Shown here: piece after piece, positions 1-33,844 of the stretch
Position numbering within the stretch: the first letter of the stretch is position 1
Layout: each line of letters opens with the position of its first letter
DNA from: Acidimicrobiaceae bacterium
GTDB lineage: Bacteria; Actinomycetota; Acidimicrobiia; Acidimicrobiales; RAAP-2
DNA: 33,844 bases
Reading direction: 5' to 3'
Assembly: GCA_003138855.1 (NCBI GenBank)
Contig: PLHF01000095.1
Location: 1-33,844 of the forward strand
The notes under the pieces: generated by a model
Database searches by the model: none
The model's input: the letters and a program-made list of their open reading frames with translations, nothing else
What the model was told of the DNA's origin: nothing
Made by a program: the position numbers and the translations under genes

Positions 1-113
1 CGCTCCTTCATCACATCAGGGACATTCAGCTCCGCTCGCCTGGATCGGTCGAGATGCCTTCGTCCCGTCTGGGCGAGGAGCGTGTTCTGCCCAGCAAGCA
101 TCAAGATGGTGCT

Positions 114-389
114 GTGAAACCACCTGGACGGAGCGCGAGTGCAAGTGCGACTGCGCTCGTGACCGGCGTCGGGCACCGGATTGGAGTCGGCGCCGCCGTG
201 GCCGAACGTCTAGCCCAGGACGGCTTCGATGTTGCGTTCACCTGCTGGGCTCCCTACGACGAACGGATGCCCTGGGGCTCCGATCAGAGCACTGTTGATC
301 AACTGACGGCCGGCATCAGCGGCGCCGGTGCTCGCTGCGTTACCGTCGCGGTAGACCTCGAGGACCCGGCGTCAGTCCCGACGTTGGTC
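114..389 (+). pseudogene. Truncated short-chain dehydrogenase (SDR) remnant
   Basis: From base 150 the reading frame encodes a typical SDR N-terminus: a Rossmann first strand and glycine-rich turn (ALVTGVGHRIGVG), the following helix (AAVAERLAQDGFDVAF), and a second strand and acidic residue (VAVDLEDPASVP). Resemblance to the family stops near base 389. The frame then runs through unrelated sequence to a stop at 473. The NNAG-type strand, the catalytic Ser, the Tyr-x-x-x-Lys pair and the whole C-terminal half (roughly 170 residues) are absent, so no catalysis is possible. A GTG at 114 could be the old start; an ATG at 54 is also in frame. The fragment lies in a decayed zone beside a comM relic on the other strand. 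I am confident of the family and fairly confident that it is broken. Confidence 0.6.
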
Positions 390-657
390 ATGTCGGGCCA
401 TGGAAGGAACGGCGAAGTCCCGCGAAGTATGGACGAGGCCAGGAACATTGTTGCTGGTCAGGATCACCATTGAACGACATTGCACAGCGCCGGGGCACTC
501 CAGATCACTCTCAATCAATGCAGGTGCGAATAGTTGGGCGGCGGAGACGCTTCTTGCCAGACCGAAAGGCGCCGGTAGGTCAAAACCGTCACGGGCGCCC
601 TGTAACGCTTCCCGAGGCCGCCCATCCACTGCCGACGACGACTCATCCGCTACCGAT
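390..657. other. Stretch with no supportable gene
   Basis: Between the SDR remnant and the small membrane-protein candidate I find no frame with recognisable protein family character on either strand. The sequence looks less GC-rich than the flanking genes. Open frames here have no consistent start or ribosome-binding site. It is best read as decayed or spacer DNA. Confidence 0.4.
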
Positions 658-675
658 ATGGGAGCATTATCTCCT

Positions 676-885
676 ATGGATTCATTCGAACGACGGCGAC
701 CTCGCCGCACCGCCCTCATCGTTCTCGGCACTGTGGCGACCGTTGTAGCGATCCTGCTCATCGCCTACATCACCATGAGCGACGGCGTTGACTACGTCCA
801 TGGATTCGGGAAAGCCTGCCTCGTCGTACACCACGGGTGGCACTTCCACATGCAATGCGGCGCAGTCAGCCCGCCCAGCCCCTGA
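676..885 (+). CDS. Possible small single-pass membrane protein
   Basis: A 69-codon frame starts at ATG 676, with GGGAG about 11 bases upstream and an alternative in-frame ATG at 658. It has a basic N-terminus (MDSFERRRPRRT), one strong hydrophobic segment at about residues 13-32 (ALIVLGTVATVVAILLIAYI), and a short tail rich in His, Cys and Trp (VVHHGWHFHMQC). The positive-inside rule predicts a cytoplasmic N-terminus and an exported tail. The first part of the frame is visibly richer in A and T than the surrounding genes. No family is recognised. It sits between two gene relics, so it could be a real small gene, the 3' end of a degraded gene, or chance. The clean membrane-segment pattern is the only reason to list it. 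Confidence 0.3.
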   Translation: MDSFERRRPRRTALIVLGTVATVVAILLIAYITMSDGVDYVHGFGKACLVVHHGWHFHMQCGAVSPPSP

Positions 886-935
886 CCTCGGATCCGAGAT
901 GGCACCATTCTGTTCCAGGGACATTGCCGCACCGT

Positions 936-1204
936 CCCATGCGCCAGGCTGAACTCGCCCGGGCGCATCCAGGTCGTCCCTCCCCCGATCACCGCCACCG
1001 GCGACGCGCCGTGGTGGGGGCGCGGAACGGTGGCTCTTCGATCAGCCCCCCCGGGGGCAACGGCAGGCCGGCGACCGAATGGATCCGGGTCGCCTCCAGC
1101 GCCGTGCATTGATCGAGGCCGGGGAGCAGGCCGGGCAGCCGGTTGGCCAGCACCACCGTCCCCGGAACTCCCCGCAACGAACCGTCGAGGCCCAGTTCCC
1201 CCGG
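936..1204 (-). pseudogene. comM: Remnant of comM/yifB (Mg-chelatase-like AAA+ protein)
   Basis: On the minus strand three ComM hallmarks survive in order: GELGLDGSLR (end of the N-terminal domain), ALEATRIHSVAGLP, and FRAP / PHHGASPVAVIGGG followed by RPGEFSLAHG. After GSLR the sequence jumps straight to GVPGTVVLANRLPGLLP, so about a hundred residues are missing and the Walker A motif (normally GPPGTGKTMLA) is destroyed. A one-base frameshift in a C-run near 1017 separates FRAP from HHGAS. Resemblance ends after SLAHG, before the Walker B region. In other actinobacteria comM lies directly downstream of yraN, which is where this relic sits, apart from an intervening crotonase gene. It cannot encode a functional protein. 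Confidence 0.75.
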
Positions 1205-1309
1205 AAGGCCATGCCCGCCACCGACCGAGAACGGAGCACGCTCGAGGCACCGTGGGCACCCTACGGCAGGAGTGTCACACCGGAGGTAGGCAGCCCGGAG
1301 GAGGGGTGC

Positions 1310-2104
1310 CTAGTGACCCTCGAAGCGCGGCTGGCGCTTCTGGATGAACGCGGCGATGGCTTCGGCGGTGTCGGCCGTGCCGAAGTTGACCGCCTGGGAC
1401 CGTGACTCCTCCTCAAGGGCCTGGTCCATCGAGAGGCCGAAGGAGTTGTTGAGCATCGTCTTGGTCATCGACAGCGCCAACGGGGGGCCATCGGCCAGGC
1501 GCCTCGCCCACTCGCCGACGAACGCATCCAGCTCGGCGGCCGGTACGACACGGTTGACCACGCCGAACTCGGCTGCCTGTGCGGCATCGATGATGTCGGC
1601 GAAGAAGGCGAGCTCCTTGGCGCGATGGAGGCCGATCAATCGGGGAAGGAGCCACGAGGCACCGAAGTCGACCGACAACCCCCGCTTCGAGAAGATCTGC
1701 GAGAACCGTGCCGTGTCTGCGGCGACCACCAGGTCGCATCCGAGGGCCATGCTCATGCCTGCCCCGGCCGCCACCCCGCCCACTTTGGCGATGGTGGGCT
1801 TGGGGATCCGGTGCAGCCGCAGGGCGACATCGGCGAGAGCCCGCATCTGGGCCAGGTAGGGATCCCCTGGGCGTCCCGCGACGTCGGCCGGGTCGCCGAG
1901 GTCGGCGCCGGAGCAGAATGCATCCCCCGCACCGGTCAGGACCATCACCCGATCGTGGCGATCGGCGGCCACGTCCTCGAACGTCGCCATCAGCTCGCGC
2001 CACATCGTCCCGTTGGCTGCGTTCTTGCGGGCCGGGCGGTTCATGGTGACCGTGACCACGCCGTCGCCGCGTTCCACGATCAGGGTCTCGAGCTCGGTTG
2101 GCAT
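1310..2104 (-). CDS. Enoyl-CoA hydratase/isomerase family (crotonase superfamily) protein
   Basis: This 264-residue protein has the usual crotonase length and fold signals: oxyanion-hole segments FCSGADL (about residues 63-69) and GGVAAGAGMSMALGCDL (109-125), then ARFSQIFSKRGLSVDFGASW. The two glutamates used by true enoyl-CoA hydratases are not at their positions; aligned by eye they become Ser and Phe. The Asp of the SVDFG segment (D146) is kept, as in PaaG/Eci-like delta2-delta3 isomerases and ring-forming members. An isomerase or other CoA-ester rearrangement is therefore more likely than hydration. The gene follows yraN with a 107-base gap and has its own candidate leaderless promoter (TAGGCT six bases before ATG), so it is probably transcribed alone. 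It occupies the slot where comM would be expected. The physiological substrate is unknown. Confidence 0.88.
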   Translation of the reverse strand: MPTELETLIVERGDGVVTVTMNRPARKNAANGTMWRELMATFEDVAADRHDRVMVLTGAGDAFCSGADLGDPADVAGRPGDPYLAQMRALADVALRLHRIPKPTIAKVGGVAAGAGMSMALGCDLVVAADTARFSQIFSKRGLSVDFGASWLLPRLIGLHRAKELAFFADIIDAAQAAEFGVVNRVVPAAELDAFVGEWARRLADGPPLALSMTKTMLNNSFGLSMDQALEEESRSQAVNFGTADTAEAIAAFIQKRQPRFEGH

Positions 2105-2110
2105 TTTTGG

Positions 2111-2116
2111 AGCCTA
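2111..2116 (-). promoter_or_regulatory. Candidate -10 element of a leaderless crotonase transcript
   Basis: TAGGCT on the minus strand is followed by exactly six bases (CCAAAA) and then the ATG at 2104. The TANNNT pattern at this distance puts the transcription start on the first base of the start codon, as in actinobacterial leaderless mRNAs. No Shine-Dalgarno sequence is present. No convincing -35 was identified. Confidence 0.45.
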
Positions 2117-2211
2117 CTGGGGCTGGATCCTCGCGTTCCGCGAGGCGAGGCTGTCTCCGAGCCACTGGCTTGTGAGCACCCTCGGAAGCGCCGGTCCCCG
2201 ACGGCCCGCGC

Positions 2212-2613
2212 TCAGAACGCGTTTTCGATGACCTCGACATGGCCGGCGGTGATCGAGACCACGTCGAACCGGACCTCGACCCGGGACCTGCCCGATGCCG
2301 GGGTCAACTCGGACAGCCACCGGGACGCCAGGCGGCGGATCCGGCGCTGCTTGGCGGCGAGCACCGACTCGGCCCCCGTTCCGAACCGGTCGCTCGAACG
2401 GGTCTTGACCTCGCAGAAGGCCACCGTCCTCCCACGGCGCACGATGAGGTCCACCTCACCCTCCCGCCGGCGCCAGTTCCGCTCGAGGACGTCGTACCCC
2501 TGGCCCTCGTACCACCGAGCCGCCGACTCCTCACCGTCGGCACCCAGGACCCGGCGTGGATCCGGACCGTCCCCCCCGGTTGGCGAGGAGCGTCCGGGTA
2601 CGTCTCCGCTCAA
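2212..2613 (-). CDS. yraN: YraN / UPF0102 family endonuclease-like protein
   Basis: A UPF0102 protein with the nuclease-like core: LGADGEESAARWYEGQGYDV, LERNWRRREGEVDLIV, and AFCEVKTRSSDRFG. The GE-x-D ... E-V-K pattern resembles the PD-(D/E)XK nuclease superfamily. The molecular role of YraN is still poorly defined. I chose the TTG at 2613, which overlaps the stop of the upstream DUF2469 gene by four bases (TTGA) and gives 133 residues, close to family length. An ATG at 2712 is also in frame and would give 166 residues, but it would place 100 bases inside the upstream gene with no family resemblance. It is the last gene of the rplS-side operon. In relatives comM and dprA follow; here only a comM relic remains beyond an intervening gene. 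Confidence 0.85.
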   Translation of the reverse strand: MSGDVPGRSSPTGGDGPDPRRVLGADGEESAARWYEGQGYDVLERNWRRREGEVDLIVRRGRTVAFCEVKTRSSDRFGTGAESVLAAKQRRIRRLASRWLSELTPASGRSRVEVRFDVVSITAGHVEVIENAF

Positions 2614-2903
2614 AGATCCTTCTCGGGGAGCCGCTCGATGTTCACGTCGCGGAACGTCAGGATCCGCACCGAGGGGACGAAGCGGGCAGGCCGGTACATG
2701 TCCCAGACCCATGCGTCCTGGAGATTGACCTCGACACAGGCGGGCGAGGTCTCGGAGCGCACCGTGACATCGACCTTGTTGGCCAGATAGAAGCGCCGTT
2801 CCGTCTCCACCACGTAGGCGAACAGGGGGACCACCGCCCGGTACTCGTGGACCAGGGCCAGCTCGATCTCCGACTCGTACCGTTCGAGATCTTCCTCGCT
2901 CAT
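2610..2903 (-). CDS. DUF2469 family protein
   Basis: A 97-residue protein of the actinobacterial DUF2469 family, recognisable from MSEEDLERYE at the start, the central VVETERRFYLANKVDV, and the C-terminal AWVWDMYRPARFVPSVRIL. No catalytic motif or membrane segment is visible and the function is unknown. I chose ATG 2903, which gives the family's usual N-terminus; in-frame GTG codons at 2918 and 2915 are the alternatives. In mycobacteria this gene lies between rnhB and yraN downstream of rplS. Here it follows rplS after a gap of about 120 bases with neither lepB nor rnhB between them, and its stop overlaps the yraN start. Confidence 0.88.
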   Translation of the reverse strand: MSEEDLERYESEIELALVHEYRAVVPLFAYVVETERRFYLANKVDVTVRSETSPACVEVNLQDAWVWDMYRPARFVPSVRILTFRDVNIERLPEKDL

Positions 2904-2938
2904 GACCGGGCGCACCACGGGAGCAGGGCGCGGTCCAC

Positions 2939-2974
2939 GGGCACGGGCAGAGCGGGTGTGGCTACGCCGTGCCC
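2939..2974 (-). terminator. Possible hairpin between rplS and DUF2469
   Basis: GGGCACGG (2939-2946) and CCGTGCCC (2967-2974) are perfect 8-base inverted repeats separated by 20 bases. They lie just after the rplS stop on the transcribed strand. There is no T-tract and the loop is long. It could be a weak terminator, a processing site that separates rplS expression from DUF2469-yraN, or chance in GC-rich DNA. Confidence 0.25.
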
Positions 2975-3026
2975 TCGCGGTGTGGTGACGATCAGCACGG
3001 CGGGTGCGGGAGGCCGACCATCCCGG

Positions 3027-3380
3027 TCAGGCGCGGGCAGTCCGCCGCTCCTTGATCTTCGCTGCCTTTCCGTGGCGGTCACGCAGGTAGTACAGCTTTG
3101 CCCGGCGGACATCGCCCAAGGAGACGACCTCGGTGTGGTCGATCACCGGGGAGTGCACCGGGAAGGTGCGCTCCACGCCCACCCCGAAGCTCACCTTGCG
3201 CACCGTGAAGGTCTCGCGCACGCCGGTGCCCTGGCGCCGCAGCACTGCGCCCTGGAAGACCTGCACCCGCTCGCGGGTGCCCTCCACCACACGCACGTGT
3301 ACCTTGACGGTGTCGCCCGGCCGGAAATCGGGGATGTCGTCACGCAAGCTGTCGCGGTCGATGATGTCGGTCGGGTTCAT
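3027..3380 (-). CDS. rplS: 50S ribosomal protein bL19
   Basis: bL19, a component of the large ribosomal subunit at the 30S-50S interface. The 117-residue product starts [15 protein letters not shown] and has the family core [49 protein letters not shown], and the C-terminal [23 protein letters not shown] 3380 fits the family start and has GGAGAG upstream. The longer open frame to 3482 has no family resemblance. It follows trmD by about 126 bases, in the standard rpsP-rimM-trmD-rplS order. The intergenic space upstream contains a possible -10 (AACAAT), so rplS may have its own promoter in addition to read-through. Confidence 0.97.
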
Positions 3381-3506
3381 GGGGCGCGTCTCTCCACAGA
3401 TTGTTCGAACTCCCCCGCCGGGTGCCCGCCCGACAGTCCCCACCGGGGAGTCCTGTGCGACGCGGGCCTCCGATCCGAACACCGGGGATTCCGGCGCCGA
3501 CGAGGC

Positions 3507-4283
3507 TCACCAATCGTAGCCGTGTTCGCGTAACGAGCGCACCTCGCCGTGCTCCACCAGGAACTCGACCTCCTCGTCAGTGAGTCCACCCCGAGCCGCG
3601 ATCAGATCCGGGCGCCGCTCGAGGGTCCGGACCAGCGCCTGGACCCGACGCCACTGGTCGACCCGTCCGTGGTCGCCGGAGCGGAGCACCTCGGGCACCT
3701 CCCACCCCCGGAACTCGGCCGGGCGGGTGTACTGGGGATACTCGAGCAGGCCGGCCGAGAAGCTCTCGTCCTCCGCCGAACGGTCGTTCCCGAGCACGCC
3801 GGGGAGCAGACGGGTCACGGCCTCGACCACCACCAGGGCAGCCAGCTCGCCGCCGGCCAGCACGAAATCCCCCACCGAGAGCTCGTCGTCGACCAGGTGG
3901 TCGGCCACCCTCTGGTCCACCCCCTCGTAGCGCCCGCACAGCAACGAGAACCCCTCCGGCAACCCTGCCAGCTCGTGGGCGACCCGCTGGTCGAACCTCC
4001 GTCCCGACGGGGACAGCAGGATCAGCGGCCGGGGTAGCCCACCGGGTGATGCGGCCACCGACTCCACCGACTCGAAGACCGGTTCGGGCGCCAGCACCAT
4101 GCCGGCACCGCCCCCGAACGGGGCGTCGTCCACCGAGCGGTGCGCATCATGGGCGGCATCCCGCACATCGTGGGTGCACAGGTCCAGCTGGCCGCGGGCG
4201 CGGGCGCGTCCCAGAATCGAGGCGTCGACGTAGTGGTCGATCACGTCGGGGAAGAGCGTGAACACGTCGATCCGCGTGGGCAT
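3507..4283 (-). CDS. trmD: tRNA (guanine-37-N1)-methyltransferase
   Basis: TrmD methylates N1 of G37 in tRNAs using S-adenosylmethionine, which prevents frameshifting. The 258-residue protein has the SPOUT trefoil-knot motifs: [16 protein letters not shown] (about 55-70), [13 protein letters not shown], the knot region [13 protein letters not shown] (about 114-126), [14 protein letters not shown] (136-149), and [18 protein letters not shown] with the C-terminal helical domain following. The start [14 protein letters not shown] is the normal family N-terminus. The gene begins 8 bases after the rimM stop, so the two are almost certainly co-transcribed. Nothing unusual is visible. Confidence 0.97.
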
Positions 4284-4291
4284 CGGCGGAC

Positions 4292-4858
4292 TCAGCCGAG
4301 CTCGAGCAGGCCGTCAGGGATTTCCACCGTGATCCGCACCCCGGGCTCCGTGTCCACCACGAAGCGGAGTGGGATCAATGCCCCTCCCGTCAGCACCAGG
4401 AGGTCGCTGGCCGGATTGGCCTCGACCCCCTCGACGGTGCCCAGTGGCCGACCGGTCGTGTCCTCGACCCGGGACCCGATCAACTCGTGGACCCAGAGCT
4501 GACCCGGATCGTCCAGCGGTGGTGCGAACAGCTCGGTTCCCCGCAACCGCTCGGCCGCGTCGATGCCGGTCACCGCGTCGAAGGTCACGATGAACCGTCC
4601 CTGGTGGGGCGAGGAGCGGACCACCCGGTACTGCGTGCCCGCCACGTCGGCGAGGATCGATCCGGCGGCCACCCGCTCATCGCGGTTGGTCGACAGCGCC
4701 ACGATCACGTCACCCCGCAGCCCGTGGGGCTTGACCACCCGCCCCACCAGGAGAAGGGGTCCATCGCCGTTGCGCTCCGTTCGATCGGGGGACGCCCCCG
4801 ACGAGGGGGGTCGCTCCCCGGTGCCACCACCGTCGGAGCGGGCCGGGGTGGGTGCCAC
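4292..4858 (-). CDS. rimM: Ribosome maturation factor RimM
   Basis: RimM assists 16S rRNA processing and 30S head assembly with bS16/uS19. The product shows the N-terminal beta-barrel opening [19 protein letters not shown], a central KOW-like region, and the C-terminal PRC barrel ([20 protein letters not shown] through ALIPLRFVV and EIPDGLLEL). I chose GTG 4858, giving 188 residues. It lies 10 bases after the KH-protein stop and leaves a Ser/Pro/Gly-rich, probably disordered 30-residue N-terminal tail ([20 protein letters not shown]). The frame is open further upstream to 4975, but that part lies inside the KH gene in another frame. No strong ribosome-binding site was found, so translational coupling to the KH gene is likely. 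Confidence 0.94.
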
Positions 4859-4868
4859 TGTGCGCGAC

Positions 4869-5204
4869 TCAGTCGTCGACGATGTCGACGCTGGTCTGGA
4901 CCCCGTCGCGGGCCCCGGCGGCGGCGACCACCGTCCGGATGGCCTGGGCCACCCGGCCCCGGCGACCGATGACACGGCCCATGTCCTCAGGGGCGACGTG
5001 GATGCGGAACCGCACCGAGTCCCCCCGCTCCTCGGTGTTGATCACCACTGCCTCGGGGTCGGAGGTGATCGAGGTGACCAGATAGGTCACCACGGCCAAC
5101 GGCGTCCCGCCCGAGACCCGGTTGCCGGCATCGTCGTCGTGATCGTCGACGTCGTCGATCGTGTTGACGTCCTCATCGGAGTCGAGCGCCAGGTCGTCGG
5201 TCAC
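4869..5204 (-). CDS. khpA: KH-domain RNA-binding protein (KhpA-like)
   Basis: A small type-II KH protein found in this locus in many Gram-positive bacteria; KhpA proteins bind RNA and affect cell elongation and division. The KH core covers about residues 35-110 and includes the RNA-contact GxxG loop as G80-R-R-G83 within [21 protein letters not shown] chose GTG 5204, whose last bases overlap the rpsP stop (GTGA), giving 111 residues. This is longer than the usual 75-80 because of a strongly acidic, probably disordered N-terminal extension ([20 protein letters not shown]). The extension could mimic nucleic acid or modulate binding. It lies between rpsP and rimM as expected. Confidence 0.92.
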
Positions 5205-5488
5205 TTGGCTGCCTTGGCCGTCTCGAACTCCTCGAGCGCGCCCGACTTCTTCAGCAGCTTCTCGACCCGCTCGGTCGGTTGGGCGCCCTGGGCCAGCCAC
5301 TTGACCGCCTTGGCGTTGTCGATCTGGACCACGGCATCGGGCTCGGCCAGCGACTTCCCTCGTGGGGCGTACGTGCCCACGATCTCGATGAATCGCCCGT
5401 TGCGGGGCGAGCGGCTGTCCGCCGCCACCAGCCGGTAGGTCGGCTGCTTCTTCTTTCCGATCCGCACGAGGCGGAGCTTTACTGCCAC
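5201..5488 (-). CDS. rpsP: 30S ribosomal protein bS16
   Basis: bS16, needed for 30S assembly. The 95-residue product has the family start [19 protein letters not shown], then [24 protein letters not shown], and a C-terminal region [19 protein letters not shown] followed by a short Lys/Ala tail. The start is GTG at 5488, preceded by AGAGGAG at good spacing. It heads the rpsP-khpA-rimM-trmD group. The 139-base gap to ffh is the largest in this part of the cluster and probably carries a separate promoter. Confidence 0.97.
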
Positions 5489-5627
5489 GGTGTACTCCTC
5501 TGCATTATGTCGAGTGCGCCCGACAGTCTCCCATCAATGCGGGGGGCGACGCGCACACGGGCTCGTTCATGGGTCTTTGGGTCGTGATCGGGCCCGATGG
5601 CGCCCTCGGGTCGGTCCTCGGTGCCGG

Positions 5628-7181
5628 TCATCGGGCCTTCGGCGTGACCCGGCCGCCGCCCTTGCCCTTCTTGCCGCCCCTGCCCTTCGCCTTCGAGCCG
5701 CCGCGGGATCCTCCCTGTGCCCCCGAGGTGGCGAACGTCCCACCGTCCAGGGCACCGGGGACTCCCCCTGCTCCGGTGAGGGAGGCGAGGTCGCCCCCGC
5801 CGCCCGCCGCGGCCAGCTCGGCCATCGCCTTGGGTGACATCTTGGGGCCGCGCCCGAACAGTCCGCCGAGGCCCCCCATCGCTCCGGACATGCCCCCTTT
5901 GCCGAAGCCCTTCATCATCTTCTGCATCTCCTTGAACTGCTTGAGGAGGCCATTCACCTCGGAGGTCGCGGTCCCACTGCCGTTGGCGATCCGAACCCTC
6001 CGGGCCCCGTCGATGATGACAGGGTCCGCCCGTTCGGCCGGTGTCATCGAGCGGATGATGGCCTCGATCTGCCCGATCTGCCGGTCGTCCACGGCCGAGG
6101 ACGCCTGCTTGAGGTCCTTGGGGACCCCCGGCAGGAGCGAGAGCATGCCGGAGACCGATCCCATCTTCTTTACCTGTTGGAGCTGCTCCAGGAAGTCCTC
6201 GAGGGTGAACCGGCCCTCGATCATGGCGGCGGCACCCTTGGTGGTGACGTCCTTGTCCATGGTCCGCTCGGCCTGCTCGATCAGGCTGAGCACGTCCCCC
6301 ATGCCGAGGATGCGGTCGGCCATCCGGTCCGGGTGGAACTGGTCGAAGTCGTCGAGCTTCTCGCCGGTGGAGGCGAAGGCGATGGGCTTACCCACCACCT
6401 CCTTCACCGACAGGGCCGCGCCACCGCGGGCGTCGCCGTCGAGCTTGGTCAGGATCACGCCGTCGAGGGACACGGCCTGGTCGAACGCCACGGCGGTCGA
6501 CACGGCATCCTGGCCGGTCATGGCGTCGATCACCAGGAAGGTGTAGTGCGGGTCGACCGCCCCGGCGATGTGCCGGATCTCGTCCATCAGGTCGGCGTCG
6601 ATGGACAGTCGGCCTGCGGTGTCGACGATGAGGACGTCACGGCCCAGGCGCCTGGCCTCCTCGAGCCCGGCCGCTGCCACCGCCACCGGGTCGGTCGGCT
6701 CGCTGAAGACGGTGATCCCCGCCTGGCCCCCGAGCACGCGGAGCTGCTCGACGGCCGCCGGCCGCTGGAGGTCGGCGCCGACCAGCAGGGGGTTGCGGCC
6801 CTGCTGCTTGAACCACCGGGCCAACTTGGCCGAGGCGGTGGTCTTCCCCGAGCCCTGCAGACCGGCCAGGAGGATGACCGTCGGCGGCCTGCCGGCATAG
6901 GTGAGCCTGAGCGTCTCGCCCCCGAGGATCGCCACCAGCTCCTCGTTGACGATCTTGATGACCTGCTGGCCCGGGCTCAGATTCTGTGAGAGCTCGAGGC
7001 CCACGCAACGGGCCCGTACCGCCTCGGTGAACGTGCGCACCACGCCGATCTCGACGTCTGCCTCGAGGAGGGCGGTGCGGATCTCACGGAGCACCTCGTC
7101 GACGTCGGCCTCGGTCAGTCGCCCGCGGCTGCGGAGTCGGGTGAGGATGCCCTCGAATCGGTCGGTCAGGCTCTCGAACAT
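5628..7181 (-). CDS. ffh: Signal recognition particle protein Ffh (SRP54)
   Basis: Ffh is the GTPase of the signal recognition particle. It binds 4.5S RNA and signal sequences and docks to FtsY for co-translational membrane insertion. Domains in order are the N domain (residues 1-95, MFESLTDRFEGILTRL), the G domain with the G1 loop GLQGSGKTT (107-115), DTAGR and TKLDGDARGG, and the Met-rich M domain (about 320-455, including KEMQKMMKGFGKGGMSGAMG). At 517 residues it is longer than many Ffh proteins because of a Gly/Ser/Lys/Arg-rich C-terminal tail (GGSRGGSKAKGRGGKKGKGG), probably basic and disordered. The ATG at 7181 has GAGGAA just upstream. It follows ftsY by 77 bases, so targeting factor and receptor may be co-expressed. 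Confidence 0.97.
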   Translation of the reverse strand: MFESLTDRFEGILTRLRSRGRLTEADVDEVLREIRTALLEADVEIGVVRTFTEAVRARCVGLELSQNLSPGQQVIKIVNEELVAILGGETLRLTYAGRPPTVILLAGLQGSGKTTASAKLARWFKQQGRNPLLVGADLQRPAAVEQLRVLGGQAGITVFSEPTDPVAVAAAGLEEARRLGRDVLIVDTAGRLSIDADLMDEIRHIAGAVDPHYTFLVIDAMTGQDAVSTAVAFDQAVSLDGVILTKLDGDARGGAALSVKEVVGKPIAFASTGEKLDDFDQFHPDRMADRILGMGDVLSLIEQAERTMDKDVTTKGAAAMIEGRFTLEDFLEQLQQVKKMGSVSGMLSLLPGVPKDLKQASSAVDDRQIGQIEAIIRSMTPAERADPVIIDGARRVRIANGSGTATSEVNGLLKQFKEMQKMMKGFGKGGMSGAMGGLGGLFGRGPKMSPKAMAELAAAGGGGDLASLTGAGGVPGALDGGTFATSGAQGGSRGGSKAKGRGGKKGKGGGRVTPKAR

Positions 7182-7258
7182 GGGTTCCTCAGGCTACAGG
7201 ACCGTCGGTGCGGCGGTGTTCCGCCTCGAGGGCGGCACGAACGGCCCGGGGCCGCGGA

Positions 7259-8467
7259 TCAGAACAGTGCGTCGACGAACGCGGCAGGGTCGAACTCGAT
7301 GAGGTCGCCAACCCCTTCGCCCAGTCCGACCAGCTTGACCGGAAGCCCGAGCTCGCGCTGGATGGCCACCACGATGCCGCCCTTGGCCGTGCCGTCGAGC
7401 TTGGTCAGCACGACTCCGGACACCTCCACCGCCTCGAGGAACACCTTGGCCTGGGTCAAGCCGTTCTGACCGGTGGTGGCGTCGAGCACCAGCAGCACCT
7501 CGACCACCCGGCCGGGCGGCCGGTCGGCAATCCGCCGGATCTTCTTCAGCTCCTCAATGAGGTTCACCTTGTTGTGGAGACGACCCGCGGTGTCCGCCAA
7601 CACCACGGCGTACCCGTTGGACGCCGCCCGCTGCACGGCGTCGTAGACCACCGAGCTCGGGTCCCCACCCTCCGAACCCCGCACGATGTCGGCATCCGCC
7701 CGCGACGCCCACATCGACAGCTGCTCGCCGGCGGCGGCCCGGAACGTGTCGCCCGCGGCCAGCAGCACCTTGGTGCCCGAGGCAGACATCCGGCTGGCGA
7801 CCTTGCCCACCGTCGTCGTCTTCCCCACCCCGTTGACCCCGACGAAGAGCCAGACATCCACCGAGGGGCCGTCGGTGCCATCGTGCCGCCCGGAGCCGGG
7901 CAGGGCCAGTGCGGCGTCCGCCGTCGACAGCATGGCCACCAGATCGCCCTTCAACGCATCGACCAGGGCGTCGGGGCCTGCGATGGCGCCGCTCTTGACC
8001 CGGGCCCGCAGGTCGCCCAGGAGGGCGTCGGTGGCGCCCACCCCCACATCTGCCCGGATGAGCGCCTCTTCGAGGTCGTCCCAGGTGGCACCGTCGATCT
8101 TCCCCTTGGAGCGGACCGCCCCCAGATAGCCGGACAGGAGGCCCCGGGCCTTGCCCAGGCGACTCCGGTAGGACGCGGGCTCGGCCGGAGGGGCCGGTTC
8201 GGCCTCGACCGGCGGAGCCGCTCCGGCCTCCAGGAGGGGAGCCTCCTCCTCCTCCTCGGCGATCCGGGTGCCTTCGGCGCTTCGGGCCAGCTCGAGATCG
8301 GAGGGAGCATCACTGGCCACCTCGCCGGAAGGCACGCGGCCCTTGGTCCCCCGCCCCCGCAGCCGCATGCCCAGCGCGACACCGCCGGCTACCACCACCA
8401 CCGGGACGGCGACGGCCAGGCCGATGACGATGTCGGACGTGGCCGCCGCCAGCTGGGCGTCGATCAC
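7259..8467 (-). CDS. ftsY: Signal recognition particle receptor FtsY
   Basis: FtsY is the membrane-associated SRP receptor GTPase. The chosen GTG (8467) overlaps the smc stop (GTGA) and gives 402 residues. There is an N-terminal membrane segment at about residues 12-34 (DIVIGLAVAVPVVVVAGGVA) followed by a basic patch and an acidic, Pro/Ala-rich linker (IAEEEEEAPLLEAGAAPP). This is the actinobacterial FtsY layout. The NG domain follows: the N domain from about 105, then G1 GVNGVGKTT (210-218), DTAGRLHNK, TKLDGTAKGG, and the final GEGVGDLIEFD. Tight coupling to smc and nearness to ffh are standard. Confidence 0.97.
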   Translation of the reverse strand: MIDAQLAAATSDIVIGLAVAVPVVVVAGGVALGMRLRGRGTKGRVPSGEVASDAPSDLELARSAEGTRIAEEEEEAPLLEAGAAPPVEAEPAPPAEPASYRSRLGKARGLLSGYLGAVRSKGKIDGATWDDLEEALIRADVGVGATDALLGDLRARVKSGAIAGPDALVDALKGDLVAMLSTADAALALPGSGRHDGTDGPSVDVWLFVGVNGVGKTTTVGKVASRMSASGTKVLLAAGDTFRAAAGEQLSMWASRADADIVRGSEGGDPSSVVYDAVQRAASNGYAVVLADTAGRLHNKVNLIEELKKIRRIADRPPGRVVEVLLVLDATTGQNGLTQAKVFLEAVEVSGVVLTKLDGTAKGGIVVAIQRELGLPVKLVGLGEGVGDLIEFDPAAFVDALF

Positions 8468-11400
8468 GCCTCTGCGCCCCCCACCGGCTCTGCGTCGGCC
8501 CACTGGTCGCCGAACGCCGGAGCCGGGACGGCCGACGCGGGTTCACCGGTGGCCACCGGTGACGCCACCTCCGGCCGCGGCTCCGAGCCGAGCCCGGGAC
8601 GGTCGCCGGGCGCCTCGGCGGACACCTGGCCAGTGTCCCCCACACGATTGCGCGGAACCTTCTGGCTGACGACCTTGGACGAGCCCCCGGGGGCCATGGT
8701 GACCCCGTAGAGCGCGTCGGCCGCCTCCATCGTGCGCTTCTGGTGGCTCACGATGATCAGCTGCGCCTCCTCGCGGAACTCGTGGACGAGGGAGAGGAAC
8801 CGCAGGAGATTGACGTCGTCGAGCGCGGCCTCCACCTCGTCCATGAGGTAGAAGGGGGACGGGCGGCTCCGGAACACGGCGAACAGGTAGGCCACGGCCA
8901 CCAGCGACCGCTCGCCGCCCGACAGCAGCGACAGCCGCCGCACGTTGCGGCCGGCCGGCCGGACCTCGACCTCGACCCCGGTGTTCAGCAGGTTCTCGGG
9001 GTCGGTGAGCGAGAGGCGCCCGGTGCCGCCGGGGAAGAGTGTGGTGACGAGGGCGGAGAAGTGCTCGTTGACGTCGGTGAAGGCGGCGTCGAACACGTGC
9101 ATGATCTCCTCGTCGAGGGTCCGGATCACGTGGTGCAACTCGCGCCGCGCCTTGCGGACGTCCTCCACCTGGGCCTCGAGGAATTGGTGGCGCTCCCCCA
9201 GCTCGGAGAGCTCCTCGAGGGCCAGGGGGTTGACCGGCCCGAGGGCGGCGAGCTCTGCCTCGAGCTGCTCCACCCGGGAGACCGGGTCGACGCCGTCGGG
9301 AAGCTCGGGCCGCGGCGCGGCAACCGCCACCTCGGGGCTGCACGCCAGCTCTCGGCGCAGGGCCTCCACCACCGACTCGCGGCGGATCGTGCTCTCGACC
9401 AGGTCCATCTCGGCCTTTTGCAACCGGCTGCGTGCCGCGGCCAGCTCGTGCTCGGCGGCGGACCGGCGGCGGCGCAGGTCCTCGAGGCGGGCACCCCCCG
9501 CCCGCAGCGCCTCCAGTTGGCGCCGGTGGCGCTCGCGCAGTTCGGCGAGCGCCGAGTCCAACGTGGCCTGGGCCGCAGCCACCACGATGAGCAGACGCTC
9601 GATGGCGGTGGCTTCCGCCTCCAACCGCCGACGTCGCTCCGCTGCCTCACGGCGCTCTTCGGCGTGCCCGGTCAGGCGGCGCTCGACCTCGGCCAGGCGC
9701 TCGGCCAGGACGCGGCGACGCTCGACCAGGCCGGCCGACCGCACCTCCCACTCGCTGCGACGGGCAGACGCCTCCGCGATCCGCTCGTCGATGCGGCGGC
9801 GCTCCTGGCGCGCCGCGGCCACCCGCTCGGCGGCTCGTGCCCGCGCCTCCTCGAGCGCAGGCAGCCCGGTCAGGAGCTCGGACAGGCGGGCGTTATCGCG
9901 GACGATCCGTTCCTCGAGCTCGGCGTGGTTGCGATTGATCTCTTCGAGCTCGGCGTTCAGCGGCGACCGCTCGTTGGCCACCCGCTGGCGACCGGCGCGA
10001 GCCGTCTGGTGGGCGACCTCGTTGCGGTCGTCGGTCCGGACCGCCTCGGCGGCGGCCTCCCGCGTCGCCTCCACCTCGGCGCGGGCCGTGGCCCGCTCCT
10101 CCGCGGCCTCGGCCGCGGCCGCCCTGGCCACCTCGGCCCGGGCCCGTGCCTCGTCCACGACCGCGGCGGTGACCACACCACCGGCGGCCCGCACCCTCCA
10201 CCCGGTGGACGAGAAACGGTCACCGTCGCGGGTGACCACCACCAGGTCGGGTCGGGCCAGGGCCAGGTCGATCGCCTCCGACCAGCCGTTCTGGGCGCAG
10301 CAGGAGCCGGCCAGCAGCGTGTCCAGGACGCCATCGAGCCCCGGGGGTCCGCCCCCTCCGGACCGGGGACGCACGTGCCGACGGATCGACTCGGTCCCCG
10401 AGGGCGCGTCGGCGCCCCCGGGAGCCCCTCCTGTGACGGAGCGCGCCGAAGCCTCGGTGAGGGCCAGGACCGCCCCGGTGGCCCCGCCTCGGCGGAGCCT
10501 GGACAGAGCGGCCCGGGCAGGCTCGCTTCCCGAGACCACCACGGCGGCAAGGGACGCCCCGGCCGCGGCCTCGAAGGCATACTCCCAGCCCCGGTCCACC
10601 TCCACCAGGTCGAGCAGGATCCCCACTACGCCGTCCACCCCGGCCAGCAGCTCGGCGCCGGTGGCGCCACGCGCCTCGTCGAGGGCCCGCTCGAGGGCGT
10701 CGGCCCGGGCAACGGCCCGGGCCTGTTCCTGCTCGGCCTGCCGGAGCGCCTCCTCGGCCACCTCCAGCCGGCGGGTGGAACGACCGTGGGCCGCCTCGGT
10801 CTCGGCCACGACGGCCTGCAGGCGGTGGCGGGCCTGCTCGGTTTCGGCCAGACGCTCACCGAGCTCGTGGTCGTCGCCCTCGAGGACCGCCGCTCGGCGC
10901 TCGGTGGAGGCCAACCGTGCGATCAGCTGGTCCAGTGACCGCCGGTCGCGGTCCAGGGCGTGCCCCAGTGAGGCCACCTGCCCCCGGGCCACGGTCACCG
11001 CCTCGTCCGCCTGGCGGAGCTCGGTGCCGTCGCCCCACGCCTCGAGATGTTCGTCGAGCTCGGCAGCCATCGCCGCCTCGACGCTGACCAGGGCCTGCAG
11101 CTCGGGCGCCAGCGCCTGGGTGTCGGCCTCTACGGCCTCGAGCTCCTGGCCCAGGTGCGCCCCTTCTGCCTCGAGCGTGGACACCACGTCGGCGTCGGCG
11201 GCGGCGTCGAGCGCCCGGGCCAGGGACCGCTGCCGCTCGCGGAGCACGCCCGACAGTCCGCGTGCCCGCTCCACCATGCCCTCGGACCGGCCGAGGGAGG
11301 CGGCCAGGTCCGACTCGCGCTCGGCGGAGAGCTCGTCCACTGTCCGCTCGGAGTCGGCCTCGAGCTGCTCCAACGACCGGTGGAGCCCCTCCTCGGTCGC

Positions 11401-12156
11401 CCTCAGCTCGTCTTTGAGCTTCCGGCCGGCGGCGTGGCGTTCGTCGAGCGCTCGCAGCTCCGAGCCGGCCACGTGGAGGCGGACCGCAGTCAGCTCGTCG
11501 GACAGGCCGGCATGGGAGCGGGCGGCCGCCGCCTGGCGCTCGAGGGGGCGGATCTGGCGTTTGACCTCCCGGACCAGGTCGAAGAGGCGCTCGAGGTTCT
11601 CCTCGGTCGAGGCCAAGCGTCGCTCGGATCGCTCGCGGCGCCGGCGGTACTTGAGCACCCCGGCCGCCTCTTCGATGACGGCGCGCCGGTCCTCGGGCCG
11701 GGCCTCCAGGATGGCGTCGAGATGGCCCTGGCTGACGATGACGTGCTGCTGGCGCCCCACCCCGGTGTCGGACAACAGCTCCTGGATGTCGAGGAGCCGA
11801 CACGGTGCCCCGTTGACCGAGTACTCGCTGTCACCCGACCGGAACAACGTCCGGGTGATGGTGACCTCGGCCAGGTCGGTACCCAGCTTGCCGCTGCTGT
11901 TGTCGATGGTGAGCGACACCTCGGCCCGCCCCAGCGCCGGACGGCTGGCCGTGCCCATGAAGATGACGTCCTCCATCTTCGACGAGCGCACCGTCCGTGG
12001 GCCCTGGGCCCCCAGCACCCAGGCCACCGCATCCACCACGTTGGACTTGCCGCTCCCGTTGGGACCGACCACCACGGTGATGCCGGGCTCGAATTCGAGC
12101 ACCGAAGGGTCCGCGAAGGACTTGAATCCCTTGAGGGTTAGTGACTTCAGGAACAC
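8464..12156 (-). CDS. smc: Chromosome partition protein SMC
   Basis: SMC is the ATPase of the bacterial condensin complex with ScpA/ScpB; it compacts and separates the chromosome. The 1230-residue product has an N-terminal ABC half with Walker A GPNGSGKSN (31-39), two long coiled coils rich in Ala, Glu and Arg, a globular hinge at about 500-660 (starting near LAGVDGVVGILLDLVEVDRG), and the C-terminal head with signature LSGGERSL (from about 1078), Walker B YLMDEVEAALDD and the switch His in IIVSHQK. A Pro/Ala/Gly-rich tail of about 60 residues follows the head. The start is GTG 12156 (MFLKSLTLKGFKSF, the usual family N-terminus). It follows mutM by 48 bases and overlaps ftsY. A 1077-codon antisense frame here is a GC-rich shadow. 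Confidence 0.97.
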   Translation of the reverse strand: MFLKSLTLKGFKSFADPSVLEFEPGITVVVGPNGSGKSNVVDAVAWVLGAQGPRTVRSSKMEDVIFMGTASRPALGRAEVSLTIDNSSGKLGTDLAEVTITRTLFRSGDSEYSVNGAPCRLLDIQELLSDTGVGRQQHVIVSQGHLDAILEARPEDRRAVIEEAAGVLKYRRRRERSERRLASTEENLERLFDLVREVKRQIRPLERQAAAARSHAGLSDELTAVRLHVAGSELRALDERHAAGRKLKDELRATEEGLHRSLEQLEADSERTVDELSAERESDLAASLGRSEGMVERARGLSGVLRERQRSLARALDAAADADVVSTLEAEGAHLGQELEAVEADTQALAPELQALVSVEAAMAAELDEHLEAWGDGTELRQADEAVTVARGQVASLGHALDRDRRSLDQLIARLASTERRAAVLEGDDHELGERLAETEQARHRLQAVVAETEAAHGRSTRRLEVAEEALRQAEQEQARAVARADALERALDEARGATGAELLAGVDGVVGILLDLVEVDRGWEYAFEAAAGASLAAVVVSGSEPARAALSRLRRGGATGAVLALTEASARSVTGGAPGGADAPSGTESIRRHVRPRSGGGGPPGLDGVLDTLLAGSCCAQNGWSEAIDLALARPDLVVVTRDGDRFSSTGWRVRAAGGVVTAAVVDEARARAEVARAAAAEAAEERATARAEVEATREAAAEAVRTDDRNEVAHQTARAGRQRVANERSPLNAELEEINRNHAELEERIVRDNARLSELLTGLPALEEARARAAERVAAARQERRRIDERIAEASARRSEWEVRSAGLVERRRVLAERLAEVERRLTGHAEERREAAERRRRLEAEATAIERLLIVVAAAQATLDSALAELRERHRRQLEALRAGGARLEDLRRRRSAAEHELAAARSRLQKAEMDLVESTIRRESVVEALRRELACSPEVAVAAPRPELPDGVDPVSRVEQLEAELAALGPVNPLALEELSELGERHQFLEAQVEDVRKARRELHHVIRTLDEEIMHVFDAAFTDVNEHFSALVTTLFPGGTGRLSLTDPENLLNTGVEVEVRPAGRNVRRLSLLSGGERSLVAVAYLFAVFRSRPSPFYLMDEVEAALDDVNLLRFLSLVHEFREEAQLIIVSHQKRTMEAADALYGVTMAPGGSSKVVSQKVPRNRVGDTGQVSAEAPGDRPGLGSEPRPEVASPVATGEPASAVPAPAFGDQWADAEPVGGAEA

Positions 12157-12204
12157 CGGCCGCTCACCCTATCGGTAACCTCCGGATGGTGCAGGAAGCC
12201 CAGC

Positions 12205-13047
12205 TCACACCTGGCAATGGTCACAGAAGAAGGTCGACCGGCCACCCGACTTCACCCGGACGATGGTCGCCCGGCACCGCCGGCAGGCCTGGCCCTCGCG
12301 GTCGTAGGCCTGGTGCTGGCCCTGATAGTCGCCCACCACGCCGAAGAGGTCCCGGTACTGCTCGTCCGCCAGCGAGGAGCCCCGGCGCTTCACCGCCTCG
12401 GCCAGTGTCTCGACCATCGAGCGGTAGAGGCGACGCACCTCCTGGGACGAGAGCGAGTTGGACAGGCGGTCGTAGCGCAGCCCGGCGGCGAAGAGGATCT
12501 CGTCGGCATACATGTTGCCGATGCCGGCCACGAACTCCTGGTCCATCAGAAGAGACTTGAGGCCCGCCTTGTGGGAGGCCAGCAGCACCCAGAACCTCTC
12601 CCAGCTCATGACGTCCTCGAGAGGGTCGAATCCGAGATGGGCCAGCTCGGGCAGGGCAGGGCGGCCGTCGACCGGGGCCGCCGAGACGAAGAGCTCGCCG
12701 AAGGTGCGGGGGTCCACGAAGCGGAGTTGCCCGCCCTGGGTGAACGTGATGACCGCGTGGGTGTGGGGCGCCTTGGGCTCCTTGGGGCTCTTGACCCGCT
12801 GCAGCTGCCCGCTCATCCCCAGGTGCACGACCAGGGTCTGCCCGTCATCCATTCTCAGCAGCAGATACTTGCCCGCCCGGTCGACGGACTTGATGGTGTG
12901 GCCCTCGAGCTGGGCGCGGAACTGCTTGGCGCTCGGATGGCGCCGGACGGTGCGGCCGTTGCGCACCTCGACAGACTTGATCTTCCTACCCACGACCTCG
13001 CCCTGGAGGTCGCGCCGGATGGTCTCAACTTCGGGAAGCTCAGGCAT
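12205..13047 (-). CDS. mutM: Formamidopyrimidine-DNA glycosylase (Fpg/MutM)
   Basis: MutM removes 8-oxoguanine and formamidopyrimidines and nicks the abasic site by beta,delta-elimination. The 280-residue protein begins MPELPEVETIRRDL; after Met removal Pro is the catalytic nucleophile and Glu the acid. Other motifs are DRAGKYLLLRM with the catalytic Lys, LVVHLGMSGQL, the helix-two-turns-helix region VAGIGNMYADEILFAAGL, and the C-terminal zinc finger ACRRC ... FFCDHC (CxxC-x16-CxxC). ATG 13047 gives the invariant PELPE start. The longer frame upstream lies in rnc. The start overlaps the end of rnc by 8 bases, so the two are translationally coupled. Confidence 0.97.
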   Translation of the reverse strand: MPELPEVETIRRDLQGEVVGRKIKSVEVRNGRTVRRHPSAKQFRAQLEGHTIKSVDRAGKYLLLRMDDGQTLVVHLGMSGQLQRVKSPKEPKAPHTHAVITFTQGGQLRFVDPRTFGELFVSAAPVDGRPALPELAHLGFDPLEDVMSWERFWVLLASHKAGLKSLLMDQEFVAGIGNMYADEILFAAGLRYDRLSNSLSSQEVRRLYRSMVETLAEAVKRRGSSLADEQYRDLFGVVGDYQGQHQAYDREGQACRRCRATIVRVKSGGRSTFFCDHCQV

Positions 13048-13768
13048 CCCCTCCGCCTCTCTCAACCTCCAACGATCCGCAGGCCGCCTGGGCGGCCACC
13101 TGCTCGGCGTCTTTCTTGGATCGCCCCTCCCCTGTGCCGAGGCGCTGGCCAGCAACGTACACCGTGGCCAGGTACCTCCGGGCATGATCGGGGCCGAAAC
13201 CCTCCACCTCGTAGCGGGGAACCCCCTTGCCGAGTCGTACCGACTCCTCCTGCAGGCGACTCTTGTGGTCGGACTCGCCGGGCTCGCCCACCGCGGCGGT
13301 GATCCGGTCCCTCAGCAGCGAGAGGATCAGGCGCTCCGCCTCGGCCAGACCGCCGTCGAGGTAGACCGCACCGATCAACGCCTCGGTGGCGTCGGCGAGG
13401 ATGGACTCCTTGGACCGCCCCCCCGACTGGTCCTCACCCCGACCGAGGCGGAGATGCTCGGCGATTTCCAGGTCGAGGGCCACTTCGGCCAGTACCCGGG
13501 TATTGACCACCGACGCCCTGACCTTGGACATCAGGCCATCGGAGAGCTCGGGCCGGATCCGGTAGGCGTACTCGGCCACCACCAGGCCCAGCACGGCGTC
13601 CCCCAGGAACTCGAGGCGCTCGTTGGACGTCAGACCACCCTGTTCGGCACACCACGACCGATGGGCGAGGGCCTGGTCAAGGAGTTCCGGGTCGTTGAAC
13701 CGGTAGTCGATCCGGCGATCGAGCCGGGTCCCACCCGCAGGTGTCCCCGAGGCCGAAGGCGGCGCCAT
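13040..13768 (-). CDS. rnc: Ribonuclease III
   Basis: RNase III cleaves double-stranded RNA, including rRNA precursors. The 242-residue product has the catalytic domain at about 15-155 with the signature NERLEFLGDAVL (49-60), a second acidic site ADATEALIGAVYLD, and a C-terminal double-stranded RNA-binding domain from about 165 (SDHKSRLQEESVRLG ... GEGRSKKDAEQVAAQAA). ATG 13768 is 8 bases after the acpP stop and gives the usual length; the open frame extends upstream through acpP in another frame without resemblance. The acpP-rnc-mutM-smc order is conserved in many Gram-positive bacteria. Confidence 0.96.
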   Translation of the reverse strand: MAPPSASGTPAGGTRLDRRIDYRFNDPELLDQALAHRSWCAEQGGLTSNERLEFLGDAVLGLVVAEYAYRIRPELSDGLMSKVRASVVNTRVLAEVALDLEIAEHLRLGRGEDQSGGRSKESILADATEALIGAVYLDGGLAEAERLILSLLRDRITAAVGEPGESDHKSRLQEESVRLGKGVPRYEVEGFGPDHARRYLATVYVAGQRLGTGEGRSKKDAEQVAAQAACGSLEVERGGGDA

Positions 13769-13776
13769 CGGGCGCC

Positions 13777-14073
13777 TCAGGCCCCTCCGAGTTTGGCGTG
13801 GACATAGTCGACTGCGTCCCGCACGGTCCGCAGCTCCTCCAGATCCTCGTCGTCGATGCGGAAGCCCACCGATCGCTCGGCAAGCTCCTCTTCGAGTCCT
13901 TCCACCAGCTCGATCAGGGCCAGCGAGTCCGCGTCGAGGTCCTCGGCAAAGGACGAGGACTCGCTGATGGCCGACGGCTCGATCTCCAAGATGTCGGCGA
14001 GCAGGTCGCGGATGAGCTCGAGGACCTGCTGGCGGTCGAGCGGACCCTTTTCCACATGGGTCTCTGCGGGCAC
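13777..14073 (-). CDS. acpP: Acyl carrier protein
   Basis: A 98-residue acyl carrier protein. The 4'-phosphopantetheine attachment Ser is S50 in the DADSLALIEL motif, at the start of helix II as expected. Helix I is QQVLELIRDLLADIL and the C-terminal helices include DEDLEELRTVRDAVDYVHAKL. The GTG at 14073 is fixed by a perfect AGGAG five bases upstream; the open frame upstream has no ACP resemblance. The sequence after helix II (ELAERSVGFRIDDEDLEE) differs somewhat from typical fatty-acid ACPs, so a specialised ACP cannot be excluded, but the position before rnc favours the housekeeping protein. The expected partner plsX lies about 15 kb upstream across an insertion. Confidence 0.93.
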   Translation of the reverse strand: MPAETHVEKGPLDRQQVLELIRDLLADILEIEPSAISESSSFAEDLDADSLALIELVEGLEEELAERSVGFRIDDEDLEELRTVRDAVDYVHAKLGGA

Positions 14074-14078
14074 GGCGT

Positions 14079-14083
14079 CTCCT
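14079..14083 (-). promoter_or_regulatory. Ribosome-binding site that fixes the acpP start
   Basis: AGGAG on the minus strand, five bases before GTG 14073. It rules out the longer in-frame starts toward 14226. Confidence 0.8.
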
Positions 14084-14153
14084 GTGTCTGGACGGTCCGG
14101 GTGCCTGTCGGGCCGGGCATGCGCCCTGGCCTGGGCCCCCTCGGTGTAGACCG

Positions 14154-14159
14154 ATGTTA
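14154..14159 (-). promoter_or_regulatory. Candidate -10 element for the acpP operon
   Basis: TAACAT (a TANNNT match) on the minus strand in the 118-base divergent gap between acpP and the ATP-grasp operon. It would give acpP a leader of about 70 bases containing the AGGAG site. No clear -35 was found. The overlapping TGTTAT on the plus strand could serve the ATP-grasp operon. Confidence 0.3.
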
Positions 14160-14191
14160 TCCGACCGGGACATTCACGGAGTCGAAACACG

Positions 14192-15799
14192 ATGGCAACC
14201 TCGCTGACCTCTGGCCGACCTAACACTTTGGGTGTGGAACTCCCCGACCTACCAGTCGCGCCCGAGAACGGCCCGGATCCGGTCCTCGAACCGTGGCCGT
14301 CCTACAACCCGGGGCAGTTCTACGACGAGATGGTGGGCCCGGACGGTGCGCCCCGTCCGGCGGCGGAGATCCTGTGGCGCCACTTCGCCGAGCTCGGGCC
14401 CGAGGCACTGGCCGAGCGCCAGCGGGCCGCCGACCGGGAGATGCGCGCCATCGGGGTGACCTTCACGGTCTACGAGGGCACCACCGGGGTGGACCGGCCG
14501 TGGCCCTTCGACATCATCCCCCGGGTGGTGCCGGCCGACGAGTGGCACGTCATCGAGTCGGGCCTGGTCCAGCGCCTCAATGCCCTCAACCTGTTCATCG
14601 ACGACGTCTACCACGACCAGCGCTCGGTCAGCTCGGGCGTGGTGCCCTCCGAGCTGGTGGCCGGCTCCCCCAACTTCCGAAGGGAGTGCGTTGGCGTCGA
14701 TCCACCCGGTGGCATCTGGGCCCACATCTGCGGGAGCGACCTGATCCGTGACGCCGACGGCACCGTCTACGTCCTCGAGGACAACCTGCGGGTCCCGTCG
14801 GGTGTCTCCTATCTGCTCGAGAACCGGATGGTGGCCAAGCACGTCTTCCCCGAGATGTTCCTGCACTACAGCATCGAGCCGGTCGACCCCTATATCGGCC
14901 GGCTGGCCGACCTGCTGGCCTCCGTCTCGCCTGCCCCGGGGGATCCGACCATCGTCGTGCTGACGCCCGGCGTCTACAACTCCGCCTACTTCGAGCACGC
15001 CTTCCTGGCCCAGCAGCTGGGCGTGGAACTGGTCGAGGGCAGCGACCTGGCGGTGCTCGACGACGACTGCGTGTACGCCCGGACCATCGACGGGCTGGAG
15101 CGGGTCGATGTCATCTACCGGCGCATCGACGACCTCTTCCTCGACCCCGAGGTCTTCCGGCCCGACTCGCTGCTCGGCGTCCCGGGGCTGATCAGAGCGT
15201 GGCGCTCCGGTCGGGTGGCCCTGGTCAACGCCCCGGGCGCCGGCATCGCCGACGACAAGAAGGTCTACTCCTACGTGCCCGACATCATCCGGTTCTTCCT
15301 CGGTGAGGAGCCCATCCTGGCCACGGTTCCCACCCTGCGGTGCAGCGACCTGGAGTCCCTCGAGTTCGTCCGCGCCAACATCGGGCGCATGGTCGTCAAG
15401 CCGGCCAACGAGTCTGGTGGCTACGGGGTGCTGGTCGGGCCCCAGGCCACCGCCGACCAACTGGCCCACGCGTCGCAACAGATCGAGGACGACCCGAAGC
15501 GGTGGGTGGCCCAGCCGGTCATCCCCCTATCTACGGCCCCGACCCTGTGCGCCGGTGAGGTTGCCCCGAGGCACGTCGACCTCCGCCCCTTCACGTTGCT
15601 CGGCCCCGAGCGCGCCTACGTGACCCGTGGCGGGCTGACGCGGGTCGCCCGCCGGAAGGGCTCGCTGGTGGTCAACTCCTCGCAGGGCGGCGGCAGCAAG
15701 GACACGTGGGTCGTCGACACCACGGGCCCTGCTCCGTCTGGGGGGCCGGCTCCTGCGGCACCGCCGTCCCGGGGTCACCCGGGAGAGCCGATCGCATGA
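14192..15799 (+). CDS. Circularly permuted type 2 ATP-grasp protein (stand-alone)
   Basis: A 535-residue protein of the circularly permuted ATP-grasp family (DUF404/DUF407-like). ATP-grasp enzymes join a carboxylate to an amine through an acyl-phosphate. Conserved landmarks are PFDIIPRVVPADEW, LNLFIDDVYHDQ, the metal-binding YVLEDNLRVPSG (E196, D197, N198), VDVIYRRIDDLFLDP, the ATP-binding MVVKPANESGGYGVLVG with Lys at 403, and the C-terminal SSQGGGSKDTW (496-506). All motifs look intact, so this should be the active ligase. It leads a four-gene plus-strand operon with two alpha-E domains and a transglutaminase-like protein. This neighbourhood is known from comparative genomics and predicted to make or modify peptides, but no product is established. 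A Pro/Ala-rich tail follows residue 507. Confidence 0.92.
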   Translation: MATSLTSGRPNTLGVELPDLPVAPENGPDPVLEPWPSYNPGQFYDEMVGPDGAPRPAAEILWRHFAELGPEALAERQRAADREMRAIGVTFTVYEGTTGVDRPWPFDIIPRVVPADEWHVIESGLVQRLNALNLFIDDVYHDQRSVSSGVVPSELVAGSPNFRRECVGVDPPGGIWAHICGSDLIRDADGTVYVLEDNLRVPSGVSYLLENRMVAKHVFPEMFLHYSIEPVDPYIGRLADLLASVSPAPGDPTIVVLTPGVYNSAYFEHAFLAQQLGVELVEGSDLAVLDDDCVYARTIDGLERVDVIYRRIDDLFLDPEVFRPDSLLGVPGLIRAWRSGRVALVNAPGAGIADDKKVYSYVPDIIRFFLGEEPILATVPTLRCSDLESLEFVRANIGRMVVKPANESGGYGVLVGPQATADQLAHASQQIEDDPKRWVAQPVIPLSTAPTLCAGEVAPRHVDLRPFTLLGPERAYVTRGGLTRVARRKGSLVVNSSQGGGSKDTWVVDTTGPAPSGGPAPAAPPSRGHPGEPIA

Positions 15800-15841
15800 A
15801 CGACCAGAGGGGTGCGGCACGGCGGGCGAGCTCCCTCGACC

Positions 15842-15865
15842 CCGAACCCGAACCCGAACACGAAC
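15842..15865 (+). repeat. CCGAAC hexamer tandem repeat upstream of the alpha-E gene
   Basis: Three perfect CCGAAC copies (15842-15859) and one degenerate copy (ACGAAC) lie directly before the AAGGAG ribosome-binding site of the alpha-E gene. If translation began at the overlapping ATG 15796, the repeat would encode an alternating Pro-Glu stretch (PEPEPEHEP). Confidence 0.7.
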
Positions 15866-15867
15866 CG

Positions 15868-15873
15868 AAGGAG
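15868..15873 (+). promoter_or_regulatory. Ribosome-binding site favouring the inner alpha-E start
   Basis: AAGGAG six bases before ATG 15880. It favours that start over ATG 15796, which overlaps the stop of the ATP-grasp gene (ATGA). Confidence 0.7.
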
Positions 15874-15879
15874 CGAACC

Positions 15880-16863
15880 ATGCTGCTGGCACGTATGGCC
15901 GAGGCCGTCTACTGGGCCGGGCGCCACCTCGAACGCGCCGAGGGCACCGCCCGTATTGTCCAGGTCCACACCGACACCCACGTCGACCTTCCGGTCGGCG
16001 AGGACGTCGGGTGGGAGCCGTTGCTGGCCATCGTGGGGGTTCACAGCGAGTTCGCCGAGCGGTACTCGGCCGCCGCCGAGGCAGGCGACACGGCTGCCGC
16101 AGAGGAGGACGTGGTCGAGTTCCTCCTCCACGGTGACGGCAACGCGTCCTCCATCCTGTCCGCCGTCGCCGCGGGACGGGAGAACCTCCGCACCGCCCGC
16201 CCGGTGGTGCCCCGCGAGGCGTGGGAGGCCAGCAACAACCTGTGGTTGGCCTGCTCGGACCACATGGACGAGGTCAAGTCCAGACAGGGACGGGTCCAGT
16301 GGCTCCGCCGTGTGATCGCCGGATGCCAGCGGATCAACGGGATCCTGCTCGGCACGATGAGCCGCGACGAGGCCATGAGCTTCCTTTCCATCGGACAGAA
16401 CCTCGAGCGCGCCGACCTGACCACCCGGGTGCTCGACGTCCGCTCGGAGAGCCTGCACTCCCAGCATGGCGACGATCCCTACGACGTGGTCCACTGGATG
16501 GCCGTGCTCCGCTCGCTCGCCGCCTATCAGCCCTTCCGGCGCGCCATGCCCGCCCGGCCCCAGGGCGGAGCCACCCTGCGCTTCCTCCTCCAGGACGATC
16601 GGTTCCCCCGGGCGGTCAGCGCCTGCCTGACCGAGACCCGCTCCCACTTGAAGCAGCTGGCCCGTTCGGAGGCCGCCCTGGAAGCGTGCGCGACGGCCTC
16701 GATGGTGGTGGCATCGGCCGCCGTGCCGCGGCTCGCCCTGGACGGCCTGGAGGAGTTCCTCGACGAGGTCCAGGTGGCGCTGGACGCAATCCACCTCCGG
16801 ATCGACGAGACGTACTTCCGACCATCGTTCGTCGACTGGCACGCCCAGTCCGAGGCATCGTGA
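15880..16863 (+). CDS. Alpha-E domain protein (DUF403)
   Basis: A 327-residue, all-helical alpha-E protein, recognisable from the N-terminus MLLARMAEAVYWAGRHLERAEGTA without its last residues, the central NNLWLACSDHMDE, GTMSRDEAMSFLSIGQNLERADLTTR, and the C-terminal helices around LDAIHLRIDETYF. Alpha-E proteins almost always accompany circularly permuted ATP-grasp proteins; their biochemical role is unknown, with a scaffold or substrate-holding function suggested. The chosen ATG has a strong AAGGAG at six bases and matches the family N-terminus. An upstream ATG (15796) overlaps the previous stop and would add 28 low-complexity residues. The gene ends in a GTGA overlap with the downstream fusion gene. 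Confidence 0.9.
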   Translation: MLLARMAEAVYWAGRHLERAEGTARIVQVHTDTHVDLPVGEDVGWEPLLAIVGVHSEFAERYSAAAEAGDTAAAEEDVVEFLLHGDGNASSILSAVAAGRENLRTARPVVPREAWEASNNLWLACSDHMDEVKSRQGRVQWLRRVIAGCQRINGILLGTMSRDEAMSFLSIGQNLERADLTTRVLDVRSESLHSQHGDDPYDVVHWMAVLRSLAAYQPFRRAMPARPQGGATLRFLLQDDRFPRAVSACLTETRSHLKQLARSEAALEACATASMVVASAAVPRLALDGLEEFLDEVQVALDAIHLRIDETYFRPSFVDWHAQSEAS

Positions 16864-19613
16864 CCACGGCCACCTCCGCCGGGCCCCACGCAGGGGGTGA
16901 GGGCGAAACCGCCGACGGGGCGGAGATGCCCGAGTACTCGGCGATCCCGGGGCGGCTCGACGAGTCCCTCGGCCCGGACGGCAGGGTCCGCACCCGATGG
17001 AAACAGGTGGCGGCGGAGATGGCCGGGCTGGGGCCCGGCGGTCTCCTCGCCCGTCGGGCCGAGCTGGCGCGGCTGCTCCGGAACGATGGCGCCACCTACA
17101 ACGTCACGCGGGACGGACGGAGCAGTCGGAGACCGTGGTCGCTCGATCCGTGCCCCCTGGTGCTCGACGACACCGAGTGGTCGGCTCTCGAGCGCGCCGT
17201 AGCCCAGCGGGTGGCCCTCCTCGACCTGGTTCTCGCCGACCTCTACGGCCGGCGCCGCCTGGTGGCCGAGGGCCTCGTCCCTGCCGAGCTCGTCCTCGGA
17301 AGCCCCTCATTCCTCCGGGCCTGCGCAGACACGGCCACCCCCGACGCCCGCCACCTGTTCCTCACCGCTGTCGACGTCGTGCGTGACCGTCAGGGTGCCT
17401 TCCGATCCATCGGTGATTGGGCCCAGGCTCCCTCAGGCCTCGGTTACGCCCTGGTCAACCGCAAGGCCCTCTCGAGGGTGCTTCCCAGTCTCCACCGCGC
17501 CTCGGGCGTCGAGCGCCTGGCCGGCTTCTTCCGCTCCATACGGGCCGGGGTGGCCAGAGTCGCTCCCGAGGGGGTCGACGATCCCCGGGTGGTGATCCTG
17601 ACACCGGGTCCACTGAGCGAGACCTACTTCGAGCACGCCTACCTGGCTTCCTACCTCGGATACGCCCTGGTCGAGGGCCGGGACCTGGTGGTCAACAACA
17701 ACCGGGTATGGCTGCGCTCGCTTGCCGGCCTCGATCCGGTGGACGTCGTGATCCGGAGGGTGGACGACCAGTGGTGCGATCCCGTCGAGCTTCGGGCCGA
17801 CTCGCTGCTCGGGGTGCCCGGGCTCCTGGAAGCGGCCCGGCGCGGGCGGGTCGCCGTGGTCAACCCCATCGGCAGCGCGATCATCGAGCACCCGGCCCTG
17901 ACCGGCCTGCTGGGAAGGGTGGCCCCCATCATGCTCGGCGAGGAGTTGGCACTGCGCGGGCCCGAGACCTGGTGGTGTGGTCATCCCCGCGGCCTCAGCC
18001 ACGTCCTAGCCTCCCTCGAGGAGCTCGTCGTCTTTCCGGTGGGGGCCTCGACCGGGCTGTGGCCGGTGGTGGGATCCAACTTGTCCGCCGACGCCCTCGC
18101 AGGCCTGCGCGACCGGATACGCAGTCGGCCCGCGGACTGGGTGGGCCAGGAGGTCGTCGAGCCGTCCACCGTCCCGACGGTGAGCGACAACGGCACCCTC
18201 GAGCCGAGGCCGGCGGTGATCCGTACCTTCAGCGTCGCCGGCGATGCCGCCGGCGACGGCGCGTCCCATGGGTTCACGGTGTTGCCCGGCGGCCTGACCC
18301 GGGTCGGGGTGGCCACCGATGCAGGGATCATCTCGAGCCGGGGCGAGGGGACCAGCAAGGACACCTGGGTGGCGTCGGCCGAACCGGCCCTTCAGCAGAG
18401 CACCTGGCTCCCGTCGGCGCGCGCGCCCAAGCGGCCCGCGGTCATCCCCGAGCTGCCCACCCCCCTGCCCGGCCGCGTCGCCGCCCAACTGTTCATGCTG
18501 GGCCGCAGCGCGGAGCATGCAGAGTTGGTCATCCGGTTGATACGCACGGTCCTGACCCGCCTCGACCAGCCGCTCGGAATGGGGGTGGACGGTGGCGCCG
18601 AGTCCCTGCAGGTCCTGCTCTCGGCCCTCCGCACCGTCTCGGGCTTCGATGCGGTTTCCGAGCCCGATGATCCGGGGTTCCGGCCCGGGGGGCCCGCGCT
18701 CCCGACGCCTCCGGTGCAATCCGCCGGCCGTGGCGACGGCACCCGGGCGGCAGACCACGAGCCCGAGGTCCCGACCGACCGGCGGGCGCTGGCGCTACTC
18801 CTCGATGCCGGTGTCGACGGCAGCCTGGTGTCGTCCCTCGGGCTCGTGGTCGACGCGGCCTACTCGGTACGGGAGCAGCTCTCGAGCGACACCTGGCAGT
18901 TGATCGGCGACGTCGAGGAGGAGTTGGCGCGGCTGCGCCACCGGCCGCCGACCCAACTGGTCGGCGTGCAGTCGAGCCTGCAGCGCCTCCTCCAGGCGCT
19001 GCTCGCCCTGTCCGGCCTCTCGGCCGAGAACATGGAGCGGGACTCGGCGTGGCTCTTCCTCGACGGCGGCAGGCGGCTGGATCGGGCCCAGTCCCTGGTC
19101 AGGCTGGTCCGTGCGGTGCTGGTCCGCAAGCGGGCCGGCGTGGTCGAGGACCTCCTCCTCGAATCGCTCCTGAAGACGTCGGAGAGCCTGATCATCTTCC
19201 GCCGCAGATCGGGGCCGATCATGCATGTGGCCGGCGCTGTCGACCTCCTCGTCTATGACGCGGCCAATCCCCGCAGCGTGATCTTCCAGCTCGACCGCTT
19301 GGTCGACCACCTGGAGGACATGCCCGAGCAGTCGTCTGCCCAGCGCCTAGGGAACGAGGAACGCCTGGTGTTGGAGACGGCCACCATGCTGCGCCTGACC
19401 GACGCAGGACGGCTGGCCGCCGTCGACCAGGACACCGGGCTGCGGATGGAGTTGGATGCAGTCTTCGGGCGCGTCGACGGGCTACTGGGCGAGCTGTTGG
19501 ACTCGCTGCGGCACACCTACTTCGCCCACGAGAGGCTCTCCGTCCTGGCCGGGCGCAACACCGAGGATGGCGGCAGCGGCGAGGCCGGCGGCGGCACCGG
19601 ACACAGATCATGA
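16860..19613 (+). CDS. Circularly permuted ATP-grasp domain fused to an alpha-E domain
   Basis: A 917-residue fusion. Residues about 20-520 form a second circularly permuted ATP-grasp region (LRNDGATYNV, LLDLVLADLYG, GDWAQAPSGLGYALVNR, VIRRVDDQWCDPVEL, GLTRVG, GTSKDTWV). Residues about 533-905 form a second alpha-E domain (LFMLGRSAEHAELVIRL; LLLESLLKTSESLIIFRRR; SVIFQLDRLVDHLEDM). Compared with the stand-alone copy, the ATP-binding Lys segment VVKPANESGG becomes VVFPVGASTG, with Phe at residue 392 in the Lys position, and EDN becomes GDW (185-187). The ATP-grasp half may therefore be catalytically weak or regulatory. The start is GTG 16860, which overlaps the previous stop. The frame is open further upstream only as an out-of-frame shadow of the alpha-E gene. 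Confidence 0.9.
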   Translation: MTTATSAGPHAGGEGETADGAEMPEYSAIPGRLDESLGPDGRVRTRWKQVAAEMAGLGPGGLLARRAELARLLRNDGATYNVTRDGRSSRRPWSLDPCPLVLDDTEWSALERAVAQRVALLDLVLADLYGRRRLVAEGLVPAELVLGSPSFLRACADTATPDARHLFLTAVDVVRDRQGAFRSIGDWAQAPSGLGYALVNRKALSRVLPSLHRASGVERLAGFFRSIRAGVARVAPEGVDDPRVVILTPGPLSETYFEHAYLASYLGYALVEGRDLVVNNNRVWLRSLAGLDPVDVVIRRVDDQWCDPVELRADSLLGVPGLLEAARRGRVAVVNPIGSAIIEHPALTGLLGRVAPIMLGEELALRGPETWWCGHPRGLSHVLASLEELVVFPVGASTGLWPVVGSNLSADALAGLRDRIRSRPADWVGQEVVEPSTVPTVSDNGTLEPRPAVIRTFSVAGDAAGDGASHGFTVLPGGLTRVGVATDAGIISSRGEGTSKDTWVASAEPALQQSTWLPSARAPKRPAVIPELPTPLPGRVAAQLFMLGRSAEHAELVIRLIRTVLTRLDQPLGMGVDGGAESLQVLLSALRTVSGFDAVSEPDDPGFRPGGPALPTPPVQSAGRGDGTRAADHEPEVPTDRRALALLLDAGVDGSLVSSLGLVVDAAYSVREQLSSDTWQLIGDVEEELARLRHRPPTQLVGVQSSLQRLLQALLALSGLSAENMERDSAWLFLDGGRRLDRAQSLVRLVRAVLVRKRAGVVEDLLLESLLKTSESLIIFRRRSGPIMHVAGAVDLLVYDAANPRSVIFQLDRLVDHLEDMPEQSSAQRLGNEERLVLETATMLRLTDAGRLAAVDQDTGLRMELDAVFGRVDGLLGELLDSLRHTYFAHERLSVLAGRNTEDGGSGEAGGGTGHRS

Positions 19614-20497
19614 ACTTCCGGATCGTCCACCGGACCGCCTACAAGTACGACACGCCGGTCACCCGGTGCCGGAACGAGGCCCACCTCCGCCCGCGCGAGA
19701 CCCAACGCCAGCACTGTGTGTCCAGCGAGCTGGTGGTCGATCCCTCCCCGACCAGCTGGTCCGAGCGCACCGACTTCTTCGGCAATCCGGTCGTCTCGTT
19801 TGCGGTCGACGGGCCGTTCAGGGAGTTGACGGTGACTTCGACCAGCTCGGTGTCGGTGGCCGCTCGCCGGTCGCTGCCGACGGACGGGCCGACCTGGGAC
19901 GGGGCACGCGACCAGCTGGCAAACGATCTGACGCCGGAGCTGCTCGCCGCACGCGAGTTCTGCTTCGACTCGCCGCTCGTCACCACGTCGTCGGCCATCC
20001 GAGCCTACGCGGAACCTTCGTTTCCCGGTGGGAGGCCATTGATCCACGCGGTCGCCGACCTCACCGAGCGGATCTTCCAGGACTTCGTCTACGACCCTGG
20101 CTTCACCACGGTGACCACCCCCGTCGAGGAGGTCCTTGGTTATCGCCGGGGCGTGTGCCAGGACTTCGCCCACCTGGCCGTCGGATGCCTCCGATCGCTG
20201 GGGCTGGCGGCGCGCTACGTCAGCGGCTACCTCGAGACATCACCGCCGCCCGGGCAAGAGCGCCTGATCGGGGCCGATGCCTCCCACGCCTGGCCGTCGG
20301 TCTTCGTGCCGAGGTGGGGCTGGCTGGATGTCGATCCCACCAACAACAAGATCGTGGGGCCGACCTACGTCACCACGGCCTGGGGGCGCGACTACTCCGA
20401 TGTCTCCCCGCTGAAGGGGATCGTGTTCGGTGGGGGGGGCTCCCACACCCTCGACGTCGCCGTGGACGTGACCCGGTCAGCTCCGCTCGAGGCGTAG
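19610..20497 (+). CDS. Transglutaminase-like family protein
   Basis: A 295-residue protein with the bacterial transglutaminase N-terminal beta domain (MNFRIVHRTAYKYDTPV; SELVVDPSPTSWSERTDFFGN) and a papain-like core. The catalytic triad is visible: C183 in GVCQDFAH, H226 in ADASHAW and D242 in LDVDPTNN. Such proteins can act as transglutaminases or, more often in bacteria, as cysteine peptidases or amidases. No signal peptide is present, so it probably acts in the cytoplasm. The ATG overlaps the fusion gene stop (ATGA), making it the last gene of the operon. The likely division of labour is peptide-bond formation by the ATP-grasp protein and cleavage or transfer by this enzyme. The next gene is convergent, 37 bases away. 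Confidence 0.92.
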   Translation: MNFRIVHRTAYKYDTPVTRCRNEAHLRPRETQRQHCVSSELVVDPSPTSWSERTDFFGNPVVSFAVDGPFRELTVTSTSSVSVAARRSLPTDGPTWDGARDQLANDLTPELLAAREFCFDSPLVTTSSAIRAYAEPSFPGGRPLIHAVADLTERIFQDFVYDPGFTTVTTPVEEVLGYRRGVCQDFAHLAVGCLRSLGLAARYVSGYLETSPPPGQERLIGADASHAWPSVFVPRWGWLDVDPTNNKIVGPTYVTTAWGRDYSDVSPLKGIVFGGGGSHTLDVAVDVTRSAPLEA

Positions 20498-20534
20498 CCG
20501 TGGCCTGGGAGATCGAGCCGATCCGGTCCGTCGA

Positions 20535-21269
20535 CTACGGGTTGAAGGCGGCCACGATCTGGTGGAGGCCCGCGAGCAGGGCCTCGGCTCCGGCGTCGTC
20601 GAGCGCGGCGTAGGCGGCCCGAACGATGCTGTCGGTGAGCACTTCTGCCCTGTCGAGGGCCTCCCGGTCCTCCGGTGTGATCTCGAGGAGGTCGTCGGCC
20701 GACCAGCCGAACAGCTCGGCGTCGTTCGGTCGCTTGATCAGGTGGGCGGTCCTGGCGTCGAGCCCCTCGGCCCGGACCGCCAGCAGATGGGCGCTGCCAC
20801 GGAACTCGCGCAGGTCGGACAGCAGCTGCATGGCCCGACCGGCCGAGTCGTCGACCAGAGGCTCCGCCCGGAACCCCGCGTAGAGGGGGAGGCCGGTGGG
20901 GTCGGCCGCATCGTTGACCTCCCCGGCTGCAGCACAGAATCCCTCGAGGCCCCCGAGTCCGGCGAACCGGAGACGGCCGAGCTCCGCCGCGCACCCGAAG
21001 TAGGCCCGGGCGGCATCCCTCGGTTCGATCAGCTTCCTCCCCGAGTCCCACAGCTGCTGGATCATCGAGGGGTTGAAGTAGCCGAAGGCGCTGGCCACCA
21101 CACTGGCCTCGACATTGCCGAGCACCCCGCCCCGGCCGAGGACGTAGAACTGGAACACGTCGAGTCCGAGCTCCTTGCCCTTCGCCTCGGTCTCGGGCAC
21201 GAAGAAGTAGGCCCACCCATGGTCGCGGATCAACGGGCACGCCTGGTCCATCAGCTCCTGGGTATTCAT
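20535..21269 (-). CDS. SCO6745 family protein (function unknown)
   Basis: A 244-residue cytoplasmic protein, mostly alpha-helical by composition. It resembles the actinobacterial SCO6745/SalK-like family in FQFYVLGRGGVLGNVEASVV, ASAFGYFNPSMIQQLWDSG, AARAYFGCAAELGRL, the central LLAVRAEGLDARTAHLI, and GWSADDLLEITPEDRE. No enzymatic motif is evident and no reaction is established for the family, although members occur near ribosomal-peptide and antibiotic loci. The ATG at 21269 is supported by a TACGCT hexamer exactly six bases upstream and by the absence of a Shine-Dalgarno site, which suggests a leaderless mRNA. It is divergent from the SDR gene and convergent with the ATP-grasp/transglutaminase operon. 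Family assignment is by eye and moderately secure. Confidence 0.65.
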   Translation of the reverse strand: MNTQELMDQACPLIRDHGWAYFFVPETEAKGKELGLDVFQFYVLGRGGVLGNVEASVVASAFGYFNPSMIQQLWDSGRKLIEPRDAARAYFGCAAELGRLRFAGLGGLEGFCAAAGEVNDAADPTGLPLYAGFRAEPLVDDSAGRAMQLLSDLREFRGSAHLLAVRAEGLDARTAHLIKRPNDAELFGWSADDLLEITPEDREALDRAEVLTDSIVRAAYAALDDAGAEALLAGLHQIVAAFNP

Positions 21270-21275
21270 GGCCGA

Positions 21276-21281
21276 AGCGTA
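21276..21281 (-). promoter_or_regulatory. Candidate -10 of a leaderless SCO6745-family transcript
   Basis: TACGCT on the minus strand, six bases (TCGGCC) before ATG 21269. The same hexamer lies in mirror arrangement before the divergent SDR gene. Confidence 0.5.
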
Positions 21282-21300
21282 TCCCCCAACGGTGGCGACG

Positions 21301-21321
21301 GCCCGCGGCCCGCGGCCCGCG
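21301..21321. repeat. Three tandem GCCCGCG heptamers between divergent promoters
   Basis: GCCCGCG is repeated three times without a gap and includes two palindromic CCGCGG junctions. It sits roughly midway between the two divergent TACGCT hexamers, a position suited to a shared operator or a DNA-structure element. It is a simple GC-rich repeat and could be neutral. Confidence 0.65.
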
Positions 21322-21345
21322 GGGCGCGTGCCGGCCGGGCCCGCC

Positions 21346-21351
21346 TACGCT
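21346..21351 (+). promoter_or_regulatory. Candidate -10 of a leaderless SDR transcript
   Basis: TACGCT, seven bases (CCGCACC) before ATG 21359, with no Shine-Dalgarno sequence. Confidence 0.5.
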
Positions 21352-21358
21352 CCGCACC

Positions 21359-22147
21359 ATGCGGATCCTCATCACCGGGGCAGCCCGGGCCATCGGTGCG
21401 GCAACGGCCGTCGAGCTCGCCGGAGCGGGCCACCAGGTGATCGCCACCGCCCGCGACGCGACCCTGCTCGCCGGGCTCGACGTCGCCGATCGACTCACCC
21501 TCGACGTCACCGACGCCGGGTCGATCCGGGCCGCCCTGGACCGGGCCGGGCCGCTCGACGCCATCGTCAACAACGCGGCCGTCAACGGCAAGGGCCCGTT
21601 GGAGGCATTCCCGATCGACCATCTGCGGGCCATGTTCGAGACCAACACCCTGGGGCCCCTGGCCCTCCTCCAGGGGGTCCTTCCCGAGTGGAGGCGACGC
21701 GGCAGCGGGGTGGTCGTGAACATGAGCTCGATACAGGGCCGGGTGGCCTCACCGCTCGACGGCCCGTACGCCAGCACCAAGTTCGCCCTGGAGGCACTGT
21801 CGGAGACGCTCCACCACGAGCTGGGGCACTTCGGGATCCGGGTGGTGATCATCGAGCCGGGCTACATCGCCCCGGGGATGAAGGCCGGCCACGAGGCACC
21901 CGGCGACGACGAGTACCGGGCCCTGTGGGACCAGTGGTCCGGAATCGACGCCAAGGTAACCGGACGCGGCGGCCGCCCGGGGGCCGAGGTGGTGGCGGCC
22001 GCCGTCCGGCGGGCCATCGAGGACCCCACCACCCCCCTGCGGGTGCCCGTCGGTGAGGATGCGACCATGGTGCTCACGGCGCGGTCGCAGCTCGACGATG
22101 CCTCCTTCGAGGCCGTCATGCGCCAGACGTTGGACCTGACCTGGTGA
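21359..22147 (+). CDS. SDR family oxidoreductase
   Basis: A 262-residue classical short-chain dehydrogenase. Landmarks are the cofactor-binding turn LITGAARAIGAA (4-15), LDVTDAGS with the Asp that contacts adenine, the NNAA motif (71-74, VNNAAVNG), the catalytic Ser in NMSSIQGR (S124), and the Y137-x-x-x-K141 pair in GPYASTKFALEAL, followed by EPGYIAPGM. The residue after the second strand is Arg (ARDAT), which suggests NADP(H), but this is only a hint. The substrate cannot be told from sequence. It is transcribed alone and divergently from the SCO6745-family gene, and ends convergent with the globin gene. Confidence 0.92.
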   Translation: MRILITGAARAIGAATAVELAGAGHQVIATARDATLLAGLDVADRLTLDVTDAGSIRAALDRAGPLDAIVNNAAVNGKGPLEAFPIDHLRAMFETNTLGPLALLQGVLPEWRRRGSGVVVNMSSIQGRVASPLDGPYASTKFALEALSETLHHELGHFGIRVVIIEPGYIAPGMKAGHEAPGDDEYRALWDQWSGIDAKVTGRGGRPGAEVVAAAVRRAIEDPTTPLRVPVGEDATMVLTARSQLDDASFEAVMRQTLDLTW

Positions 22148-22165
22148 TTCCCTTCTTACGGAGGC

Positions 22166-22203
22166 ACCTCCCGGCTGCCGGGTGCGGCCCGTGACCGGGC
22201 GGG
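22166..22203. terminator. Possible bidirectional terminator hairpins between SDR and globin genes
   Basis: The 65-base convergent gap contains CCCGG-CTG-CCGGG and, a few bases on, GCCCG-TGAC-CGGGC, two short adjacent stem-loops. Neither has a T-tract. Position between convergent genes is the main support. Confidence 0.25.
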
Positions 22204-22212
22204 TCGCAGGCC

Positions 22213-22605
22213 CTACGACGGGTCGTTGATCAAGCTGCGGGCCGCCATCGTCAGGTAGCTGAGGAGCTCCTCCTCGTCGGCCGGCGCCAGCCCGGCGGCC
22301 ACCACCGCATCGGTCATGTGGCGGAGCCAGGCATCGGCCGCCACCGAGCCGATGGGGAAGGGCGCGTGGCGCATCCGCAAGCGGGGATGCCCACGTTGCT
22401 CGCTGTAGTCCCGGGGCCCTCCCCAGTACTGCGCCAGGAACAGGGCCAGATGGGCCTTGGACTCGGTGAGGTCCTCGGGGTACATGGGCCGCAGCACCGG
22501 GTCGGTGGCCACGCCCTCGTAGAACCGGTCCACCAGGGCGGTGAAGAAGGGCTGTCCGCCCCACCGCTCGTAGGCGGTCTGCTCCGGCACGCGCATGAAT
22601 CGCAC
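22213..22605 (-). CDS. Group II truncated haemoglobin (GlbO-like)
   Basis: A 130-residue group II 2-on-2 haemoglobin. The family pattern is clear: WGGQPFFTALVDRFYEGVA with the distal Tyr B10 (Y29), then LALFLAQYWGGPRDYSEQRG, PRLRMRHAPFPI with the proximal haem-ligand His F8 (H80), and Trp G8 in DAWLRHM (W93). Such proteins bind oxygen very tightly and may handle peroxide, nitric oxide or redox signals. I chose GTG 22605 because TACAGT lies exactly six bases upstream, which fits a leaderless mRNA. ATG 22596 is a close alternative, and a TTG at 22629 is also in frame. It is divergent from the acyl-CoA dehydrogenase gene, with which it may share regulation. Confidence 0.92.
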   Translation of the reverse strand: MRFMRVPEQTAYERWGGQPFFTALVDRFYEGVATDPVLRPMYPEDLTESKAHLALFLAQYWGGPRDYSEQRGHPRLRMRHAPFPIGSVAADAWLRHMTDAVVAAGLAPADEEELLSYLTMAARSLINDPS

Positions 22606-22611
22606 GTCCCG

Positions 22612-22617
22612 ACTGTA
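22612..22617 (-). promoter_or_regulatory. Candidate -10 of a leaderless globin transcript
   Basis: TACAGT on the minus strand, six bases (CGGGAC) before GTG 22605. A weak -35-like TTCGAG lies 17 bases further upstream. Confidence 0.45.
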
Positions 22618-22673
22618 GGCCGAGGTCAACTAGCCTCGAACCCACTGCGCACACCCGTCGCCGAGGGGACTTC

Positions 22674-22680
22674 AGGAGGT
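22674..22680 (+). promoter_or_regulatory. Ribosome-binding site of the acyl-CoA dehydrogenase gene
   Basis: AGGAGGT five bases before GTG 22686. It fixes the GTG start and shows that this gene, unlike its divergent neighbour, has a leadered mRNA. Confidence 0.75.
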
Positions 22681-22685
22681 TCACC

Positions 22686-23924
22686 GTGTTCGAATGGTCC
22701 GAGGAGCAGCTGATGGCGCGCGACGCCATCCGGCGTTTCATCGAGGCGGAGGTCGTGCCCAACATCGAGGCGCTGGAGCACGGCGACCTTCCCCCCTACG
22801 ACATCATCCGCAAGATGTATGCGACCTTCGGCATGGACCAGATGGCCCGCGACCGGTTCAAGAAGCAGGTCGACCGCAAGCTTGCCGGGGCCAGCGCGGA
22901 TACCCCGACGGATCCGGCCGGGCGCCAGGGCGACCGGGGTGCTGCGGCGATGACCCTCATCCCGATCATCGAGCTGTGCCACTACTGCCCGGGCATCGTC
23001 ACCGCCATGGGCGTGAGCGTGGGCCTGGCGGGCGGCACCATCATGAAGCAGGGCACCCCGGCCCAGATGGAACGGTGGGGCCTCAACCTGCTCACCGGCG
23101 AGAAGGTCGGTGCATGGGCCATCACCGAACCCGATTCGGGCTCCGACGCCCTCGGCGGGATGAAGTCCACGGCCCGGCGCGACGGCGACGAGTACATCCT
23201 CAACGGCAACAAGACCTTCATCACCAACGGGCCCTATGCCGACACCATCGTCTTCTACGCAAAACTCGACGACGGATCCGACACCCCCATCCGCGGTCGC
23301 CAGGTCCTCACCTTCGTGCTGGACAAGGGGATGCCCGGCCTCGACCAGTCGAAGCCCTTCCGCAAGATGGGGCTCCACTCCTCCCCTACCGGCGAGCTGT
23401 TCCTGTCGGACGTCCGGGTGGGCAGGGAGCATCTCCTCGGGGAGACGGAGGACGAGCGGGGCGGCAGCGGGCGCGACTCGGCCAAGGGCAACTTCGTCAC
23501 CGAACGAGCCGGGCTGGCGGCCATGTCCCTGGGCCTGATCGAGGAGTGCCTCAAACTGTCGGTGCAGTACGCGAAGGACCGGATGCTCTGGGGGAAGCCG
23601 ATCGGCGACCGCCAGCTGATCCAGCTCAAACTGGCCAAGATGGAGGTCGCCCGGCTCAATGTGCAGAACCTGGTCTTCCGCCACATCGAGCTCTCGGCGG
23701 CCGGAAAGAGCCTGACGCTGGCCGAGGCGTCGGCCATGAAGCTCTACTCCGCCCAGGCCGCGTCCGACGTGGCCATGGAGGCGGTGCAGCTGTTCGGAGG
23801 CAATGGCTACATGGCCGAGTTCCGGGTGGAGCAACTCGCCCGTGATGCCAAGGTGTTCCAGATCTATGCCGGCACCGACGAGATCCAGGTCACCCACATC
23901 GCCAAGGACCTGCTCAACCGGTAG
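22686..23924 (+). CDS. Acyl-CoA dehydrogenase family protein
   Basis: A 412-residue FAD enzyme that oxidises an acyl-CoA thioester to its 2,3-enoyl form. Landmarks are [13 protein letters not shown] (145-157) contacting FAD and substrate, [36 protein letters not shown] and the C-terminal IYAGTDEIQ. The catalytic base position used by medium-chain enzymes (Glu in Y-E-G-T) is Ala395 here. A Glu is present in [12 protein letters not shown] (E273), the alternative base position used by isovaleryl-CoA and long-chain dehydrogenases. It should be active with that active-site arrangement, perhaps on branched or bulky acyl chains. An insertion at about residues 60-88 ([20 protein letters not shown]) is unusual. 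A strong AGGAGGT precedes the GTG. Confidence 0.93.
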
Positions 23925-23939
23925 GTGGCGGCGCCGGCC

Positions 23940-23957
23940 GGTGCCGGAGCCGGCACC
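23940..23957 (+). terminator. Terminator-like hairpin after the acyl-CoA dehydrogenase gene
   Basis: GGTGCCGG-AG-CCGGCACC is a perfect 8-base inverted repeat with a tight loop, 15 bases after the stop codon. No T-run follows, as is common in high-GC genomes. The position supports termination of the dehydrogenase transcript before the VOC gene. Confidence 0.45.
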
Positions 23958-24007
23958 CATCACGGCATCCCGCCATGGCCGGGCGTCCATGCACCGGCCC
24001 CCGGTGG

Positions 24008-24013
24008 CACAAT
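24008..24013 (+). promoter_or_regulatory. Weak candidate -10 of a leaderless VOC transcript
   Basis: CACAAT, six bases (AGGGGC) before GTG 24020. It differs from TANNNT only in the first base. AGGGG is too close to the start to serve as a Shine-Dalgarno site. Confidence 0.3.
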
Positions 24014-24019
24014 AGGGGC

Positions 24020-24397
24020 GTGCTCGACCATCTCTCGATCCAGTGCGCCGACGTCGCCGCCAGCGCCGACTTCTACGACGCCGTCCTTGCCCCGCTGGGC
24101 GGGGAGCGGGTCATGGACTTCGGAGAGGTGGTCGGCTTCGGAGCCCCTCCGAAGCCCGAGTTCTGGATCGGCCCGCGCTCGACCGGGGAGGGGTTCCGTG
24201 AGGTCCACCTCGCGTTCGCCTCGCCCGATCGTGCCGCCGTACAGGCCTTCTTCGATGCGGCGGTGGCCACGGGTGCCGAGGTGTTGCACGCGCCCCGCCT
24301 CTGGCCGGAATACCACCCTGACTACTTCGGGGCGTTCGTGCGCGATCCCGACGGCAACAACGTCGAGGCCGTCTGCCATGCGCCCGTACAGCACTGA
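24020..24397 (+). CDS. VOC (glyoxalase/bleomycin-resistance-like) family protein
   Basis: A 125-residue vicinal-oxygen-chelate protein with paired beta-alpha-beta-beta-beta units. Conserved positions are the first metal-ligand His in LDHLSIQCADVAAS, the Y in SADFYDAVLAPLG, the second-module ligand in REVHLAFAS, and the terminal Glu in DPDGNNVEAVCH. The His/His/Glu pattern fits a metal-dependent member. Substrates in this superfamily vary (methylglyoxal adducts, catechols, antibiotics), so none is assigned. I chose GTG 24020 because the domain begins immediately after it; an ATG at 23975 would add 15 residues without resemblance. It follows the dehydrogenase after a hairpin, and a DinB-like gene follows. 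Confidence 0.87.
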   Translation: MLDHLSIQCADVAASADFYDAVLAPLGGERVMDFGEVVGFGAPPKPEFWIGPRSTGEGFREVHLAFASPDRAAVQAFFDAAVATGAEVLHAPRLWPEYHPDYFGAFVRDPDGNNVEAVCHAPVQH

Positions 24398-24456
24398 CGG
24401 CCCGGCCGCCGAAGACCAGCCGGCCGGTCGACCACCGACCCGAAGGGGGAACTGTC

Positions 24457-24963
24457 ATGGAAAGCGCTGACCTGCTTGCCGATGCGTTCGGGAGGATCCG
24501 CGACGGCGTCCACCGTGCAGTGGACGGGTTGACTGCCCACGACCTGGGTTTCCGGCCCGATGGCACCGGCAACTCGATCGCCTGGCTGGTGTGGCACCTG
24601 ACCCGCGTCCAGGACGACCACATCGCGGACGTCGCCGGAACCGGGCAGGTCTGGACGTCATCGGGGTGGGTCGGACGGTTCGCCCTGCCGTTGGACGCCG
24701 CCGACACCGGGTACGGCCACAGCTCCGACCAGGTCGCAGCAGTCACCACCGATGCCGAACTGCTCGGTGGCTACCACGAGGAAGTCCACCAGGCGACACT
24801 CCGATTCGTCCGGACGGTGTCCGGTGCCGACCTCGATCGGGTCGTGGACGAGCGGTGGGATCCGCCGGTGAGCCTGGGAGTCCGACTGGTCAGCGTCATC
24901 GCCGACGACCTCGAGCATGCCGGGCAGGCCGCCTATGTGCGGGGGATGGTGGAACGCAGGTGA
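24457..24963 (+). CDS. DinB-like / DUF664 family protein
   Basis: A 168-residue four-helix-bundle protein of the DinB/YfiT superfamily, which includes the mycothiol-dependent transferases of actinobacteria. Features are the first helix DLLADAFGRIRDGVHRAVDG, IAWLVWHLTRVQDDHIADV with a probable metal-ligand His (H47), GGYHEEVHQATLRFV, and SVIADDLEHAGQAAYVRGM with a second probable ligand His (H154). The superfamily usually binds a divalent metal with three His and may transfer low-molecular-weight thiols to electrophiles. A detoxification role beside a VOC protein is possible but inferred. The ATG has GGGGG about ten bases upstream. The gene begins 59 bases after the VOC stop, so they may be co-transcribed. 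Confidence 0.85.
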   Translation: MESADLLADAFGRIRDGVHRAVDGLTAHDLGFRPDGTGNSIAWLVWHLTRVQDDHIADVAGTGQVWTSSGWVGRFALPLDAADTGYGHSSDQVAAVTTDAELLGGYHEEVHQATLRFVRTVSGADLDRVVDERWDPPVSLGVRLVSVIADDLEHAGQAAYVRGMVERR

Positions 24964-25014
24964 CCCCGCGACGCCCCGGGAGTGGGGGAGTCCCGCAGAT
25001 GACGGGCCGGAACC

Positions 25015-25041
25015 AGCGGTAGGACCTTCTCCCCTACCGCT
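25015..25041 (+). terminator. Strong hairpin between DinB-like and flavodoxin-like genes
   Basis: AGCGGTAGG (25015-25023) and CCTACCGCT (25033-25041) form a perfect 9-base stem with a 9-base loop (ACCTTCTCC). It lies 51 bases after the DinB-like stop and 42 bases before the flavodoxin start. It could terminate the upstream transcript or act in the flavodoxin leader. No T-run is present. Confidence 0.45.
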
Positions 25042-25069
25042 CCGGACCCGTCGCAGCCACCATGTCGGC

Positions 25070-25076
25070 AGGAGGT
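25070..25076 (+). promoter_or_regulatory. Ribosome-binding site that fixes the flavodoxin TTG start
   Basis: AGGAGGT seven bases before TTG 25084. The competing in-frame GTG at 25075 overlaps this site and so is unlikely to be the start. Confidence 0.7.
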
Positions 25077-25083
25077 GGGTGCA

Positions 25084-25614
25084 TTGAAGACCGTGGTGAT
25101 CTACGAGTCCCTGTTCGGCAACACGCATCTGGTCGCGGAGCACGTGGCCGAGGCGGCGGGCCTGCACGGCGAGGTCGTCCTCGTCCCGGTGGGCGAAGCA
25201 ACATCCGAGGTGATCGATGGCGCGGACCTCCTGGTGGTCGGGGGGCCGACCCACGTCCACGGGCTGACCTGGTCGGCCACACGGCACGCTGCCGAGGCCG
25301 AGGCCGCCAAGCACGACGACCGCACACTCGACCCCGATGCAGAGGGGCCGGGCCTGCGTACCTGGTTCCATGGCCTCGGCCAGGTGCACGGCACCCCGGC
25401 GGCGGCCTTCGACACCCGTTTCGACGGGCCGGCCGAATTCACCGGACGCGCCTCGAAGGGAATCGGCCGACGGCTCCGTCACCATGGGTTCAGTGAGGTG
25501 GCCGAGCCCGAGAGCTTCCTCGTCGACAAGGACAATCACCTCCTCGCGGGCGAGTCCGACCGGGCCCGCCGTTGGGCCGACGGGCTGGTGAGCCGCCTCA
25601 CGGCCGCTGGTTGA
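25084..25614 (+). CDS. Flavodoxin domain-containing protein
   Basis: A 176-residue flavodoxin-like protein. The FMN-phosphate loop is at the N-terminus (KTVVIYESLFGNTHLVAEHV, S/T-x-x-G-N-T type), followed by ADLLVVGGPTHVHGL for the isoalloxazine-contacting loop and a third element around GTPAAAFDTRFDG. The order of these segments fits small flavodoxins that act in electron transfer or as oxygen-insensitive quinone-type reductases. No partner reductase is adjacent. The TTG start is supported by an ideal AGGAGGT and by the family N-terminus (MKTVVIYES). It is the last plus-strand gene of this block and is convergent with the D-threonine-aldolase-like gene, 47 bases away. The upstream hairpin may separate it from the DinB-like gene. 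Confidence 0.86.
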   Translation: MKTVVIYESLFGNTHLVAEHVAEAAGLHGEVVLVPVGEATSEVIDGADLLVVGGPTHVHGLTWSATRHAAEAEAAKHDDRTLDPDAEGPGLRTWFHGLGQVHGTPAAAFDTRFDGPAEFTGRASKGIGRRLRHHGFSEVAEPESFLVDKDNHLLAGESDRARRWADGLVSRLTAAG

Positions 25615-25661
25615 GCCGGAGCCGGGGGGCGACGAGTCCGGCGTGCGTCGGGTCGTCCGGG

Positions 25662-26837
25662 CTACTGCGAGCAGCCCCGCGCGTCGATGGCGGCGGTCCC
25701 GACCACCACGTCGCCACGGACGAGCCACAGGAGGTCGTAGCGATCCACGGTCGGGTCGCAGTGGGGAGGAACCAGTTCGATCACCTCCCCGCGCTCGAGC
25801 GGCGACGGCCCGCCCGTCGTGACGAGGCCGTGTTCGTCACCGAAGAAGTGGTACCCGGTGCCCGCCTTCCGGCCCACGACAAGCGGCACGCCGGCATCGG
25901 TCGCCATGGCCTTGAGGCCCGCGTCGACGGTCACGAAGCCGGCCTGGTTGGCCGAGACGACCGTGGTGGCGATGGTCAGGCTCTGGTGGAACCTCCCCTC
26001 GGGGTCACCCCCCAGAGCGTCGCGGTACTCGCGGTCCATGAAGACGTAGCTCCCGGGCTGGAGCTCGTTCAGCACGCCGAGCTCGATGTCGAGCATCGAC
26101 GTCCCCGTGCCGCCGCCGGTGCGGAGGGGCACCTCGTGGCCGGCCGCCTCGAGGGCGCCGACCACCACCGAGAGCCGATCAGCCGCTGCCCGGGCCGCCG
26201 CGAGCCGCTCCCCACGTCCCGACACGTGCTGGACGTGGCCGGCGTAGCCCTGCACGCCGCCGAAACGCAGGCCGGCGCTGCCGGCCACGAGCCCGGCGAT
26301 GGACGTCGCCTCGTCCGGGCCGAGCACCCCTGTGCGCCCGAGTCCCACGTCGACGTCGCAGAGCACGGTGATCTCCACGCCGGCTCCCCGGACCGCGGCG
26401 GCCAGTTCGCCCACCCCCACCGGATGGTCCACGACGACGGCCAGCTCGCACCGTGCGGCCAACGTCGCAGCCCGCTCCGCCGCCGCAGGTCCGACGATCG
26501 GAGAGGTGAGCAGTACCGGGACCTGGCCGGCGAAGCCATCCTCGGCCAGCCGGTCGACGAGCACCTCGGCCTCCGCGAGTTTGGCGCAGGACAGCCCGAT
26601 CGCACCGTGTTCGAGCTGGAGCCGGGCGATGAATGCCGACTTGTGCGACTTCATGTGCGGGCGGAGACCCAGCCCGCCTGCCGCGGCCACGTCCTCCATC
26701 ATCCGGATGTTGTCCGACAGGAGATCGAGGTCGCAGAGAACCGCCGGTGTGGGGATCCGGGCACGGGACCCCGGCCGGCCCACGCCGTCGAGCGCACGCG
26801 GGATCCCCCGCTCGTTGTTCCGGTACCCGACGGCCAC
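25662..26837 (-). CDS. D-threonine aldolase / D-serine dehydratase-like (DSD1) PLP enzyme
   Basis: A 391-residue fold-III PLP enzyme with an alanine-racemase-like N-terminal barrel and a C-terminal D-serine-dehydratase-like domain. The start of the barrel is IPTPAVLCDLDLLSDNIRMM. The PLP Lys is expected in LRPHMKSHKS (K63, the HxK(T/S)HK motif). VQGYAGHVQH and LRTGGGTGTS form parts of the cofactor site. The C-terminal HCD motif in VPPHCDPTVD (H359, D361) matches the metal site of D-threonine aldolases. Family members cleave beta-hydroxy-D-amino acids to glycine plus aldehyde, or dehydrate D-serine; which applies here is not clear. The start is GTG 26837 with AAGGA upstream. It lies 61 bases after a fumarylacetoacetase-family gene, and the metallo-hydrolase trio is probably one transcript. 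Confidence 0.88.
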   Translation of the reverse strand: MAVGYRNNERGIPRALDGVGRPGSRARIPTPAVLCDLDLLSDNIRMMEDVAAAGGLGLRPHMKSHKSAFIARLQLEHGAIGLSCAKLAEAEVLVDRLAEDGFAGQVPVLLTSPIVGPAAAERAATLAARCELAVVVDHPVGVGELAAAVRGAGVEITVLCDVDVGLGRTGVLGPDEATSIAGLVAGSAGLRFGGVQGYAGHVQHVSGRGERLAAARAAADRLSVVVGALEAAGHEVPLRTGGGTGTSMLDIELGVLNELQPGSYVFMDREYRDALGGDPEGRFHQSLTIATTVVSANQAGFVTVDAGLKAMATDAGVPLVVGRKAGTGYHFFGDEHGLVTTGGPSPLERGEVIELVPPHCDPTVDRYDLLWLVRGDVVVGTAAIDARGCSQ

Positions 26838-26898
26838 GGACCCGATCCTTGCATCAGGCCGGGACGCAGGCCACCGTCACTCCGGCCCGGCTAACTGC

Positions 26899-27834
26899 TC
26901 ACTGCCGGGCCCGGGGGATGGCAACGGGGGCAACACCCCCGGTGATGCGCATCGTCATGGTGCCGATCTCCTGCACCGACACGGTGACCTCGTCACCGGG
27001 CTGCAGCGACGGGTACCCCTCGATGCCGTGGCGGCCCCACATCTCGACAAGGCACCCCCCTCCGCAGGTGCCCGATCCGATGATGTCACCCGGTCGGACC
27101 TCGGTGCCCCGGGAGGCGTAGGCGAGCAGCTCTCCGAAGGACCACGCCATGCTGTCCATGCGATCCTCGCCGAGCGGCCTGTTGTTGATGCTCGGGGTCA
27201 TCGTCAAGGCAAACGATGTACCGGATCGGTACGGGTCGAGTTCGTCGGGTGTGACGAGCACCGGCCCCAGCGTGGTAGCGGTGTCCTTCGCCTTGGCCGG
27301 GCCCAGGCCCACCTGCATCTCGCCGAACTGGAGATCTCGCGCCGACCAGTCGACGAGCATCGTGTACCCGGCGATGTGTGCCTCGGCCTCGTCGGGCGAC
27401 AGGTCACGGCCCGCTCGTCCGACCACGGCCGCCACTTCGAGCTCGAGGTCGAAGAGGGAGCTGCCCGGGGCGATGGGGACCGGATCGTCGGGACCGATGA
27501 CGGCATAGGGATTGGTGAAGTAGAAGGCCGGCGCCTCGTACCACTGGGGCGGTATCGGATTGTCGAGCCCGCGCGCCCCGGCGAAGTGCGACTCGAAGGT
27601 CATGAAGTCCCGTACGGTCGGCGGGTCCGGGATGGGTGCCAGGAGCCGTACGGTGCTGTAGGGGCGCACCTCCCCGTCCGTGCCGAGCGCGGCGTTGCCC
27701 GCTTCCCGCAGTGTCGTGCCGTCGTCGCCGAGGAGGTCGACGAGTCGAACGCCCGCCGGCAGCGGGTGCACGGTGCCGTGGCGGAGCACGCCGGCCCGTG
27801 CGGTCGCGCCGTCGGCGAAGGTCAGGAACCTCAC
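26899..27834 (-). CDS. Fumarylacetoacetate hydrolase family protein
   Basis: A 311-residue FAH-fold enzyme of the group that cleaves or decarboxylates acylpyruvate-type intermediates in aromatic and sugar-acid breakdown. The small N-terminal domain (VRFLTFADGATARAGVLRHG) precedes the catalytic domain: RDFMTFESHFAGA, PAFYFTNPYAVIGPDDPV, the acidic metal site FDLELEVAAVVG (E131, E133) with D162 in LVDWSARDLQ, then GPAKAKDTATTLGP and GDIIGSGTCGGGC. I chose GTG 27834, which overlaps the upstream stop (GTGA); a GTG at 27846 is also in frame. The overlap shows co-translation with the metallo-hydrolase gene. The exact substrate is unknown. Confidence 0.9.
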   Translation of the reverse strand: MRFLTFADGATARAGVLRHGTVHPLPAGVRLVDLLGDDGTTLREAGNAALGTDGEVRPYSTVRLLAPIPDPPTVRDFMTFESHFAGARGLDNPIPPQWYEAPAFYFTNPYAVIGPDDPVPIAPGSSLFDLELEVAAVVGRAGRDLSPDEAEAHIAGYTMLVDWSARDLQFGEMQVGLGPAKAKDTATTLGPVLVTPDELDPYRSGTSFALTMTPSINNRPLGEDRMDSMAWSFGELLAYASRGTEVRPGDIIGSGTCGGGCLVEMWGRHGIEGYPSLQPGDEVTVSVQEIGTMTMRITGGVAPVAIPRARQ

Positions 27835-28796
27835 CAGCGACAGCACACGTGGGTGGTCAGGGGCCCGCCGTTCCAGGTGATGGCGTCAGTGAACGCCCCG
27901 AACAGGTCGAACTCCCCGCCGACCGCGTCTGCGTAGGCACGGTGGAGGTTGAGGACCAGACGCTCCCCGTCCGCCCAGCCCGCGAACTCCCCGAGATCGG
28001 CCTGTCGGGCCGCTTCGAGAGGGCTGAGCCCCTCGCGCCGCCCCTCCTCGGCCAGCGAGAGCACGAACCGGTAGTAGCGCTCGTGGTCACCCAGCACCGT
28101 CGCGAGGCCGGTGGCGCCCACGATCGGTCCGTGGCCGGGCACGAGGTGGTCGGGTTCGAACTCCGCCAGCCAGTCGAGTGCACGGAGTGCCCCGTCGACG
28201 GAGCCGCCACTCACCAGGGGGGTCAGGCCGTGGAACACCAGGTCGCCGGAGAAGAGCACTCGCTCGTCCGGCAGCCACGCGATCAGGTCTCCCGTCGTGT
28301 GGGCGTCGTATCCGGGGTGGAGGAGGTCGACCCGCCGTGTGCCGGTGAACACGGTCAGGCCGGAACGGATGACGACGCTGGGCACCCGTCTGGTCACGTT
28401 TCCCCACTCCGGCACCGGGTCCCATACGGGCGGACAGCCGTCGATCACCGGATCGACGAGCAGTGCGGCACGCATGTTCTCGTGACCGATGAGCGAGGCC
28501 TCCGGCGGCAGGAGGCAATTGCCGTAGGTGTGGTCCCCGTGCTCGTGGGTGTTCACCGCGAATCGCACGGGCTCGCCGTCGGTGGCAACGGCGATTGCAT
28601 CGAGGAATCGCCGCGTCCGCTCCTCGGTCGCACAGGTGTCGACGACCAGCGTCCCGTCCCCGCCGGTGATGGCACCGGCGTTGTTGAGCCACCACGAGCC
28701 GTCCGGTTGGACCCATGCATGCACACCGTCGACGATCTCTTCGAGGCGCGCCGGCGACGCAGTGGGGTCTGCCCCGTGGCTGTGGTGCGCCTCCAC
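27831..28796 (-). CDS. Metallo-beta-lactamase fold hydrolase
   Basis: A 321-residue MBL-fold enzyme. The metal motif NTHEHGDHTYGN gives H84, H86, D88 and H89. Further ligands are in DAHTTGDLIAW, LFSGDLVFHG and VPGHGP. The opening VDGVHAWVQPDGSWWLNNAG resembles lactonase or SoxH-like members rather than class B beta-lactamases. No signal peptide is present, so a cytoplasmic thioester- or lactone-hydrolase role is more likely than antibiotic resistance. It is the first gene of a minus-strand trio with the FAH-family and D-threonine-aldolase-like genes. The start is GTG 28796; no strong ribosome-binding site was seen, so the start is less certain. Confidence 0.88.
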   Translation of the reverse strand: MEAHHSHGADPTASPARLEEIVDGVHAWVQPDGSWWLNNAGAITGGDGTLVVDTCATEERTRRFLDAIAVATDGEPVRFAVNTHEHGDHTYGNCLLPPEASLIGHENMRAALLVDPVIDGCPPVWDPVPEWGNVTRRVPSVVIRSGLTVFTGTRRVDLLHPGYDAHTTGDLIAWLPDERVLFSGDLVFHGLTPLVSGGSVDGALRALDWLAEFEPDHLVPGHGPIVGATGLATVLGDHERYYRFVLSLAEEGRREGLSPLEAARQADLGEFAGWADGERLVLNLHRAYADAVGGEFDLFGAFTDAITWNGGPLTTHVCCRW

Positions 28797-28992
28797 CCGA
28801 ACCCGCTCAGTCCGTCACCCGAACGAGGGTGCGGCGGGCACCGCCCTCGGCACGGGGCTGCCGGCCAGGTGACATCTGTGCAACCTAGCGCGCCGTGGCG
28901 CTCCGCCCCGGAGATCGACCGACCCCCGGCCGGTGCGTGGGCTCTGCATCCGTCGCCGCCACGACGGCGGATTGCGGCCCTCCGGCCGGTGA

Positions 28993-30027
28993 TCAGTCCG
29001 CAGGAGCTTGGCTGACGGAGGCGGCCACATCCGCCACCAGGCCCGCAACCGCCAGGTCGTGGGCGACAGTGATGGCGTTGACCACGGCCACCGACGTGGA
29101 CGAACCGTGGCTGATCACACAGACGCCGTTCACCCCGAGCAACATCGCCCCGCCGGTGGTCTCGGGGTCGAGAGCGGTGGCGAGAGGCATCAGGTGCGGT
29201 AGCAGTGCCTCGGCGGTCTCCCGGACCTCCGGGCGGACGAGGATCTCGGTGAGGGCGCCCATCAGAAACCGGAGGGAGCCCTCCAGCGTCTTGAGGGCCA
29301 CGTTGCCGGTGAACCCGTCGGTGACGATGACGTCCGCCAGCCCCTCGAAGAAGTCCCGGCCCTCGACGTTGCCGACGAACTCGAGGCCGGCTCCCCCCGC
29401 ACCGTCGGCCAGCAGGGCGTGGGTCTCCTTCACCAGCGGGGTCCCCTTGGACTTCTCCTCGCCGATCGAGAGGAGTGCGACTCTGGGCCGCTCCACTCCG
29501 TAGCGCTTGTGGGCGTAGGTCGCCCCCATCTCGGCGAACTGCACGAGCATCTGGGAGGAACACTCGGCGTTTGCGCCGGAGTCGAGCAGCACCGTGGGCC
29601 AGGCCCGATTGGGGTCGGGAATCGGTGTGGCGATGGCGGGCCGGATCACCCCGGGCAGCCGTCCCATCCGCAGAAGGGCCGACGCCATGGTGGCCCCGGT
29701 GTTGCCCGCCGACACCATGGCCATGGCCCTGCCGTCCCGCACTGCCTCGGCGGCCCGGACGAGGGACGAGTCCTTCCTCCGGCGGACACCGTGGGCAGGG
29801 TCGTCCTCCATGCCGATGACCTCGCTGGCCGCCATCACGGGCAGATCGCCGGTGTCACCCAGCTCGCCCGGGCGCCCCACCAGGACCACTGCGATTTTCC
29901 CCTGCTCCGCCGCCTGACGGGCCCCTGCGACGATCTCACCAGGAGCCTTGTCGCCGCCCATGGCATCGACCGCCACCGGAAGTGCGGCAAATGCCTCACC
30001 GGTCGGTCGTTCCCCCCCTCGTGCCAC
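28993..30027 (-). CDS. plsX: Phosphate acyltransferase PlsX
   Basis: PlsX converts acyl-ACP to acyl-phosphate for phospholipid synthesis by PlsY. The product carries the N-terminal VAVDAMGGDKAPGEIVAGA, then AMVSAGNTGATMASALLRMG, the segment VLLDSGANAECSSQMLVQFA, LLSIGEEKSKGTPLVKE, and DVIVTDGFTGNVALKTLEG, ending with GGAMLLGVNG. I chose GTG 30027, which shares one base with the rpmF stop (TAGTG) and gives 344 residues. GTG 29976, immediately before AVDAMGGD, would give 327 and is the main alternative. The rpmF-plsX order is standard. The usual next gene, acpP, is about 15 kb downstream across an insertion of accessory genes. Confidence 0.94.
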   Translation of the reverse strand: MARGGERPTGEAFAALPVAVDAMGGDKAPGEIVAGARQAAEQGKIAVVLVGRPGELGDTGDLPVMAASEVIGMEDDPAHGVRRRKDSSLVRAAEAVRDGRAMAMVSAGNTGATMASALLRMGRLPGVIRPAIATPIPDPNRAWPTVLLDSGANAECSSQMLVQFAEMGATYAHKRYGVERPRVALLSIGEEKSKGTPLVKETHALLADGAGGAGLEFVGNVEGRDFFEGLADVIVTDGFTGNVALKTLEGSLRFLMGALTEILVRPEVRETAEALLPHLMPLATALDPETTGGAMLLGVNGVCVISHGSSTSVAVVNAITVAHDLAVAGLVADVAASVSQAPAD

Positions 30028-30206
30028 TAATCGACTTCGATCGCCTGCCGGCCTTTGTACCACCCGCAGTTGGGGCAGACAACGTGGGGAAGCTTGGCCG
30101 TCGTGCACTGGGGGCACACCGAGCGTGCCGGCACCTTCAGCACCCAGTTGGACGCCCGGCGACTGCGGCTCTTCGACTTGGAGGTCTTCTTCTTCGGAAC
30201 GGCCAT
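30027..30206 (-). CDS. rpmF: 50S ribosomal protein bL32
   Basis: A 59-residue bL32, a small zinc-ribbon protein of the large subunit. It begins MAVPKKKTSKSKSRSRRA, the family N-terminus, and carries two CxxC pairs (C31-PQ-C34 and C44-PN-C47) that bind zinc, followed by NCGWYKGRQAIEVD. Because both CxxC motifs are intact this is the zinc-containing form. ATG 30206 is the only sensible start. It is 30 bases after yceD and directly abuts plsX. The yceD-rpmF-plsX order is conserved in bacteria. Confidence 0.97.
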   Translation of the reverse strand: MAVPKKKTSKSKSRSRRASNWVLKVPARSVCPQCTTAKLPHVVCPNCGWYKGRQAIEVD

Positions 30207-30236
30207 AGGGGTGACATCCTAGGTCAAGACGCGCCC

Positions 30237-30815
30237 CTAGGGTTCCCGCAGCGTGTCGAGCACCGACCAACGGGGGTCCCCCGCCGGAACGCACTCGCAC
30301 TCGTCCACGTTCCGATTGATCCCGCACTGGGGGCAGAGGCCACGGCAGTCCTCCGAGCACAATGGGGCCAGGGGGAGTTCGAGCAGGACCGCGTCACGGG
30401 CCAACGGCTCGAGATCCACCTCGTCACGGACGAGAAGGTAGGCGTCCTCGTCCCGGTTGGCGGCACCCGCCGGGACGAAGCGCTCCCGAACGGGCGCCAC
30501 CACCTGGCCGGTCACCGGACCGCCGCAACGGCGGCACTCGCCGCGCCACGGCGCGCTGACCGTGCCCGTGGCCGTGATCCCGCCCGGGTAGGACGACAGG
30601 GTCAGGTCTGCCTCCACCGGTGCCCCGTCGGGCACCGTCACCGACACTGCGGCCAGCCCGTCGATCACCCCCTGGCGCACCTCGTGCCGGGTGGTGCCGG
30701 CCACCTTGCGCAGGGCGGCCACCTGGACGACGAACGGTCGCTTCACCCGCGGCGGGTTCTCGGGTCGTGCACCCACGACGGGTGCGAGGTCGACGCGTTC
30801 GGACTCGGACGTCAC
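30237..30815 (-). CDS. YceD family protein (DUF177)
   Basis: A 192-residue YceD/DUF177 protein; homologues are linked to 23S rRNA accumulation and almost always precede rpmF. The core runs from VQVAALRKVAGTTRHEVRQ through SAPWRGECRRCGGPVTGQV to PLCSEDCRGLCPQCGINRN. Eight Cys in CxxC-like pairs (C94/C97, C153/C157, C161/C164, C173/C175) suggest zinc binding, typical of the Gram-positive branch. The N-terminal 25 residues are polar and probably disordered. The start is GTG 30815, 13 bases after the stop of the DivIVA-like gene. Confidence 0.9.
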   Translation of the reverse strand: MTSESERVDLAPVVGARPENPPRVKRPFVVQVAALRKVAGTTRHEVRQGVIDGLAAVSVTVPDGAPVEADLTLSSYPGGITATGTVSAPWRGECRRCGGPVTGQVVAPVRERFVPAGAANRDEDAYLLVRDEVDLEPLARDAVLLELPLAPLCSEDCRGLCPQCGINRNVDECECVPAGDPRWSVLDTLREP

Positions 30816-30828
30816 CGGACCTGCCCGC

Positions 30829-31443
30829 TCAGTCGAGGTCTTGGTCGAAGAAGCCCTCCGGCTCGTCGACGTCCGAACCTCCCCCGAGTACCGAGTCGGC
30901 GGCCGCCAGCGTGGTGTCCCCCTGGTCGCCGATCTCCACCGGAGGCAGCGGGGAGACCTGCAGCTTCTCGCGGCCGGCCTGCACGGTCTTCATCGTGCGG
31001 TCGAGCACGATCTCGAAGCTGGCCAGCTTCTGGTCGGCGTAGTCCTCGGCCTCGTGCCGGAGTCGTCGGGCCTCTTCGTTGGCGTCGTCGAGGATGCGCT
31101 GGGCGACGTGACTGGCCTGGCGCACGATCTCCGTGCGCTGGACCATGCGCTCGGCCTGGACCCGCACCTCCTCCAGCAGGGCGTCGGCCTCCCTCGACTT
31201 CTCGGCCAGGAACTCGTCGCGCTCCTTCAGGAGCCAACGCGCCTGGCGCAGTTCGTCGGGCATGTGATCGAGGGCCCCCTGCAGCAGTTCGGCCAGCTCT
31301 TCGCGGGAGACAAGCACCGACGCCGACAGGGGCATCGCCTTTGCGGTCTGCACCAGCCCGAGCGCTCTGCGGATGAAGGCCTCTGCGCCCTGCTGAGCTC
31401 CGGCGGCCCGCTCACGGTCGAGGTCCTCGAACACGTCACTCAT
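30829..31443 (-). CDS. SepIVA/DivIVA-like coiled-coil cell-division protein
   Basis: A 204-residue protein dominated by charged heptad-like helices: VSREELAELLQGALDHMPDE, WLLKERDEFLAEKSREADAL, LEEVRVQAERMVQ and EEARRLRHEAEDYADQK, with an acidic C-terminal tail (DSVLGGGSDVDEPEGFFDQD). The position between coaD and yceD is where actinobacteria carry sepIVA, a DivIVA-like septation factor essential in mycobacteria. Lack of the full DivIVA N-terminal membrane-binding signature makes SepIVA the better match. ATG 31443 overlaps the coaD stop by 8 bases. Function is inferred mainly from position and coiled-coil character. Confidence 0.75.
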   Translation of the reverse strand: MSDVFEDLDRERAAGAQQGAEAFIRRALGLVQTAKAMPLSASVLVSREELAELLQGALDHMPDELRQARWLLKERDEFLAEKSREADALLEEVRVQAERMVQRTEIVRQASHVAQRILDDANEEARRLRHEAEDYADQKLASFEIVLDRTMKTVQAGREKLQVSPLPPVEIGDQGDTTLAAADSVLGGGSDVDEPEGFFDQDLD

Positions 31444-31918
31444 TGGCGAACTTCTCCTCGAGCCGCAGGGCGACCACCTTGGGCACGAAGGAATTCACGT
31501 CGCCGCCGAATCGGGCAACCTCACGCAGGAGCCTCGAGGCGATGAACGAGTGCGCCGAACTGGTGGGGATGAACAAGGTCTCCACCCCGGACAGCTGCTT
31601 GTTCATCTGGGCCATCTGCAGCTCGTTTTCGAAGTCCGACACCGCACGGAGCCCCTTCACGATGGCGCTGGCCCCGACGTCGTGGGCCACGTTGACCACC
31701 AGGGTGGACACGGACACGATGCGCACGTTGACCAGGTGAGCGAGCGACTCCTCGAGCATCTGCTGGCGCTCGTCGAGGTCGAACAGCACCTCGTTCTTCT
31801 GCGGATTGCGCAGCGCGGCCACGACCACCTCGTCGAACAGGCGGGCCGCACGCTCGATGACTTCGAGGTGCCCGTTGTGGACCGGGTCGAAGGACCCGGG
31901 TATGAGCGCAATCCTCAC
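31436..31918 (-). CDS. coaD: Phosphopantetheine adenylyltransferase
   Basis: CoaD makes dephospho-CoA from 4'-phosphopantetheine and ATP, the penultimate step of CoA synthesis. The 160-residue product has the nucleotidyltransferase HxGH motif in IPGSFDPVHNGHLEVI, then NPQKNEVLFDLDER, IVKGLRAVSDFENELQMAQM and the C-terminal HSFIASRLLREVARFGGDV. GTG 31918 overlaps the rsmD stop (GTGA) and gives the usual length; the open frame upstream lies in rsmD. The rsmD-coaD pair is conserved across bacteria. Confidence 0.97.
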   Translation of the reverse strand: MRIALIPGSFDPVHNGHLEVIERAARLFDEVVVAALRNPQKNEVLFDLDERQQMLEESLAHLVNVRIVSVSTLVVNVAHDVGASAIVKGLRAVSDFENELQMAQMNKQLSGVETLFIPTSSAHSFIASRLLREVARFGGDVNSFVPKVVALRLEEKFANE

Positions 31919-32472
31919 TGGACACCTTTCTGGGTGATCCGTTCCGGACGGGCCACCGTCACGATCGTACCCCCATACCGCTTCGATTTGATGATCCCCC
32001 ATCCACGGGGAAGCGCGAGCTCGGCGCCCGATTCGAGAACGGCCAGATCGGCGGGCAGCCGTGCGATCAGCGTCTCCCACCCCTGGTAGTCGTAGGGGGG
32101 ATCGCAGAGGACGAGGTCGTAACGCGACGCGGTGGTCGCCGCCCAGGCGTCGACGTCGGCACGCACCACCGTGGCATCCCCGTCCTCCTCCGCCTCGCCC
32201 AGGCCCACCGAGGCGAGGTTGGTGCGCACCACTCCGAGGGCGACCGGATCGCGCTCGACGAAGGTGACCGACGCTGCTCCGCGCGACAGGGCTTCGATCC
32301 CGAGTGCGCCGGTGCCGGCGAACAGGTCGGCCACCTGCAGGCCGTCCACTCCCCCCAGGCTGTAGAGGATGTCGAACACCGCCTCACGGACACGGTCCGA
32401 GGTCGGGCGCACGGTCGGTCCGGTGGGGCCGGCCAGGCGCCGCCCGCGGAACTGTCCTCCGATCACACGCAC
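31915..32472 (-). CDS. rsmD: 16S rRNA (guanine-966-N2)-methyltransferase
   Basis: RsmD methylates G966 of 16S rRNA with S-adenosylmethionine. The 185-residue protein has the N-terminal MRVIGGQFRGRRLAGP, TVRPTSDRVREAVFDIL, the SAM-binding VADLFAGTGALGIEAL, the acidic FVERDP, and the catalytic DPPY motif in LVLCDPPYDYQG. The start is GTG 32472. It is followed by coaD with a 4-base overlap and preceded by recG with a 68-base gap. Confidence 0.95.
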   Translation of the reverse strand: MRVIGGQFRGRRLAGPTGPTVRPTSDRVREAVFDILYSLGGVDGLQVADLFAGTGALGIEALSRGAASVTFVERDPVALGVVRTNLASVGLGEAEEDGDATVVRADVDAWAATTASRYDLVLCDPPYDYQGWETLIARLPADLAVLESGAELALPRGWGIIKSKRYGGTIVTVARPERITQKGVQ

Positions 32473-32540
32473 CCGTGCAGCCTACCGGCCGACTTTCCTC
32501 CCCCTCGGGCACGACGCGTCCCTCGGCAGACCAGGGGCCC

Positions 32541-33844
32541 CTAGCTCTTGAAGAGGAACTCGGCCTCGCTGTCCTCGATGAAGATCCGCAGCTCGTCGAC
32601 CAACGGGCGGTGGCCCTCGAGACCCGGGTCCTCCTCGACCAGGGCCACGGCCACGGCACGGGCCTCGACCACCAGGTCCCGATCGGACAGGAGCTTGGCG
32701 GCCTTGAGATCGCTCTTGCCCTTCTGCCGTGCCCCGAGGATGGTCCCCTCGCCGCGCAGTTCGAGGTCGACGTCGGCCAGTTCGAACCCGTCGCCGGTCC
32801 GCTCCATTGCCGACAGTCGGGCGGAGGCCTCGGGGCCATCGTTCTCCGAGAGCAGGTAGCACCAGGCCGGGTCGCCTGCCCGCCCCACCCGACCGCGCAG
32901 CTGGTGCAGCTGGGCGATACCGAACCGGTCGGCGTCCTCGATGACCATGACCGTGGCCTCGGGGACGTCCACGCCCACCTCGATCACCGTCGTGGCCACC
33001 AGCACGTCGAGTCGGCCGGAGCGGAAGTCCGCCATCGCCGCCTCCTTTTCCGAGGGCCGCATCTGACCGTGGAGCAGCCCGACCCGCAGACCCGCGAGCT
33101 CGGCCCCCGACAGTCGCTCCTCCTCGGCGACGACGGACGAGGCCTGCACCCGGTCCGAGCCCTCGACCAGGGGGCAGACCACAAAGGCCCGATGGCCCGC
33201 GGCGACCTCTTCGCGCACCCTCGACCAGGCCTCCTCGGCCTCGAGAGGGCTCCGGAGCCACCTCGTGGTGACCGGCAACCGGCCGGGCGGCATCTCGTCG
33301 ATGATGGTCATGTCGAGGTCGCCGAAGACCACCATGGCGGCGGTCCGCGGAATGGGCGTGGCCGTCATCACCAGCAGGTCGGGATCCCGACCCTGGCCGT
33401 CGTCCCCCCGACCCTTGGCCCTGAGCGCGGCGCGCTGCTCGACACCGAAGCGGTGCTGTTCGTCGATGACCACCACGCCGAGGGACCGGAACCCAACCTG
33501 CTCGGTCAGCAGTGCATGGGTGCCGATCAGGATGTCCACGCCCCCCTCCCCCAGCCCCGCGTGGATGGCGGCCCGCTCGCCGGCGGCGGTCCTGGACGTG
33601 AGCAGGGCGACCCGCAGCGGGCGCCGGCCTTCCAGGGTTCCGGGGTCGGGGACGGACAGCCCCGCGACCAGGGAGCCCACCTCTGCCGCGTGCTGCTCGG
33701 CGAGGACCTCGGTCGGGGCCATCAGCGCGCTCTGGTGGCCTCCCTCGACCGCCACCAGCATGGCGGCGAGGGCCACCACCGTCTTGCCCGAGCCGACGTC
33801 ACCCTGCAGCAGCCGGTGCATGGGCAGCGCCCCGGCCAGATCGT
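32541..33844 (-). CDS. recG: ATP-dependent DNA helicase RecG (5' end outside window)
   Basis: RecG remodels stalled replication forks and Holliday junctions. The window holds the helicase part: Walker A RLLQGDVGSGKT, APTEVLAEQH, ALLTEQVGFRSLGVVVIDEQH with the DEQH box, VMTATPIPRTA, then the second helicase lobe LLHGQMRPSEKEAAMADF, VLVATTVIEVGVDVPEA, QLHQLRGRVGRAG, and the RecG C-terminal domain ending EAEFLFKS. About 433 codons are present; the N-terminal wedge/OB domain, which contacts the junction, lies beyond base 33844. It is the most upstream gene seen of the leftward cluster. Confidence 0.96.
   Translation of the reverse strand, partial: DLAGALPMHRLLQGDVGSGKTVVALAAMLVAVEGGHQSALMAPTEVLAEQHAAEVGSLVAGLSVPDPGTLEGRRPLRVALLTSRTAAGERAAIHAGLGEGGVDILIGTHALLTEQVGFRSLGVVVIDEQHRFGVEQRAALRAKGRGDDGQGRDPDLLVMTATPIPRTAAMVVFGDLDMTIIDEMPPGRLPVTTRWLRSPLEAEEAWSRVREEVAAGHRAFVVCPLVEGSDRVQASSVVAEEERLSGAELAGLRVGLLHGQMRPSEKEAAMADFRSGRLDVLVATTVIEVGVDVPEATVMVIEDADRFGIAQLHQLRGRVGRAGDPAWCYLLSENDGPEASARLSAMERTGDGFELADVDLELRGEGTILGARQKGKSDLKAAKLLSDRDLVVEARAVAVALVEEDPGLEGHRPLVDELRIFIEDSEAEFLFKS

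Follow-up and report, generated by a model that had tools for sequence, protein, structure and literature searches.

An amidoligase-type operon from an Acidimicrobiaceae bacterium with a putative pseudo-ATP-grasp/Alpha-E fusion

Organization and conservation of the operon

The window analysed here is a 33,844-nucleotide stretch of DNA from an Acidimicrobiaceae bacterium (contig PLHF01000095.1). Positions 14192-20497 of its plus strand carry four close-set genes, encoding a circularly permuted ATP-grasp protein (CP_ATPgrasp), an Alpha-E protein, a CP_ATPgrasp+Alpha-E fusion and a transglutaminase-like protein with a Cys-His-Asp triad. The features are as follows.

14192..15799, plus strand: gene 1, stand-alone circularly permuted ATP-grasp, 535 aa (Pfam PF14403/PF04174, 3n6x, residue table)
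15796..15799, plus strand: junction of gene 1 and gene 2, ATGA (sequence)
15796..16863, plus strand: gene 2, stand-alone Alpha-E, 355 aa from the outer ATG at 15796 or 327 aa from the inner ATG at 15880
15868..15873, plus strand: AAGGAG, resembling a ribosome-binding site, ahead of the inner start of gene 2 (sequence)
16860..16863, plus strand: junction of gene 2 and gene 3, GTGA (sequence)
16860..19613, plus strand: gene 3, CP_ATPgrasp + Alpha-E fusion, 917 aa, GTG start (Pfam, AlphaFold)
17154..18305, plus strand: putative pseudo-ATP-grasp domain of gene 3 (residue comparison)
18465..19523, plus strand: diverged Alpha-E domain of gene 3, without the R-E-N-x-R block (gene 2 residues 100-104)
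19610..19613, plus strand: junction of gene 3 and gene 4, ATGA (sequence)
19610..20497, plus strand: gene 4, transglutaminase-like cysteine enzyme, 295 aa (PF08379 + PF01841)

The initial annotation had proposed four plus-strand genes with these domains, and both the reading frames and Pfam matches far above cut-off bear this out. CP_ATPgrasp_2 (PF14403) is matched by gene 1 (E 3.7e-157) and gene 3 (E 2.8e-133), and Alpha-E (PF04168) by gene 2 (E 5.3e-74) and gene 3 (E 6.1e-57), placing each domain in its family. Gene 4 matches Bact_transglu_N (E 9.8e-26) and Transglut_core (E 1.8e-18); its triad of C183, H226 and D242, conserved in 94, 93 and 94 of 94 aligned rows, respectively, identifies it as a member of the transglutaminase-like enzymes. 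NCBIfam returned no family for any of the four proteins. The gene set is of a known type, the amidoligase/Alpha-E/transglutaminase operons that elsewhere include Anbu or DUF2126. It was published by Iyer et al. 2009, as described in excerpts of PMC5666114 and PMC6376114, in keeping with the earlier statement that the domain set recurs in bacteria.

As read from the sequence, each of the three junctions is a 4-base overlap, provided that gene 2 begins at its outer start. The initial annotation was right about the overlaps; its "last three" junctions are, however, the only three that exist, and the first of them depends on that outer start. The inner start with its own ribosome-binding site, also noted earlier, is present as ATG 15880 behind AAGGAG. 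This inner ATG occurs in all six related loci compared, and an in-frame ATG within 150 bases upstream of it is found in three of the six (L117, L118 and L121, at differing distances) as well as in the window; the inner ATG is therefore the shared start, and translation in the window may begin at either ATG.

The same arrangement of the four genes is seen in four operons of the genus (L117, L118, L120 and L121) and in one of the family (L122), so it is not due to chance. All four reading frames are open in the window, and dN/dS is 0.16-0.28 for the operon genes against the four same-genus operons. These features, with the retained gene order, make it highly improbable that the operon is a decaying, horizontally acquired one without function, although some observations point that way. 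Gene 1 falls in a supported tree set of 21 rows, 14 of them from Pseudomonadota, and does not group with the three-gene proteins of its order. Alpha-E is present in 6 of 13 same-genus genomes, and one of the genus (G007, 98% complete) has one Alpha-E match and no fusion at its locus, so the fusion is dispensable there. By eye, the ATP-grasp frame of G007 appears shifted near its end; the gene 1-gene 2 fusion that this genome seems to carry (L119) was discounted as the result of a frameshift.

No precursor peptide gene was noticed when the stretch between genes 1 and 2 and that just upstream were looked over. Among the recurrent neighbours at 98 loci, no common extra operon member was recognised; the clusters were mostly close relatives, response-regulator-like proteins and antisense frames.

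Stand-alone and fused ATP-grasp domains

Gene 1 has 3n6x as its PDB homologue (E 1.6e-154) and retains the catalytic-type residues E196, N198, D354-D355-K356, K403, the S408-G412 glycine loop, H461, D463 and R465. Together with the profile match, these place it among the catalytic ligases of CP_ATPgrasp_2. The earlier view of this protein as an amide ligase is supported by its intact motifs, by 3n6x and by the Yersinia bercovieri homologue, for which excerpts of PMC6376114 describe release of phosphate from ATP.

The fused copy differs. With L119, L008 (from the genome of G012/L121) and the fragments L053 and L049 left out, E196, N198, K356, G409 and D463 are each kept in 56/56 aligned stand-alone homologues, whereas none is kept in any of 88 aligned fused homologues. 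The window gene 3 carries G, W, P, T and V at these positions and thus lies outside the catalytic group. Relative to gene 1, it reads G-D-W for E-D-N (196-198), E-H-P for D-D-K (354-356), F for K403 and V for D463, with an altered glycine loop. The two ATP-grasp domains of the initial annotation therefore both fit the profile but are not equivalent. Cp1B, a ligase of this fold, lost all or most of its activity when R139, D141, E163 or N165 was changed to alanine (excerpts of PMC12568646). E196-x-N198 would correspond to E163-x-N165 of Cp1B, judged by motif order rather than superposition, and the R of the R-x-D pair appears as G181 here.

The divergence extends beyond these sites. The stand-alone set has 103 invariant columns (at most one exception). 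Of these, 42 persist in 95% or more of the fused rows, 22 have gone from 95% or more, including E196, N198, D354-K356, G409, G412, D463, N495, S497 and Q498, and the remaining 39 are intermediate. In 40 further selected regions, no more than one of the five residues survives in 15 of 17 fused ORFs. All five are present in 25 of 26 stand-alone rows, the exception being a 303-aa ORF (L175) next to an intact row. Two single-copy fusions of a distant type (L152 and L154) keep all five, and each of their genomes has one Alpha-E match. A single branch (SH-aLRT 94) sets apart 34 fused rows in a quick-search tree of 72 rows built without the catalytic columns; the stand-alone group itself is supported at only 26. 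The AlphaFold model of gene 3 (pLDDT 83.3, pTM 0.84) matches 3n6x (TM 0.88 by target), with weaker matches to glutathione and glutathionylspermidine synthetases and to YgiC/YjfC.

Both kinds of ATP-grasp are carried by 40 of 80 fusion loci, one stand-alone copy being an edge fragment. In 39 of the other 40 genomes a stand-alone ATP-grasp lies elsewhere, judged by open-frame length. G107 shows a fused copy alone. In the phylum search, all 16 genomes counted with a degenerate fusion have a further Alpha-E match. Given the loss of the catalytic-type residues, the purifying selection on gene 3 (dN/dS 0.22-0.28 within the genus) and the nearly constant presence of a stand-alone ATP-grasp, gene 3 is best read as a conserved pseudo-ATP-grasp. 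More broadly, the fused protein is about as likely as not to be an ancient, phylum-spanning, dead pseudo-amidoligase, kept beside a live stand-alone twin and acting as a scaffold or allosteric subunit. In excerpts of open-licence PMC papers (PMC5666114, PMC3597751, PMC5491218, PMC13207237, PMC6376114, PMC8407117, PMC8050072, PMC8567248 and PMC12568646), we found nothing to say that the fused ATP-grasp lacks activity; we do not claim priority.

Residues specific to the fused group bear on a different possibility, that this domain is re-tooled rather than dead, with Arg198 and Gln200 at former metal-ligand sites serving a different reaction and two enzymes acting in series. Of 88 fused rows, N198R is found in 84, R200Q in 78, D354E in 85 and S264E in 87, so the divergence is not mere drift. 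K403 is retained in 77/88 and D183 in 58/88, which leaves room for nucleotide binding without catalysis or for altered chemistry, and purifying selection would fit an enzyme too. Against this stands the absence of the five residues from all 88 members. The clade to which the window belongs also speaks against it: F replaces K403 in the window, and L, V, L, L and H do so in five kin, whereas R198 gives way to W in the window, to K in L118 and to H in L122 but is kept in L117, L120 and L121. We consider re-tooling unlikely.

Partner proteins and physiological context

A search with PF00227 in this genome, which is 93.75% complete, gave no matches beyond a 20S beta/alpha pair, which lies on a different contig (C5) and is not linked to the operon. 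Anbu is thus absent from the operon and from the proteasome-fold matches, extending the earlier remark that the window contains none. This bears on a peptide-tagging role, in which the ligase would attach amino acids or a tag to proteins or peptides, the transglutaminase would remove or transfer it and a proteasome-type peptidase (Anbu elsewhere, 20S here) would consume the product. Anbu often occurs in such operons (excerpts of PMC5666114 and PMC6376114), and the genome has its own 20S pair. However, besides the missing Anbu and the unlinked 20S genes, Anbu proteins lacked peptidase activity on the substrates tested, as far as excerpts of PMC6376114 report, and the tagging model appears improbable.

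DUF2126 was likewise not found in the operon or in the genome, at the same completeness, nor in 37 of 38 Alpha-E-bearing relatives. In the wider set, a short transglutaminase comes after the fusion at 74 of 80 loci. The six misses comprise two at locus ends (L023 and L046), three in which the TG-bearing ORF exceeds the 700-aa filter (L047, L053 and L073) and one true miss (L037). A TG-bearing ORF of at least 1000 aa lies ahead of the fusion in 60/80 loci, one such ORF being confirmed as DUF2126.

A role in nitrogen scavenging or storage, with a glutamyl- or peptidyl-amine conjugate made and broken when ammonium is scarce, is a credible if tentative proposal, compatible with the mechanism set out below, to which it would add a purpose. 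In excerpts of PMC8050072, Pseudomonas putida PP_2688 (CP ATP-grasp type 2) and PP_2685 (proteasome-type) rise by log2 3.99 and 4.44, respectively, on nitrate versus ammonium. A Burkholderia cenocepacia cluster of DUF404/407, DUF403 and transglutaminase-like genes is down in an ntrC mutant and is a common sigma54 and NtrC target (excerpts of PMC5491218), and marine metagenomes associate these domains with urea-metabolism domains (excerpts of PMC3597751). This support comprises two proteobacteria and one correlation, however, and those window neighbours that were identified, covering part of its ORFs, are housekeeping genes.

Proposed mechanism and related systems

We propose, as an evenly balanced judgement, that the four proteins form a system for making and breaking an amide, in which a single ligase is active. 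That ligase would be gene 1, an ATP-grasp of the glutathione-synthetase/YgiC type: its fold, its intact motifs and the ATP turnover of its homologue suggest that it activates a carboxylate with ATP and couples it to an amine. Gene 4 may hydrolyse or transfer the amide via an acyl-enzyme, and gene 2 would be a dedicated helical partner of gene 1, judging by their linkage in the loci seen; in the initial annotation the Alpha-E domains were proposed to hold the substrate. No DUF2126, a further ligase-type protein of the wider system, was found in the genome, which leaves gene 1 as the operon's one plausible ligase. Gene 3 would be an old duplicate of genes 1 and 2 fused in one chain, its ATP-grasp half lacking residues typical of Mg-ATP binding and catalysis. 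Because catalytic residues are lost across 88 members and the protein is nevertheless retained under selection, it most likely has a non-catalytic role, as a scaffold for gene 1, gene 4 or both, or as their regulator. Observations against this include the genus member without the fusion and pull-downs of the co-expressed four-gene Y. bercovieri Anbu operon, which has no fusion, where no specific interactions are described in excerpts of PMC6376114.

Amidoligase operons occur in many phyla and are nitrogen-responsive in the two proteobacteria with data, and the literature, in the excerpts available, calls their role unconfirmed. A conserved non-catalytic copy would offer a concrete handle on how amidoligase/Alpha-E systems work. 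A dead twin would imply that enzyme assays of the fused protein may fail and should be directed at the stand-alone ATP-grasp, in the presence of its fused partner. If the pseudo-amidoligase reading holds, the window operon would be a minimal version in which the partner of gene 3 should be gene 1, 2 or 4, and this DUF2126-free four-gene set would be a simple one for reconstituting the reaction.

Anbu-type operons (ATP-grasp, Alpha-E, transglutaminase and Anbu) likewise unite CP ATP-grasp, Alpha-E and transglutaminase-like genes; the window differs in having no Anbu and an extra fused pseudo-ATP-grasp/Alpha-E gene. The five-gene layout shares the fused protein followed by a short transglutaminase, but places a large TG-DUF2126 protein ahead of the fusion. 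Glutathione synthetase, glutathionylspermidine synthetase and YgiC-YjfC ligases resemble the ATP-grasp part in fold, with about 10-14% identity in matches, whereas the window's cysteine enzyme is transglutaminase-like. The pairing of a ligase with a cysteine amidase resembles the bifunctional glutathionylspermidine synthetase/amidase; these systems are not known to contain Alpha-E. Within the same genome, a GCS2 + CP_ATPgrasp protein (G000:C102, L005; row L135) also has the five catalytic-type residues, but it has an attached glutamate-cysteine-ligase-type domain, no Alpha-E match and a location on another contig.

For the Alpha-E domain, nothing credible was found in the PDB by sequence, and Foldseek gave no match at E ≤0.001 (best 0.55); we do not claim a new fold. 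The AlphaFold model of gene 2 has a pLDDT of 88.8 and a pTM of 0.89. In the Alpha-E domain of the window gene 3, the first E-R motif is E-H; R19 is present in 83 of 90 fused rows, a comparison that kept L008 and L119. The idea that loss of the R-E-N-x-R block tracks ligase loss was weakened: the two intact fusions (L152 and L154) also depart from it by eye, and the block is therefore not strictly tied to ligase activity.

Composition and limits of the operon

Judged from its sequence, the operon encodes a single intact ATP-grasp of ligase type, a degenerate twin of it and one intact Cys-His-Asp enzyme. Each member of the four-gene set proposed in the initial annotation gives a strong family match:

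14192-15799, +, gene 1, stand-alone CP_ATPgrasp
15796 (outer ATG) or 15880 (inner ATG, AAGGAG before it) to 16863, +, gene 2, stand-alone Alpha-E
16860-19613, +, gene 3, CP_ATPgrasp and Alpha-E fusion
19610-20497, +, gene 4, transglutaminase-like (TG) Cys-His-Asp protein

The proposed 4-base overlaps read ATGA, GTGA and ATGA at the gene 1/2, 2/3 and 3/4 junctions. The inner start suggested for gene 2, ATG 15880 with AAGGAG in front, is likewise present and is common to all six related loci compared; three of these, as well as the window, have an in-frame ATG at most 150 bases upstream of it. The domain set, described as recurrent and without a known product, is indeed of a known kind. What marks this operon as a variant is a conserved pseudo-ATP-grasp and a layout free of DUF2126, a domain of a large TG protein in a wider, five-gene operon; through these features the open question of the operon's product becomes more testable.

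The operon is flanked on the minus strand by an acyl-carrier-protein-like frame, RNase III, formamidopyrimidine-DNA glycosylase, SMC and two SRP-GTPase proteins (FtsY- and Ffh-like). The acyl-carrier-protein-like frame (13777-14226, −), with a D-S-L motif recognized by eye, lies just upstream of gene 1 and overlaps the RNase III ORF in its long N-terminal extension, so the true start of RNase III is probably further in.

Residue loss in the fused ATP-grasp

When 56 stand-alone and 88 fused proteins were aligned together (loci L119 and L008 and two fragments excluded; gene 1 numbering), all 56 stand-alone sequences had E196, N198, K356, G409 and D463, and none of the 88 fused ones had any of the five. 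Fused proteins retain D354 in one case, D355 and G412 in two each and H461 in six, with G410 kept in 47, K403 in 77 and R465 in all 88. Among the 103 columns invariant in stand-alone proteins, 42 are still present in 95% or more of the fused rows and 22 are missing from 95% or more; the other 39 fall in between. The E-x-N and D-D-K motifs, the glycine-rich loop, D463 and the stretch N495-Q498 account for half of the lost columns; those elsewhere are F91, P105, R111, A131, F135, S206, A265, Y309, F322, I366 and P466. PSG (202-204), Y266, E268, H269, R310, R311, K503, D504 and W506 are unchanged in the fused set. In ATP-grasps the E-x-N residues serve as metal ligands. For the related ligase Cp1B, replacing R139, D141, E163 or N165 by alanine is reported to have eliminated activity or lowered it strongly (PMC12568646).

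The fused set has conserved residues of its own, R198 (84/88) and Q200 (78/88). Even R198 and K403 are substituted in the window's gene 3 (by W and F, respectively); K403 is absent in five of its kin too, and R198 in two of those five. The fused ATP-grasp is still more reduced in family f7 (loci L126, L144, L150 and L151), with gapped glycine-loop columns and K403 substituted. In comparisons with four same-genus operons (dS 0.58-1.69), simple counting put dN/dS at 0.16-0.23 in gene 1 and 0.19-0.23 in gene 2; the values were 0.22-0.28 in gene 3 and 0.18-0.28 in gene 4.

Inactivation of the fused ATP-grasp, as read from these residues, goes with the presence of a live twin. Among the best 80 loci of the matches listed with gene 3 as query, 40 hold a stand-alone ATP-grasp within the locus (that of L053 is an edge fragment). 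Of the genomes for the remaining 40, 39 have a separate stand-alone match elsewhere, judged by an open frame below 620 aa; a match of this kind was sought in the remaining genome, G107, and not found. All 16 degenerate-fusion genomes in the phylum search carry at least one further Alpha-E match, the degenerate state resting on residues inspected in extra regions for 14 and on the earlier alignment for the window and genome G066. The converse fails, as many genomes have stand-alone genes without a fusion. At one locus lacking the fusion gene, in same-genus genome G007 (L119 7841-10858, +), the ATP-grasp reading frame seems to shift close to the end.

Because the 80 loci had come from similarity to gene 3, 40 extra regions, chosen by us from Alpha-E sites that the phylum search and the search of relatives had listed, were examined as a bias control. 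They contain 17 ORFs with both domains, 15 of which have no more than one of the five residues, while two retain all five (L152 3306-5513, −; L154 3070-5280, −). Stand-alone rows have all five in 25/26 cases, the sole exception being a 303-aa ORF of region L175 adjoining an intact row. The two intact fusions represent another, more remote type (Alpha-E E-values 1.4e-18 and 2.4e-16), and their genomes (G238 and G227) have one Alpha-E match each; fusion by itself therefore does not bring inactivation.

Operon layout, DUF2126 and origin

In many of the best 80 listed loci, a stand-alone ATP-grasp and Alpha-E are accompanied by a large TG protein, the fusion and a short transglutaminase. The fusion is followed by the short TG in 74/80, and a TG-bearing ORF of at least 1000 aa lies upstream of it in 60/80; one such ORF was confirmed as DUF2126 and the remainder were assigned by size and TG match. 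Layouts in the window's order include three-gene sets (ATP-grasp, Alpha-E, TG) and four-gene sets like the window, and the G066 locus, also in this order, additionally carries DUF2126. DUF2126 was not found in the window's own genome (4.0 Mb, 155 contigs, 93.75% complete) or in 37 of 38 Alpha-E-bearing relatives searched. It is present in 15 of 18 other fusion-bearing genomes and was not found in the other three (G116, G122 and G138), so the DUF2126-free state is not confined to the window's genus; for G116 an assembly gap is less likely, since its locus (L049) is recorded as chromosome.

A quickly built tree covers 72 rows, leaves out the catalytic columns and samples the other loci at random. 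In it, one branch (SH-aLRT 94) separates 34 fused rows from 37 stand-alone rows and a GCS2-joined protein; the stand-alone group alone has a support of 26, and the branch of one fused row, L126, is very long. Gene 1 falls within a 21-row set (support 100) of 14 Pseudomonadota and seven members of its own order; the three-gene proteins of that order lie outside this set. Gene 3 groups with counterparts from its genus, family and order, adjoining a betaproteobacterial row. These placements suggest that the operon was acquired from outside.

Proposed chemistry and the Alpha-E domain

Gene 1 would form an amide that gene 4 would cleave or transfer, with gene 3 acting as a putative partner without catalysis. 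Glutathionylspermidine synthetase/amidase offers a parallel for a ligase paired with a cysteine amidase; by analogy, amines and gamma-glutamyl or peptidyl acids are candidate substrates. Structure prediction gives the ATP-grasp part of gene 3 the same fold as 3n6x, a PDB homologue of gene 1 that aligns with it in sequence over residues 44-508. More distant fold matches are glutathione, homoglutathione, glutathionylspermidine and trypanothione synthetases and YgiC/YjfC. Published work describes phosphate release from ATP by a Y. bercovieri homologue (PMC6376114), upregulation of a P. putida homologous gene on nitrate versus ammonium (PMC8050072) and NtrC dependence of a B. cenocepacia homologous cluster (PMC5491218). 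A third CP_ATPgrasp of the window's own genome, joined to GCS2 of the glutamate-cysteine-ligase type (G000:C102:27019-28131; L005 1405-3942, −), retains the catalytic-type residues and is a possible clue to the family's chemistry.

Gene 2 is predicted with confidence to be all-helical, and its model had no match in the PDB at E 0.001. Residues invariant in 56 stand-alone Alpha-E sequences include W12, R15, E18, R19, R104, R107, G172, E176 and R177, with R100, E101 and N102 nearly so; R100 occurs in 54/58 stand-alone versus 7/90 fused rows. Alpha-E and transglutaminase share a single reading frame at two loci (L168 4876-6936, +; L169 2928-5054, −) in genomes G039 and G057 of the same family, which hints at contact between the two.
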